Source of the DNA: Leptolyngbya iicbica LK
GTDB lineage: Bacteria > Cyanobacteriota > Cyanobacteriia > Phormidesmidales > Phormidesmidaceae
Assembly: GCF_004212215.1 (NCBI RefSeq)
Contig: NZ_QVFV01000002.1
Coordinates: 1,426,727 to 1,482,035 of the forward strand
Direction: 5' to 3'
DNA length: 55,309 bases
Part shown: in pieces, positions 1 through 55,309 of the stretch
Layout of the letters: the number at the start of each line of letters is the position of its first letter
How positions within the stretch are numbered: position 1 is the stretch's first letter
Notes under the pieces: model-generated
Told to the model about the DNA's origin: nothing
The model's database searches: none
Seen by the model: only the letters and a program-made list of their open reading frames with translations
Made by a program: the position numbers and the translations under genes

Positions 1-160
1 ATCAACCCAGAATATCGTGGGGAAACGGGCTCATGATGCGCGGATTGCAGCTGCGATGCTGACTCATGGAATTACGCATTTGCTAACGTTCAATACTCAG
101 GATTTCATGCAAGTTCCTGGCATCACTGTTGCCGCACCTCAGAGCGTCATGGCTGAGTAA
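1..160 (+). CDS. PIN-domain toxin, 3' end only (first copy)
   Basis: This is the C-terminal ~52 residues of a PIN-domain (VapC-like) ribonuclease; the 5' part lies outside the window. The reading frame begins at base 2 and ends with TAA at 158-160. It shows the PIN motif HDARIAA, then LLTFNTQDF, which carries the last acidic residue of the fold, and a tail ending in VMAE. It is nearly identical to the matching part of the toxin gene at 733-1210 (offset 1022 nt, then 1050 nt after an internal duplication in that copy). This copy keeps the normal C-terminus and so serves as the reference for what the second copy lost. As a family, VapC toxins cleave RNA and are held in check by a cognate antitoxin. 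Confidence 0.7.
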   Translation, partial: STQNIVGKRAHDARIAAAMLTHGITHLLTFNTQDFMQVPGITVAAPQSVMAE

Positions 161-484
161 AGTGAGCCTGACGATCGCGCGATCGCCTCCTCCCAAAACA
201 GCACACCCGCAATGCGATCGCGGTTCCGAGCAGCCAACGCCCAGTCACCTGTTGACATTAATGCAGCGGGCTCAGCTTCGCGATATCGCAAAAAGCAGCA
301 AGGGGAGCAGGTGGTTGGGCAGTGCCGGGTTTGAGAATATTGCATCCGAAATGAAGATGAAACGGATTTTGCCCAACCTGTCGAATACAGCCAGGACAAT
401 CCCGTCAAACATGGCAGGGCTCCCTCATAAACTTACTCATAGTCGCACTAGAATAAGCCATAGAGCGCTAATAGAGGCGTATGA
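161..484. repeat. Spacer duplicated downstream (copy A of a segmental repeat)
   Basis: This 324-nt stretch has no convincing gene. To about position 400 it is a diverged duplicate of 1211 to ~1460, sharing long blocks such as the one around the 'cccagtcacctgttgacatt' segment (239-258 and 1309-1328). The repeat therefore covers the PIN 3' end plus its downstream DNA. The end of the stretch carries an AGAGG ribosome-binding site (473-477) for the next antitoxin gene. ORFs here in both directions look fortuitous. Confidence 0.6.
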
Positions 485-733
485 ATGCAGTTAGAGGAAC
501 TGAAGCAAAAACTTGATCACCTCAATGAGGTTCATCTACAGCGGGTTATCGCTTTGGTGACATCGCTAGAGCTTGAGGAAAGAGCCGCGACGGTAGAGTC
601 TTTGCCGCTTTGGCAAAGAGTTTCACCAATGGATATTGCACGACGGTTGCGGGAACGGGCCGCTAGCTATCAGGGACCTAAACATGCAGAGTTGCCCGAT
701 GCTGCCTTTGACCGAGCAGAGATTTACGATTAG
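485..733 (+). CDS. Putative antitoxin of a PIN toxin pair
   Basis: An 82-residue, charged, mainly helical protein beginning MQLEELKQKLDHLNEVHLQ. Its TAG stop shares one base with the GTG start of the PIN toxin (stop 731-733, start 733), the coupling typical of antitoxin-toxin operons. An AGAGG ribosome-binding site lies 7 nt before the ATG. I do not recognise a named DNA-binding fold such as AbrB, RHH or Phd, so the antitoxin role is inferred from size and context. A C-terminal segment rich in acidic residues (after about residue 65) could be the toxin-wrapping part. Confidence 0.6.
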   Translation: MQLEELKQKLDHLNEVHLQRVIALVTSLELEERAATVESLPLWQRVSPMDIARRLRERAASYQGPKHAELPDAAFDRAEIYD

Positions 734-1143
734 TGGCTCGATACCTGCTTGACACCAATGTTGTACTGCGACTCGCTGACTTGGAGAGTCCACAGAATGC
801 GCTAGTCACGGAAGCGATCGCAACGTTGCTAGAGCAGCAACATGTTTGCGTGTTGATTAGCCAGATCTTGATTGAGTTGTGGGTGGTGGCGACTCGTCCA
901 GTTGAAGTGAATGGCTTAGGCTGGAGTGTTCCTGAAACGACGGATGAAATAGCACGACCGCTCGATGAGTTTCCGCTACTCGATGAAAGAGCGGAGATTT
1001 TTGTGATTTGGCAACAGTTGGTATCAACCCAGAATATCGTGGGGAAACGGGCTCATGATGCGCGGATTGCAGCTGCGATGCTGACTCATGGAATTACGCA
1101 TTTGCTAACGTTCTCATGGAATTACGCATTTGCTGACGTTTAA
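733..1143 (+). pseudogene. PIN-domain toxin, frameshifted by a 28-bp tandem duplication
   Basis: A VapC-like PIN protein starting at GTG with LLDTN, the first catalytic Asp motif, followed by an ELWVVATRP segment and HDARIAA. The fold's last strand is damaged. Bases 1085-1112 are repeated at 1113-1140 with one mismatch, and because 28 is not a multiple of 3 the frame shifts. After LLTF the product reads SWNYAFADV and stops at 1143. Without the extra unit the frame would run on as LLTFNTQDF to a TAA at 1208-1210, as in the first copy. The last acidic position of the PIN active site is therefore lost and toxicity is probably reduced or gone. The 136-residue truncated product could still be made. 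The upstream antitoxin gene is intact. Confidence 0.75.
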
Positions 1144-2030
1144 TACGCAGGATTTCATTCAAGTTCCTGGCATCACTGTTGCCGCACCTCAGAGTGTCAT
1201 TGCTGAGTAAAGTGAGTCTGCCGATCGCCCCCCTCCCCATCTCACCAAGTCGCGATCGCCCTCCCAAAACAGCACACTCGCAGAGCGTCGCAATTCCAAG
1301 CAGCCAACACCCAGTCACCTGTTGACATTGATGCAGGGGACTCAGCTTCGCGATATCGCCGAAAGCAGCAAGGGGAACAGGGGTTTGGCAGCGCCGTTTT
1401 GAGGAACATCAAATCCGCGATGAAACCGATTTCCTCTACCTGCCAAATACAGCCATAGAATACCTTAAAGTATGGCTTAGTCACAGAGCCAACCTCTAAT
1501 TTAGAATTGGCTATAAACAGGCCAAAAAACTCTAGTCATCCCAATAGTGATCAGAAATTTAGAATTTCGCTTACTGAAATTAATTCACAAAAGCTCGTGT
1601 TCAACATCAACAAAAGGCAAGTTCAACACTTATTAAATCAAACCAACCTAAAAGCTCAAGAAGGATCGACTTTAAAACCTAAATTGAATAAGAAGTCTCA
1701 AAGGATAAAACACAAAAATCAAACGGAAATAGCCGAATGGAATTATACCAAATGGCTATGAAGCTGAACACAACAGATGGAGGCAAAGCCCTTTAAGCAC
1801 AATGCTTTCATGCTCTGAGTCATGCTCATCTTCATAGAGGACTGGCATTATGTGAAAATTCTTTTCGAGGTGCCTGACAAAAATTGCGAGGCATATGCTC
1901 AGTGCAAGATAAATGATTTTTAGTTATAATGAGAATGTGATAACATACGCAACAGCGTCTTCGGTTTCTCATGGATGAATGAGTCGCACATATGAGTGCA
2001 AGACCTTCTGCTTGAAAACAACTTCAATCA
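1144..2030. other. Long spacer: toxin remnant, repeat copy B, AT-rich promoter region
   Basis: Bases 1144-1210 are the out-of-frame toxin tail. Bases 1211 to ~1460 are copy B of the segmental repeat seen at 161-400. From about 1490 the composition becomes AT-rich. A TTG-started 84-codon frame at 1507-1761 is rich in Lys, Asn and Gln, has no recognisable domain and is not called. A TATAAT hexamer at 1925-1930 is a possible -10 box for the downstream two-gene cassette. No HIP1 site is seen after about 1350. Confidence 0.5.
1925..1930 (+). promoter_or_regulatory. Candidate -10 box upstream of the peptidase cassette
   Basis: A perfect TATAAT lies about 100 nt before the ATG at 2031, in AT-rich DNA. 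The hexamer 17 nt upstream is a poor -35 match, so this is weak evidence. Confidence 0.3.
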
Positions 2031-3230
2031 ATGATTCTTATGGCTGAGTCTAATTTTGACATGAGGGCATCAAATACAAAAGAAAAACTTGTGATCACGT
2101 ATTGGGATTGGTGGTATAAAGTTGGCTTTTCGAGAAAGATCCTTGAAGATATAAAAAGAGTCATAGATTGCCACACTATACAAGAAGAAGCCGATATTTT
2201 GGAGGAAATACTATGCGTTTTTTCGGATTTTATTTCAATAGACTGTGTCGTTGATTCTCTAATTGATGGGACTCTGACACTTGAGGAGTTAGGCTACAAG
2301 GTTGATGAGGATAAGCTTCTTTATTTGCCACTACAATTGCGTAAGCAATTAGAAGCGAAAATTAAAAACAACTTTAATTCTCAGACAAAAAGAAACGTTG
2401 ATTATTTATTGCATTTAGTGGAAGCTGCTTCACAGAAAAGATTTAAGAATCGCCTTAACGATATATTTCTCCCAATTTTTGGGGGCGAACTTGATTTTCT
2501 TCTCGCTAAGGCTAATCTGGAAACCAATGAGACTTTGCACGAGCTCCCTGCAAAGAAACCAGTTGAGGTTGATGATATTGAATGCCTTATTTCCTCCTTT
2601 ATTGAGTCTTTGGTAAGTCAGGATTTTTTCGGCAATATGTTTGGCTCTCTGACATTGCCAGATTTTGATTTGGAAATACACACTGGAATAGGCTTTGCAG
2701 AATACTGGGCGAGTGAATTAACATCACAAAAAAAAGACAAGTTGGTTATTTATGCTAACAGCGACAATTTGGACTTAGGGAACTTCAAGGCCACTTTAGT
2801 TCACGAGCTGTTGCCTGGACACGCTTTCTTTTATACGCAGATGAGACTTAGTAGACCTAAGTTAGTTGATCATGGTGCTATGTGTCTTGTCGAAGGATGG
2901 GCAACTTGGTGCGAGTGGAATATTCTAGCCAGCCAATATTCTAGCCTTTCGAAATCTATTAAAATGGAAGCTCTAAGACTTTTCTTTAATGCGCACGATC
3001 CCCTCCAAATAGAGAAGGGAATCCGCAACATGGTTACTTCATTCGGTTATTCCGATGATGTTGCATTAGAAAGTGTCAAGTATTTTTTTCAATACCCAGG
3101 TTATACTTATGCCTACTCTTTAGGAGCTCTGTGGTTTGAAGAGCTGTTTCAGCACAGCACCCCAAATGACTTTTTTATAAAAATGAAAGACAATTCCTGG
3201 GGAGATTTTTTTAGAATATGGTCCCGATAG
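2031..3230 (+). CDS. DUF885-like zinc metallopeptidase
   Basis: A 399-residue protein, probably a metal-dependent peptidase. Around residues 258-264 it has HELLPGH, matching the HExxPGH signature of the DUF885 family. Residues 288-291 give EGWA followed by TWCEW, matching the family's EGWAxYxE motif that supplies another metal ligand. Near the C-terminus, YPGYTYAYSLG resembles the family's PGQAxSYxxG segment. DUF885 members are usually 550 residues or longer, so this is a short, diverged relative. No signal peptide or membrane helix is evident, so it is likely cytoplasmic. Its last 13 bases overlap the next gene, which implies translational coupling. The DNA is AT-rich and has no HIP1 site, unlike the surrounding genome, which points to horizontal acquisition. 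ATG 2040 is an alternative start; neither has a clear ribosome-binding site. Confidence 0.65.
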   Translation: MILMAESNFDMRASNTKEKLVITYWDWWYKVGFSRKILEDIKRVIDCHTIQEEADILEEILCVFSDFISIDCVVDSLIDGTLTLEELGYKVDEDKLLYLPLQLRKQLEAKIKNNFNSQTKRNVDYLLHLVEAASQKRFKNRLNDIFLPIFGGELDFLLAKANLETNETLHELPAKKPVEVDDIECLISSFIESLVSQDFFGNMFGSLTLPDFDLEIHTGIGFAEYWASELTSQKKDKLVIYANSDNLDLGNFKATLVHELLPGHAFFYTQMRLSRPKLVDHGAMCLVEGWATWCEWNILASQYSSLSKSIKMEALRLFFNAHDPLQIEKGIRNMVTSFGYSDDVALESVKYFFQYPGYTYAYSLGALWFEELFQHSTPNDFFIKMKDNSWGDFFRIWSR

Positions 3231-4348
3231 AAAAGGGTTTTTATCTTGTAAACGTCTTTAATTTAGGAAAACCTATTCTTGACCTAAACGGTTTTCATCG
3301 AAGGGAGTCTATTGTTCAATATTTGCGCACCTTCAAGTATCAGCAGATAGAGTTTTCTTCCTATAATGCATGGTGCAACGAATTTGGTAGCGTTATTGCT
3401 TTTAAGAAAATAGATTCCTGTCACAGTATTTCCGATGCAATGGAAGTATATAACAGCAGTGAAACCTTTGACCCCATATACAGAAAGTTTGTTGAGGATG
3501 CAAAGGAAAATCTTAAGTTTAAGGGAAAGGATAGTGATTATTCCTTCGTTTTTGGAATTTCAGACAGCTTTAGTAAGGATGAAATTTCTTGGAATCGTGT
3601 CTTTTTAAGGGAAAACTATTTGAATTTTTTCCTGCTTTTGGAAGCCATTTTTGTATATCAGCTTTGCAAGCTTTTAGAAGCGGAAATCTCAAGAGTTCCC
3701 GGTGAGATAGGTCGATTTTCCTGGCAAAGAAAGTTGGTTGAGTATACAGAGAATCTTTTCTCTCTTCAATATCCATCCCAGTTTCTCATTTACAATATTG
3801 AAATAGATTTTATGCAGGTTTTATACTCCGCTTGGGGTTTAGACAGTTATATTGCATCTCTGCGGTCAAGATTCGAACAATCCATATCTAGCTATACCTT
3901 CTACTGGGACTATCTTGAAAAGCAGAAGTCAGACACAATGAATATTTTATTGGCTGCCATTGCGATACTTTCTCTCTATGAAGCATTGCCAGTATTAACT
4001 AGTGTTTTCCCAGAAATCGACATGCTCTTAGTTAATGTAATTTTAATTGTTCTTGCTGTATCGGCAATCTTATGGGCATTTTGGGGCATTGCCATTCATT
4101 GGATTGGAGTGTCAACTTACAAAACGAGAAACCTTGTAAGTAATATCTCTATAAAGCGTAAAGTTGTACCAACCACTTTTGAAGTGGTTAACACATTTAG
4201 CCCACTCGCACCATCCGAGAACCAAGCCGACAAAGTAGAATCCGAAGAATCACTATTAGAGAAGCAACAAAATCTTAGTATAGGTGAGGAATTATGTGAT
4301 TTGGGGGCTCGGTTCATTTCGATTTTGAACAATTTTTGGCCCCGCTAA
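3218..4348 (+). CDS. Membrane protein of unknown function, partner of the metallopeptidase
   Basis: A 376-residue protein with no family I can name. Residues 1-235 look soluble and mixed alpha/beta. They are followed by two hydrophobic helices at about 241-260 and 269-295, then a ~75-residue charged tail. The layout (large N-terminal domain, long helical stretch, two close C-terminal helices) is reminiscent of CorA-type proteins, but no GMN motif is present. The ATG lies inside the end of the upstream peptidase gene (13-nt overlap), so the two are probably made together. Codon use and base composition match the peptidase and differ from the rest of the window. A role as membrane anchor, sensor or effector for the peptidase is inference only. 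Confidence 0.6.
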   Translation: MVPIEKGFYLVNVFNLGKPILDLNGFHRRESIVQYLRTFKYQQIEFSSYNAWCNEFGSVIAFKKIDSCHSISDAMEVYNSSETFDPIYRKFVEDAKENLKFKGKDSDYSFVFGISDSFSKDEISWNRVFLRENYLNFFLLLEAIFVYQLCKLLEAEISRVPGEIGRFSWQRKLVEYTENLFSLQYPSQFLIYNIEIDFMQVLYSAWGLDSYIASLRSRFEQSISSYTFYWDYLEKQKSDTMNILLAAIAILSLYEALPVLTSVFPEIDMLLVNVILIVLAVSAILWAFWGIAIHWIGVSTYKTRNLVSNISIKRKVVPTTFEVVNTFSPLAPSENQADKVESEESLLEKQQNLSIGEELCDLGARFISILNNFWPR

Positions 4349-4497
4349 TATCGCACTATACTATCTCGTCAGAATTAAGAATATCGTCGATTGAACGTTC
4401 GGATGACCGAAATTAGTTGCGATCTTAGTACTCGTACAATCAGTTACAAATATCTTGAAAAATTCAGGTAATTTGTCCAGAGTTGAGCTTTCCCGCA

Positions 4498-4527
4498 CGA
4501 AACCCCTGACTTGATAAAGCCAGGGGT
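4498..4527 (-). terminator. Terminator of nrdJ
   Basis: Inverted repeat ACCCCTG (4502-4508) / CAGGGGT (4521-4527) with a 12-nt loop, lying just downstream of the nrdJ stop on the minus strand. On that strand it is followed by TTTCG. The U-tract is short, so strength is uncertain. Confidence 0.45.
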
Positions 4528-4554
4528 AGAAGAACTTGAGGGCCAACTTGAAAG

Positions 4555-6738
4555 CTAATCAGGCTTCTTTTCGGGGAGGAGGCACTTGTCGGAATCGCAT
4601 CCGGCGGGGCCGGCTTCGATGAGGTCGCCGCGATCATAGCGAGACAACGCCGTGTGGAAGTCGTCAGTGCCGCGACGCTGTTTCACCTGTTGCACCATCG
4701 CGTCGTAAGTCGCCTTGTCGATCGGCTCAAACGGCAACCGGGGGAAGGTTTGCAGGTCGTCGAAGCGGGCGAGGAGGGCGGCGGAGATGTAGCCTTCATC
4801 GGTTTGGATGGCATCAGAGATGCGTTGGCTCAGGCCATCGATCTCGTTTTCCCGCAGTTCGATGGTGGCGGAGGTGTTGTGAGCGGTGTAATGCTTTTGC
4901 ACCTGCATGTAAAAGTCGAACTGGGTCAGGGCCGAGAACTGCTCGATCGCAATCTCATCGGCCCCCGGCAAGTTGGCCCAAGACACTTCGACGGGCATTT
5001 CCACCAGCCACTCGGTACAGCGGGGATCAAACGGATCGTCCAGCAGGTTGCCGTTCTCATCCTTGTCCGACTGCGAAGGAATGACGGAATAGCCGTAGTC
5101 GATGCAGGCCATCGCCACCGGGTCATTTTTGCGGAAGGTGATGCGGCGAATGTAGCGCTGCGCCTTGGGGGGGTGCCAGCCGGGGCTTGCGCCCGTCAGC
5201 AGCGACTTGGTACCCGCCGGTTGCACGGTGGTGCAGCGGTTGGGGCGCTTGATGCCGTGGCGATCGCAATACTCCCACACGGTGTCATGGACGATCTGCT
5301 TCCAGCGGCTCAGGTATTCCGCCTCCTTCTGCTTGAACTCGACGCCCTGCATGGTGTCGGGGCGACCCGCTTCCCACCACTTCAGCCACTCCACGCCAAA
5401 GGCTTGCACAAAGAAGTCGAACAGCCCGGTAAAGGACACCCCCACAATGGGGTCTTCCTCACGGGACTTGCGGTAGCGGTCTTCCACAAACTGGTGGTTC
5501 AGCAGGCTCGCCACCGCCAAAGCGCCCGCCCGGAAGGCATCTTCCTGCTCCTGCTCATTCGCCGGATCAATTTGATTCAGGTGAATTTCCGCCAGGTTGC
5601 AGTGGAAATCCTGACCGATGATTTCGCCGCAGGGGTTCAGGCCATAGCGACCTTTGCCCTGAGCGCGACGCTCGGCCTCTCCTGCCCACTGAATCGCCCC
5701 TTCACCGGAGTAAAACTGCTTACGTACTGCCGCAGTCGTCTCTTCCAGGCTGGGTTTGTGGTGATACACACGGGTGTGGTTCGCCATGCGCAGGGCATCC
5801 CGTTCAGGATCGATGCGCCAGTTCCCGTTTTCGTCCTGCTGCCACAAGTTATCCTTCGCATTCGTTGCCAGCTCGTCATCGCTGGCAAATTGCCGCATCC
5901 CGGCACTGCGGCGAATGTTGCCCGCCACCACACAGGCGGCGGCCTCGTCAATCAGCAGGCAGCATTCCACCGAGTTGAGCTGCCGCCCCACCGCTTTGTT
6001 CAAAATGTTGGCGCAGCGCTCATACAGCGTCGGCAGCTTCACCGGATTCGCCACCCCACCAAAGCCCTTGAGCTTTTCGCCCGCGGGGCGCACATCCCCC
6101 AGATCCACCACCACCTCTACGGTGTCGGTGAAGCGATCGTCGCTGGAAAGTTCCAAAATCGTCTGGTACGACTTCACCCAGCCCTGGCGGCTGTCACCCA
6201 CGTGGATGCGCACTTGGTTGCCGTTCACCACAACTTCAGTAGCTTCGCGGCGCTGGTCGGCGGGGGTCGTACCGATCGCCCCTTCCTGCCGCACATTCAA
6301 TTGATTGCGAATGGCAGGCAACTGGTCAATATATTGCGGCTCTAGCACGGCACCCGTGCCGCAACCCATCATCGCCAGATCCATCATCAGGCCAAAGGCA
6401 CGCCAGTCAATCACATTGGTGCTGGTGCAGTTATACGCGCCAGAAAAGTTTTCGGGTCGTTTGCTCCACTCGGTGCCCCCCACCCACAGCCAGCGTCCCG
6501 AAGGCAGGGCCTTAACTTGCTGCATCATCCGGGCAATGAGGTGACGTTCTTCATCGGTCAACTTCCCGAGTTCCGTGAGCCCCCCCAGGGTGCGATCGCA
6601 CACCTCTTGCCAGGTTTCCCGTTCGCCATCTTCTCGCTCATCTTTGCGGCTGTAGGTGCGGTAGAACACGGGATACGCCGTAGCAGCCGTTTCCGGAAAC
6701 GAACCTTGAAGCCGAACGCGGGGCAGTTCTTGAACCAT
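4555..6738 (-). CDS. nrdJ: Adenosylcobalamin-dependent ribonucleoside-triphosphate reductase (class II)
   Basis: This 727-residue monomeric class II ribonucleotide reductase makes deoxyribonucleotides with a thiyl radical generated from adenosylcobalamin. Length is close to the Lactobacillus leichmannii enzyme. Visible motifs are NCTSTN with Cys104 (one of the reducing pair), MGCGTGA, NPCGEI with the radical Cys370 and Glu372, and Cys380 (second of the pair). The C-terminal CxxxxC at Cys714/Cys719 shuttles electrons from thioredoxin. All catalytic residues are present. It works without oxygen and needs B12. It is transcribed alone, convergent with the AT-rich cassette. Extensive antisense ORFs are shadows of its GC-rich codons. 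Confidence 0.93.
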   Translation of the reverse strand: MVQELPRVRLQGSFPETAATAYPVFYRTYSRKDEREDGERETWQEVCDRTLGGLTELGKLTDEERHLIARMMQQVKALPSGRWLWVGGTEWSKRPENFSGAYNCTSTNVIDWRAFGLMMDLAMMGCGTGAVLEPQYIDQLPAIRNQLNVRQEGAIGTTPADQRREATEVVVNGNQVRIHVGDSRQGWVKSYQTILELSSDDRFTDTVEVVVDLGDVRPAGEKLKGFGGVANPVKLPTLYERCANILNKAVGRQLNSVECCLLIDEAAACVVAGNIRRSAGMRQFASDDELATNAKDNLWQQDENGNWRIDPERDALRMANHTRVYHHKPSLEETTAAVRKQFYSGEGAIQWAGEAERRAQGKGRYGLNPCGEIIGQDFHCNLAEIHLNQIDPANEQEQEDAFRAGALAVASLLNHQFVEDRYRKSREEDPIVGVSFTGLFDFFVQAFGVEWLKWWEAGRPDTMQGVEFKQKEAEYLSRWKQIVHDTVWEYCDRHGIKRPNRCTTVQPAGTKSLLTGASPGWHPPKAQRYIRRITFRKNDPVAMACIDYGYSVIPSQSDKDENGNLLDDPFDPRCTEWLVEMPVEVSWANLPGADEIAIEQFSALTQFDFYMQVQKHYTAHNTSATIELRENEIDGLSQRISDAIQTDEGYISAALLARFDDLQTFPRLPFEPIDKATYDAMVQQVKQRRGTDDFHTALSRYDRGDLIEAGPAGCDSDKCLLPEKKPD

Positions 6739-7045
6739 GAAACCTAAATCCTTATGACGACGAATGGGAGCTAGCCAATCAATTCACGCTAAGAGCGAGG
6801 TCAAACCCGATCTCTAATGAGCCAATATAATAGGTCACATCTAGGGGTTTGTGGCGATCGAAAGCAAAATTTACGCTATCCATAGAGGCTCTGACAACGC
6901 CTCTAAAAAGTCGTCTACAAGATAGCACAACGTTTATTAATATGTATGTACGCTAATTCGAGGATGCTATCTTGAGTCAGGCTCGACTGCGCTCCGGTTC
7001 ATCGCCGCAATTGACCGACCATCGCTCATTTCCCCAACCGCCCCA
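6739..7045. promoter_or_regulatory. Divergent spacer with a hairpin in the nrdJ leader
   Basis: This spacer serves nrdJ (leftwards) and the MerR-like gene (rightwards). A 7-bp stem TAGAGGC/GCCTCTA with a 9-nt loop lies near 6883-6905. I looked for a cobalamin riboswitch, which often precedes B12-dependent enzymes, but found neither its conserved GCCACTG-type core nor a B12 box, so I do not call one. Confidence 0.35.
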
Positions 7046-7057
7046 TTGTTTGCACCT

Positions 7058-7555
7058 ATGATGCAAGGCTTCACCCGTCAAGAAACGTTGGCCCTCACGC
7101 AAACCACGTCTAGCCGACTGGCCTATCTGGATCGCACGAACGTCATCGTGCCGCAAAAGTATGGCAACCCCAAGAAACCCACGGTCATTTACAGTTGGGA
7201 ACAAGTGCTCGAAATTCGCGCGATCGCCAACCTGCGCAAACAAATTTCCCTACAGATGGTGCGCAAACTCGTCGCTTTTTTAGATGAACACGGCCTGGAT
7301 GCGACCCTGCACGACAAGCACCTGGTCACCACCCCCAACGAAGTCTTTTTGGTGGCTCCCGACTGGTCAGACATGCCCCAGGTCATGAAAGTCGCCGATC
7401 GCGACGGCGAAGGGCTCGGGCAACTCATGCTCATGGTCTTGCCGCCCCTAAATACCGTCATTCAAGACATTTGGGCGGCGGCTGAAGCGTCCCAGGTGGT
7501 GGATTTTGAAAGCTTTAAGCAACGGGCGAAGACGATTCCGGCTCAGGCGAGCTAA
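7058..7555 (+). CDS. MerR-type helix-turn-helix protein
   Basis: About 165 residues. The N-terminal 75 residues fit the MerR winged-helix pattern: an initial helix-turn-helix (TRQETLALTQTTSSRLAYLDR), then a VIVPQKYGNPKKPTVIYSWEQV wing and an EIRAIANLRKQIS helix. The rest, about 90 residues, is unlike classic MerR effector domains and has no Cys cluster for metal binding. It probably regulates transcription, but its signal is unknown. A TTG at 7046 is an upstream alternative; the tandem ATG codons at 7058/7061 are preferred. It is convergent with the SemiSWEET gene, whose stop abuts and slightly overlaps this gene's 3' end. Confidence 0.65.
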   Translation: MMQGFTRQETLALTQTTSSRLAYLDRTNVIVPQKYGNPKKPTVIYSWEQVLEIRAIANLRKQISLQMVRKLVAFLDEHGLDATLHDKHLVTTPNEVFLVAPDWSDMPQVMKVADRDGEGLGQLMLMVLPPLNTVIQDIWAAAEASQVVDFESFKQRAKTIPAQAS

Positions 7556-7925
7556 AGGTCACTTCTGTTTCGAGTTCCCAACTTTGGCCCAGGGAAGTGA
7601 CCCCTGCCGGGCTCAGCACCGTTGTCCCATGAGTACCCGACAAAGACCGTTGTGCCTTGAGCTTGGGCAGCGCCTCATACCGCACCTTGACCGCCAAAAT
7701 TGTGGACGAAAACATCAGCGTAAACAAGTTGGCCAAAATCAACGGCGTATCGTTGGCATAGACGCCATAGACCAACCACAGCGAAATGCCGACGCAAAGA
7801 ATGATCAACATGCTCCATGACATACCGTCTGCGGAGCGCGATCGCCAAGTTTTCACAACCTGAGGCAAGTAGGCAAACGTCGTCAATGACCCAGCCACAA
7901 TTCCTAACGCAGTGATGAGATCCAT
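7515..7925 (-). CDS. SemiSWEET-type PQ-loop transporter
   Basis: A 136-residue membrane protein whose first ~90 residues form a three-helix PQ-loop unit, with LPQVVKTWRSRSADGMS as the signature. SemiSWEETs dimerise to move sugars or related small molecules down their gradient. The family is normally 85-100 residues, so the ~45-residue hydrophilic tail, rich in Ser and Glu, is an extension. ATG 7925 begins MDLITALG right at the first helix; an upstream TTG at 7958 would add 11 residues and is less likely. Its last ~40 bases overlap the 3' end of the convergent MerR-like gene. Confidence 0.8.
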   Translation of the reverse strand: MDLITALGIVAGSLTTFAYLPQVVKTWRSRSADGMSWSMLIILCVGISLWLVYGVYANDTPLILANLFTLMFSSTILAVKVRYEALPKLKAQRSLSGTHGTTVLSPAGVTSLGQSWELETEVTFSSPEPESSSPVA

Positions 7926-8226
7926 CGCAGGCCAATCCGAGGTGAAGGTGTACGTCAAGGTGCGTCAAGCCAACCTGATTATTGGCATCTCGGAGAGCAA
8001 TCTAACACAACAAAACAGCAATTAACTAAACCTTTTCATGAAGGAATGTTTAAGCTGTTCGGTGGTCAAGGGAGATCCGGCAAACCCTTTATCTGTCAAG
8101 CTTTATGGCAGATTCTATGCTGATGGTTGTTATTGGCAGAGTTAATGAATTGTTACTCTGCTAGGCTGCCCTTATCCCTATGCCAAATCATCCCCTCAGG
8201 ACAGATCGCCACAGATCACTGCCGCT

Positions 8227-9765
8227 TTAGGGAGCCATTTCGAAACGCTGGCGAGCATAGTTCAAATTCTGCTGATATTCCTGAATTTTTTGCTGGGCCT
8301 TGGGAGCATTCACATCGTCACCGGGCACTTTTTTTAAGGCTTCGATCGCCTGCACCCACAAATTCGCCACTGTCTGCCACTCGGCTCGAGTCTGTGCCGT
8401 TTGGGTCTGCTCCGCCGCCTGCTGAGCGAATGTCATCGCTTTTTGGAAAGCCGGATCCGGGGTGCTGGTTGGGGTATCCAGTGGCGCATCCGAGGGCGAT
8501 GGAGCGCTATTGACCGATGCTGGAGGCGATGATGGCGCAGAATCTGTCGGTTCAGGTGCAGAGGGAAGTGGAGAGTCCGATGGTGAACCTGGCCACGGAA
8601 TAGACAACTGGGGTTGGGTGAGCCAAGTGGGAAAGCGCCATTCCCCCTCAACATAGGTGTAGCCGCCCCAGAGGGTGCCCAACGCCACGATCGCCCCCGT
8701 AATTGCCCCCGCAATCTTGAACGGACAATAGGGGCGATCGCCCACAATTTTTCCCGTTTCGCCATTAATCATGACTTGATACGGCTTGTTCTTAAAGCGA
8801 TAGGTGGCCATCCACACGGGCAGCAAAATATGCTTAAACGTCTCCTCTGTATAGGACGTGTCCTTAGAGTGGATACGTTGCTCATCACCGCCAATATCCG
8901 ACCGAATATCGGAGTCAATGTAGGAACCCATAACGCCCTTGGCCTTCGTAAAGCCATTGGGCAGGCTCACCTGATAGCGCTGCGCCCGAAAGCCTTGCAG
9001 AAAAGACGGGTCATAAGGGACCAGATTTTTTAAGGTCCAGGGGCCGATTTTTTGGAGGCGATCGATATCCACCGTCTTGACCGCTGGCACCAGAATGTCA
9101 TCAAAAAAGCGACTCACCTGCCCCGACGCAGAACTCCATCGGGTCCGGCGTTCTTCATAGGTTTCCGTCACCCACTCCCCATCGGAGTTCTTGACCCGGC
9201 GAGTTTTGGTGACGTAGTAGTAAGTGCCCCGTTCCCCCGTGTAACGGGTGCGAGTCTGACAGTCAAAAGTCCAAAACGGTAGATAGATCCCTTTGAGACT
9301 TTCGTGCTGCGCCAGTTGCTTCAAGCTGGAAGGCGCAAACCAGCGCGTACTCAGCCATTGACTCAGCCGCTGACGACCCGCTTTTCGCCCAATTTTGAAG
9401 GGCAAAACACCGCCGGGAGTAATGACCGGATTCGCGGTCTGGGCCTGAGCCGTAATGTGCGTGCCGCAAAAGGGACAGTCTCCCGCCACGTCGGGCGGCT
9501 CAAAGCTGATTTGGGCATGGCAGCCGTGACATTCCACCTCTAGGGCCTGGGCCGACAGCGGCGCAGTTTGGGCTTGATTGCTCCGCTGCTGCCATTCATC
9601 CAGAGACTGCTCTTCCACGGTTTTTGGCGAGCCCATAACCGTTTTGGCGCTGTTGCAATAGGGGCAGAGCAGCTTACCCAACGTCGGGTTAAAGACGAGA
9701 TCAGCACCACACCCCGAACACAGACACGCCTGGTTGGAGCGGGTAGACGTAGAAGACGTGGTCAT
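8227..9765 (-). CDS. Double zinc-ribbon membrane protein (YdjG-like)
   Basis: About 512 residues. Two consecutive CxxC...CxxC zinc ribbons (CSGCG/CPYCN and CHGCH/CPFCG) occupy roughly residues 15-105. A ~220-residue domain rich in aromatic residues follows, containing LPFWTFDCQTRTRYTGERG. Then come one membrane helix (AGAITGAIVALGTLWGGYTYV), a Pro/Ser/Asp-rich linker and a C-terminal coiled coil. Such proteins are often misnamed 'primosomal protein N'' because of the zinc ribbon. The gene lies just downstream of the SPFH gene on the same strand. The pairing resembles Bacillus subtilis ydjG/ydjI in the pspA operon, which suggests a membrane-stress role. An in-frame ATG at 9846, directly after the SPFH stop, is an alternative start adding 27 residues. 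Confidence 0.7.
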   Translation of the reverse strand: MTTSSTSTRSNQACLCSGCGADLVFNPTLGKLLCPYCNSAKTVMGSPKTVEEQSLDEWQQRSNQAQTAPLSAQALEVECHGCHAQISFEPPDVAGDCPFCGTHITAQAQTANPVITPGGVLPFKIGRKAGRQRLSQWLSTRWFAPSSLKQLAQHESLKGIYLPFWTFDCQTRTRYTGERGTYYYVTKTRRVKNSDGEWVTETYEERRTRWSSASGQVSRFFDDILVPAVKTVDIDRLQKIGPWTLKNLVPYDPSFLQGFRAQRYQVSLPNGFTKAKGVMGSYIDSDIRSDIGGDEQRIHSKDTSYTEETFKHILLPVWMATYRFKNKPYQVMINGETGKIVGDRPYCPFKIAGAITGAIVALGTLWGGYTYVEGEWRFPTWLTQPQLSIPWPGSPSDSPLPSAPEPTDSAPSSPPASVNSAPSPSDAPLDTPTSTPDPAFQKAMTFAQQAAEQTQTAQTRAEWQTVANLWVQAIEALKKVPGDDVNAPKAQQKIQEYQQNLNYARQRFEMAP

Positions 9766-9846
9766 GCGATGTACCTGGTAAGTCGATATCGCGTTTGGCA
9801 AGAGCGGTAACGAGTCGGCAAATCCTTGGCGGACTCGTCGATTCAT

Positions 9847-10968
9847 TTATTGCGCCATGGGGGGTGGGGGAGAGGCCGGAAAAAGACTGGCTAATTCGGG
9901 CAAGGTAGCGGCCTGTTGCCAGCCCGAGATGCCGTTGCGCCACACGTAAGACTGCGGCGTTAAACCATTGGCGAGCAGCTGATTCGTCGCAAAGGGGCCA
10001 AAGTTTTGTCCGTCGCGTGTGATGTACCACTGAGTCTGAGTCATGGGCGGCGGCGGTGCGCCCACAGCGACAGCTGGCGGTTGGGCCGGGGCGGGTTGCG
10101 CTGTCGCCATGTTGCCCTGCATCGCGTTGACGATTTGTTGGCCCATGGCCAGACCGACCCCCAGTTCCACCGCCTGATTGCCGCCATTGGGATTTTCCGC
10201 CGAGGCTTCGATCGCATTCGCGGCCTGATACTGGGTGTATTCCTGCATGTTGCCCAGGACGTTGATGGAAGCGCGGCGATCGAGGGCTTTTTCAACTTCC
10301 GGCGGTAGGGAAATGTTTTCAATCAGGAAGTGGGGCAAGGTGATGCCAAATTCTTCAATATCGGCCTGAATGGCGTTGCGGATGGTGTCGCCTGAAGCGC
10401 GATAGTTGGCGGCAAAATCGGCGAAATTCAGCCCCGATTGGCCCAACCAGGTGGCAAACGACGACACCAACATATTGCGAATCTGATCGCTGATTTCGTC
10501 AATTTGGAACAGGCCGTCGGTACTCACCAAGTCTTCCAATAAACGCACGGGGTCTTGCACCCGCATACTGTAGGTGCCATAGGCGCGAATGCGCACCGTA
10601 CCGCCCAAATCCGGCACGTTGATGGCGATCGGATTTGACGTCCCCCACTTTAAGTTAGTAAAAATTTTGGTGTTAAAGAAATAAACTTCGGCTTTGAAGG
10701 GCGAGTTAAACCCGTAGGGAAATCCTTTCAACGTGCTCAAAATCGGCATGTTTTGAGTGGAGAGGGTATACATGCCAGGATCAAAAGCGTCTGCGACTTG
10801 CCCTTCATTGACGAAAACCGCTTTTTGGCCGGGACGCACCGTCAGTTTTGCCCCCATTTTGATTTCGTTTTGAAAGCGCTCAAAGCGATAGGCGATCGTG
10901 TCGTTACTTTGATCCAGCCATTCGATAATGTCGACAAATTCGCTTGTCAGCTTTTCAAAAAGTCCCAT
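9847..10968 (-). CDS. SPFH-domain protein with C-terminal GYF_2 domain (YdjI-like)
   Basis: A 373-residue protein of the YdjI group of SPFH (stomatin/prohibitin/flotillin-like) scaffolds. The N-terminus MGLFEKLTSEFVDIIEW and LTVRPGQKAVFVNEGQVAD are typical of the subgroup. The SPFH core runs to about residue 260, followed by a Pro/Ala linker. The last ~55 residues (WYITRDGQNFGPF...W...A) form a GYF_2/DUF4339 module, a predicted peptide-binding domain. There is no membrane helix, so it probably sits on the inner face of a membrane. ATG 10968 starts at the conserved MGLF; a frame from 10992 exists but is less likely. It forms a two-gene unit with the downstream zinc-ribbon protein. Confidence 0.82.
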   Translation of the reverse strand: MGLFEKLTSEFVDIIEWLDQSNDTIAYRFERFQNEIKMGAKLTVRPGQKAVFVNEGQVADAFDPGMYTLSTQNMPILSTLKGFPYGFNSPFKAEVYFFNTKIFTNLKWGTSNPIAINVPDLGGTVRIRAYGTYSMRVQDPVRLLEDLVSTDGLFQIDEISDQIRNMLVSSFATWLGQSGLNFADFAANYRASGDTIRNAIQADIEEFGITLPHFLIENISLPPEVEKALDRRASINVLGNMQEYTQYQAANAIEASAENPNGGNQAVELGVGLAMGQQIVNAMQGNMATAQPAPAQPPAVAVGAPPPPMTQTQWYITRDGQNFGPFATNQLLANGLTPQSYVWRNGISGWQQAATLPELASLFPASPPPPMAQ

Positions 10969-11146
10969 GGCGCGATTTTCCAAAGAGTGCAATTGCGGCG
11001 GTCTGTCGCTAGGGTGCCCAGGTGTTGATGTCGAGACACAGTCCTTAACAGAAGGCCATCATTGGCAGATGTCTGTCGTCAACTGTCCTCGCCTGGCAAC
11101 CTCAGCTATGGGGCAAATACACAGAAAACGCCGGGAATTTCGCACA

Positions 11147-11188
11147 TAAAAAATGAGGACATGGGGCAAGTTGCCGACATCTCCTCAT
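11147..11188 (-). terminator. Terminator of icd
   Basis: On the minus strand an ATGAGGA (11188-11182) / TCCTCAT (11159-11153) stem with further internal pairing is followed by a run of five to six T. It lies 33 nt past the icd stop. Confidence 0.75.
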
Positions 11189-11220
11189 CTTCAGAACAGT
11201 GATGCAATTAAACGCGAGAC

Positions 11221-12648
11221 TTAATCATCAAAGTGTTTGATAATGGCTTGGGCAAATTCCGAACACTTCAGCGGCGTATCGACTTTAGGCTCCATCATGC
11301 GAGCCAGGTCATAGGTGACTTCTCGATTCGAAATCGCCGCGCCAAGCCCCTTTTTGATCAAGTCTGCGGCCTCTTGCCAGCCCATATATTCCAGCATCAT
11401 GACGCCAGAGAGGATGACTGAGCCGGGGTTGATGCGATCGAGTCCGGCGTGTTTGGGTGCCGTGCCGTGGGTCGCTTCAAAAATGGCGCAGGTGTCGCCG
11501 ATGTTGGCCCCTGGTCCCATGCCGAGACCACCGACGATCGCCGCTGCCGCATCCGACAAATAGTCTCCATTCAGGTTCATCGTCGCCAGAATGGAATACT
11601 CATCCGGGCGCGTCTGAATCTGCTGGAAAATGCTGTCGGCAATGCGATCGTTTACCATCACCTTGTCTTTCCACTGACCGTTGCCATGGGTTTCCCAAAT
11701 GCTGTTGAGAATGTCCTCAACCTCTTGGCACGCTTCCGCTTTTTTCTCCGCCGTCAGCGAGTCATAACCGGGTTCGACCTTGCGGGCGTTGTCTTCGATG
11801 GAAATATCGGGGTTGGCTTCTTTGTTGCTCAGCACCCAAGATTCCCGCTCGGTGACGCACTCATCGCGAAACTCCGAAGTTGCCAACTCGTAACCCCAGT
11901 CACGGAAAGCCCCCTCGGTGTACTTCATGATGTTGCCTTTGTGGACGAGGGTTACTTGCTGCTTGTCTTTGGGCAATCGCAGGGCATGTTTCATGGCACG
12001 ACGCACCAGACGCTGGGTGCCAAATTTGCTGATGGGCTTGATGCCAATGCCCGAGTCGAGGCGAATCTGCTTTTTGCCGTGCTCTGGGGTGCCCGGAATC
12101 AAGTCTTCGTTCAGCAGCTTGATAAGGCGATCGCAGGTCGGGTCGCCCATCTTCCATTCAATGCCCAGGTAAATGTCTTCGGTATTCTCCCGATAGACAA
12201 TCACATCCAACTTGTCGGGACTTTTGTGCGGTGAGGGAGTCCCGGCGTAGTACTTGCAGGGACGCACACAGGCATACAAATCATTAATTTGGCGCAGCGC
12301 CACGTTAAGCGAGCGAATACCGCCGCCCACGGGGGTCGTCAAAGGACCCTTGATCGCCATGCCAAAGTCTTTGATCGCCTGAAGGGTATCTTCGGGCAAA
12401 TATTGGTACTGCCCGTATTGCTCACAAGCCTCGTCACCGGCATAAACTTTAAACCAGACAATGCGCCGTTGGGTGCCGTAGGCCGCCGCCACTGCGGCAT
12501 CAAACACGGCTTGGGCCGCTGGCCAAATATCCACGCCCGTGCCATCGCCTCGAATGAACGGGATGATCGGCATGTCGGGAACAATCGGCTCACCCTCCTT
12601 GAAGGTGATTTTTTCGCCAATGGTGGGGGGAGTTATGCGTTCATACAT
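11221..12648 (-). CDS. icd: NADP-dependent isocitrate dehydrogenase
   Basis: A 475-residue enzyme that oxidatively decarboxylates isocitrate to 2-oxoglutarate with NADP+. It supplies the carbon skeleton for ammonium assimilation, and in cyanobacteria 2-oxoglutarate is the nitrogen-status signal. Recognisable segments are [16 protein letters not shown], the substrate loop [27 protein letters not shown], and the NADP/metal region [16 protein letters not shown]...[13 protein letters not shown]. The length agrees with cyanobacterial Icd. ATG 12648 is chosen; an in-frame GTG at 12654 would add two residues. It is monocistronic with its own terminator and divergent from gun4. Confidence 0.96.
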
Positions 12649-13052
12649 AGGCACTACGCGGAAAATAATTTGAGCTAAGCAACGCTAGCTTACGATAGTC
12701 CTAACAGTGTGGACACCCCTCTTTTTTTTCAGTGCTGAGGACTACGGAACCAAAGGTCGGAGCTAATGCGGGGGCGAGATCGCCCGACTCCTCGCCCTAA
12801 AACACTTTGCTAGTGGGCGATCGCGAGCCATCCCCCTACATCTCACAGGCTGTTAAATCTTTCTAGAAATCTACCGTGAACAACCCGGGGACACAAAAAT
12901 CCTCCCTAAAATTTTCCAAATTCTCGGAACCCCTGGTTTAGCACGCAGCTTGGGTTGTAGGATCATCAAATGCGGATCAGGCTTGTTTCAGCATTTCGCT
13001 ACAACTGATCGGCCCGTTAGTGAACCTCTGGATACTCGATTTTCGTCAACGT
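12649..13052. promoter_or_regulatory. icd/gun4 divergent spacer
   Basis: About 400 nt between two divergent genes. It contains a HIP1 site (12817-12824), a GGGCGAG/CTCGCCC stem (12772-12778 / 12791-12797) and a T-rich run near 12720. No convincing NtcA box (GTA-N8-TAC) was found by eye. No gene is seen. Confidence 0.35.
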
Positions 13053-13787
13053 ATGAGCAGTTCTATCGCCAATAATTCATCCGCTTCTTTAGAACTGCTG
13101 GAATCTCTGAAAGGTCAGCTCCGAGACGCATCTCTCAAGCAGCAGTTGGCGGCTTTGCCGCCGCTCATCGAAGCGGGCGATCTGGGCTACCAAATCATCA
13201 TGGACTTTTTGCGTACGGCCAAAGAGCAGGCTACCCCTTCAATCGCAGCGGGGCGATCGCTGCAATGGCTAGCTGCGATCGAGCATCAAGAAGTGCAATC
13301 CTTTATCAACGAACACTTTGCCACCGGGGTAGTGAGCTTATCACCAGAGTGCAGTGTCGACTATAGCGAAATCCAAACCGCCCTAATCCAACAAGATTTT
13401 GAGCTAGCCGACCGACTCACCTTACAAAAAATGTGTGAGCTGGCAGGTGAAAACGCCATCAAGCGCAAGTGGCTCTACTTCACCGAAGTCAACCTCTTCC
13501 CAATCATCGACCTGCAAACGCTAGATCAACTCTGGCTCATCTACTCTGAAGGCAAGTTTGGTTTTTCAAAACAGCGCGAGATCTGGCTAGGGGTCAGCAA
13601 AAATTGGGAAAAGTTTTGGCCCAGAATTGCCTGGAAAAGCGACAACATCTGGACTCGTTATCCTGGCGAGTTCATCTGGAGCTTAGAAGCCCCCGTTGGG
13701 CACTTACCGCTCACGAACCAACTCCGTGGTGTACGAGTCATGGATGCGCTGATGAATCATCCAGCGTGGACAACAACTGCTAGCTAA
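13053..13787 (+). CDS. gun4: GUN4 tetrapyrrole-binding protein
   Basis: A 244-residue GUN4 homologue, which binds protoporphyrin IX and Mg-protoporphyrin and stimulates magnesium chelatase, the first committed step of chlorophyll synthesis. The N-terminal helical-repeat domain (about residues 10-90) is characteristic of cyanobacterial Gun4. The porphyrin-binding core follows, with LIQQDFELADRLTLQKMCELAG, a FPIIDLQTLDQLWLIYSEGKFGFS stretch and WPRIAWK. The length fits Synechocystis Gun4. ATG 13053 is preferred; the frame is open from a GTG at 13020. GUN4-domain proteins fused to kinases exist, but this one is the stand-alone form. hemH, which acts on the other branch of the pathway, is ~5 kb away. 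Confidence 0.9.
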   Translation: MSSSIANNSSASLELLESLKGQLRDASLKQQLAALPPLIEAGDLGYQIIMDFLRTAKEQATPSIAAGRSLQWLAAIEHQEVQSFINEHFATGVVSLSPECSVDYSEIQTALIQQDFELADRLTLQKMCELAGENAIKRKWLYFTEVNLFPIIDLQTLDQLWLIYSEGKFGFSKQREIWLGVSKNWEKFWPRIAWKSDNIWTRYPGEFIWSLEAPVGHLPLTNQLRGVRVMDALMNHPAWTTTAS

Positions 13788-14410
13788 ACAGCAACCCTTT
13801 GCGTCTACGGTTTAGCGACACGACTTTACCAGGACACCCTTTAATCACCCACCTCAACATAGAAACGGATTCACAGGGATGAACTCTCTATGAGCAGGGA
13901 AACAACTTTTCAAGCGTCCCCCTTCAAGCTATCCGCTAATGATGCAAGCTGCCATGAGCTAGCTCGCATCTACACTGATTTTCATTAGTGACACCTGAGA
14001 ACCCAATTTTTGGCCGCGGTTTTCGTTGTGATGTTTCGGCCTTCAGCCCGCCCTCACCCAACCAGTGGGGGCTACTTTACCCCCCTCAGACTTGCTGGAG
14101 CGTCATGTCCCGCGATGTCAATCAACGTTCTACGAAAACTTGCGCAGAAACCCAAGCATCACCCTGAGTAGGCTGAGGTTTATCCGTACAAATTCTGTTG
14201 GCTAGTACAACCAGAAGGAGTCAATTTATGGATATAACAAGCAAATTCCCGAAAAACTTCTGTTATCAAACAAGAAGTCAGTAATAACCACGAGTTCTGC
14301 TGATAAGAGACGGAAAAGTCAGGATATTTCTTACTTTTAGGTTTAGGCAGGGATCAACTCCGGGAATGCTTTAGATAAGTTTGGACAAGCCAGGGCACTT
14401 GGTAACACCT
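13788..14410. other. Long spacer upstream of the GAF pseudo-kinase
   Basis: About 620 nt without a recognised gene. It holds one short frame with a strong ribosome-binding site (14228-14284, listed separately). The region just before 14411 is the likely promoter of the pseudo-kinase. No tRNA or known regulatory RNA is seen. Confidence 0.4.
14228..14284 (+). CDS. Candidate 18-residue small protein or leader peptide
   Basis: ATG preceded at 7 nt by a perfect AAGGAG (14215-14220) opens an 18-codon frame, MDITSKFPKNFCYQTRSQ, with stop TAA. The ribosome-binding site is better than that of most genes nearby. It lies ~125 nt before the GAF pseudo-kinase in the same direction. No homologue is recognised, and a chance occurrence cannot be excluded. 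Confidence 0.3.
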   Translation: MDITSKFPKNFCYQTRSQ

Positions 14411-15868
14411 ATGAAGCAGTCTATTTCATTAGAAACTGAAACCTACACCGCTCCGAGACAGGTTTCCCCGCATTTTTCGCCATCTTTAAGCCAGGCCAGC
14501 TTGCCCAGCACACTAGCACCGGGGACGCAGTTGGCTGATATCGACTTTCCATTATTTGAAGAAGCAACGCAAACGGCAGCTCGTTTTTTGCAGGTTCCGG
14601 TCAGTTTTATTGGTCTCATTACTCCTGAGACTCTAGTGCTCAAGGCGGCTGTTGGCCTATCTCAATTGGGGTTAATGAATCCTCTGGCTCGAACCCGTCG
14701 TTTGTCCTTACGAGACAGCTTGATCGACACTGTGTTGTCAACCCAGCGCAGTTTAGTTCTCTCAGATATTTCTGAAGAAAGTCCTTATGCCGAGTCTTGT
14801 CTAGTACAAGAATATGGCATTTGCTCTTACATTGGCATTCCGTTATTGACTGCCGACGGGCAATGTTTAGGCCTACTGACAGTAATGGACACAGTCCCAC
14901 ACAGCTTTGCGACAGAGATGATTGCCTTTGTAGAGTTGTTAGCTCGATGGAGTGTCAGTGAGTATGAGCGGCATCATCTCGCGATCGCATTATCACAGTC
15001 TTCACCTCAAGCGGCTACCAGTAACTCTCACACGGCCACAACCAACGACAACTTGCTCGATACGGTGCGACTGACCTTAATGAGTCAACTGACTCAAGAC
15101 ATGCGCAATCCGCTCACGACGATTACCGGCATGGCCAGTATGCTCAGCCGTGAAATTTATGGAACGTTGACACCCAAGCAGCGCGAGTATGCCGATATCG
15201 TCCACACCAGCAGTAAGTATTTGCTAGAACTTGCCAACGAGGTATTAGAGCTCAGTGGCTTAGATGCCCGGATGCAACCTTTGCAGCCCACCAGCGTGGA
15301 TGTCGATATGATTGGCCAACATGTCGAGCGGATGCTACTTCCTATGTTGGCGGAGAAAAATCAAGAACTCCGCTTTACAGTCGAACCCGGTTCACGGGTT
15401 TGGACCTTAGACCGTGATGTTGTTAGATATTTGCTCTACCACCTGTTGTTCAGCATTATTCAATTGGCCGGCGAAGGCGGCACTCTGCAAGTTCACAGCG
15501 CCGAACGCGACAGCAGTCTCAATATCAGCATTAAAATGACTCATCCCTGGCTTGGCGATGGACTGCCTAGCTTAGTCGCCGACCTGCATCGCAAACTTGA
15601 GCAACCAGATCAAGAAATTGATTTATTAACTCGGTTGCTGGCAAGGGCGACCGGTCGAGAAGATTTTACAAATAGCGACTCTGCCGATGCCCATGACTTT
15701 GAACCGAGAGCGGAAATCACCCAGTCTCGCGAGACACTGGCCCTCTTACTCAGCCGTCATCTCATCGAACGTCATGGTGGCCTGCTTTGCTTACAGGGCA
15801 AGCCTGATACTGGCTACCGCTTTATGATTACCTTGCCTTTCTTAAAGATGGCTGCAACTGCTAAATAA
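14411..15868 (+). CDS. GAF-domain histidine-kinase homologue lacking the phosphoacceptor His
   Basis: 485 residues. A GAF sensor domain spans about 45-185 (PLFEEATQTAARFLQVPVSFIGLI...SYIGIPLLTADGQCLGLLTVMD), followed by a linker and a HisKA-like helical hairpin from about 215. The H-box reads TQDMRNPLTTI where active kinases have SHELRTPL, so the phosphorylated His is Gln229. The ATP-binding part is also eroded. The N-box Asn is absent (RDVVRYLLYHLLFSII), and the C-terminal HLIERHGGLLCLQGKPDTGYRFMITLPF is the only well-kept piece. It should be unable to autophosphorylate and may act as a ligand-responsive scaffold or allosteric partner. No response regulator is adjacent. ATG 14411 is chosen over TTG 14381. 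Confidence 0.78.
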   Translation: MKQSISLETETYTAPRQVSPHFSPSLSQASLPSTLAPGTQLADIDFPLFEEATQTAARFLQVPVSFIGLITPETLVLKAAVGLSQLGLMNPLARTRRLSLRDSLIDTVLSTQRSLVLSDISEESPYAESCLVQEYGICSYIGIPLLTADGQCLGLLTVMDTVPHSFATEMIAFVELLARWSVSEYERHHLAIALSQSSPQAATSNSHTATTNDNLLDTVRLTLMSQLTQDMRNPLTTITGMASMLSREIYGTLTPKQREYADIVHTSSKYLLELANEVLELSGLDARMQPLQPTSVDVDMIGQHVERMLLPMLAEKNQELRFTVEPGSRVWTLDRDVVRYLLYHLLFSIIQLAGEGGTLQVHSAERDSSLNISIKMTHPWLGDGLPSLVADLHRKLEQPDQEIDLLTRLLARATGREDFTNSDSADAHDFEPRAEITQSRETLALLLSRHLIERHGGLLCLQGKPDTGYRFMITLPFLKMAATAK

Positions 15869-16001
15869 AAATAGTTTAGGCACAGTGATTATTGGACAGT
15901 TCAGTGCTTGCTGAAAGATCGCAGCGGCACCTAGCTGATGCAATCTATTGGGGGGCGCTAACACTTCGCCCATAAAGGTCTCCGGCGATAAATGAAGCGC
16001 C

Positions 16002-16035
16002 CTGCAGCCACCTTATGAATCCTAAGTGGCTGCAG
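16002..16035. repeat. Perfect 10-bp inverted repeat between convergent genes
   Basis: CTGCAGCCAC (16002-16011) and GTGGCTGCAG (16026-16035) flank a 14-nt loop and overlap the stop codon of the TauE-like gene. There is no strong T-run on either side. It may block read-through between the pseudo-kinase gene and the convergent permease gene. Confidence 0.5.
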
Positions 16036-16816
16036 TTTGCTGCCAAGCTTGCCACAGCGTGTAGACAATTAACACCGCTAACAACGTGCGAAAGAGAATT
16101 GAGACGACCTGATCGGGTAACTTCGGCAAAAGGCGTGTGCTCAACTGAGCGCCAATTAATCCCCCCAATCCTAGAATAATGCCGCCGACCCAAACCACGT
16201 TGCCCTGCAGAGCGTGCCCAAAGGTAGAGGCGATCGCGGTCAGCACAATCACCCCTAAGCTGGTTTGAATCGATCGCTTAATCGTTTCTCCCAGCAGCAA
16301 CATCTGTAAGGGCACCATAATCACGCCCCCGCCAATCCCCAGCAGCCCCGCCAGAAAACCGGCGATCCCCCCCGTCAATATCCGTGCCGCAGTCGGGTTC
16401 ATGGCCGCCTGCGGTGGTCCGACGAGTTCGCCACTGGCCGATTGCTTCGCCAGTTTCTTCCGCACCCCGACCAAATAGATGTTGAGCATAAGCAGTAGCG
16501 CAAACGCCAACAGCAACAGCGATTGGGGCAAAGCACTGGCCACCAATACACCAATCTGGGCCGTGATGACCGCTGGCAACCCCAGCAACAAAACCCGTTT
16601 GAAGTCTAAGTAACCCATGCGCCAGTTTTGAATACTGCCAGACAGCGACGTGATGATAATCGATAGGCTACTGGTCGCGACGGCTTGAATGGGTGAATAT
16701 CCCAACGTAATCAAGATTGGGACTAACACCGTGCCTCCACCAATGCCTAGCAGCCCTGCCAACACACCGGCAAACAGACCAGCAATGATAAACGCACCAA
16801 TTTGAATCGGGGTCAA
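16022..16816 (-). CDS. TauE/SafE-family sulfite or anion exporter permease
   Basis: A 264-residue, very hydrophobic protein with about eight membrane helices. The family's two internal repeats are visible as GVLAGLLGIGGGTVLVPIL near residue 17 and AGFLAGLLGIGGGVIMVPL near residue 155. The family exports sulfite, sulfoacetate or related organosulfur anions across the inner membrane; the substrate here cannot be told from sequence. The start is TTG 16816 (MTPIQIGAF), supported by a GAGG about 8 nt upstream and no alternative ATG nearby. It is transcribed away from the TRAP binding-protein gene. Confidence 0.85.
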   Translation of the reverse strand: MTPIQIGAFIIAGLFAGVLAGLLGIGGGTVLVPILITLGYSPIQAVATSSLSIIITSLSGSIQNWRMGYLDFKRVLLLGLPAVITAQIGVLVASALPQSLLLLAFALLLMLNIYLVGVRKKLAKQSASGELVGPPQAAMNPTAARILTGGIAGFLAGLLGIGGGVIMVPLQMLLLGETIKRSIQTSLGVIVLTAIASTFGHALQGNVVWVGGIILGLGGLIGAQLSTRLLPKLPDQVVSILFRTLLAVLIVYTLWQAWQQTAAT

Positions 16817-17254
16817 AACTACCTCAAGCGATTGCTCTAATGGAATGGAACTTTGCGCGCCTAGCCCCTGGGGCTAACGGTTAAACAAGATAGCCGTGTA
16901 CTGCTAACCCTCACCTATCATTCGATCGGTATCGGGGCAGGCAGCCAACATCAAGATTGAACCATATCATCCGACGATGGTTGGCAACTGATGATGAGAG
17001 AGCAATCGCCGGAGAGATAGTTAATCCAATCCCAATTCCGAATCTTTGGCGTGAACATTCGGACATTCCCCTCAGCCTAGAACCCTTCTTAGGATGCCAG
17101 TTACTAACCAAGAAAGTTCCCAACGCGGGGATCGCCAAGCTGGTAGCACCTACACGCCCTCAACAGGTGCTGTATCGGGGTTAACAAATCATCAATACTT
17201 GATTGCTTAATATATCTTTAATCATTGTTTCCTGTTATTTATTCGGAGTTAGGG
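16817..17254. other. Spacer between the divergent permease and TRAP genes
   Basis: 438 nt with short overlapping frames on both strands (16911-17184) that show no recognisable domain or ribosome-binding site. It presumably holds the promoters of both neighbours. A GGAGTTAGGG ribosome-binding site ends at 17254. Confidence 0.35.
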
Positions 17255-18379
17255 ATGAAGCGGAGAAAGTTTTTTACGGGGGCAACAGCTGGGGCGGCAA
17301 CCACGGTTGCGATCGCAGCCTGTGGTCAGTCGACGCAGTCATCTGGCGAGGGGAGTCCCGTTGTTCAAACCGATGAAACCAAAGCGGTTGAATGGCGCAT
17401 GGCATCGAGCTATACCCCCAGCTTGGATACGGTCTATGGTGGCAGCGAAGTATTTGTGCAGCGGGTCAGCGAACTCACCAATGGCCAGTTTCAAATTGAG
17501 TTGTCTGCAGCTGGGGAGTTAGTGCCGGGTTTAGAAGTCCTCGATGCAGTCCAGCAGGGAACGGTGCAAGCAGGGCACACCAACTCTTACTACTACCGGG
17601 GCAAAAATGAAGCTCTAGCTTTTGATACCGCTGTCCCTTTTGGCTTGAACTATCGTCAGCAAAACGCTTGGTTATTCCAAGCTGGCGGTTTAGAGCTCAT
17701 TCATGAACTGCTGTCTGACTTCAATATCATCAGCTTTCCTGGTGGCAATAGCGGCACTCAGATGGGCGGTTGGTGGAATCAAGCGATCGAGTCAACGTCC
17801 GACTTGCAGGGCCTCAATATGCGGATTCCCGGACTGGGCGGTCTGGTGATGGAGCGGCTTGGCGTCAACGTGCAGAACTTGCCAGGGGGCGAAATCTTTC
17901 AGGCATTGCAGCTCGGCACCATTGACGCCGCCGAGTATGTAGGTCCTTACGATGACGAAAAGTTGGGCTTGTATCAAGCCGCCTCAATTTACTACTACCC
18001 TGGTTGGTGGGAACCTGGCTCCCAGTATTCCTTCTATTTCAATCTGGATGCTTGGAACGACCTGCCCACTGCTTATCAGGAAGCCCTGAAAACGGCAGCG
18101 AGTGAGGCCCACGTCAACATCATGGCTCGCTATGATGCTTTGAACCCACCAGCACTTACCTCTTTGCTTGATCAAGGGGTCGATCTGCGGCGCTTCTCGG
18201 ATGAGATTATGAGTGCGGCACAGACGACATCCTTCGAGCTGTATGAAGAACTGGCATCGGCAGATGCCTCTTACCGCAAGGTATTTGATGCGTGGAAAGC
18301 TTTCCGCGAAGATTCTAACCGCTGGTTTTCAGCAGCTGAGTTGGGCTTCAACAGCTTCGCCTTTTCACAAGAGAGCTAG
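17255..18379 (+). CDS. TRAP transporter periplasmic substrate-binding protein (DctP family)
   Basis: A 374-residue secreted solute-binding protein. The N-terminus MKRRKFFTG is a twin-arginine signal ending in a lipobox-like AACG, so it may be a Tat-exported lipoprotein. The mature part has the TakP/DctP pattern: a WRMASSYTPSLDTVYGGSE opening, NSYYYRGK, MGGWWNQ, the substrate-carboxylate segment MRIPGLGG, and GGEIFQALQLGTIDAAEYVGP. This subgroup binds 2-oxoacids or related carboxylates; the ligand here is inferred only at that level. No DctQ or DctM membrane genes lie beside it, so it is an orphan in this window. ATG 17255 follows a good ribosome-binding site. Confidence 0.88.
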   Translation: MKRRKFFTGATAGAATTVAIAACGQSTQSSGEGSPVVQTDETKAVEWRMASSYTPSLDTVYGGSEVFVQRVSELTNGQFQIELSAAGELVPGLEVLDAVQQGTVQAGHTNSYYYRGKNEALAFDTAVPFGLNYRQQNAWLFQAGGLELIHELLSDFNIISFPGGNSGTQMGGWWNQAIESTSDLQGLNMRIPGLGGLVMERLGVNVQNLPGGEIFQALQLGTIDAAEYVGPYDDEKLGLYQAASIYYYPGWWEPGSQYSFYFNLDAWNDLPTAYQEALKTAASEAHVNIMARYDALNPPALTSLLDQGVDLRRFSDEIMSAAQTTSFELYEELASADASYRKVFDAWKAFREDSNRWFSAAELGFNSFAFSQES

Positions 18380-18413
18380 CTGGTTCCGTCAAGTTATTTG
18401 TGAGCGAATGTGC

Positions 18414-18442
18414 GGGACGCTTTCATTCAGCGTCCCTTTTTT
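18414..18442 (+). terminator. Rho-independent terminator of the TRAP gene
   Basis: GGGACGCT (18414-18421) / AGCGTCCC (18429-18436) with a 7-nt loop, followed by six T. A textbook intrinsic terminator, 35 nt past the stop. Confidence 0.9.
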
Positions 18443-18502
18443 GTGCAGTTTTGACCGAAGGAAGGCAAGCCCGATTTCAGTATTGACCACTACGTGCAGT
18501 CG

Positions 18503-19666
18503 CTACAGTAAGCCCACTAAATGCAGCGGTCCATGACCACTGATCAATTCCACCATTAGCGCCAAAAAACCGACCATCGCTAGCCGACCGTTCCAGACTT
18601 CGGCCACTGGAGTAAGCCCCCAAGCGGATCGCTCCTGTGGATAAATCTTGACTTGCTTGTCCGGTTCAACCACATCGGAAAAGAGCCGCCGAGGTGATTC
18701 TAAAGACTCCATGACCATCTTGGCCATGTCATCAATGAAGCCCGGATGAGTGTTCAAGGCGGGCACGCGTCGGAAGGTTTCGATACCAGCTTCCTCGGCA
18801 ATTTCGCGATATTCCATATCGATTTCTTGCAGCGTCTCGATGTGTTCAGATACAAAGCTGATGGGGACGACGACTAAATCATTGACGCCTTGCTCGGCGA
18901 GTTCTTCGATCGCATCTTCAGTGTAGGGCTGCAGCCACTCGACGGGGCCAACCCGACTCTGGTAGGCCAGGGTGTGCTGGTTCGATCGCCCCAACGCCTG
19001 CATGATTAAATCAACGCAGTGTTCGATCTCACGCTGGTAGGGGTCGCCATTTTCTTCGACATAGCTAACCGGGACGCCATGGGCGCTAAAGAAAACATGT
19101 CCTTTACTGGGATCGGGAAGTTGATCCAGCTCTTGAGCGATTAACTCGGCCATGGCCTTCACATAGCCCGGACGCGCATACCAGGAAGGGATCACGGTGT
19201 AGCGAATGCTTTCGAGAGAAGGATCTTCTTTCCACAGCTTTTGCAGTAAACGAAAGCTAGAACCGCTGGTGCTGATGGAGTATTGCGGGTAGAGCGGCAA
19301 GACAACGAGTTCTTCAATGCGATCGCGCTTGATGCGGGCGATTGCTTCCTCCGTAAATGGATACCAATACCGCATACCGATATAAATATCGGCTGGCTGA
19401 CCAGCCGCTTCTAAACTCTGTTGTAGGGCTGTGGCTTGCTGCTCGGTAATGCGACGGAGAGGAGAGCCCCCCCCGATTTGGCTATAGTTTTGTTGGGACT
19501 GCTTAGCCCGACTGTTAGAAATCAGCCACGCTAATGGCTTTTGCAGCCAGGGTACTGGGAGGCGAATAATCTCAGGATCGGCAAACAAATTGAACAGAAA
19601 CGGGCGCACATCCTCCAGCTGCTCTGGCCCACCCAAGTTCAACAGCAATACCCCTACACGGCCCAT
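18503..19666 (-). CDS. hemH: Ferrochelatase with C-terminal chlorophyll-binding (CAB-like) helix
   Basis: A 387-residue enzyme inserting Fe2+ into protoporphyrin IX to make haem. The N-terminus has [11 protein letters not shown]. The catalytic His lies in [20 protein letters not shown] and the conserved Glu in [18 protein letters not shown]. The last ~35 residues form a membrane helix with [17 protein letters not shown], the ExxNxR-type chlorophyll a/b-binding motif that cyanobacterial and plastid type II ferrochelatases carry. In the family this tail aids dimerisation and pigment binding. The gene is divergent from pdxA and convergent with the TRAP gene. Confidence 0.95.
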
Positions 19667-19833
19667 AACGGTTGTGATCCTAAACGTCTAATGATTCTTA
19701 AAATTATCGTAACAATTGATTTACCTTACGGACACATTTGCAACAAAATGCAGCTTTGCTAGACTCCGTGAACCGTTCAGATTTTTAAAACTGCCGACAG
19801 TGAAACTATTCTAAACCAACCCTGACATTCTTT

Positions 19834-20937
19834 ATGCAGCAAGGCTTCTCGATTAACTTGAGTCAATCTAATCTTTCCCATTCCCCGACCAGATTGCGGC
19901 CTCGGTTGGCGATCCCGCTGGGAGACCCGGCAGGTATTGGCCCCGAAATTGTTTTGAAGGCGATCGCCCATCCAACGCTGCATACGTTAGCCCAGGTAAC
20001 GTTGGTGGGTCATGCCCCTGGTTTAGCCAAAACTCTGAGCAGTTTGCGTGACACGGTCGGCTTAGATCTCGATCTAAGCCAGATTCCCCTAGTCGAGGCA
20101 GCAGCAACCATCGCTGGTTTGGATGCTATCGAGCTCGGCCAGCCAACAGAAGTGACGGGTCACGCGAGTTTTTGCTGGCTCAATCGGGCGATTACGGGAG
20201 CGTTGCAGGGTGAGTTTGATGCGGTCGTGACGGCACCCATCGCCAAGTCGGTGTGGCACGCAGCGGGGCATTTGTACCCAGGGCAAACAGAAGTCTTAGC
20301 CGAACGGGCCGAGGTAGATCGCTTTGGGATGTTATTCGCGGCGCGATCGCCCCACACCGGTTGGCCCTTGAGATGTTTATTAGCGACCACCCATATCCCA
20401 CTACAGCAGGTGCCTACGGTGCTCACCCCCGAACTGATGACTCACAAGCTGGATTTGCTGGTGGCCTGTTTGCAGCAAGATTTCGGCTTGAGTTCACCCC
20501 ATATTGCGATCGCGGGACTCAATCCGCATAGTGGCGAGGCGGGCAAGTTAGGCACTGAAGAAGTGGAGTGGCTGCAGCCTTGGCTAACGGCGGCTCAGCA
20601 GCGCTATCCCCAGGTCAAACTTACCGGGCTGATCCCCCCCGATACGATGTGGGTCAGTGCGGGCCATGCCTGGCATACCGATCGGCAGGCCAGTCCGTTT
20701 GACGCCTATTTGGCGCTTTATCACGATCAGGGGTTAATCCCCGTGAAGCTGCTAGCGTTTGATCGGGCGGTCAATACGACGATTGGGTTGCCCTTTGTGC
20801 GCACTTCGCCAGACCACGGAACTGCCTTTGACATTGCCGGAAAGGGTATTGCTCGGTCAGACAGTATGGAAGCCGCGATCGCTCTCGCGATTGAGTTAGT
20901 GCAACAACGAAAGCACCTCAGCTCTCGAGAGAACTGA
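19834..20937 (+). CDS. pdxA: 4-hydroxythreonine-4-phosphate dehydrogenase
   Basis: A 367-residue enzyme of the DXP-dependent vitamin B6 pathway. It oxidises 4-phosphohydroxy-L-threonine with NAD+ before condensation by PdxJ. Visible family segments are AIPLGDPAGIGPEIVLKA, VTAPIAKSVWHAAG, the metal-site HSGEAGKLGTEE, and YHDQGLIPVKLLAFDRAVNTTIGLPFVRTSPDHGTAFDIAGKG. The length is slightly over E. coli PdxA because of a ~25-residue N-terminal extension, so a later start is possible. A GCACCTCAG/CTGAGGTGC stem (20913-20942) overlaps its stop and could end transcription in both directions. Confidence 0.95.
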   Translation: MQQGFSINLSQSNLSHSPTRLRPRLAIPLGDPAGIGPEIVLKAIAHPTLHTLAQVTLVGHAPGLAKTLSSLRDTVGLDLDLSQIPLVEAAATIAGLDAIELGQPTEVTGHASFCWLNRAITGALQGEFDAVVTAPIAKSVWHAAGHLYPGQTEVLAERAEVDRFGMLFAARSPHTGWPLRCLLATTHIPLQQVPTVLTPELMTHKLDLLVACLQQDFGLSSPHIAIAGLNPHSGEAGKLGTEEVEWLQPWLTAAQQRYPQVKLTGLIPPDTMWVSAGHAWHTDRQASPFDAYLALYHDQGLIPVKLLAFDRAVNTTIGLPFVRTSPDHGTAFDIAGKGIARSDSMEAAIALAIELVQQRKHLSSREN

Positions 20938-20942
20938 GGTGC
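20913..20942. terminator. Inverted repeat at the pdxA stop
   Basis: A 9-bp perfect stem GCACCTCAG/CTGAGGTGC with a 12-nt loop that itself contains CTCTCGAGAG. On the minus strand it is followed by TTTCGTTG, so it may end transcription of the small gene at 21020-21220. A second 9-bp inverted repeat (ATTCCTGGC 20973-20981 / GCCAGGAAT 21001-21009) lies between them. Confidence 0.45.
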
Positions 20943-21019
20943 CAATTGCCGATGGGGTGTCGTGATATCACGATTCCTGGCTCGCGTCTCTAATCGTGTC
21001 GCCAGGAATAAAAGGAAGG

Positions 21020-21220
21020 CTAGCTCAGGGCGGAGCCGCTGCGATCGTAGTCGCGACGCGCTCCTGCCGTCGGTTTACCCTGAATCGTGCTCCAGTAAGC
21101 AGCCGTTTCAGCCGGCATGCCAACTTCCGAATTCACCCGACCCAGCAGTGACTGCTGACGCCGCTTGATGTTGTGGTGGTGACGATGCATAAGAGCTCGG
21201 GCTTGTTCAGATGCAGACAT
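21020..21220 (-). CDS. Small basic protein of unknown function
   Basis: A 66-residue protein beginning MSASEQARALMHRHHHNIKRRQQSL. The ATG at 21220 has a strong GGAGGT ribosome-binding site at 7 nt, which argues strongly for translation. The N-terminal half is basic with a His-rich stretch (HRHHHNIKRRQQ). The C-terminal half has AAYWSTIQGKPTAGARRDYDRSG. I know of no function. It is a stand-alone gene facing pdxA. Confidence 0.65.
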   Translation of the reverse strand: MSASEQARALMHRHHHNIKRRQQSLLGRVNSEVGMPAETAAYWSTIQGKPTAGARRDYDRSGSALS

Positions 21221-21481
21221 GACAGTACCTCCGAAATGCAAATAGTGTGTAGAACCGATTTGTTATCTGTTTCAACACTAACAGGCCATTCTGTAACAAG
21301 CACTACAAAATGAGGCTTCGGTAATACGTCTTAACCAACCGTTGCGTATTGCAATCAAGGCTGACACATCAATTCAAAGTTCTTGGGATTGTCTGGGATA
21401 CTTTGATCCCCACGGCAGTGCGATCGCCGCTAATCAGTAGTGGGGGTGTAATTTTGGTTACGTCTCCCTGGTTGAATATCC

Positions 21482-21919
21482 TTATCCCGCGTTGATGTAC
21501 TGCTCAATCAAAGGGCGCATTCTCGTCAAGTCATACCCACTCTGTGCTGTGTGCTGCATCAACTCTTCCAGGGGCATGGTGTTATGTTTAGCGGCCACCA
21601 ACGTCCACAGCAGACAGCTCCGGGTACCCGATTTGCAGTGCGCCAAAATCGGGCCAGGATTATCTGCCATCGCCGCGCTGAATTGATCAACGATCGCTGG
21701 CGTGAGTTCTGGCATTTTGACGGGAATGTGAACGTAATTCAGCCCTTGGGCCTGAGCGAGTTGCTGGGCGGCGGCGGCGGTTAGTTGCCCCGGTTCTTCA
21801 CCATCGGGGCGGTTGTTGATCACGGTTTTATAGCCAGCGGCGGCGAGCTCGGCAAAGTCAGCTTCAGTCAGTTGCGGCGATACCGAAAAATCGTCTGCCA
21901 AGGCTTTGGGTTGAACCAT
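21482..21919 (-). CDS. DUF442/BLH-type dual-specificity phosphatase-like protein
   Basis: A 145-residue protein of the TIGR01244/DUF442 family, the domain found fused to beta-lactamase-like Blh hydrolases. It has the cysteine-phosphatase loop HCKSGTRS (HCxxGxR) and the family opening FSVSPQLTEADFAELAAAGYKTVINNRPDGEEPGQ. The catalytic Cys and Arg are intact, so phosphatase activity is plausible; the physiological substrate is unknown. In other bacteria the domain accompanies sulfide-handling genes, and a rhodanese lies 300 nt away on the same strand, which fits a sulfur-related role by inference. Confidence 0.85.
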   Translation of the reverse strand: MVQPKALADDFSVSPQLTEADFAELAAAGYKTVINNRPDGEEPGQLTAAAAQQLAQAQGLNYVHIPVKMPELTPAIVDQFSAAMADNPGPILAHCKSGTRSCLLWTLVAAKHNTMPLEELMQHTAQSGYDLTRMRPLIEQYINAG

Positions 21920-22216
21920 TTGAATGATTGCCTCCTTTTGTATAAATCAGAATCAACAGGGCGTGGTGGGGATACGGCTGTGGATAAATGCCCTGCGCCA
22001 CCATCCAACCGCCACAGGCGCGACTTGAAGCGGGATACATGAATCACCGCACGATCGCCTAACGCCCCACCACTCTACCTGTTTTTGGATCCATCAAGAA
22101 AAAGTCATCATCAGTCCACTTGATGACAGATCAGGTCAGTCCCGACTAGCCAATCAAGGCTGCGCCAGAGACGATCGCGACATCGCCAGCTGGGCAAGTC
22201 AAACGGGTACGGGTTG

Positions 22217-22582
22217 CTAATAACGTGAGATCGACGGATCCACTTGAATGGCATAAGCATCAATGCCACCGACTAGATTTTTGACCTGAGTAAAACCCTG
22301 TTGGCTGAGCCACTGGCACATCTGCGCTGATCGCATGCCATGGTGGCACATCACAATGGTTTCCTGCTCAACATCAAAATGTTGGTGAATCTGAGTTTCC
22401 CATTCGGCAAAGGCACTCAGGGGCAAATTGATGAAATCAGCGATCGCGGCCCGCTCTACTTCCCATGGCTCGCGCACATCAATCAGTTGGACATTCTCTA
22501 GCCCAGTTTTCATGCGTTGGGCCAGGGTTTGCACATCAATCTCTCCGGGAGAAAAATCTGGAGCAAACGGCACAGTCGGCAT
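22217..22582 (-). CDS. Single-domain rhodanese
   Basis: A 121-residue sulfurtransferase domain. It shows QLIDVREPWEVERAAIADFINLPLS and the active-site loop CHHGMRS with the persulfide-forming Cys, followed by LSQQGFTQVKNLVGGIDAYA. Single-domain rhodaneses of the GlpE/PspE kind move sulfane sulfur to thiol acceptors. All catalytic features are present. No signal peptide, so cytoplasmic. It lies between the DUF442 gene and pntB on the same strand. Confidence 0.9.
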   Translation of the reverse strand: MPTVPFAPDFSPGEIDVQTLAQRMKTGLENVQLIDVREPWEVERAAIADFINLPLSAFAEWETQIHQHFDVEQETIVMCHHGMRSAQMCQWLSQQGFTQVKNLVGGIDAYAIQVDPSISRY

Positions 22583-22672
22583 AAAAAATCCTCAATTCCC
22601 TCGTCATACTAGCGTTACCAGGAAATTGAGGAAAAGCCCTCGCAATGAGTTGTGGAACCGCATTGAGAGCGG

Positions 22673-24103
22673 TTATTTAGCAGCCACGGCGGCAGCTGGC
22701 TGGGCTGCACTAGTTTCTCGTTGCGATAACTGTGCCAAAATCGCGGTCACATTTGAGCGCGCATCGCCAAAGAGCATCGACGTATTTTGCTTATAAAACA
22801 GCGGGTTAGCGACCCCGGCATAGCCAGCCGAAAGACTCCGCTTCAGGACGATCGCATTCTGGGCTTTCCACACTTCGAGCACGGGCATCCCGGCCATGGG
22901 GCTCTGGGGATCTTCCAAAGCACTGGGGTTCACGGTGTCATTGGCCCCAATCACCAGCACGACATCCGTCTTGGGAAAGTCATCGTTGATTTCGTCCATT
23001 TCCAGCACCACGTCGTAAGGCACATTGGCCTCTGCGAGCAACACGTTCATGTGCCCCGGCAACCGGCCCGCCACAGGGTGAATGCCAAAGCGCACTTGCT
23101 TGCCGCGATCGCGCAAGAGTTGCGTAATCTGCGCCACCGCATGTTGGGCTTGCGCCACCGCCATGCCATACCCCGGCACGATGATGACGCTATTGGCATC
23201 GTTCAGCAATTCCACCGTTTCATCAACAGAAATGGGGGTAGCTTCGCCTTCTACTGTGGTGCCCTGATAATTGGTGTTGCCAAAGCCCCCTAGCAGCACA
23301 TTGGCAAAGGAGCGATTCATGGCCTGGCACATGATGTAGCTGAGAATTAAACCGCTGCTGCCGACGAGGGCACCCGTGATGATCAGCAAGTCGTTATTCA
23401 GCATGAAACCCGCAGCCGCAGCGCCCCAACCGGAGTAGCTGTTCAAAATCGAAATCACGACGGGCATATCGGCACCACCGATGGCAATCACCAGGGTGAT
23501 CCCCAGAATGGAAGCGATCGCGGTCATGATCCCCAGAGGCAACAACGCAACCGTCTCGCCCACACTCATGTAGTAGTAGCCCAGCCCGAGCACTGCTGCC
23601 AACATACCGATGTTGAGGACATGACGCGCAGGCAGCAAGATCGCCTTGCTAGAGACAACACCCTGGAGCTTGCCGCAGGCAATCAGCGAGCCAATGAAGG
23701 TAATTGCGCCAATGAAAACACCTGCAAATACTTCCACTTTGTGAATCGTGAAATCAACGCCCTGAAGGGCAGGATCGGGGTGCAAAAAGCTGGCGTAGCC
23801 AACCAGCACCGCCGCCAAACCGCCAAAGCCATTCAACAGGCCAACGAGTTGGGGCATGGAGGTCATCGCCGCGCGCGTTGCGAGCAGGCCCCCAATCCAA
23901 ATCGCCGGAGCCATGGCCGCAATCAACACGCCATAGCCTTGCACCTGGTCACTGAGAGCCGTTGCGCCCAGCGCGACCACCATGCCCGCAATGCCGTACA
24001 AGTTGCCCCGCCGGGCGGTTTCAGGGTTAGAAAGTCCCCCCAAGCTGAGAATGAAGAGAATGCTGGCTGCAATGTACGCAACCGTTAATAAGTTATTAGA
24101 CAT
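22673..24103 (-). CDS. pntB: NAD(P) transhydrogenase subunit beta
   Basis: A 476-residue subunit of the proton-translocating transhydrogenase, which uses the proton gradient to drive NADH to NADPH hydride transfer. The N-terminal ~290 residues are membrane helices (domain II). The C-terminal ~180 residues are the NADP(H)-binding domain III, with [40 protein letters not shown] and [18 protein letters not shown]. The length and motifs match full PntB. It lies 45 nt downstream of pntA and is co-transcribed. In cyanobacteria this enzyme is in the thylakoid membrane. Confidence 0.96.
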
Positions 24104-24148
24104 GGGAAATCCTGTGAGCAGTCTGAGCCGTTGAGTATCGTCGTCGGT

Positions 24149-25762
24149 TTATTTATGGAACATGTTCAACATGCGCTGGGTGACGAAGAAGCCACCGGAA
24201 ATATTGAGGGTGCTGACAAAAATCGCGATCGCGCCCAAAATCGTCACCGTTGATGAGAGGGGACCAGAAATTTGCAGCATGCCGCCGATGATGATGATGC
24301 CGCTGATGGCATTGGTCACACTCATCAGGGGCGTGTGCAACGCTGGGGTCACATCCCAAATCACCTTCCAGCCCAAAAAGATCGCCAGAATAAACACGGT
24401 GAAGTGCGAGATAAACGATTCGGGCGCAAAGGCTCCGACCCCAAATAGAGCGGCACCAATTAGCACCGGCCATAGCAACGACATGAGCGGATTCGCCGAC
24501 TGCTGGGTCTCGCTTGTTGGCAGTGACTCCATGGACTGCGCAGCGGCAGGCTGTGGGGTAGCAGGTTTCTCCAACGGCGGCGCTGGCCAGATCACCTCAC
24601 CATCCAGCACCACTGTCGCCTGACGCACCACATCGTCTTCCAGATCGAGATGATGGTGTTCTGCTCCGCCGAGTTCATTCAGCAGATGATAGAGGTTCGT
24701 ACCGTAGAGCTGACTGGCTTGGTTGGCCATGCGGCTGACGAGGTCGGTCAAGCCCACAATTTTGACCCCGTTGTGATCATAAATTTCGTGGGGGCGCGTC
24801 AGTTCGCAGTTGCCGCCCTGCTCCGCCGCCATATCCACAATCACCGAACCTGGCTTCATCGCTTCCACCATCTCTTGGGTCACCAGACGAGGCGCCGGCT
24901 TACCAGGAATCAAGGCGGTCGTGATGATCACATCGACTTCTTGTGCTTGCTGCGCAAAGAGGGCCATTTCCGCAGCAATAAAGGCCGGACTCATGACCTT
25001 GGCGTAGCCCCCGGTCCCTTCTTCACCGTCTTCTTCAAAATGCAATTCCAGAAACTCAGCACCCATGCTCTGCACCTGCTCTTTGACCACCGGGCGAGTG
25101 TCAAAGGCTCTTACCACAGCGCCTAGGCCTCTGGCGGTGCCGATCGCCGCCAGTCCGGCAACACCGGCCCCAATGACTAGCACCTTACACGGCGGAATCT
25201 TGCCCGCAGCCGTAATTTGCCCAGTAAAACCACGCCCAAACTGATTGGCCGCCTCAATCACGGCGCGATAACCAGCAAGGTTAGCCATGGAACTCAGCGC
25301 GTCTAACTTCTGTGCGCGGGTGATTCGCGGTACCGCATCCATCGCGATCGCAGTCGCCCCTTTTTGCGAAAGCTTTTCCAGCAAATCAGGATTTTGGGCG
25401 GGCCAAATAAAGCTGATCAGCTTGCCACCAGGCCGCAGCAAATCCGACTCGTCTTGATTGATCCCCGAATGCCACAGCGGCGCTTGAACTTTGAGAACAA
25501 TATCGGACTGACTCCACAGTTCAACGACATCATGGGTCACCTGACAGCCCGCTGCTCGGTAAGCGGCATCGGGAAAACTAGACGCCGCTCCGGCGTCCGC
25601 TTCCACCCACACTTCAAAACCCAACTTTTGTAGCTTTTGGGCCGTGTCAGGGGTGGCCGCCACTCGACGCTCACCCTGAGCAATTTCTCTTGGAATGCCG
25701 ACTCGCATGGACGGACGCTGTTCGGGGGCGGACGTGCTATCGGGTGCGATCGCAACTGTCAT
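24149..25762 (-). CDS. pntA: NAD(P) transhydrogenase subunit alpha
   Basis: A 537-residue subunit carrying the NAD(H)-binding domain I and, at the C-terminus, the first membrane segment of domain II, so it is the fused, undivided form. Motifs: MRVGIPREIAQGERRVAATPD, the substrate loop YRAVIEAANQFGRGFTGQITAAGKIPP, the Rossmann VLVIGAGVAGLAAIGTARGLG and VDMAAEQGGNCE. After a Pro/Ala-rich linker four helices follow, ending FFVTQRMLNMFHK. It is the first gene of the pntAB operon. Confidence 0.96.
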   Translation of the reverse strand: MTVAIAPDSTSAPEQRPSMRVGIPREIAQGERRVAATPDTAQKLQKLGFEVWVEADAGAASSFPDAAYRAAGCQVTHDVVELWSQSDIVLKVQAPLWHSGINQDESDLLRPGGKLISFIWPAQNPDLLEKLSQKGATAIAMDAVPRITRAQKLDALSSMANLAGYRAVIEAANQFGRGFTGQITAAGKIPPCKVLVIGAGVAGLAAIGTARGLGAVVRAFDTRPVVKEQVQSMGAEFLELHFEEDGEEGTGGYAKVMSPAFIAAEMALFAQQAQEVDVIITTALIPGKPAPRLVTQEMVEAMKPGSVIVDMAAEQGGNCELTRPHEIYDHNGVKIVGLTDLVSRMANQASQLYGTNLYHLLNELGGAEHHHLDLEDDVVRQATVVLDGEVIWPAPPLEKPATPQPAAAQSMESLPTSETQQSANPLMSLLWPVLIGAALFGVGAFAPESFISHFTVFILAIFLGWKVIWDVTPALHTPLMSVTNAISGIIIIGGMLQISGPLSSTVTILGAIAIFVSTLNISGGFFVTQRMLNMFHK

Positions 25763-27368
25763 AAAATCAATCTCCTCGTTGTTCTAGATACTTGGCTTGA
25801 GTGAGCTGTGGCTGACCCCTGCTATTTGAATGTTTAGGCCCTGGCCGTGAGTAATGGCGGCTCTCCACCCCATGCACTTGGCGTCAATCAATCACTTCGA
25901 GATCGCTCAATCGCGCACACTGAGCCCAAATCACGAATCCGTAAACCTAAATAAATTCACCAAAATTGACTCAACCATGCACACAGCTAGGGTGGACTTT
26001 CTCGAACCGCAATACGCTAAATCCCAATTGCATTTGGGGTTTACAAGATGAAAGAGAACTGATTCGAAGCATCGCCACTGTTCTTCCCAAATTGCCGCCC
26101 ACAACAATCAAGCCATCAGTCTGCACACACGCAGCAGCATGAAATTGCACTTCTTCATGTTCAGATACAAAAACTGGCTAACCCGTGCGGATCGCTGACC
26201 TAGTTTCTAGCGCGATGCAGCTTAAATCGAAATGTTGATCAGCCTTTTTTTACATTGTTGGCAAATTTACTGACATTTCCCCGACGTTAAGTACATGGAA
26301 CTTAACTTGTCATCGGTCTAGCAGAGCGAAAGCTTGACGCACCTACCACAACTCAGTGCCAGGATTGCTTGCGTTAAAACAAATCATCCTCAGCAATGCT
26401 TTTCGGCACATGATGGCGATCGCTAGAACAACTAGAGCCCACCTTAGCCAGAGACCTGAAGAGCGGGCAGCGATCGCCCCAAAATACAGATGTATAAAGG
26501 AAGAGCAAGAATCTACGTACGCCAACCATGCTATCGCTTTGGTTCATCATTTAATTGACGCGCAACCAATAAAATCTCCAGGTCAATTCATTGCTTAAGG
26601 GGTGCTACTAGCGGCATCAGTCTTAAGCTAAAGTACTAGCGAAATTAGCTCATTTATTAGTTTTCACCTGCGGCGAAATCGAGCAGGATTGAACAGTATG
26701 ATTCGAGGTTTCTTGCCATATTCGCCCAACTCAGTTTGTGGGCACTTCTTGAGTTTCTACTAGAGGATGAAAGTGCACTCTGGGTTGTCGGCCACACGCT
26801 CTTAAGATAATGGATAGGCGCAACATGATCCCCACATCAAGGGTGAATCGACAATAATCTGGGAGGTGCTTGCTTTAACTGCCGCCTTGCTGCTGACAGC
26901 CAAAAGTCCGCCACCAATACTAAGCCAGATGTCTGAGCGAGCGATGAATTGTGAAACTGCAAAATCAAGCTCTTGCCGACAAAGGTTGGAAATGCATTTA
27001 TGGTTTTGACAATGCACCATAGGCTTCAAAATAGGATGCCTACAGGCCAAGTAAAACACCGCGACGTTTCGAACACGACGACCCAATAACCTCTCCTCGC
27101 CAAAAACTTGCCTAACAGCTTTTAGCAGCAGGCCAGCCAACAACAGGGAGTTGGCAATGCTAAAATCACAACTTGCGAAATCAAATTCAAGCTATTCAGC
27201 GATCGCCGATATTTGGGACCAAGTCAAGCAAAAGCTGTTTCGAAGCCAAGCCGCTCTGAGTTTGTCAGTATCCACACGAGTGGACACTTTTTAGACAGGC
27301 TAGTCGTCTTAGGCATTAAGTGGTGATTACGCACACAATATCAAAGCAAAAGATTTGGGGAGTTTTTT
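25763..27368. other. Gene-poor 1.6-kb region
   Basis: Only short frames are present, the longest being 113 codons on the minus strand at 26802-27143 and 80 codons on the plus strand at 26356-26598. None has a recognised domain or good ribosome-binding site. HIP1-type palindromes persist (for example near 26418 and 26470), so the DNA looks native. An orphan hairpin with a T-run lies at 27271-27292. Possible contents are decayed genes, a non-coding RNA, and the promoters of pntA and the DUF2808 gene. I cannot support a specific call. Confidence 0.4.
27271..27292 (+). terminator. Orphan terminator-like hairpin
   Basis: TCCAC/GTGGA with an ACGA tetraloop, then CAC and five T. No annotated gene precedes it within 1.5 kb on this strand. 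It could end an unrecognised RNA or a decayed gene, or be fortuitous. Confidence 0.4.
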
Positions 27369-27920
27369 ATGTCATCTAAGCGCTGGCTACGTCAAAGTTT
27401 GTTGGGGCTGTTGGCCGCTTCTGGCTTAGCGATCGCAGGCGGTAACGCGATCGCTCAGACTACAGAAGGCTTCACAATTTTTGGCGGAGTCGATGCTCAG
27501 TATCGACTCGGCTACTTTATCGACAACAATGAGCGCCGTAGTGACGATGCTCGCTACTATCTCCGAGTCTCCGGACGTAAAGTTTCCAACGAGATATTGG
27601 AGCTGTTCATTAGCTACCCACAAGAGTTTGAAGACGAAGGCGGTCACTTTGATCGAGCCCGCATTGAGCTCCGCGAAGGCACCGGCCGGGGCGGAGCAAC
27701 CATCGACGTCGATGAAGTGATCATTGACACAGAAAACAACGTGTTTGAAATCTACCCATCTGAACCGCTTCAGCCCAACAGCAGTTTTGTGGTGGTGCTG
27801 CACGATGTCCGGAATCCTAACCGATACGGCAACCGCTTCTTTTTCTTGGATGCCCTTTATCAAGGTGCTCCACTCCAAGAGTTTATTGGTGTCTGGCCGA
27901 TGGAAGTCGCCGCCGAATAG
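27369..27920 (+). CDS. DUF2808 secreted protein
   Basis: A 183-residue protein of a largely cyanobacterial family. A signal peptide is clear: MSSKRWLRQ, a hydrophobic core, and cleavage after AIA near residue 29. The mature part has FTIFGGVDAQYRLGYFIDNNERRSDDARYYLRV, then a beta-rich region with ISYPQEFEDEGGHFD and YPSEPLQPNSSFVVVLHDVRNP. The function is unknown; family members are exported and beta-sandwich-like. It is monocistronic, with two hairpins downstream. Confidence 0.88.
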   Translation: MSSKRWLRQSLLGLLAASGLAIAGGNAIAQTTEGFTIFGGVDAQYRLGYFIDNNERRSDDARYYLRVSGRKVSNEILELFISYPQEFEDEGGHFDRARIELREGTGRGGATIDVDEVIIDTENNVFEIYPSEPLQPNSSFVVVLHDVRNPNRYGNRFFFLDALYQGAPLQEFIGVWPMEVAAE

Positions 27921-27952
27921 TTTTGTTTTGGGACCGTGCCCCAAACAAAACT
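27919..27952 (+). terminator. Hairpin overlapping the DUF2808 stop codon
   Basis: AGTTTTGTTTTGGG (27919-27932) pairs with CCCAAACAAAACT (27940-27952) with one bulged base. The arms carry their own T-tract, but no T-run follows. It may be a terminator or an mRNA 3'-end stabiliser. Confidence 0.5.
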
Positions 27953-28025
27953 GTGCCAAAACGATTGCCTATTGAGAGCGATTACTCACTGTCTTAGAGC
28001 TTCCTACTGTCAGAAACCAAGGGAA

Positions 28026-28075
28026 CTGGGGTGACGGCAACCGTGCCAACAGCCTCTTCCGTCACCCCCAGTTTT
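28026..28075 (+). terminator. Second hairpin before rpmH
   Basis: CTGGGGTGACGG (28026-28037) pairs with CCGTCACCCCCAG (28059-28071) with one bulged C and a 21-nt loop, followed by TTTT. It separates the DUF2808 gene from the rpmH operon and may be the true terminator or lie in the rpmH leader. Confidence 0.55.
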
Positions 28076-28309
28076 AGTGTTATTATTCGAAACTGCGCCT
28101 TAATCAGGCTAGCAGTTTGCTTTAGCCGCTCACTAAATCGCCAACTGGTCGCCGATTCTCAAGTAACTTGGGGTTTTGGTTGTTAGCTGCGATGAATATA
28201 GTCTCGACGAAGTTCAAAGTTTCGTTGGACGGAGCATCAACTTAGTCCGGCCGATGATGATTGCATAAATGGCGCTGCACTAGATGACTGAAAGGGAAGG
28301 GTATCAACA

Positions 28310-28447
28310 ATGACCAAGAGAACACTAGGCGGAACTAACCGTAAGCAAAAGAGAACATCTGGCTTTCGGGCCAGAATGCGAACGGCGACAGGTCGTCGCG
28401 TAATTCGCACTCGGCGGCGACGGGGGCGCGCACGCTTGGCCGTATAA
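28310..28447 (+). CDS. rpmH: Ribosomal protein bL34
   Basis: A 45-residue, very basic large-subunit protein beginning [20 protein letters not shown] and ending [11 protein letters not shown]. It has the family's KRT..GF..RM.T..GR..I..RR pattern. AAGGGAAGG upstream of ATG 28310 acts as the ribosome-binding site. It opens the widely conserved cluster rpmH-rnpA-(PH)-yidC-khpB. The gene is too short to be noticed by simple length filters. Confidence 0.95.
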
Positions 28448-28548
28448 GTCGGCGTCAAAGTGTCAAGCCTGAGGCTACTACTTAGATTCAGCTTAGGAGT
28501 ACAACTGACAGCGTCAAACAGACTTGCAAGTCATGGATATAAGCGCGA

Positions 28549-28914
28549 ATGGCTTTACCTAAGCGGTATCGATTGACGAGTTCCAAAGAATTTTCGCAAG
28601 TTTACAAAGCCGGTCGACAAGCTTCCACCAGTCATCTTGTGGTCAAGTGTATTGAGTCACCACGGGAGCATCCTAACTCTGGCTGCTCCCGTTTTGGTAT
28701 CACTATCAGTCATAAGGTGAGTAAGCGGGCGGTTGTGCGTAATCGTCTCAAGCGACAAGTCAGGGCAGCCTTGCAGGCTCTCATGCCTCGGCTACACGAT
28801 AATCTTTGGGTCGTTATTGTTCTGCGCAGTAGTGCCATTGAGTGCGACTATTGGCAAATTCTGCAAGAATTAGAGAAGCTATTTACAAAACTAGAGGTAT
28901 GCGATGGGTATTAA
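28549..28914 (+). CDS. rnpA: Ribonuclease P protein component
   Basis: A 121-residue basic protein that partners RNase P RNA in removing tRNA 5' leaders. It shows the opening PKRYRLTSSKEFSQVYKAGRQ, the SKVSKRAVVRNRLKR signature (here ISHKVSKRAVVRNRLKRQVR), and a C-terminal VIVLRSSAIECDYWQILQELEKL. It is the second gene of the rpmH operon; its last 11 nt overlap the PH-domain gene. Confidence 0.95.
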   Translation: MALPKRYRLTSSKEFSQVYKAGRQASTSHLVVKCIESPREHPNSGCSRFGITISHKVSKRAVVRNRLKRQVRAALQALMPRLHDNLWVVIVLRSSAIECDYWQILQELEKLFTKLEVCDGY

Positions 28915-29296
28915 AGAGGAGGTTTACTACGAAGGTGGTCCCCACATTGGTGACCTGATCATCAACGTTTTGCTTGCCTTTACCCTGGTATGCATTCCCC
29001 TGACAGTTGGCGCTATTGTCCGAGCGCTCTGGTTGCGATATCGCATCACCAACCGCCGCATCTCGATTACCAGTGGCTGGATGGGACGCACTCGTTCTGA
29101 CATCATTTATTCGGAAATCAAGAAGGTTGTGACTGTGCCCCGTGGCCTAGGCTTGTGGGGCGATATGGTAGTGACGCTGAAAGATGGCAGTAAGTTAGAA
29201 ATGCGGGCAGTCCCGAATTTCCGTGAAACCTACGACTATATCTCTGCCAAGCTTTCCACTAAGGCTAAGGCTGTCAGTGGTGCCATTGGTAGCTAA
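28904..29296 (+). CDS. Bacterial PH-domain (YdbS/YdbT-like) membrane protein
   Basis: A 130-residue protein with two closely spaced hydrophobic segments at about 17-42 (IGDLIINVLLAFTLVCIPLTVGAIVRALW), followed by a small pleckstrin-homology-like domain. The latter is marked by RYRITNRRISITSGWMGRTRSDIIYSEI, VVTVPRGLGLWGDMVVTLKDGSKLEMRAVPN. Such domains in this operon are common in cyanobacteria. The location between rnpA and yidC suggests a membrane role near protein insertion, but no function is established. Start overlaps rnpA by 11 nt with a GAGG site, so translation is coupled. Confidence 0.82.
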   Translation: MGIKEEVYYEGGPHIGDLIINVLLAFTLVCIPLTVGAIVRALWLRYRITNRRISITSGWMGRTRSDIIYSEIKKVVTVPRGLGLWGDMVVTLKDGSKLEMRAVPNFRETYDYISAKLSTKAKAVSGAIGS

Positions 29297-29480
29297 GCAA
29301 TCTGTCATATTCTCTTTGGTGACGTGGGGATAACCGAAACTCGACGTTAGGGTCAACGGGAAAAAGTTTTTGCCATCTTGGTAATTGGGTTTCAGATAGG
29401 CTGTTGGAGCGCTACGCTAGTAACGGCTCATGGAACTCAGAGTTTTAGTCATTGAGCAGGCCTATAGAGGTAGAGCACGA

Positions 29481-30638
29481 ATGGATTTTGGAATTGGTTT
29501 TCTGTCCAACAACATCATGTTGCCAATCCTGGACTTTTTTTACGGAGTTGTGCCGAGCTATGGACTCGCGATCGTAGCTCTGACGTTGGTCATTCGATTT
29601 GCGCTCTACCCATTGAATGCTGGCTCAATTCGCAACATGAGGCGAATGAAAGTCGCTCAGCCAGTCATGCAGAAGCGGGTAAAGGAGATCCAAGAACGCT
29701 ACAAAGAGGATCCACCTAAGCTGCAAGAAGAGATGAGCAAGGTTTACAAGGAGTTTGGCAATCCCTTAGCGGGCTGCTTTCCGGTCTTGTTACAGATGCC
29801 AATTCTCTTCGCTTTGTTTGCGACTCTACGGGGATCGCCATTTGCGGATGTCGCTTATCCAGTGAATCTGCAAATTTTGCCTTCGGAAAAAGTCGAACAG
29901 ATCCAGCCTCAAGCATTTTCGACTTCCCAAAAGAGCATTTATGTCACCGACGGTGTGCATTTCCCGATGTCGGTTGTGATTCCAGGGGGCAACCGTCTGG
30001 CTGTTGGTGAGAAGACTGACTTTCGCATCCAAGACGAGCAGGGTGAAACACTTGAACAACTGGTGACTGAGTATGATAAGGCTGATGCTTTGCAGCCTTA
30101 TCTGGAAGTTACCAAGGGGCAGGAGCTAGTCAACATTGATGAGGCTGGCAATATCGAAGCGATCGCGCCTGGCGATGTTACGCTCCAGGTGAAAGTGCCT
30201 GGTTTAGCTGCAAATAAGGGCTTTTTGTTCATCGAAGCCTTAGGTCGAGTGGGTGTGCGTGGCGACGATGGCGCAATTCACTGGGACATCTTGTTAATGG
30301 TGTTGACGTTTGGCGTTAGCTTGTATGTCAACCAATTATTGTCTGGTCAAGGTGGTGCTAGTAGCGATAATCCTCAACAAGCTGCAATAAATAAGTTCAC
30401 GCCAATTATCTTCTCTGGGATGTTCTTGTTCTTCCCTTTGCCAGCCGGGGTTTTGATGTACATGGTAATTGCTAACATTTTCCAGACTCTGCAGAGCTTT
30501 ATCCTGTCTAAGGAGCCGCTACCGGAAAATCTACAGAAAATCGTAGATTCTCAAGCTGCTAGTGAGTCCGGTGATGATAGCCGTCAGACATTACCGTTTG
30601 AGCCGAGTCGCTCCAAAAAGAAGAAGAAGGCATCGTAA
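29481..30638 (+). CDS. yidC: YidC/Oxa1/Alb3 membrane protein insertase
   Basis: A 385-residue insertase that places helices of photosynthetic and respiratory proteins into plasma and thylakoid membranes. The core shows [36 protein letters not shown], the cytoplasmic [46 protein letters not shown], and the later helices with [28 protein letters not shown] ~130-residue insertion between helices 2 and 3 contains a BIG2-like beta segment ([29 protein letters not shown]). The C-terminus is basic ([10 protein letters not shown]), suited to ribosome contact. ATG 29481 starts at [11 protein letters not shown]; the frame is open from 29430. Confidence 0.94.
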
Positions 30639-30644
30639 GCAGCT

Positions 30645-31145
30645 ATGGAAAGTCCAGAAAAGTTAGGAATTGAGTGGCTGGAAACATTGCTCAGCCACCA
30701 AGGAATAGCCACTAAGGTTGAAGCTAGTTTGGCCGAAGATGAGTTTGGGGCAAGCTGCTGGCTAACAATTCAAGCAGATGACCTGTCTGAAGAAGAAGTG
30801 ACGACTCTGATTGGGGATCAGGGACATTCTTTGGATGCCATTCAATACTTGGCAAATACGACTTTAAATTTGGGGCGATTGCCGGACGAACAGCAGCCCT
30901 ACACGATTGAATTAGCCGGGCATCGAGCTAAGCGTAAGGCTGAGTTAATTGCGTTAGCAACTGAAGCGGCTGATACCGCTCAATCGACCGGGGAAGAATT
31001 CGAAATCAAAGCTTTATCGTCCGCTGAGCGGCGGCAGCTACACCACTTTTTGGGAACTTACGAAGGTCTAGAAACGTTTAGTCGCGGGCGAGAGCCCGAC
31101 CGTCGGTTGGTGGTTCGCCAAGCAACCGACGCAGAGTCAACCTAA
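30645..31145 (+). CDS. khpB: KhpB/Jag-type KH-R3H RNA-binding protein
   Basis: A 166-residue protein with an N-terminal KH-like fold (residues ~1-85, including DQGHSLDAIQYLANTTLN in place of a classical GxxG). An R3H single-strand nucleic-acid domain follows (about 85-160, EIKALSSAERRQLHHFLGTYEGLETFSRGREPDRRLVV). KhpB partners KhpA in other bacteria as a global RNA chaperone. It lies 6 nt after yidC, its usual position. The N-terminal Jag_N domain of Firmicutes homologues is absent, as in other cyanobacteria. Confidence 0.9.
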   Translation: MESPEKLGIEWLETLLSHQGIATKVEASLAEDEFGASCWLTIQADDLSEEEVTTLIGDQGHSLDAIQYLANTTLNLGRLPDEQQPYTIELAGHRAKRKAELIALATEAADTAQSTGEEFEIKALSSAERRQLHHFLGTYEGLETFSRGREPDRRLVVRQATDAEST

Positions 31146-31189
31146 GCGATCCCTTGGTCGAGTTCTGAGTTGAGTTCGGGAGTCAAGCA

Positions 31190-31714
31190 ATGCAGTCCAT
31201 TTATATTCCGCATCTCCTTAATGCAACTGACCGAACCCGCTTTCTCCAGTTTGAAACGACGTTTGATAACTTGGCGACGTTGACTCCAGTGCGAGCAGAA
31301 GTTTCTGTGCGTCATGGCACCACATTCATTGAGGTGCGAGGCACGGCCTCTACCATTGTGACGTTGACGTGCGATCGCTGCTTGCAGCAATACAACCATC
31401 GCGTGGCACTTGGTGCGGAAGAAATTATTTGGCTGGATGAAGCGGCTGGGGCAGGCGAAGGCTTACCTTTAGAACAAGAAGTGAGCGCTGAAGACCTGGT
31501 CGAAAGCCTCTCTCCTAATGGTCATTTTGATCCGGAAACCTGGATTTACGAGCAAATTTGTTTGCATTTGCCTCAGCGACAGATTTGTGATCAAAGCTGC
31601 CAAGGACTTCAGGTAGAAGCTGCAGAGTCTAATCCTCCGTTAACTGATGGGCGCTGGTCAGCCCTAGAGGCTTTAAAGCAGCAGTTGGCAGGTGACGAGT
31701 ATCAGGCCAATTAG
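31190..31714 (+). CDS. YceD/DUF177 family protein
   Basis: A 174-residue protein of the DUF177 family. Two Cys pairs are present: LTCDRCLQQYNHRV and ICDQSCQGL. The first is the family's central CxRCL motif. In bacteria YceD usually sits with rpmF and is linked to 23S rRNA accumulation; plastid relatives act in ribosome assembly. Here it lies between khpB and ycf46, a placement consistent with translation. The C-terminus (WSALEALKQQL) matches the family end. Confidence 0.87.
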   Translation: MQSIYIPHLLNATDRTRFLQFETTFDNLATLTPVRAEVSVRHGTTFIEVRGTASTIVTLTCDRCLQQYNHRVALGAEEIIWLDEAAGAGEGLPLEQEVSAEDLVESLSPNGHFDPETWIYEQICLHLPQRQICDQSCQGLQVEAAESNPPLTDGRWSALEALKQQLAGDEYQAN

Positions 31715-31769
31715 TCGATTAATCAAAATGCTATTTGGCGAGTGTGGGTAACGGGGGCACTAATTGAAG

Positions 31770-33287
31770 ATGAGTTTCCAAGAAGAACTCCTGTTATTGT
31801 TGCGGGCACGATATCCCGTCATCTACATCGCCACCTTAGAGGAAGAGCGAGTCGAGCAGGCGATCGCAGCCTGCACAAAGCCACTCAACAACCGTAGCGT
31901 TTATGTTTGGGATTTTGTCGACGGCTATCAGGGCAATCCAAACGACGCTGGGGTTGCCCGACGCAATCCCTTACAGGCGTTAGAGCACATCGAAAAGCTA
32001 CCAGAATCCGTGGCGGCACTTTTTGTGTTGCGAGACTACCATCGTTTCCTTGAAGATGTTGCTATTTCTCGTAAATTGCGCAACCTGGCTCGGCGATTAA
32101 AGTCGCAAGCAAAGAATATCTTGCTGCTCGCGCCGCAGGTACAGATTCCCGATGACCTCGCCGAAACGGTGACCGTCCTGGAATTTGCCTTGCCTGGTGT
32201 GGAAGATATTCATGCCGAAGTCACGCGGCTATTGAGTAGTCTTAATGTGCAACTTTCCCCGAGCGATTTAGATGCCCTGGTGCAGTCTTGCCAGGGTTTA
32301 TCGATCGAGCGTATTCGGCGGGTCTTGGCTCGGGGCATTGCGGCTCACGGCACCTTTCGGCCTGACGACATTGATTTAGTGCTGGAAGAAAAGCGCCAGA
32401 CCATTCGCCAGACCCAAATTCTCGACTTTTATCCAGCCAAAGAACAGATTTCCGAAATTGGTGGTTTGGATAACCTCAAAGACTGGCTACTGCGACGAGG
32501 CAATTCTTTTTCCGAAAAAGCGCGACAGTATGGCTTGCCTTACCCTCGGGGGCTGCTGCTGGTAGGCATCCAGGGGACGGGGAAATCATTGACGGCGAAG
32601 GCGATCGCCCATCACTGGCACTTACCTCTGTTGCGGCTCGATGTCGGTCGGCTGTTTGCGGGTCTGATTGGCGAGTCGGAGTCTCGCACCCGGCAGATGG
32701 TGCAACTCTCAGAAGCGCTGGCTCCCTGTATTTTGTGGATTGATGAAATCGACAAGGCGTTTGCTGGCGTGGATGGTCGAGGCGATTCGGGAACGAGTAG
32801 CCGCGTCTTTGGCACATTTATTACTTGGATGGCCGAAAAAACGTCGCCTGTGTTTGTGGTCGCGACTGCCAACAACATTCAGTCTCTGCCACCAGAGTTG
32901 CTGCGTCGGGGCCGTTTTGACGAAATTTTCTTTGTGGGATTGCCCACTCAGGAAGAACGCAAAGCGATTTATGAAGTTCACCTGAGCCGCCTGCGGGCCC
33001 ACAACCTCCAAAGTTATGACCTGGATCGTCTCGCCTATGAAACCCCTAATTTTTCCGGGGCGGAAATCGAGCAAGCGATCGTCGAGGCGATGCACATAGG
33101 GTTTAGTCAAGATCGCGATTTTACGACTGAAGACATTTTGGAAGCGGCGAGTCAAATTGTGCCCCTCGCTCGCACCGCTCAGGAACAGGTAGATGCTCTA
33201 CAAGCCTGGGCCGCATCGGGAAAAGCGAGACTGGCGTCGCGGAGTTCGTTGAGCGATCGCCTTAAGCAGCGCATGGGGCCAGACTAA
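31770..33287 (+). CDS. ycf46: Ycf46-type AAA+ ATPase
   Basis: A 505-residue ATPase of the Ycf46 family found in cyanobacteria and algal plastids. The N-terminal ~215 residues are family-specific (FQEELLLLLRARYPVIYIATLEEERV). The AAA domain has Walker A GIQGTGKS (267-273), Walker B ILWIDEID (321-328), sensor 1 FVVATANN and the arginine finger region ELLRRGRFDEIFFVGLP, then a helical lid. It should hydrolyse ATP. Deletion studies in cyanobacteria link the family to inorganic-carbon uptake, but its substrate is not settled. ATG 31770 is chosen over TTG 31764. Last gene of the rpmH cluster. Confidence 0.93.
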   Translation: MSFQEELLLLLRARYPVIYIATLEEERVEQAIAACTKPLNNRSVYVWDFVDGYQGNPNDAGVARRNPLQALEHIEKLPESVAALFVLRDYHRFLEDVAISRKLRNLARRLKSQAKNILLLAPQVQIPDDLAETVTVLEFALPGVEDIHAEVTRLLSSLNVQLSPSDLDALVQSCQGLSIERIRRVLARGIAAHGTFRPDDIDLVLEEKRQTIRQTQILDFYPAKEQISEIGGLDNLKDWLLRRGNSFSEKARQYGLPYPRGLLLVGIQGTGKSLTAKAIAHHWHLPLLRLDVGRLFAGLIGESESRTRQMVQLSEALAPCILWIDEIDKAFAGVDGRGDSGTSSRVFGTFITWMAEKTSPVFVVATANNIQSLPPELLRRGRFDEIFFVGLPTQEERKAIYEVHLSRLRAHNLQSYDLDRLAYETPNFSGAEIEQAIVEAMHIGFSQDRDFTTEDILEAASQIVPLARTAQEQVDALQAWAASGKARLASRSSLSDRLKQRMGPD

Positions 33288-33339
33288 GCGACAGAGCAGG
33301 TTGACAGTCTACTCAAACTCCCAGGACAGCAGACTCACA

Positions 33340-33897
33340 TCAATCCAGCAATTGGCTGACAGAAATGGTGCGGTCGGGAAAGGCGAGAGGGGAAATCGTG
33401 CCAGCGGTTAGGATGGTTACTGATGAGTACTGATTTTGCTGGGGATGCCGCATCACCAGCAGTTCCATCTTTTTCAGATTGACAACCCAATACTCGGGGA
33501 TCCCCGCCGCTGCATAGACTTGAGCTTTGGGGTCGGTATCTTTTTTGAAGCTGGTATTGGCATACTCAATTAGCCAAAAAATATTTTCTGGGTAAGGATG
33601 ACGGGTACGATAGATGCCTCGTAGGGGTTCGACGATCGCGATATCCGGTTCTGGTTCCGAGTGGGTGGTCGATAGCGTGATGGGCTTCGCTTCTCTGACA
33701 AGGGCGCGCGACCCTAAAATGGCCCGCAAGTAATCAGCGGCATCGGTACTGATCTGGGCATGTTCTGGCCCTTCGGGTGCCATTTCAACAATTTCTCCGT
33801 TCAACAGTTCGACCGGCTGATCATCGAGAATACCAGCGGCAATCATTTGGTGATATTGCTCTAGGGTCCATTTGGCGAGGGTGACTGAGGGGGACAT
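33340..33897 (-). CDS. Uma2-family (DUF820) putative PD-(D/E)xK nuclease
   Basis: A 185-residue protein of a family hugely expanded in cyanobacteria. It starts MSPSVTLAKWTLEQYHQMIAAGILDD and has the VELLNGEIVEM segment. The nuclease core is PEPDIAIVEP and FWLIEYANTSFKKDTDPKAQVYAAAGIPEYWVVN, with the restriction-endonuclease-like acidic residues and Lys in place. Biological role is unknown; many copies occur per genome. ATG 33897 with AAGG upstream is chosen. A longer frame from 33954 would overlap the reductase gene. Confidence 0.88.
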   Translation of the reverse strand: MSPSVTLAKWTLEQYHQMIAAGILDDQPVELLNGEIVEMAPEGPEHAQISTDAADYLRAILGSRALVREAKPITLSTTHSEPEPDIAIVEPLRGIYRTRHPYPENIFWLIEYANTSFKKDTDPKAQVYAAAGIPEYWVVNLKKMELLVMRHPQQNQYSSVTILTAGTISPLAFPDRTISVSQLLD

Positions 33898-33937
33898 GCT
33901 TGAGCCTTGTGCTAGCCAAAACTTGTTGGATTTTAGT

Positions 33938-35050
33938 TTAGCGTCTTGCTTCAAGCGGCGGCGTTTGCAGCGACAATTGGCGACGGGTTAAGGCGTCGAG
34001 CAACTGGGAGGTCGTGACGGCTTGTTCGACGGGATAGACACCGGGTTGGGCGAGTTCTCCAGACAGTAGCAATTCGGCGATGTACCCGGCTCCGATGCCC
34101 GCAGCGATCGCGGCACTGTCATGCACAAAAGCACTGTGATGGTGAACCGTTTCCCCGGCTTGGGTGCCTTGGATATCGCAACGAATCGCGACGCCCGTGC
34201 CGGTGAAGCGATCGCTCACCTCTGTCATCCAATAACTGATCCGCGCCAAAAACTCGACGGTGTTGGGATGTTGCAACACTGACTTGGGTAAGCCGTGAGC
34301 CGTGAGCCAAGTAGCACGATTATAGAAATCTGGCACCACACCGAACTTGGTTATGACTGTTTGCAGCGGAAATGAATTCGCCAAAGTCATGGCTTCGGGC
34401 ATGTCGTACCAATACACATAGGCATCGCCGTAGGGTGAGGGAAAGGTCAGTTTTTCGCGAGCGGTGTAAGGCTTGACCGTCTGCCACTGACCATCTAGCC
34501 AAGCATCGAAGGGATGCTGTAGCCCCAAAAAGGTGGTGCGCATGACCGTGACGCCTGCGCCTCCTGACCCAGCCACGATATAGCTCAATTGCACCGCATC
34601 GGCTTGATCCAGCGCTTCTACCCCTTGCCGCACCAGGCTGTTAGAGATACCGGGAAAGACGCCTGTATTAACGATCGCGGTGACTCCCGCCGTTTGCGCC
34701 GCCGCCGTTAAAGCCAACGCCTGACGGGTAAAGCCCCGATAGTCGCTCACGTCCAAATAATTGCCCCCTTGCTCAATGCAGGTTTGCAGAACCTGGGTGT
34801 CGCGTTGGTGAAATGGCCCGGCAGCGTGAACAACCAAATCTGCCGTCGCGATCGCCGCTCTCAGCTTATCTTTCTCAGTCAGATCGAGAGGCAAAAACTG
34901 CGATCGCGGCCCCAAAGCCTGCGCCGCTTGCTGCCCTCGCTGAGGGTGACGCCCCGTGAGCACGACTTCGGCATCAGTGTGGGCCAGCAGATCTTGGGCG
35001 ATGCTGCTACCAATGCGCCCGGTGCCACCCACAATCAATACTTTGGTCAT
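33938..35050 (-). CDS. Saccharopine-dehydrogenase-like NAD(P) oxidoreductase
   Basis: A 370-residue Rossmann protein with VLIVGGTGRIGSSIAQDLL (GxxGxxG) and the saccharopine-dehydrogenase pattern ADLVVHAAGPFHQRDTQVLQTCIEQGGNYLDVSD. It lacks features that would assign lysine metabolism; such proteins include trans-acting enoyl reductases and short-chain carotenoid- or lipid-related enzymes. A C-terminal segment with GVYPVEQAVTTSQLLDAL closes the protein. Its 3' end lies 40 nt from the Uma2 gene on the same strand. Substrate unknown. Confidence 0.82.
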   Translation of the reverse strand: MTKVLIVGGTGRIGSSIAQDLLAHTDAEVVLTGRHPQRGQQAAQALGPRSQFLPLDLTEKDKLRAAIATADLVVHAAGPFHQRDTQVLQTCIEQGGNYLDVSDYRGFTRQALALTAAAQTAGVTAIVNTGVFPGISNSLVRQGVEALDQADAVQLSYIVAGSGGAGVTVMRTTFLGLQHPFDAWLDGQWQTVKPYTAREKLTFPSPYGDAYVYWYDMPEAMTLANSFPLQTVITKFGVVPDFYNRATWLTAHGLPKSVLQHPNTVEFLARISYWMTEVSDRFTGTGVAIRCDIQGTQAGETVHHHSAFVHDSAAIAAGIGAGYIAELLLSGELAQPGVYPVEQAVTTSQLLDALTRRQLSLQTPPLEARR

Positions 35051-35110
35051 TTGTTGATGCTAGTTGCTGGCTGACTGCTTTCGCATCGTATCAGGCCAAC
35101 CAGCCCAATT

Positions 35111-36244
35111 TCAGCGAGTCATGGAGGGCCGGGCGAATGGCTGAAAGTCAGACCATTGAGCTTCGACCAAATCGCGGAACTGCTGACGAAACTGCTGTTC
35201 GGAAAACTGTTCAGCATGTTGACGAATCACTGTCGCTGGGGTCGCTATTGGCGCTTGCTCAAATTGGCGGACGGCTTGCACGAGCGACTCGACCGTTTGG
35301 TCAGAAAACAGCAGTCCCGTTTTGCCAGGAATGACCGTCTCGGTCGCGCCCCCGCGCCCATAGGCGATCGCGGGCGCACCGGCAGCTTGAGCTTCCACCA
35401 GGGTGATGCCAAAATCTTCTTCAGCGGGAAAGATGAAGGCTTTGCAGCGCTCCATGTAGTCCACCACTGCGGCATCGGCTTGATAGCCAAGAAACTGAAT
35501 GTTGGGTCGGGCGATTTTTTCTAACTGCGATCGCTGGTCGCCATCACCAATCACCACCAGGGGCAACCCCAATTCATTAAAGGCGGCAATCGTCAGATCG
35601 ACCCGTTTGTAGGGCACAAACCGGGAGACAGTGAGGTAGAAATCGGCGCGGGGGCGATCGCACCGAAATCGGTCCACCGCAACGGGGGGATAAATGACCT
35701 GGGCGGGTCGCCGATAGGTCTTGTGAATACGGCGAGCGATGAACTGGGAGTTGGCCACAAAGGCATCGACCCGATTTGCGGTGGCGACATCCCAAAGCCG
35801 CAGGTAATGGAAGATCAGGCGGGTCAATAATCCCTTCAAACCTCGCTTGAGTCCTGCCTGCTCCAGATACTGCCACTGCAAATCCCAGGCATAGCGAATG
35901 GGCGTGTGAACGTAGCTGATGTGGAGCTGGTCGGCGCGGGTGATGACGCCTTTCGTCATCGCGTGATGGCTAGAGATGATGAGGTCGTAGTCTGTCAGGT
36001 CGAATTGCTCGATCGCGATCGGCATCAGCGGCAAATACTGGCGAAAGTGCTTGCGGGCTCCTGGCAGCTTTTGAATGAAGGAGGTGATCACCGATTTGTG
36101 CTGAATGAACGCTCGCTCGTCAGGCTCCAAAAAATCCACCAGACTATACAAATCGGCCTCGGGATAGAGCTGCAATATCTGCTCGACCACCCGCTCTGAC
36201 CCGGCATAGGTCGCCAACCATTCGTGGACGATCGCGATTCTCAT
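35111..36244 (-). CDS. GT4-family glycosyltransferase
   Basis: A 377-residue GT-B glycosyltransferase. The N-terminal acceptor domain has RIAIVHEWLATYAGSERVVEQI and SYVHTPIRYAWDLQ. The nucleotide-sugar domain has SRFVPYKRVDLTIAAFN, VVIGDGDQRSQLEKIA and the EX7E motif in AEEDFGITLVEAQAAGAPAIAYG. Members join sugars to exopolysaccharide or lipid-linked glycans. ATG 36244 starts at the conserved MRIAIVHEW; upstream ATG codons are unlikely. It diverges from a sugar aminotransferase gene, which suggests a small polysaccharide locus. Confidence 0.92.
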   Translation of the reverse strand: MRIAIVHEWLATYAGSERVVEQILQLYPEADLYSLVDFLEPDERAFIQHKSVITSFIQKLPGARKHFRQYLPLMPIAIEQFDLTDYDLIISSHHAMTKGVITRADQLHISYVHTPIRYAWDLQWQYLEQAGLKRGLKGLLTRLIFHYLRLWDVATANRVDAFVANSQFIARRIHKTYRRPAQVIYPPVAVDRFRCDRPRADFYLTVSRFVPYKRVDLTIAAFNELGLPLVVIGDGDQRSQLEKIARPNIQFLGYQADAAVVDYMERCKAFIFPAEEDFGITLVEAQAAGAPAIAYGRGGATETVIPGKTGLLFSDQTVESLVQAVRQFEQAPIATPATVIRQHAEQFSEQQFRQQFRDLVEAQWSDFQPFARPSMTR

Positions 36245-36495
36245 AACCTGCCTATTTCCCGTAAAGCGGCGCATCATCACCTCGCGCCGTCTCAGGGTAG
36301 CATTCTGCCACGGCGCTCCCGCATTTCCGACTTGGTGCATCCCCCCGGAGCCCGTTTCAGGCCCGCGTCAATTTGTCCCATTCCTAGCCCTCACAAGGAT
36401 TCCAGCAACGTGATAGAGTTTGTTGCAAAAGGCAATTCGTCCTCAGGTTCAGGCAATCACACCGCAACCAAATTTGGCACAGTGAGGCAGTCAGC

Positions 36496-37662
36496 GTGAC
36501 GCAAACTAAGGTTCCCATTCTCGACCTAAAGCCGCAGTATCAGGCCATTCAGGCAGAAATCAAGGCGGCGGTCGATCGCGTCTTGACCTCGGGACAATTC
36601 ATCTTAGGGCCAGAGGTGCAGCAGTTTGAAACCGATGCGGCTCGCCATTTGGGGGTGCAGCACGCGATCGGGGTGAATTCTGGCACCGATGCTTTAGTGA
36701 TTGGACTGCGAGCAGCGGGCATTGGACCCGGGGACGAGGTAATCACGACCCCGTTTAGTTTTTTTGCCACGGCAGAATCCATCAGCATGATTGGGGCTAA
36801 GCCCATCTTTGTGGATATCGAGGCCGCTTCGTTTAACCTGAATGCGGCGCAGATTCGCGCGGCCATTACCGCGAAAACGAAGGCGATTTTGCCGGTTCAC
36901 TTGTTTGGCAATCCCGCGCCGATGGCCCAGATTCTAGAAATCGCTGCCGAGCATGGTCTCAAGGTGATTGAAGATTGTGCCCAGTCCTTTGGCGCCGTCT
37001 ACAAGGGCGACTGCATCGGCTGCGAGCAAGGCTGTCAGGATGCCATACGCGATCGCATCACTGGGCAATTCACTGGCGCAATGGGGGATGTGGGGGCGTT
37101 CTCGTTCTTTCCCACCAAAAATTTGGGAGCCTATGGCGATGGCGGCCTGATCACCACGAATGATGACGCGATCGCTGAAATGGCCCGTAAGTTGCGCGTC
37201 CACGGTGCCTTGAAGCGGTATCACAACGAAATTTTGGGCTATAACTCGCGGCTGGATGCGATGCAGGCGGCGATTTTGGGGGTGAAGCTCGCTTACGTCA
37301 GCCAGTGGAACCAGCAACGCCGTCAAGTTGCCGCAACCTACAACCGCCTATTGGCAACGGTGCCGGGGGTGGTGACGCCAATGGTGACTGCCGGGCACGT
37401 GTTTCACCAGTACACTGTGCGTGTTTTAGACGGCAAACGGGATGCGGTGCAGCAATATTTGGCGGAGCAGGGCATTGGGGCCATGGTGTATTATCCGATT
37501 CCCCAAGACCGCTTACCCGTTTATGACGGCCAGTTTCCCACCTATCCGGTGAGTGAGCAGGTGGCCTCAGAAGTGCTGAGCTTACCCATTTGGCCCGAGA
37601 TTGAAGCGCCCGTACAAGAGCGCGTGGTGGCGACCCTGAAAGACGCGATCGCTGCCGCTTGA
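36496..37662 (+). CDS. DegT/DnrJ/EryC1/StrS-family aminotransferase
   Basis: A 388-residue PLP enzyme that transaminates nucleotide-linked keto-sugars. It has the opening VPILDLKPQYQAIQAEIKAAVDRVL, GVNSGTDALVIGLRAAGIGPGDEVITTPFSF, the PLP-contact EDCAQSFGA and the Schiff-base Lys208 in FFPTKNLGAYGDGG. Between residues ~173 and 193 an insertion with three Cys (CIGCEQGC) separates EDCAQ from the Lys motif, longer than in many relatives. The start is GTG 36496. Product likely feeds cell-surface glycan synthesis, with the divergent GT4 gene as a possible partner. Confidence 0.92.
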   Translation: MTQTKVPILDLKPQYQAIQAEIKAAVDRVLTSGQFILGPEVQQFETDAARHLGVQHAIGVNSGTDALVIGLRAAGIGPGDEVITTPFSFFATAESISMIGAKPIFVDIEAASFNLNAAQIRAAITAKTKAILPVHLFGNPAPMAQILEIAAEHGLKVIEDCAQSFGAVYKGDCIGCEQGCQDAIRDRITGQFTGAMGDVGAFSFFPTKNLGAYGDGGLITTNDDAIAEMARKLRVHGALKRYHNEILGYNSRLDAMQAAILGVKLAYVSQWNQQRRQVAATYNRLLATVPGVVTPMVTAGHVFHQYTVRVLDGKRDAVQQYLAEQGIGAMVYYPIPQDRLPVYDGQFPTYPVSEQVASEVLSLPIWPEIEAPVQERVVATLKDAIAAA

Positions 37663-37672
37663 GTCGCCTCTC

Positions 37673-39040
37673 TTAACGAGTTTTGAGTAACAGACGGAAG
37701 CGACAAATGTAGGAAATTGCGGCTACCGCTAGGCCTAAGTACGCACCCATCCAAATCCCGACGCCGCCGAGCGGGGTGTGAAAGCCCAACCAGTAGCCTG
37801 CCACCATGCCGACTCCCCAGTAGGCAACAAAACTCAGCACCATCGGTACGCGGGTATCTTGTAAGCCTTGCAAGACACCGTTAGCCGTGCGCTGCACGCC
37901 ATCCACCACTTGCCCAAACCCGGCTACCGTCAGCATGGCAATCCCCGCCTGCAAGACTGGCTGGTTAGCCGGATCATGCACATCTAGATAAACGCTGATG
38001 AGCGGGGTCGGAAACAAGACAAACACCACGCCAAAGACAAACATAACGGCCACCGTCAGGCTCATGCTGACCATTGCAGCCCGCCGCACCCCCGGCCAGT
38101 CGCCGCGCCCATACCACTGCCCGACCCGCGCCGTCGCCGCGTAGGACATGCCCAAGGGCAACATAAACACCACCACCACCGTTTGCAGGGCCAACTGCTG
38201 GGCCGCCAACACGTGAGTCCCGATCGCCCCTACCATCAACGTCATCACGGTGAACAGACCATTTTCTAAAATCGTGACCACGCCGATAGGCAAACCCAAC
38301 ACCAGCAACTGTTTTAAGGTTGCAGGCCGCAGCCGTAAGACGCGCTCAAATAACCGATAGGGCTGCAAACAACCGTCACGGTGATACGCCACATAGCCCA
38401 ACAGCCCCAGGCACATCAGCCCGTGAGCTAGCGCACTCGACCAAGCCAACCCGGCCAGCCCCATCGCTGGAAACCCCAGTTTGCCAAAGGCGAGCACATA
38501 GTTGCCTAACACATTCAACACATTGGCGCTCACCATCATGACGAAAATAGGACGGGTACGCCCGATCGCCGTCACCGTGCAGCGCAGTACCGCAAACCAG
38601 AGGGCAGGCAACAATCCCCAGCGAATGATGCTGAGGTACTCATCAGTCAGGGCAATCACTTCGGGCGCTTGGCCGAGCGATCGCATCATCTCACCCAAGT
38701 CGCCCATCAGAGGCATCATCGGCAGCGCAATTAACAGGGCCAGCCAGAGTCCCTGCCGGGTAACTTGCCCGACTTGTCGCGGCTCTTGAGCCCCAAAGGC
38801 TTGCGCCGCCAGCGGACTCACACTCGACACGATGCCAATGCCCGTCATCAGAGTCGCCATAAATATCATGACGGCTAGCCCACCAGCAGCCAACGAGGCT
38901 TGACCGAGTCGCCCCATCATCAGCGTATCGACAAAGCCCGTCAGCGCTTGCGCCACCTGTGCACTGGCCAGCGGCAGCGCCAAGTTCAAAAATTCCCGAA
39001 TTTCGACGCGGGTTTCAGAGGAGAGAACAAATGCTTTCAT
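37673..39040 (-). CDS. MATE-family efflux transporter
   Basis: A 455-residue protein of about twelve membrane helices. The family's pseudo-twofold repeats show as LALPLASAQVAQALTGFVDTLMMGRLGQASLAAGGLA and, after the middle, LLVLGLPIGVVTILENGLFTVMTLMVGAIGTHVLAAQQLALQ. MATE pumps export organic cations or other small molecules using Na+ or H+ gradients. Substrate unknown. ATG 39040 is chosen; GTG 39046 is two codons upstream. It is convergent with the aminotransferase gene, 10 nt apart. Confidence 0.92.
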   Translation of the reverse strand: MKAFVLSSETRVEIREFLNLALPLASAQVAQALTGFVDTLMMGRLGQASLAAGGLAVMIFMATLMTGIGIVSSVSPLAAQAFGAQEPRQVGQVTRQGLWLALLIALPMMPLMGDLGEMMRSLGQAPEVIALTDEYLSIIRWGLLPALWFAVLRCTVTAIGRTRPIFVMMVSANVLNVLGNYVLAFGKLGFPAMGLAGLAWSSALAHGLMCLGLLGYVAYHRDGCLQPYRLFERVLRLRPATLKQLLVLGLPIGVVTILENGLFTVMTLMVGAIGTHVLAAQQLALQTVVVVFMLPLGMSYAATARVGQWYGRGDWPGVRRAAMVSMSLTVAVMFVFGVVFVLFPTPLISVYLDVHDPANQPVLQAGIAMLTVAGFGQVVDGVQRTANGVLQGLQDTRVPMVLSFVAYWGVGMVAGYWLGFHTPLGGVGIWMGAYLGLAVAAISYICRFRLLLKTR

Positions 39041-39333
39041 ATCCACAACTTACACTTTCCGTCAGCGCCTTGTTTTGAGGCTCAGAGCGGGATGACAGCG
39101 ATCGCCGTAAACCCAGCACCGCAGTACCCAGGGAACGATCTCTGAAGAAAAATCAATTGAGTGTGCCCTCGCCCTCGTTTTTGGGAGTTATAAGGGGAAA
39201 CGATCTACTAGCATTTCTATCGGCAACTGCCATCAGTTGATCTAAGGGACTTACCGCTGGATCGGCGATCGCTATCGGCGATTCGCCCAGCCGTCGTCCG
39301 TGTCAGGGAACGTTTCGCAACATCATCTGCCAT
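39041..39333. promoter_or_regulatory. Spacer between MATE and pseudokinase genes
   Basis: 293 nt between divergent genes, presumably with both promoters. HIP1 core motifs occur near 39265. No RNA or gene is seen. Confidence 0.3.
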
Positions 39334-41301
39334 ATGTCTTCACCTCAAAATCTGCTGGGGGGGCGTTATCAATTTATCCAAGCCCTCAACGCGCATCCGT
39401 CAGGCAGGACCTTCCTGGCAGCAGATGTGCACTATCCAGGGCATCCCAAATGCGTGGTGCGAGAGCTACGCTTGCCAACCCGGAATCCGATGACGCGGCA
39501 ATTCATTTTGCGGCTGCTCAAGCAAAAAGTCGCCATGTTGGAGGAAATTGGTCAACATCCCCAAGTGCCCGATACCTCGGCCGCGTTTGATGTGGATCAG
39601 AGCTTTTTTATCGTTCAAGAATTTATCCCCGGGCAATCACTGTTAGATTTGCTGGCGGCGTCTGAGCCCTGGACGGTGCAGGAAGCGATCGCCTTTCTGC
39701 AAGCCATTTTGCCGGTGCTACATTTTGCCCAAGACCACGGAGTCATCCACAGCAATCTCAAGCCTTCGAAATTGATTCGACATCATACCGACAACCAGTG
39801 GGTCGTGCTAGATTTTGGCTCCATCAAAAATATTAGTCAGCACATTGCGGGCAAACAAAAAGGCCAAAACGGCACCAACGGCAATGAGCGGCAGAGCTCA
39901 TCAGTCTATGTCGCCCCCGAGCAATATCAACACCAAACACTCTTTTGTAGTGACCACTACGCCCTTGGCATGATTGTGATTCAGGCGATGACGGGGCGCG
40001 ACCCGAAGGAGCTACCGCAAGTACAGGCTCCCAACCGCCATGAACAATTGACGGCGATGCTCCGCAGTGTGCCCAAAATGTCTCCAGCCTTTGCCAATCT
40101 GCTGCTGCGCATGGTGCACGCCCACCCACAGCGACGCTACCAAAAAGCTGCCGAAATCTTAAACGATTTAGAGGATCTGCTAGACGTTCCGGAGGTCTCA
40201 GCCATGCCGCCAGAAAAAGCGGTTGCTGATTCGCCCACTCCGCGTCCCGTTGAGAGCACCCCCACCGACCCACCCTCCGGGCGATCGCGGCGGCCGGGGC
40301 TCGTGCCGATATTGGGGGCGGTGGGTGTGGTCGCGTTCATTGGTCTGGCAACCGTGCTAGGACTCAAATTGCCCCAGCGGCTGGCCGCCCAACGCCAGAT
40401 TGCCCAAGCCGAAGCGATCGCCACCGAAGACCCCGCAGCCGCTATCGCCGCCTATTCTCAAGCGCTAGAGCAATTACCTCAGCAACCTGAAACCCTGGCC
40501 GCTCGCAGTCAGCTCTATTTTGAGCAGGGCGATGCCCAAGCGGCTTTGACAGATATTTCTGACGCGATCGCCCAAGCTCCCGACCATCCTGATTACCGCT
40601 ACAGTCGCGGTAACTTTCGGTTTGCCATGGGCGACATTCAAGGGGCGATCAACGACTACACGCAAGCCCTTGAGCTTGACCCCACCTTGACCAAGGCTTA
40701 CGTCAATCGGGGCAGCGCCCGCGCCGACTGGGGCGATGACCGAGGCGCGATCAACGACTACACCCAAGCCATTGACCTCGCCACCGACTCCGACACCGCT
40801 GCTGCGGCCTATCTCAATCGGTGTTTGTCCTATTCCAACTTAGACGAGCAGGAGTTGGCGCTGAGTGACTGTTCGACCGCGATCAACCAGCGGCCGAGCC
40901 ATGCCCTGGCCTATCAAAATCGGGGCCTAGTGCGCCGCCGATTGGGCGATTTTCAAGGCTCCTTGCAGGATTACAACATTGCAATTCAGATTGACCCCAA
41001 TAGTCCCGATCCGTTTTATAACCGGGCGCTGACCCGCCAGGCGCTGAATGATCAGCCCGGTGCAATGGACGATTTGAGTCAAGCGATCGCGATCGACCCC
41101 ACTTATGTGTTTGCTCGGTACGATCGCGCCCTACTGCATATCGACATGAACAACCCCTCAGCGGCGCTGCAAGATTTGCAAGCGGCGGCGCAACTATGCC
41201 TCGACCTGGGCCGCACGGGCTGCTATGAAGATGCCCAATTCCAAATCTCTCAACTGCAAAACGCCGCCGCACCAGAGTCCGATGCCGCAACACTAGAATA
41301 A
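39334..41301 (+). CDS. Membrane-anchored Ser/Thr pseudokinase with C-terminal TPR repeats
   Basis: 655 residues. Residues ~10-285 have a protein-kinase fold, but the catalytic residues are changed. The glycine loop is degenerate (LNAHPSGRTFLA). The ATP-anchoring Lys is Arg43 (CVVREL). The catalytic loop reads HSNLKPSK, with Asn141 replacing the Asp and Lys146 the Asn. Only DFG (160-162) and APEQ survive. A membrane helix spans about 323-345. Residues 355-640 hold about seven TPR units (for example YSRGNFRFAMGDIQGAINDYTQALELDP), predicted on the far side of the membrane. It probably senses or scaffolds rather than phosphorylates. Contrast the intact kinase at 52683-54515. Confidence 0.85.
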   Translation: MSSPQNLLGGRYQFIQALNAHPSGRTFLAADVHYPGHPKCVVRELRLPTRNPMTRQFILRLLKQKVAMLEEIGQHPQVPDTSAAFDVDQSFFIVQEFIPGQSLLDLLAASEPWTVQEAIAFLQAILPVLHFAQDHGVIHSNLKPSKLIRHHTDNQWVVLDFGSIKNISQHIAGKQKGQNGTNGNERQSSSVYVAPEQYQHQTLFCSDHYALGMIVIQAMTGRDPKELPQVQAPNRHEQLTAMLRSVPKMSPAFANLLLRMVHAHPQRRYQKAAEILNDLEDLLDVPEVSAMPPEKAVADSPTPRPVESTPTDPPSGRSRRPGLVPILGAVGVVAFIGLATVLGLKLPQRLAAQRQIAQAEAIATEDPAAAIAAYSQALEQLPQQPETLAARSQLYFEQGDAQAALTDISDAIAQAPDHPDYRYSRGNFRFAMGDIQGAINDYTQALELDPTLTKAYVNRGSARADWGDDRGAINDYTQAIDLATDSDTAAAAYLNRCLSYSNLDEQELALSDCSTAINQRPSHALAYQNRGLVRRRLGDFQGSLQDYNIAIQIDPNSPDPFYNRALTRQALNDQPGAMDDLSQAIAIDPTYVFARYDRALLHIDMNNPSAALQDLQAAAQLCLDLGRTGCYEDAQFQISQLQNAAAPESDAATLE

Positions 41302-41362
41302 CGCCGAGCCCCTGAGACAAACCCGATAAAATAATGGGGCTGTTGTTTTACGCCTCGCCATC

Positions 41363-41965
41363 ATGGTCGCTGCTGCTGCCCCTGCTCGTATTCAGTTTTT
41401 GCAAACGCCGACCTCGCAGGCTTGGGTCGAGCAGGCGATCGCCCATCTTGACACCGTCCTCCTCGATCATTCTCACTGTGAGCGCAAAGCAGCGGGCGTC
41501 GCGATGAACTTGATGTGCCGCTATCCCTCTAGCGAAAAGCTGGTGCGAGCCTTGACCGCGATCGCCCAAGAAGAACTCAGCCATTTTGAATTGGTGAACC
41601 AATGGCTCGAACGGCGGCAGGTGCCCCTACAGCCCTTGCCCGCACCGCCCTATGGCGCTGGCCTCAGCAAACAAGTGCGCCGTGTAGAGCCGGACCGCAT
41701 GTTGGACTCGCTGTTGGTCGCGGCCCTGATCGAAGCCCGCAGCCATGAGCGCCTGGGATTGTTGGCAGCCCACTGCCCAGAACCGGAACTGGCTCAGTTC
41801 TTTCACAGCCTGATGGCCTCTGAAGCGCGTCACTACGGCGCTTACTGGGTACTCGCCACCACCTACTTTGACCGCGCAACGGTCAATGCCCGGCTCACCG
41901 AACTCTCCGCGATCGAAAGTGAACTACTGGCCACCCTACACCCAGAACCCCGTATACACAGTTGA
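41363..41965 (+). CDS. miaE: tRNA-(ms2io6A)-hydroxylase
   Basis: A 200-residue non-haem di-iron enzyme of the MiaE family, which hydroxylates the isopentenyl group of ms2i6A37 in tRNA. Iron ligands fall in the ferritin-like motifs CERKAAGVAMN, AQEELSHFELVNQWLE, LLVAALIEARSHERL and LMASEARHYGAYW (E and ExxH pairs). The length is close to proteobacterial MiaE. ATG 41363 opens the conserved region. A decayed second copy lies 4.7 kb downstream (46073-46437). Confidence 0.93.
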   Translation: MVAAAAPARIQFLQTPTSQAWVEQAIAHLDTVLLDHSHCERKAAGVAMNLMCRYPSSEKLVRALTAIAQEELSHFELVNQWLERRQVPLQPLPAPPYGAGLSKQVRRVEPDRMLDSLLVAALIEARSHERLGLLAAHCPEPELAQFFHSLMASEARHYGAYWVLATTYFDRATVNARLTELSAIESELLATLHPEPRIHS

Positions 41966-42430
41966 TCTAGCCACTGCCGGGCACTTTTACCACTAAGGAT
42001 GAAAGATGTTTCTGCTCAGACATATAGCGTTGCACGGATTGCGTCGTTCATTTCTTTGGCAGAAAAACGAGGGGCTGAGGAAGCAGGATCTGATAAAGTC
42101 TCAGGCTAGTTGTGCAAGCATCTTGTCTGCGCCGGGACTGCCGAGACGGCTGTCCAAACTTAGATTCAAGGCCCATGCTTGAAACCTTTGGGCTCTCGGC
42201 ACCTGACTGCGGATTGCTATGTGAATAAGCACCTGGCAGAAAAAAGCTGACAAGCTCAACGGCAGCGCCAAAGAAGGGTAATGCTCTGATGTGGGAGACT
42301 TACAGGCAGATTGGGTATTGAGCGAGCCAGGCTTTCAGCAAACTGTCATTTTCTGGTCATAGTCAGTCGGTATTGTGAATTGACTGTTTGATTTGCCTAG
42401 TTCGTTTCGCTCAACCCACGGAGATTGGTT
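41966..42430. other. Spacer with an interspersed hairpin repeat
   Basis: 465 nt without a supported gene. It contains one of two related 49-nt repeats (42114-42162, listed separately). The region before 42431 is the likely promoter of the secreted two-repeat protein. Confidence 0.4.
42114..42162. repeat. Interspersed hairpin repeat, copy 1
   Basis: Starts GCAAGCATCTTG and ends TGTCCAAACTTA. The centre is a 9-bp stem GGACTGCCG / CGGCTGTCC (42135-42155) with an AGA loop and one T-T mismatch. It matches the copy at 51100-51148 at both ends and in length. The stem sequences differ, yet pairing is kept. Confidence 0.55.
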
Positions 42431-42991
42431 ATGAATCGCTTTGCTGTCTGTGCTTTGCTGGTCGGTGGACTTGGCACCGCATTGCTGCTGCCAAATCTGA
42501 GCCATGCCCAAACCACCTACACTGGCACCGTTGAGCGGGTATGGGAAGATGGCCTGCGCCTCAACACCGGCGATCGCACCCTGCGAGTCGATACCTGGGA
42601 TGTCTACGGCGACAACACCCCCAGCAATGTTGCGGTGGGTGATGAGCTGACCATCACCGGCGAATTTGAAGGCCGCGAGTTCGATGCCTTATCCATTACA
42701 GGCTCGGGCTCTGACCCGACCAGTGCTGCCGCAACACCGGAAGTGTCGACGGATGCGCCAGCGGCAGATGCCAATTCTCGCCCTGGCCCCAATGCCTACA
42801 CGGGTACTGTTGAACAGGTCTGGGAAGACGGCTTTCAGCTCAACACGGGCGATCGCACATTCCAGGTGGATGCCTGGGATGTCTATGGCGACAACACCGC
42901 CAGTTATGTTGCCGTGGGTGATCGCATCACCATTACCGGCGAATTCGAAGGCGGCGAATTTGATGCCTTTACGGTTCAGCCTGTGCAGTGA
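42431..42991 (+). CDS. Secreted protein with two OB-like repeats
   Basis: A 186-residue protein with a signal peptide (MNRFAVCALLVGGLGTALLLPNLSHA, cleaved after SHA). It has two ~60-residue repeats, each running YTGTVE.VWEDG..LNTGDRT..VD.WDVYGDNT....VAVGD..TITGEFEG.EFDA. They are separated by a ~30-residue Ala/Pro-rich linker. The pattern fits small beta-barrel (OB-like, BOF-type) stress proteins, but I cannot name the family. The DNA of the repeats is also similar, so it arose by internal duplication. ATG 42431 is chosen over TTG 42425. It may lie upstream of, and act with, the following two-component pair; this is inference from position. Confidence 0.72.
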   Translation: MNRFAVCALLVGGLGTALLLPNLSHAQTTYTGTVERVWEDGLRLNTGDRTLRVDTWDVYGDNTPSNVAVGDELTITGEFEGREFDALSITGSGSDPTSAAATPEVSTDAPAADANSRPGPNAYTGTVEQVWEDGFQLNTGDRTFQVDAWDVYGDNTASYVAVGDRITITGEFEGGEFDAFTVQPVQ

Positions 42992-43115
42992 AGTGTAGGA
43001 ACGGGAAGCCGGGTATGAGGGGTATCGGGTGTCGGGTGTCGGTGGGCAGGTAATAATTGGGCAGCACCATTCCCGGCAACCCTAACCTCTGAAACCCAAA
43101 ACCCATCCCCCTTCA

Positions 43116-43793
43116 ATGCGCATCCTGCTGGTCGAAGACGACCCCGAACAACTCGAACCCTTACAGGCGGCTCTGACCCATGCTGGCCATGTGGTAGATG
43201 CGATCGAAGATGGCACCACCGCTCGCTGGCTGATGGGCGAAAAAGAGTACGACCTGCTCATTTTCGACTGGATGCTGCCGGGGGAGGATGGCCTTTCCCT
43301 GTGCCAGCATTACCGCCAAGAGGGCAAAGCCGCTCCCGTTCTCATGCTGACTGCCAAAGACACCAGCGCCGATAAGGTCATGGGCCTGGATGCCGGAGCC
43401 GACGACTATCTGGTGAAACCTGTAGATTTAGAAGAACTGCTGGCCCGAGTGCGAGCCCTGCGGCGGCGATCGCCCCTCTGGTGTGGCGACCTGCTGCAAG
43501 TGGCCGACCTGGTGCTTTACCTGGATACAATGCGAGTGACGCGAGGAGATAATAGCTTGAAGCTCTCCAGCCGCGACTTTCAGCTAATGGAATACCTGCT
43601 GCGCCACCCCCATCAGGTATTGACCCACGACCAGATCGAGCAGGCCCTCTGGCAATGGGGCTCAGAGCCCGAAAGTAACGCCGTAGCGGCTCGGGTTAAA
43701 CGGCTGCGTCAACGCCTGCGAACTTTAAACGCCGACACCTGGATCGAAACGGTCTATGGTGCCGGTTATCGCCTCGCCCCTCCCGCTTCCTGA
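43116..43793 (+). CDS. OmpR-family response regulator
   Basis: A 225-residue transcription factor. The receiver domain (1-120) has DD at 8-9, the phosphoacceptor Asp51 in IFDWMLPGEDG, the switch Thr in LMLTAKD and the Lys in DDYLVKPVD. The C-terminal winged helix (130-222) has LKLSSRDFQLMEYLLRHPHQVLTHDQIEQALW and VYGAGYRL. It ends 3 nt before the kinase gene, its likely partner. Targets are unknown; the flanking secreted protein and FAS1 lipoprotein are candidates. Confidence 0.94.
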   Translation: MRILLVEDDPEQLEPLQAALTHAGHVVDAIEDGTTARWLMGEKEYDLLIFDWMLPGEDGLSLCQHYRQEGKAAPVLMLTAKDTSADKVMGLDAGADDYLVKPVDLEELLARVRALRRRSPLWCGDLLQVADLVLYLDTMRVTRGDNSLKLSSRDFQLMEYLLRHPHQVLTHDQIEQALWQWGSEPESNAVAARVKRLRQRLRTLNADTWIETVYGAGYRLAPPAS

Positions 43794-43796
43794 CCT

Positions 43797-45317
43797 ATGG
43801 CAAATCTGGCTCGACGACTGTATCAGCCCTGGCAAAACCTGCCGATTCGAGTACGCGGCGCGGTCATTATTGCCATTCCGGTCACCTGCATGTTTACGGC
43901 TCTGTCGGCCTTTGCCTGGCTCAAAGCCAGTATGGCTGAAGATGAAACCTGGGTGCAGCATACCCAAGCCGTGCGGTTCGAAACCAAGCGACTGGTCAAG
44001 GCCCTGGTGGATGCCGAGACGGGGGTGCGCGGCTACGGTTTGACCCGTCGCGAAGAGTTTTTAGAGCCCTACGAGTGGGCTCAAACCGAAATCCCCAGTG
44101 CCCTGAATCGCCTCGAAACCCTGGTCAGCGACAACCCACCCCAGGTCGAACAGGTGCAGGCCATTCGCCAGCTAGCGGACGAAAATCTGGCCATTTTTCA
44201 GCAGAAGTTATTCCTCAAGCAAGAACTGCAACTAGTCCAGGGAAAGCCCAATACCCTGGTGCCCGCCGCCGATCTCTACGCCTGGCTGGAGGAGGGCAAA
44301 GAGACGATGGACACCGCCAGAGAAGCGATCGATCGCTTCATGGCGGTGGAAGAAGCGCTGCTGGCCGAGCGGATTCAGCACCGCGATCGCTATCAGCAGG
44401 TGGCCTGGCTGGCCCTCTGTTTGCTGGTGGTGATTGGCACCCTGGCGGCTCTCTTCGCCCTTCATCTGCTGCACCAGCTCGAGCGAGAACTGGCCGACCG
44501 CGCAGACAATCTCAAAACCACCAACCACCGCCTGGAAAACGCCTGCGACCAGCTCCAGCGGTTCACCGCTAACGCCTCCCACGAACTCCGCGCCCCCCTG
44601 GCTGCCGTACTTAGCAATGCCCAGGTTGGTCTCATGGCCATAGAAGACTTTGAGCAGGAGTTTCCCGACCCCGACGACCAACCCAGGGGAGTCCGTCCGC
44701 GCCTGGAAAATATCGTGAATCTGACCAAAAAGATGAGTACCCTGGTCAGCGAGCTGCTGTTTCTGGCCCGCCAGGAAGGGCTACTGGCCCCAGAAGACCT
44801 GCAGACGGTGGATTTAACCAACTTGCTTGCGCAACTGGTCAGCGATTGGCAGACCGAAGCCCAGGTCCATGACCTCCAACTATCGTCAGAACTGCCACCG
44901 ACAGCCGTTCTGGTAAATGCCGACCCCAATTTACTGCGTCAGGCCATCACGAACCTGCTCAGCAACGCTTGTCGGTACACCCCCGCCGGAGGCCACATCC
45001 AGCTGCGGTTGCTGCAGCGGGAACAGCAGGCCTTGATTGAGGTGCAGGATACCGGCATTGGCATTCCCGAGGAGTCACTGCCAATGATTTTTGAGCGATT
45101 CTATCGAGTTGACTCTAAGCGAGCCAAAGCCTCTGGCGGGTTGGGGCTGGGGCTGGCCATTGTGCAACAAATCGTGCAGGCTCATCGGGGCCATGTTGAT
45201 GTGACCAGCCTCCTGGGAGAAGGGTCAACATTTGCCATTTTCCTGCCTCTGGCAATGGTCGAATCAGAACCCATTCAAGCGATCCCCCTGGTGACATCAA
45301 TTCCAACAATCGACTGA
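43797..45317 (+). CDS. CHASE3-domain sensor histidine kinase
   Basis: 506 residues. Two membrane helices (about 20-42 and 203-222) flank a periplasmic CHASE3 sensor domain with the signature [24 protein letters not shown] coiled coil leads to HisKA with the phosphoacceptor His262 in [16 protein letters not shown]. The ATPase follows, with N-box [18 protein letters not shown]1 [10 protein letters not shown]-box [10 protein letters not shown] and G2 [10 protein letters not shown]. All catalytic boxes are intact. It is co-transcribed with the preceding regulator. The CHASE3 ligand is unknown. Confidence 0.94.
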
Positions 45318-45407
45318 ACGTATCTCTACCAATCGAAAGAGACGACCGCCTTTAAACAGGTGTTAACTTTTCCAAAGACTGTATCGAAACGCTTAAAGGT
45401 TAGGTTT

Positions 45408-45992
45408 ATGTCAAAGAGTTTTTTCCAAAAGCGGCTAGTGATTGGCCTCGTTGGCTTGGGCGCGATCGCAACCCTCGGAGCTTGTCAGGCTTCGACCACT
45501 GATACCGCCGTCGAACCCACCGACGAAGAGATGGCCACCGAAGAGCCAATGGCGATGGAAGAAGAGTCAGGCACCATCGTTGATGTGGCTGCCGGAAACG
45601 AAACCTTCAGCACCCTGGTACAAGCGGTTGAAGCGGCCGGCCTGGCTGACACCCTAGCGGCGGAAGGCCCTTACACCGTCTTTGCCCCGACTAATGAAGC
45701 TTTTGAAGCTCTGCCCGAAGGCACAGTGGAGCAGCTTCTACAGCCCGAAAACCAGGAAACCCTCACTCAGATTTTGGCTTACCACGTACTGCCCCAAGAA
45801 ATTCCGGCAGCTGAAGTTGTGTCTGGAGATGTCGATACCGCCGCTGGCACTCCCGTGTCTGTCAATGTGGATGATGCTACTGGCAACGTCTCAGTGAATG
45901 AAGCCACAGTAGTGCAGGCCGATGTGCAGGCCAGCAACGGAGTGATTCACGCTATCGACCAGGTGTTGCTGCCTCCCGATGTACAACTCTAG
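45408..45992 (+). CDS. Fasciclin (FAS1) domain lipoprotein
   Basis: A 194-residue secreted protein. The signal MSKSFFQKRLVIGLVGLGAIATLGAC ends in a lipobox, so Cys26 is probably lipidated. A ~30-residue acidic linker rich in Glu and Thr follows. The FAS1 domain starts near residue 55 with its H1/H2 regions: TVFAPTNEAFEALPEGTVEQLL and ASNGVIHAIDQVLLPP, plus the YH of LAYHVLP. FAS1 proteins mediate adhesion at the cell surface. ATG 45408 fits the signal peptide; the frame is open from 45360. It has its own terminator. Confidence 0.92.
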   Translation: MSKSFFQKRLVIGLVGLGAIATLGACQASTTDTAVEPTDEEMATEEPMAMEEESGTIVDVAAGNETFSTLVQAVEAAGLADTLAAEGPYTVFAPTNEAFEALPEGTVEQLLQPENQETLTQILAYHVLPQEIPAAEVVSGDVDTAAGTPVSVNVDDATGNVSVNEATVVQADVQASNGVIHAIDQVLLPPDVQL

Positions 45993-46020
45993 ATAAGCCT
46001 GAAGCATTTATAAGTGCGAG

Positions 46021-46053
46021 TCCCCGGAAAATTAACTTCTCTGGGGATTTTTT
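46021..46053 (+). terminator. Terminator of the FAS1 gene
   Basis: TCCCC (46021-46025) / GGGGA (46043-46047) stem followed by six T, 29 nt past the stop. Confidence 0.75.
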
Positions 46054-46072
46054 ATTTATTCACTGATTTAAA

Positions 46073-46437
46073 CCAGCTCAACCAGTGGCTAGAACGGCGT
46101 CAAATTTCCCTGCGGCACCTACCCACAACGTCCTGTAGAGTCGAGCTTAGTAAACGCATTCGCCGTCAAGAAACGGGGAGAATGTTGGACTCCTGACTCG
46201 TAGCTGCGCTGTTCAAAGCCCGTAGTCACGAGCACTAAGAATTGACTGCCGTCCATTGTCCAGCACCAGAGCTGGCCCAGTTTTATTACTGTCTAATGGC
46301 TTCAGAAGCGCGTCACTACGGCACTTACTGAGTGCTAGCAACCACCTTTTTGACCGCGAAGCGATCATGCACGATTGGCGGAACCATCCACCGTGAAAAG
46401 TGAACTGCTTGCCACCTTGCACCCAGAAACGTGAGTC
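46073..46437 (+). pseudogene. miaE: Decayed second copy of miaE
   Basis: Translation in one main frame gives LNQWLERRQISLRHLP, then LSKRIRR, RMLDS-stop-LVAAL, KARSHEH-stop, APELAQF, and LMASEARHYGTY-stop. This tracks the intact miaE at 41594-41955 block by block. It has at least three in-frame stops, a frameshift in the region after VLATT, and no 5' part (the first ~75 codons are missing). Di-iron motifs such as SEARHYG survive only as relics. No product is expected. The terminator of the FAS1 gene lies immediately upstream. Confidence 0.88.
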
Positions 46438-46466
46438 CATAACTGAGCCTGTCAATACTCTCTTGG

Positions 46467-47021
46467 TCAAATTGATGACTGAGCCAACAACTGCTGAGGC
46501 AGCGCTTGCATCACTCGCTGAAAGAGGGCCGGGTCATCCAACGCCTGAGACACCACGAGCGAGCCTTGAATGGCAATGAGGGCGTCTTCGGCTCGCTGTC
46601 GGGCCACCATTGGGTCTATCCCCGCTTCGACCACAACAACAGCGATTGCGGCAATCCACTGCTCAACCGACGCCTTGACTGAGTCGTGAAACAGGTCGCG
46701 GCCAGTGCCAGATTGCAAAATGGCCAGCACACAAGGCTGAGTGCCCCCCGCATAAAGCTCATCAATGCGATCGCACATTTTCTGCAGCCGCACTTCTGGA
46801 CTGCCATCGCCAGCGAGGAGCGCCAGCACATTTGTCTGCACCCACTCACCCGCATAGCCCAGTACCGACTGCACCATTTCATCCTTGCCACCAGGAAAGT
46901 GATGATACAAACTCGCCTTCCCCAATCCGGTTGCTTCCGAAATCTTGGAGAGGGTCGCCCCGTCATAACCGTACTGACGAAACAACGAGAACAAACTCGG
47001 AACGTAAGTTTCCTTAGGCAT
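46467..47021 (-). CDS. TetR-family transcriptional regulator
   Basis: 184 residues. The N-terminal DNA-binding domain has LFRQYGYDGATLSKISEATGLGKASLYHHFPGGKDEM, the TetR helix-turn-helix. The ligand domain resembles the AcrR C-terminal type with VCDRIDELYAGG-like features and a single Cys (CVLAIL). ATG 47021 starts MPKETYVPSL. It faces away from the redox operon at 47141. Two near-palindromic sites in the spacer are likely its operators, so it probably represses itself and that operon; the inducer is unknown. Confidence 0.92.
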   Translation of the reverse strand: MPKETYVPSLFSLFRQYGYDGATLSKISEATGLGKASLYHHFPGGKDEMVQSVLGYAGEWVQTNVLALLAGDGSPEVRLQKMCDRIDELYAGGTQPCVLAILQSGTGRDLFHDSVKASVEQWIAAIAVVVVEAGIDPMVARQRAEDALIAIQGSLVVSQALDDPALFQRVMQALPQQLLAQSSI

Positions 47022-47054
47022 TGCGAACACTTTTGGAGGCAGACGTTGACAGTA

Positions 47055-47070
47055 TACCAAACGTTCGGTA
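47055..47070. promoter_or_regulatory. Candidate TetR operator 1
   Basis: TACCAAACGTTCGGTA is a 16-bp palindrome with one mismatched pair. It lies 34 nt before the tetR start. Its core CGTTCGGT is shared with operator 2. Confidence 0.65.
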
Positions 47071-47087
47071 CAGTTGACTTAGCTTGA

Positions 47088-47101
47088 ACCGATCGTTCGG
47101 T
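47088..47101. promoter_or_regulatory. Candidate TetR operator 2
   Basis: ACCGATCGTTCGGT is a 14-bp palindrome with one mismatched pair. Its centre is 32 bp, about three helical turns, from that of operator 1. It lies about 40 nt before the start of the thioredoxin-reductase-like gene. Confidence 0.65.
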
Positions 47102-47140
47102 CTAAGTATTCCCACTTGATATCCTCTTTTGGAGGTTGCG

Positions 47141-48124
47141 ATGCAACTGACGAAGCAAACCCTTAATCAACGCAATGACCACGTTTACGATGCATTAGTG
47201 GTTGGCGGCGGTGCCGCCGGACTCTCCGCTGGCATTTATCTCCAGCGCTATCTGCTCTCCACGCTGATGATTGATAAAGGCAAAGCCCGCTCTTTCTGGA
47301 TGCAAGAATTGCACAACTACTTAGGATTGCCGCCCGATACCCCCGGCAGAGAAGTGCTCAAGCAAGGCAAAGAGCACTACCTTTCTCTCGAAGGCGACTA
47401 TCTCAACGCCTATGTGGAAGAGGTGATCGATGAAGGCGAAACGTTGGCGGTGAAAGTGCGCATTGGGCGTCAAAATCCCATCTACAAGGTGTTTCGCACG
47501 CGCTATCTAATCGCGGCCAGCGGCATTATTGACCACTTGCCGCAACTGGCTGATATGAAAAACGTGTTCGACTATGCCGGATACAACCTGCATGTTTGTC
47601 TCATCTGTGACGGCTACGAGATGCGTGACCAGCGCGTCGGTGTTTTCGGCAGCACCGCGAGCAGCTTGCAAGTCGCGTTTCCTCTCGGTTGGTTCACGCC
47701 TCACATCACTTTGTTCACGAACGGGGCCTTTGAGATCGAGGATGAATTACGCGATCGCTTCACCGCAGCCGGTTACACCATCAACGAACAGCCAATCCAC
47801 CAGTTCTTGGGTGAAAACCACCAAATGTCTGGGGTGGAATTAGCCGATGGTTCCATGGTTGAACTAGATGCTGGTCTCGTCTCCATGGGTTCCAAGTATC
47901 ACGCCGATTATCTGCAAGGCATCGACCTGGAATATCAGGGCGGCAATCTGGTGACAGATGCCATGAACCGCACCTCACACCCTCGGATCTTTGCTGTCGG
48001 CGACCTCAAAGTAGGTATGAACCAGGTGGTAATTGCTGCAGCCGATGGCGCCAACGCTGCCACCCAAATTTGGCGCGATATCCGTCGGGTCGAAGGCAGC
48101 CGTCGCAGTCAGAGGGTAGCCTAA
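47141..48124 (+). CDS. Thioredoxin-reductase-like FAD/NAD(P) oxidoreductase
   Basis: A 327-residue flavoprotein of the thioredoxin-reductase class. The FAD-binding GGGAAGLSAGIYLQRY lies near residue 25. The redox-active pair is in CLICDGYE (CxxC), followed by the NAD(P)-binding VGVFGSTASSLQVA. The C-terminal FAD motif is IFAVGDLKVGMNQVVIAAADGANAA. The second Rossmann motif is degenerate (GSTAS rather than GGGxS), so cofactor preference is unclear. ATG 47141 follows GGAGG (47131-47135). It is the first gene of an operon with a VOC and a PPOX protein, under probable TetR control, which suggests an inducible response to an electrophile or oxidant. Confidence 0.88.
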   Translation: MQLTKQTLNQRNDHVYDALVVGGGAAGLSAGIYLQRYLLSTLMIDKGKARSFWMQELHNYLGLPPDTPGREVLKQGKEHYLSLEGDYLNAYVEEVIDEGETLAVKVRIGRQNPIYKVFRTRYLIAASGIIDHLPQLADMKNVFDYAGYNLHVCLICDGYEMRDQRVGVFGSTASSLQVAFPLGWFTPHITLFTNGAFEIEDELRDRFTAAGYTINEQPIHQFLGENHQMSGVELADGSMVELDAGLVSMGSKYHADYLQGIDLEYQGGNLVTDAMNRTSHPRIFAVGDLKVGMNQVVIAAADGANAATQIWRDIRRVEGSRRSQRVA

Positions 48125-48181
48125 CAACTTTGAATTTCCCTTGTTCGTTTGTCCCGTTTTCGTTGTAAAGAGGCAATGACC

Positions 48182-48583
48182 ATGGCCATCACCCAAGGCC
48201 TTCATCATCTAGGCTTGACCGTTTCCAATATCGATCAAACCCGTGATTTTTTCGTCAATGTTTTGGCATTCAAACAAGTCGGGGCAAAACCCGATTATCC
48301 GGCCTACTTCGTGTCAGATGGAACAACGTTGCTGACCCTCTGGCAAGCAAAGGATCCAGAGTCTGCGGTGCCCTTTAATCGCCACACGAATATTGGTTTG
48401 CATCACTTTGCGCTCAAAGTTGATGGAGCTGCCACGCTCACGGCTCTGCATGAAAAACTCCAAGCGATCGCAGACGTCACCATTGAATTTGCCCCGGAAC
48501 CCTTAGGTAACGGCCCCACCCAGCACATGATGTTGATCATTCCCGGTGGCATTCGGATGGAGTTGACCGCTCCAGCGCAGTAG
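48182..48583 (+). CDS. VOC-superfamily (glyoxalase-like) protein
   Basis: A 133-residue vicinal-oxygen-chelate protein with two beta-alpha-beta-beta-beta units. The first metal His is in GLHHLGLTVSNIDQTRDFF, the second in GLHHFALKVDG, and the Glu in GIRMELTAP. The family covers glyoxalase I, dioxygenases and resistance proteins that bind or thiol-conjugate electrophiles. ATG 48182 has AAGAGG at good spacing; ATG 48176 is too close. It is the second gene of the TetR-controlled operon. Confidence 0.88.
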   Translation: MAITQGLHHLGLTVSNIDQTRDFFVNVLAFKQVGAKPDYPAYFVSDGTTLLTLWQAKDPESAVPFNRHTNIGLHHFALKVDGAATLTALHEKLQAIADVTIEFAPEPLGNGPTQHMMLIIPGGIRMELTAPAQ

Positions 48584-48622
48584 TCCAACTTCTCCCCGTT
48601 CATCTATCAAGGAGCCTTGACC

Positions 48623-49585
48623 ATGGCGATTCCTGGCTGGCAACAAGCAGCGTCCCCCTTTCACTCAGGCGAACAAGCGATTCAAGCAAAACTGGGGGCC
48701 CGCGATCGCATGGAAGTACTGGGTCGCCGCATGATTCGGGACTTTTTGCCCGAGCAGCATCAGCAGTTCTATGCCCAACTGTCCTACTTTTTAGTGGGGA
48801 CAGTGGATCGCGAGGGACAGCCTTGGGCCTCAATCTTGGTGGGTGAACCGGGGTTTATTACGGCGACGAGCGATCGCACCCTCCACATTGCCGCACAACC
48901 GCTCTTTGGTGATCCGCTGAGCGAGACCCTGACAGTGGGCGCTGACATCGGCTTTCTCGGCATTGAGCTGCACACCCGCCGCCGCAATCGCATCAATGGC
49001 ATAGTCAGCGCCATCACCAGCGATGGCTTCGAGGTTGCCGTGGGGCAAACCTTTGGCAACTGTCCCAAATATATTCAGGCGCGTCAGTTTGACCTACAAG
49101 GGTTTGAGCCAGCGGCTGCCAAACCCCTGCAAACGCTGCGTGCATTAGGTGAAACCGAACGGGCTGCGATCGCCGCCGCGGATACTTTCTTTATCGCGAC
49201 GGCTTATCTGGATGCGGCTGCCGGCGTCGCCAAAGGGGTTGATGTCTCCCATCGCGGCGGCAAACCGGGCTTTGTTCGCGTCGATGGCGACACTCTGACA
49301 GTGCCAGACTTTGCCGGCAACTATCACTTCAATACCTTTGGCAATATCGAAGTGAATCCCCGAGCAGGTTTGCTTTTTATCGATTTTGAAAGTGGCGACC
49401 TGCTGTATCTCACAGGCAAGGCCGAAGTCATTTGGGATGGCAATCCCGAAATTGAACGCTATGCCGGGGCTGAGCGGCTGTTCAAATTTCATACGGAGAA
49501 AGGTATGCGAGTTCAAGGCAGCTTACCCCTAACCTGGTCACCCGCCGCAGTGTCGCCATTTCTTCAGGAAACGGGGGCTTGGTGA
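48623..49585 (+). CDS. Pyridoxamine-5'-phosphate-oxidase-like FMN protein
   Basis: 320 residues with a flavin-reductase-like split barrel of the PPOX superfamily in each half: AQLSYFLVGTVDREGQPWASILVGEPGFI (about 50-80) and AADTFFIATAYLDAAAGVAKGVDVSHRGGKPGFVRV (about 190-225). The latter is the FMN-binding part of the putative general-stress 'pyridoxamine 5'-phosphate oxidase family' proteins. It closes with NYHFNTFGNIEVNPRAGLLFIDFESGDLLYLTGKAEV. AAGGAG lies 8 nt before ATG 48623. It is the last gene of the operon. Its true substrate is unknown. Confidence 0.87.
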   Translation: MAIPGWQQAASPFHSGEQAIQAKLGARDRMEVLGRRMIRDFLPEQHQQFYAQLSYFLVGTVDREGQPWASILVGEPGFITATSDRTLHIAAQPLFGDPLSETLTVGADIGFLGIELHTRRRNRINGIVSAITSDGFEVAVGQTFGNCPKYIQARQFDLQGFEPAAAKPLQTLRALGETERAAIAAADTFFIATAYLDAAAGVAKGVDVSHRGGKPGFVRVDGDTLTVPDFAGNYHFNTFGNIEVNPRAGLLFIDFESGDLLYLTGKAEVIWDGNPEIERYAGAERLFKFHTEKGMRVQGSLPLTWSPAAVSPFLQETGAW

Positions 49586-49650
49586 TACTGCCTGAGGCCA
49601 GAAATTTCCCGAAGCTCCTCACCGTAAGCTGATCACCCCCAGCGTCACAA

Positions 49651-50223
49651 TCAGGATTCGGGGTGCTTGAACTGGCGATAGCGGCGACGGGCCCGGCGGA
49701 TCAGGGGTAAACCGGCAAAGTAACTAGCCGTCCCAAAGATGGCTCCCATCACCAGGCTGCCTAGCATCAAGGCGACGCCAACATCAGCGCCAGTTTCGAG
49801 CCAAGCTTTCATCGATTCGACATCGGTAAACAAGTTGACGACAGGCCGCCCCAAGATCCAACTGCCGAGACGATAGTTAAAGGCGTAAATCGGCAAATAG
49901 GTTAGGGGATTGCTAATCCAAGTGCCTGCTGCCGCCATGAGAGGATTGCCCTTGATGCGAAAGGCGATCGCCACCCCCATGATAGTTTGCAGTCCAAACA
50001 ACGGGAACATTCCCGCAAACACCCCCGCAGCCAAGCCTCGCGCCAATTCCTTGGGATGCCCTCGCAGACGAATAAATTTCAGATAAATATAGCGACTGCG
50101 CCGCTTGATCTGTACCCACCAAGAGCGCGATGAGCTTGACGACTGAGGCAAACGGCCAGGGGAAGACACAGCAGATTCATGGGGTAAAGGAGTGATGGGC
50201 ACTGTGGTTTTCAGCAAATCCAA
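49651..50223 (-). CDS. DUF2062 membrane protein
   Basis: A 190-residue protein with the DUF2062 core. RGHPKELARGLAAGVFAGMFPLFGLQTIMGVAIAFRIKGN leads to the AAGTWISNPLTYLPIYAFNYRLGSWILG motif. About three membrane helices follow, with a basic tail (RRARRRYRQFKHPES). The N-terminal 45 residues are polar and Ser-rich. Function unknown. It stands alone, convergent with the redox operon. Confidence 0.88.
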   Translation of the reverse strand: MDLLKTTVPITPLPHESAVSSPGRLPQSSSSSRSWWVQIKRRSRYIYLKFIRLRGHPKELARGLAAGVFAGMFPLFGLQTIMGVAIAFRIKGNPLMAAAGTWISNPLTYLPIYAFNYRLGSWILGRPVVNLFTDVESMKAWLETGADVGVALMLGSLVMGAIFGTASYFAGLPLIRRARRRYRQFKHPES

Positions 50224-50527
50224 AGAAAACGTTAACTAGTCACTATTCTAGAAGTTCCCTCAATCAGTTGAGAGCAAGCAGCGAAGTTTCATTTTGCCTT
50301 CACAGTTTTTGTAGCGGATGCAGCGGTTTCTCTTCTGGCGGTCAGTAACATCGACAATCAAACAGAGTGATATCAGCGCTGCCACCAAGGCAATACGCCT
50401 AGCGTGAAGAAAGACTGGCAAGTTGTCAATTCTGAGACAGATCGATAGCATTGACATAGGTTACAAAAGTTAACACTCTCAAAGCGGTGCGTTTTTGAGT
50501 TCATCCCCTGTAAATGGATAGCTGTTT
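50224..50527. promoter_or_regulatory. Spacer between divergent DUF2062 and lyase genes
   Basis: 304 nt, AT-richer towards 50470 (ACAAAAGTTAACACTCTC). It should hold both promoters. No gene or structured RNA is recognised. Confidence 0.3.
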
Positions 50528-51064
50528 ATGCCCTACTCCTTAGATACTGCTCGTATTCTGGCGGAACCCCTGGTCGCTTCATTTTTTCAAGCTTGCGAGG
50601 GTGACTGGCGCTCTAAGCGGCGCTATTACACGCTCAAAAGTGGTGATGTTCAAGAAGTGGTGAGCTACATCAACATTCGGTTTTTGTCGGCAGACGCAGC
50701 AGAACTAGAGACTTTGCATCAGCTACATGATTTGCCAGAGCGCACCCCACTGATCTGTGGTGCTCAAGTCACTTGGGAGAGTAACTACATCCACACCCAG
50801 CGAAAACCTGTCAACGGCTCCACTTTGTTTGGGGTCAGGGGCACAACGCTGTATCGCGATCGCGGCTTTGCCACCGCAAAACCAGTAACGGCGGACTTTA
50901 CTTTCCGTGAGCCACGCACCATGGTGTTAAAGACTGCCTACGACGGCTCAAGCTTTGAAGAAGAAATCAAATTGATCGGTGACTCGACTCGCACACGACA
51001 GACCATCATTTCTCGAGCTGGAGAAGAAATCATGATTGGTCAATATTTAGAACAGCGCTGCTAA
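50528..51064 (+). CDS. cpcS: CpcS/CpeS-type phycobiliprotein lyase
   Basis: A 178-residue protein of the T-type chromophore lyase family, a lipocalin-like barrel. It attaches phycocyanobilin to a conserved Cys (Cys84) of phycocyanin beta or allophycocyanin subunits. It shows SFFQACEGDWRSKRRYYTLKSGDVQEVVSYI, CGAQVTWESNYI, GVRGTTLYRDRGFATAKPVTADFTF and TRQTIISRAGEEIMIGQYLEQR, the family's C-terminal hallmark. Which member (CpcS, CpcU, CpeS) cannot be fixed without comparison. Its presence implies phycobilisomes. Confidence 0.87.
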   Translation: MPYSLDTARILAEPLVASFFQACEGDWRSKRRYYTLKSGDVQEVVSYINIRFLSADAAELETLHQLHDLPERTPLICGAQVTWESNYIHTQRKPVNGSTLFGVRGTTLYRDRGFATAKPVTADFTFREPRTMVLKTAYDGSSFEEEIKLIGDSTRTRQTIISRAGEEIMIGQYLEQRC

Positions 51065-51099
51065 GGAATCAGGAATTTATAAAATCCAAGTCTTGTTGG

Positions 51100-51148
51100 G
51101 CAGGCATCTTGCTTGCCCTCAGACAGTCGTCTCGACTGTCCACACTTA
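51100..51148. repeat. Interspersed hairpin repeat, copy 2
   Basis: Starts GCAGGCATCTTG and ends TGTCCACACTTA. The centre is a perfect 8-bp stem GACAGTCG / CGACTGTC (51122-51140) with a TCT loop. The outer blocks and total length equal those of copy 1 at 42114-42162, while the paired bases differ in a compensated way. Confidence 0.55.
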
Positions 51149-51188
51149 ATTGAATTCTCATTCCTAAGTGCTCTCTGTTTAGCAAACC

Positions 51189-51238
51189 ACGCAAAACCAG
51201 TGTCTGGCGTTAATGAATGCTAGGCACTGGTTTTGCGT
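51189..51238. repeat. 50-nt near-perfect inverted repeat
   Basis: ACGCAAAACCAGTG (51189-51202) and CACTGGTTTTGCGT (51225-51238) pair perfectly. The inner bases add nine more pairs, three of them G-T wobbles, leaving an AATG loop, so the stem is about 23 bp. No T-run follows on either strand. It may be a terminator for the lyase gene or a small repeat element. Confidence 0.65.
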
Positions 51239-51342
51239 ATAGGAGAAGCGCCTACCTACGACGCCCATCCATCAACCCCAGACCAACAAAACGCTCGGTT
51301 TAACGGGAGGCGTTGAGAATGTTTTTCTTTGGGGAAGATAGT

Positions 51343-51382
51343 CAAAACAAAGCCCTTGAGGCTTTTTAAGCGCTCAAGGGCT
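51343..51382 (-). terminator. Terminator of tRNA-Glu
   Basis: Minus strand: AGCCCTTGAG (51382-51373) / CTCAAGGGCT (51360-51351) with a 12-nt loop, followed by TTGTTTT. It lies 13 nt past the tRNA 3' end. Confidence 0.8.
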
Positions 51383-51394
51383 AATGCTATGTAA

Positions 51395-51467
51395 TACCCC
51401 CAGGGGAATTCGAATCCCCGTCGCCTCCGTGAAAGGGAGGTGTCCTAGGCCTCTAGACGATGGGGGC
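51395..51467 (-). tRNA. trnE: tRNA-Glu (UUC)
   Basis: A 73-nt cloverleaf on the minus strand. The acceptor stem GCCCCCA pairs with TGGGGGT plus discriminator A. The D arm is GTCTAGAGGCCTAGGAC. The anticodon stem CCTCC/GGAGG encloses CTTTCAC, giving anticodon TTC. The T arm is GGGGATTCGAATTCCCC. CCA is not encoded. Besides translation, tRNA-Glu is the substrate for glutamyl-tRNA reductase at the start of tetrapyrrole synthesis, which feeds hemH and the chlorophyll branch where Gun4 acts. Confidence 0.97.
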
Positions 51468-51588
51468 CTGTGTTATTCGACACTGATTAATATAAACAAA
51501 TGCTGTAACAGTGTCAAACAAATTTGCTGAGTTTGTGAAAACTGCTCGAAGCTTGCTGGAGCAGGCTTTCTGCATCCAGCAGTATAGG

Positions 51589-51888
51589 CTATTTTAGGCC
51601 GCCAGCATTGCGCAGTCGGATAACCTGACGGCGCATCTCGGGGGAAGCATCCAACTCCGCGACTTCTTGCACCCTAACGTCCGCCTGCAAGGGTTCAAGA
51701 TAGTTATCGCTGCCATAGGAGTAGGCATCGATTAGAATCTGCAACAGTTGATCGCGATCGCACTGAGCTAGCTCCTCTTCAATCAGGCGAAACTTGAGCG
51801 TGACTTCACACTCATAGATTCCCACCTGCGGCGTTGATGGTTGAATTGCCGGATTCGCATTTGTGGAACAGAGTTTCATCTTTGTCAT
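51589..51888 (-). CDS. Small conserved-looking protein of unknown function
   Basis: A 99-residue protein: a ~20-residue variable N-terminus, then VGIYECEVTLKFRLIEEELAQCDRDQLLQILIDAYSYGSDNYLEPLQADVRVQEVAELDASPEMRRQVIRLRN in compact form. It is predicted as a small alpha/beta domain. No signal peptide or membrane helix. I recall no function. ATG 51888 is taken; ATG 51879 is an alternative. It stands alone near tRNA-Glu. Confidence 0.62.
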   Translation of the reverse strand: MTKMKLCSTNANPAIQPSTPQVGIYECEVTLKFRLIEEELAQCDRDQLLQILIDAYSYGSDNYLEPLQADVRVQEVAELDASPEMRRQVIRLRNAGGLK

Positions 51889-52682
51889 GCCCGCCTAATC
51901 GGAACAGTGGTGGCTGTGCAGTGAGCCGGTCTCATCAGCAATTAGCTTTACAGCCCTGAATGAGTACATCGCTTTGGTGCCTGACTCTATAAAACCAAGA
52001 TTCCCTGGAAAAAGGCGAACTGAAACGACGATTTTATCGGATTAATAAATTCTCTTGCTATTAGCTTTAAAGAAACATCTCGTTTCCCAAAATACACTGA
52101 CATAATCAGCTCAAAACTTTTGTATCCCCCTGAATAGAGTCGTTTCAGAAGACAGCTAGTCACTTGCTATTACTTGCTGCGCCTGTGACCACACACGTTC
52201 AAGACAGCCTTTAAACATCCGTAAAAAGACTGAATTAAGGTTTTACTCATCAATTATCTCAGTACTGAGACTTAGAGGAATTGAAGGTTTTTCCAAAAGC
52301 TGGTGTAAATATTTTGGGCATCCCTGCATTAATACGGCTAAATTCACTGCCATGCTGAAGCAAAAATCACTCTCAGAACTCAGTAAGATCTGGCAATTGT
52401 AATCACTAGCGGTCAACCTTCTTTCAAGAGTCGTCAGTGAAACTTCAAACTTGGCAACTACGCACTGCCTAAAGGCGACCTGTCCTGGCTGTGAAGGACG
52501 GCCAAGACAGACTGATTTGAGCACACGAGGACGTCTAGATATATCTTGTTATCTCGCGGCCTGGATGCCTTGAAGGTACGTGGTACAGAAGTCTCAATTT
52601 TTTCAGGCTTTGATCTCCAATGGTTTTAGCGCTTTCAGCGCTTCGCTCACTGGGCTGACATCGTGTGTGACAACTCCGTATA
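51889..52682. other. Long spacer, no convincing gene
   Basis: About 790 nt. The only longer frames are 52243-52524 and 52535-52732 on the minus strand, both without recognisable domains or ribosome-binding sites; the second overlaps the kinase 3' end. AT-rich between 52000 and 52260. No HIP1 site was noticed. Confidence 0.35.
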
Positions 52683-54515
52683 TTAACCGACTTGGTTGGG
52701 GGCAATGAGTTGCCACCATCGCACTGTCTCATCGGCAGCAGTGCTGATCAGGGTGTGGCCGTCAGGGGCAAATCGCAAATCACCAATAGTCCAACCGTGA
52801 TGCAACTCAGTCGATCGATGATGGGTGACCGATGACCACCGCCAAAGAGGGATGGTGCCATCGCGACTGCCGATCGCCAGCCAGCGTTCATCCGCGCTGA
52901 GGGCGATCGCGCTGACCGCATCTTGACACTGTTCCAATACTTCATGCTGCGCAAAATCGAGAAGTGACCAAACAACGACTCGCCCAGTGCGATCGCCAGT
53001 GATCAGGGCGGGCGGGCTCACACTCAGAGCCACCGCGCGCAGGGGGGATTTGGCGGTCCAGGTATGCAGCAGTTGACCGCTGGGCAGCGCCCACAGTCTG
53101 AGGGTGCCCGCTTCGCACACGCTGGCGAGACGAGTGCTGTCAGGACTGAGGGCCACATCGTTCACTTGACCTGAATGGCGCACCAGATCGAAGCGCTGCT
53201 TGCCGGTGTCTAAATCCCAAACTGAGATGTGCCCCCCGATATCAGCCACAATCAACGTCGTGCCGTCGGGCGTGAGGGCGATCGCGGTCACGGGCCTGCC
53301 GCGTTGACGCAGACTTTGCTGGACTCGATAAGAGGTCAAATCCCATTGCAGAATCTGGCCATCTAGGCCCGCTGTGATCAGGCGATCGCCGGCTGGATGA
53401 AACGCCACTGCCGTGACGGCATCCCGATGACCAGCGCCGAATCCCAAACGGGGAGCCAGCGTTTGCAGGACCTCGCCCGTTTGCCGATCCCAGAGTTGGA
53501 AGGTGTGGTCGCTGTTGGCGGTGGACACGGCGCGACCATCGGGACTCAGGGCCAGGGCATTCACGGTGCGGCCTGGGGTGGGCCAGGTTTGGGTGCAATG
53601 CCAGGTGGCCGCAGGGAGTGGCGACAGCGATTGCGAGTTGGGCGGTTGCCACAGTCCGGCGGGAGCCAGATCGGCGAGTACGACTTCGGCATTGGCATAG
53701 CGGCTGCGGAGCGATCGCGCCACCAACCGATCCAGCACTCGTCCCAAAGCTGCCCCCACGGGCGTCGGCACAAAGTCGCGCCACACCCACCGATCTTCCG
53801 CCACGGAGTACAGATCAAAGGGATGCTCGCCCGTGAGCACATGCAGGCAGGTAATGCCTAAACCGTAGAGATCGCTGGCGGGCACGGCTTTGCCCAGGGC
53901 TTGCTCGGGGGCAGCATACCCAGCGCTGCCGATAACGGTGCCCGTGCGTTCCAGTTCCGTGGCGGTGGGGGCGGTGCGGGCGGCCCCAAAATCGACGAGG
54001 ATGGGCGGCCCCTCGGTCGGCAGCAAAATGTTTTCGGGTTTGATGTCGCGATGGATGATGCCCTGCTCGTGAATGTATTGCAGCACGGGCAACAGTTCCA
54101 TGAGGAGCGATCGCACCTGCGTTTCGTCAAAGACCCCGTCGGCCTGCAAGACCTGTGCCAAATTGCGTCCGGCGATGTATGACTGCACCAGACAAATGTC
54201 GCGGGCTGATTCCAAAATGGCGATGAGTTGGGGAATCTGGGGATGCTGGCCCAACTTAGCAAGGCGTTTCGCTTCGGCTAAGTCGCGATCGCGGCTGCCC
54301 TGCGATCGCAGAATTTGTTTGATCACACATCGCTGGGGCGGCGACTCGGCCTCGTCCCAAGCCAGAAACGTGCGCCCAAACCCGCCGCGCCCCAATTCTT
54401 CAATCGGGCGAAAGCGCTGGCCCAGCAATAGCCGTGACCCACAAGCCTGGCAGCGATCGCGATCGTCCCCATTCTCGGGTTGCGAGCATTGCGGGTTGAT
54501 GCAGAGGGTCGTCAT
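52683..54515 (-). CDS. Ser/Thr protein kinase with zinc ribbon and WD40 repeats
   Basis: 610 residues. A four-Cys zinc ribbon (Cys5, Cys10, Cys22, Cys25) precedes a Hanks-type kinase domain (about 33-300). The kinase residues are complete: the glycine loop ELGRGGFGRTF, Lys66 in CVIKQIL, the catalytic HRDIKPEN with Asp157, DFG at 175-177 and APEQ. Residues 315-605 form about seven WD40 blades with repeated LSPD.....S...D....LW units. It should be an active, soluble kinase that docks partners on its propeller. This architecture is typical of filamentous cyanobacteria. ATG 54515 begins the zinc ribbon. Confidence 0.93.
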   Translation of the reverse strand: MTTLCINPQCSQPENGDDRDRCQACGSRLLLGQRFRPIEELGRGGFGRTFLAWDEAESPPQRCVIKQILRSQGSRDRDLAEAKRLAKLGQHPQIPQLIAILESARDICLVQSYIAGRNLAQVLQADGVFDETQVRSLLMELLPVLQYIHEQGIIHRDIKPENILLPTEGPPILVDFGAARTAPTATELERTGTVIGSAGYAAPEQALGKAVPASDLYGLGITCLHVLTGEHPFDLYSVAEDRWVWRDFVPTPVGAALGRVLDRLVARSLRSRYANAEVVLADLAPAGLWQPPNSQSLSPLPAATWHCTQTWPTPGRTVNALALSPDGRAVSTANSDHTFQLWDRQTGEVLQTLAPRLGFGAGHRDAVTAVAFHPAGDRLITAGLDGQILQWDLTSYRVQQSLRQRGRPVTAIALTPDGTTLIVADIGGHISVWDLDTGKQRFDLVRHSGQVNDVALSPDSTRLASVCEAGTLRLWALPSGQLLHTWTAKSPLRAVALSVSPPALITGDRTGRVVVWSLLDFAQHEVLEQCQDAVSAIALSADERWLAIGSRDGTIPLWRWSSVTHHRSTELHHGWTIGDLRFAPDGHTLISTAADETVRWWQLIAPNQVG

Positions 54516-54586
54516 GGTATCGCTCGCGCTTGTTTACAGCATCAGTGCATCGAGCTTAATCATAGTAAAAGCGACACCCTCACCGT

Positions 54587-55192
54587 CTATTCTCTACGAA
54601 ACATCTCACTTACTTCTTGAGGAGTGTAAGGAGGGCTTTTTAAATGTATGACTGCATGGCAATTCGGACAAACAGGAATTAAGTCATTTACAGGATCCAC
54701 AATATAGGAATCACCAATTTCACTTAGCGGTTTGATGTGATGTACATGGATAAGAGTTTCAGCAACTACACCATAAATATCACAAAGCTTGATATTACAT
54801 ACCTGGCAAACATAGCCATAGTGAGACAAACAAGCATCACGTGCCTTTTGGTCTCTCTCATATCTGTTTACCTTGATTTGCTTTACGATTCCCTCTTTAT
54901 ATTCAATTCTGTCAGGCAACTCTTCAGGTAGATGAGCAACACTCATGACACGTTTATAACCATCCAACGAGGAAATTCCTTTGGGAACATTTATTCTCTT
55001 CGAAACCGAAATTCCAGGCATGTTGAGTTCATCTTCATGGCTAAAAATTATGTATCCTGATCGATCCCAAAGAGCGCAGGGATAGGATTGAATTAAACCG
55101 TAGAAATTGCCCCAATCACTGTATCTTGACTGAACCACATTTAAGCCAAAAGCCTTGCTCAGTTCACCTGCTCTTTTACGGTTCACAACCAC
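54587..55192 (-). CDS. HNH endonuclease
   Basis: A 201-residue protein. The C-terminal ~70 residues are an HNH nuclease with a zinc-binding frame: CQVCN, ETLIHVHHIKPLSEIG (catalytic HH), VDPVNDLIPVCPNCHAVIH. The N-terminal ~125 residues, starting at GTG 55192 behind AAGGGA, match no family I can name; they could be a specificity or target-recognition domain, as in McrA-like restriction enzymes. The DNA is AT-rich and has no HIP1 site, unlike the kinase gene beside it, so it was probably acquired horizontally. A defence role is inference. Confidence 0.8.
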   Translation of the reverse strand: MVVNRKRAGELSKAFGLNVVQSRYSDWGNFYGLIQSYPCALWDRSGYIIFSHEDELNMPGISVSKRINVPKGISSLDGYKRVMSVAHLPEELPDRIEYKEGIVKQIKVNRYERDQKARDACLSHYGYVCQVCNIKLCDIYGVVAETLIHVHHIKPLSEIGDSYIVDPVNDLIPVCPNCHAVIHLKSPPYTPQEVSEMFRRE

Positions 55193-55309
55193 TTCATCCC
55201 TTTAGTGTGCGTGTCTAAATTTCCTTTCCAAGTAAGCTACAGCATTTCTCACTCTAGTGAGGTGCAGTAGCAGCAATTTGTAAACCAGTTTTTAATGTCT
55301 GTCAAAGAA

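Follow-up and report, generated by a model that had tools for sequence, protein, structure and literature searches.

A gene in the genome of Leptolyngbya iicbica LK raises the question of what a histidine kinase homologue does once the phosphorylated histidine itself is missing. The gene lies at 14411..15868 on the + strand of the stretch of DNA that was analysed (55,309 nucleotides; hereafter the window), and an earlier note on it had read the product as a pseudo-kinase and had assigned it, by inference, the role of a sensor scaffold. Starting at the ATG the product has 485 residues, and an in-frame TTG at 14381 would extend it to 495; from either start the reading frame runs uninterrupted to the stop at 15868, in agreement with the note's description of a frame fully open across 485 codons (485-495, depending on the start).

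Domain architecture and the altered catalytic boxes

The GAF sensor domain occupies 14543..14980 (+; residues about 45-190, from Pfam and the predicted structure), with a Pfam match of E 1.6e-12 over residues 58-189 of the 495-aa form; together with the open 485-aa frame, this upholds the earlier description of a GAF domain and an overall length that are intact. HisKA is matched at E 5.7e-14 (residues 231-296 of the 495-aa form), a DHp helical hairpin extends over 15041..15268 (+; residues 211-286) in the predicted structure, and the Pfam match to HATPase_c is weak at 15.6 bits, under the cut-off of 26.4. The predicted structure contains complete GAF, DHp and CA domains (mean pLDDT 79.4), and the HisKA and HATPase folds are both present, as indicated by the Pfam HisKA match and by the model with PDB matches across both domains. 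With GAF and HisKA above cut-off, the protein would by its domain content alone be mistaken for a functioning sensor kinase.

Structural matches in the PDB to the transmitter part (residues ~202-480) include GacS (Z 17.8, rmsd 5.7, 231 residues aligned), DivL (Z 16.4, rmsd 5.4, 213 aligned, residues 211-477), the RetS-GacS complex 7n0e (Z 16.1, rmsd 4.1, 190 aligned) and RetS. DivL has no advantage here over active kinases, which fit the model equally well (CusS, Z 16.7; HK853, Z 16.4). The GAF domain is matched by that of a diguanylate cyclase (4zmu, Z 18.2) and also by PtsP, PixJ and phytochromes. The bilin chromophore Cys of phytochrome and cyanobacteriochrome GAF domains presumably falls at column 127 of the alignment, a column placed by eye; the window protein has Ala there, and Cys does not figure among the residues most often seen at that column. 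Its own GAF has Cys at columns 130 and 138, and Cys at 130 occurs in 4 of 86 family members; of the 82 members that can be read at the column of Cys152 in the GAF, 77 have Cys.

The catalytic boxes were located by aligning the protein with 20 canonical kinases from its own genome, in which the box residues (second N-box Asn, G1 Asp, first G2 Gly) are present in 19-20 of the 20. The H-box of the window protein reads LTQDMRNPL and places Gln229 (numbered in the ATG form; codon 15095..15097, +) at the phospho-acceptor His position, just as the earlier note had reported. The N-box, canonically NLLxN, has degenerated to HLLFS (15440..15454, +; residues 344-348), with H and S in place of its two Asn; the note had seen the N-box Asn go, and the damage to the ATP site proved greater than it said, extending to the G1 Asp and to G2. 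The altered G1 box, MTHPWLGDGLP (15536..15568, +; residues 376-386), has M for the Asp and an insertion, HPWL, ahead of GxG, both G1 glycines being retained behind the insertion. At the G2 box RETLALLLS (15728..15754, +; residues 440-448) stands where GTGLGLxI is canonical, and the three glycines have become R, T and A. Since the His and most of the ATP-box residues are lost, kinase activity is very unlikely, and we infer that neither autophosphorylation nor ATP binding of the usual kind is possible for the protein. To judge from the sequence, the gene encodes a pseudo-histidine kinase, the fold of which is kept, the catalytic residues of which are lost, and which is conserved in evolution.

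Extent, conservation and selection of the family

A first protein search covered 59 related genomes; 46 of them yielded matches at the level of the family, and these were aligned. A profile built from 33 members was then run on 388 Cyanobacteriia genomes. The profile matched 238 genomes, of which 182 hold family members at E ≤1.8e-90 (hand count) and 56 (best E 7.3e-46 to 2.2e-31) were excluded as non-members, leaving a gap in E-values between 1.8e-90 and the best non-member at 7.3e-46. In a sample of the phylum, 77 of 386 genomes matched at E ≤ 1e-60, all from the class Cyanobacteriia; the number of sampled genomes outside that class was not given by the search. Within the genomes searched, the family has so far been found only in cyanobacteria.

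Conservation was read from an alignment of 86 members, one per genome, made up of the 46 from related genomes and 40 picked for family spread; 34 of the 86 genomes belong to one family. Second copies within a genome (L001, L004, L008, L009 and L050) were left out of the counts, and L157, a fragment without the H-box, is the sole gap at the phospho-acceptor column. In a Leptolyngbya sp. SIOISBB MAG (G005, same genus; L002, L008, L050) the gene lies in two frames, which represents either a break or an assembly error.

The phospho-acceptor column contains Gln in 75 of the 86 members, Glu in four, His in two, and R, D, I and S in one each. The His is absent from 0.9% of HisKA domains generally (722/76,471; PMC12632262, available in part) versus 83 of the 85 readable members of this family, and chance is therefore excluded. 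The earlier note had called for such an alignment of orthologues, and had taken His at this site in them as the sign of a single-strain mutation. In substance the two His members, L029 and L149, give no such sign: in a FastTree phylogeny of the DHp-CA region they are nested among Gln or Asp members, and both are without the same ATP-box residues as the rest of the family, so that their His resembles a reversion. The HATPase_c score of L149 is slightly over the cut-off (28.6 vs 26.4 bits).

At the ATP site the second N-box Asn is found in 3/85 members, the G1 Asp in 0/85, the first G2 Gly in 0/86 and the second in 3/86. Part of the site persists, namely the two G1 glycines (76/85 and 56/85) and the third G2 Gly (60/86). 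Near the former ATP site the family has motifs of its own, EPGSRxWxLDK, YHLxFS and [HN]PWLG[ED]GLP, and [HN]PW is present in 76 of 86 members. The DHp core is kept as Q-[E/D]-L-R-[T/N]-P, with an acidic residue (E/D) at +1 from the Gln site in 76/85, T/N at +4 in 67/85 and both in 65/85; in HisKA kinases these two positions are linked to dephosphorylation of, and contact with, the response regulator. Length is 445-582 aa in 80 of the 86 members, and the family is monophyletic relative to the 20 kinases in the DHp-CA tree, where its support is weak (0.62).

Rates of substitution were estimated as Nei-Gojobori dN/dS with our own script. Between the window gene and its nearest relative, L005 (86% identical), dN/dS is 0.077 at dS 0.98, and by domain 0.060 for the GAF, 0.027 for the DHp (residues 216-300) and 0.057 for the CA; the close pair L006 and L007 gives 0.064 at dS 0.16, with 0.024 for the DHp, which is the most constrained part of the protein. 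Purifying selection of this strength rules out a recent pseudogene, as the earlier note had held, and the prevalence of Gln among the members agrees with it. What the note called a pseudo-kinase almost certainly represents a stable family of them, and the gene product is, as far as its residues can tell, a stable and old cyanobacterial pseudo-histidine kinase.

Relatives that have no GAF domain, with frames of ~300 aa, occur in seven genomes of family f34 in the phylum sample. They keep the DHp and the pseudo-CA, which points to retained function in the transmitter part. Two of them were read, at positions 3546-4430 (-) of L163 (295 aa) and 3516-4409 (-) of L164 (298 aa); both have Gln at the site, one was checked by Pfam, and each lies directly upstream of ictB.

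Orthology with Hik2/CSK was weighed first because of the GAF domain, the length and the precedent of Glu in plant CSK. Like these proteins, the window protein is a soluble GAF-DHp-CA protein, and at the His site CSK has Glu in plants and Tyr in green algae (PMC2677595, available in part), whereas Hik2 possesses all histidine-kinase motifs including the His (PMC4751278, in part). The orthology was rejected, for a separate Hik2-like gene with His, L142, is found on another contig of the same genome, with the H-box LLHQLRSPL, a GAF domain and intact boxes including G1 and G2; its existence as a separate gene means that the pseudo-kinase family is not Hik2. L142 is called Hik2-like by its H-box and domains, not by a tree, the Hik2 H-box as taken from a mutagenesis primer being DLLHQLRN (PMC4751278, in part); a degenerate DNA pattern for this H-box gave one match, outside any kinase gene. 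In Hik2, a laboratory His185Gln exchange abolishes labelling (PMC4751278, in part), as would be expected if a protein with Gln at this site no longer autophosphorylates. The Gln of the family is thus the very substitution by which Hik2 was silenced experimentally.

Gene neighbourhood and candidate partners

Upstream of the window gene lies gun4 (13020..13787, +; Pfam GUN4 and GUN4_N), the most recurrent upstream neighbour found in the family. Its stop is separated from TTG 14381 by 593 bases, so that no operon is evident in the window. A scan of the whole window for an RNA that might account for this gap turned up a single hit at threshold, a tRNA at 51395-51467; predicted promoter and terminator sites in 13700-16050 were fewer than in shuffled sequences (1 vs a mean of 2.4, and 1 vs 2.2).

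Flanks were counted where at least 1300 bases were present, which applied to 81 of the 86 genomes upstream, 79 downstream and 75 on both sides. On this basis gun4 lies upstream on the same strand, no more than 1 kb away, in 25/81 genomes, and an ictB-family gene lies downstream, at the same maximum distance and again on the same strand, in 22/79; among the 75 with both flanks, 10 have both genes, 34 have either and 41 have neither. Of the 29 families sampled, 14 have gun4 in at least one genome, 15 have ictB and 18 have at least one of the two. Throughout 110 loci, all 32 gun4 and all 25 ictB matches fall on one consistent side and on the same strand as the pseudo-kinase, and the shortest spacings, stop codon not counted, are ~10 bases for ictB (L171) and 73 bases for gun4 (L066). 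The identity of the neighbours was confirmed in 3/3 IctB proteins tested, which score over the NCBIfam cut-off (TIGR00947), and in 2/2 GUN4 proteins tested besides the window's, which score over that of Pfam.

Other neighbours lie farther out, among them smpB (14/68 loci, mostly convergent) and an adenylyltransferase gene (9/68); relatives of the isocitrate dehydrogenase gene of the window (11221..12654, -) are divergent near gun4 in 11/68 loci. Five genomes of family f1 (L057, L059, L060, L067, L068) have other conserved divergent neighbours, namely a gene that is Ser/Thr kinase-like by eye from its opening sequence and three further shared genes. The window itself contains a second tetrapyrrole gene, for ferrochelatase (18503-19666, -; Pfam E 4.1e-122), 2.6 kb from the pseudo-kinase; ferrochelatase was not recognised in the neighbour clusters common to at least three of 68 loci.

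GUN4 is a control point of chlorophyll synthesis. The gun4 and ictB neighbourhood points to a role in tetrapyrrole (GUN4) and inorganic-carbon (IctB) physiology, and a functional link between the pseudo-kinase and these genes is likely. The literature searched, which lacks most subscription papers, contained no description of the family or of the gun4-ictB linkage, and no paper combining ictB and gun4; the linkage is probably new here.

A LuxR-type response regulator is found beyond gun4 in 9/68 loci, from nine families; counted by hand, at least 25 genomes have it on the same strand no more than 3 kb upstream (the intervening gun4 was read in nine). In its receiver domain the acidic residues, the phospho-Asp, the Ser and the Lys are invariant. 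Hand counts, confounded by shared ancestry, give the pseudo-kinase in 101 of the 117 genomes that have this regulator (it is absent from the other 16) and in 81 of the 271 without it. As an obligate partner the regulator was rejected: at E ≤ 1e-60 it is absent from the window's genome and from the genomes of family f32, which may be Nostoc-like and which mostly carry the pseudo-kinase. Missing as it is from genomes with the pseudo-kinase, it would be an optional partner at most. Its identification as Rre1 was also rejected, since its consensus begins MKRILVVDDD versus VGLSLL in the published Rre1 primer (source available in part); against NCBIfam, all of the matches listed (25 of 89) were below cut-off. 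In three f1 genomes (L053, L063, L064) the next gene downstream on the same strand encodes an OmpR-type response regulator, a candidate partner. A two-component pair in the window (43116-45317, +) consists of an OmpR-type response regulator and, after it, a CHASE3-HisKA-HATPase_c kinase, with every domain of the pair over cut-off.

Proposed mode of action and its alternatives

Our overall reading, to which we give a probability of roughly 0.6, is that of an ATP-independent pseudo-histidine kinase with a DivL-like logic, in which the GAF domain would gate a conserved docking surface on the DHp. The protein would work as a dimer; its GAF would sense a small molecule or a redox cue, and the signal would shift the DHp bundle together with the CA domain in its new role, such that the DHp surface binds or releases a two-component partner, a response regulator being the likeliest. 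With the Q-[E/D]-x-x-[T/N]-P core retained, the regulator could be docked, and perhaps dephosphorylated, without ATP. Because the DHp is extremely constrained and the E/D-x-x-T/N core is retained, it is probable that the DHp still docks a two-component partner, and we lean slightly toward a response regulator over another kinase. These two features speak for a putative DivL-like binding of a phosphorylated regulator by the DHp, without kinase activity. Tetrapyrrole (GUN4) and inorganic-carbon (IctB) physiology would, by the neighbourhood, be what the protein helps to coordinate.

The family is present in about half (182/388) of the Cyanobacteriia genomes searched and is tied by context to GUN4 and to a putative bicarbonate transporter, and it is a candidate link by which cyanobacteria might adjust pigment synthesis to the supply of carbon. 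A more ambitious form of this idea is speculative, and we consider it doubtful: the protein might be the missing sensor that couples GUN4 tetrapyrrole synthesis to IctB carbon uptake without phosphorylation, its GAF receiving the cue and its DHp/HPWLG-CA holding or dephosphorylating a regulator, which in many lineages would be the LuxR-type one of the same ancestral cluster.

To our knowledge, pseudo-histidine kinases established as stable families are few, DivL and plant CSK being the known examples. We rate the window protein as belonging to a known kind; new about it are the Gln, where the known examples have Tyr or Glu, the ATP site, which is altered further than that of DivL, and the recurrent photosynthetic gene neighbourhood. 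The pseudokinase form of ChrS from Corynebacterium differs in architecture and is a version of a single kinase, not a long-lived family. It resembles the present case as a pseudokinase version of a histidine kinase, and is linked to heme tolerance (PMC9491836, in part). DivL of Caulobacter shares with the family the DHp and CA fold and a non-His residue that is conserved at the phospho-acceptor site, and it recognises phosphorylated DivK while having neither kinase nor phosphatase activity (PMC4211667, in part). It is thus the precedent for a transmitter without His that has become a reader of a phosphorylated regulator, although its want of phosphatase activity, in spite of the boxes it keeps, counts against our reading. 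By comparison, DivL has Tyr at the site and PAS domains, whereas the window family has mostly Gln and a GAF; DivL also keeps the H, N, G1, F and G2 boxes save for the His, whereas in the window family the Asn of the N-box, the Asp of G1 and most of G2 are gone (PMC4211667, in part). The structural match of DivL to the window protein is no better than that of active kinases.

The DHp might also serve to contact a kinase. RetS of Pseudomonas, the DHp and CA fold of which is among the structural matches of the transmitter, offers a precedent for control through kinase-kinase contact; it retains its His and is membrane-bound. A co-receptor of this kind would complex with and tune an active kinase, in RetS-GacS style, instead of docking a response regulator. 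The matches to RetS and to the RetS-GacS complex are consistent with such a role, as are the constraint on the DHp, the want of any universally linked regulator, and the many possible partner kinases in the window's genome (76 HATPase_c matches, not all of them kinases). We regard it as unlikely, however, for similarity to RetS is common to HisKA kinases in general, and no second histidine kinase was recognised in the clusters common to at least three of 68 loci. In sequence, the kinship to RetS is at the level of HisKA (E 5e-7).

Somewhat more remote is a GAF ligand sensor tied to GUN4 and tetrapyrroles with no two-component contact at all, the transmitter of which would be a dimer frame or would dock GUN4 or an enzyme. 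The recurrence of gun4 upstream would fit such a sensor, and so would the conserved motif of the CA, about [HN]PWLG[ED]G, which replaces the G1 box. It accords poorly with the GAF-less members of f34, the two of which that were read still adjoin ictB, and with retention of the E/D-x-x-T/N core in most of the family.

It is highly improbable that the protein is an active kinase that relies on a different residue, along the lines proposed for plant CSK. Plant CSK has lost its His and autophosphorylates on serine (PMC6949291 and PMC2677595, both in part), and the G1 glycines of the window family are mostly kept; against this stand the near-complete loss across the family of the second N-box Asn, the G1 Asp and the first two G2 glycines, and the finding that in Hik2 alteration of either G1 glycine abolished labelling, with a similar effect apparently described for G2 (PMC4751278, in part). 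A single-strain mutation or a decaying pseudogene, to which the lost catalytic residues and the two frames of the G005 gene might be ascribed, can be dismissed in view of Gln in 75/86 members, a dN/dS of 0.077 and a length of 445-582 aa in 80/86 members.

Further features of the window were noted in passing. In the product of 39334-41301 (+) a Ser/Thr protein kinase domain is joined to numerous TPR repeats, and a 539-aa open reading frame at 8227-9846 (-), with no Pfam match at 1e-5, lies beside a gene for a Band-7/GYF_2 protein (9847-10992).
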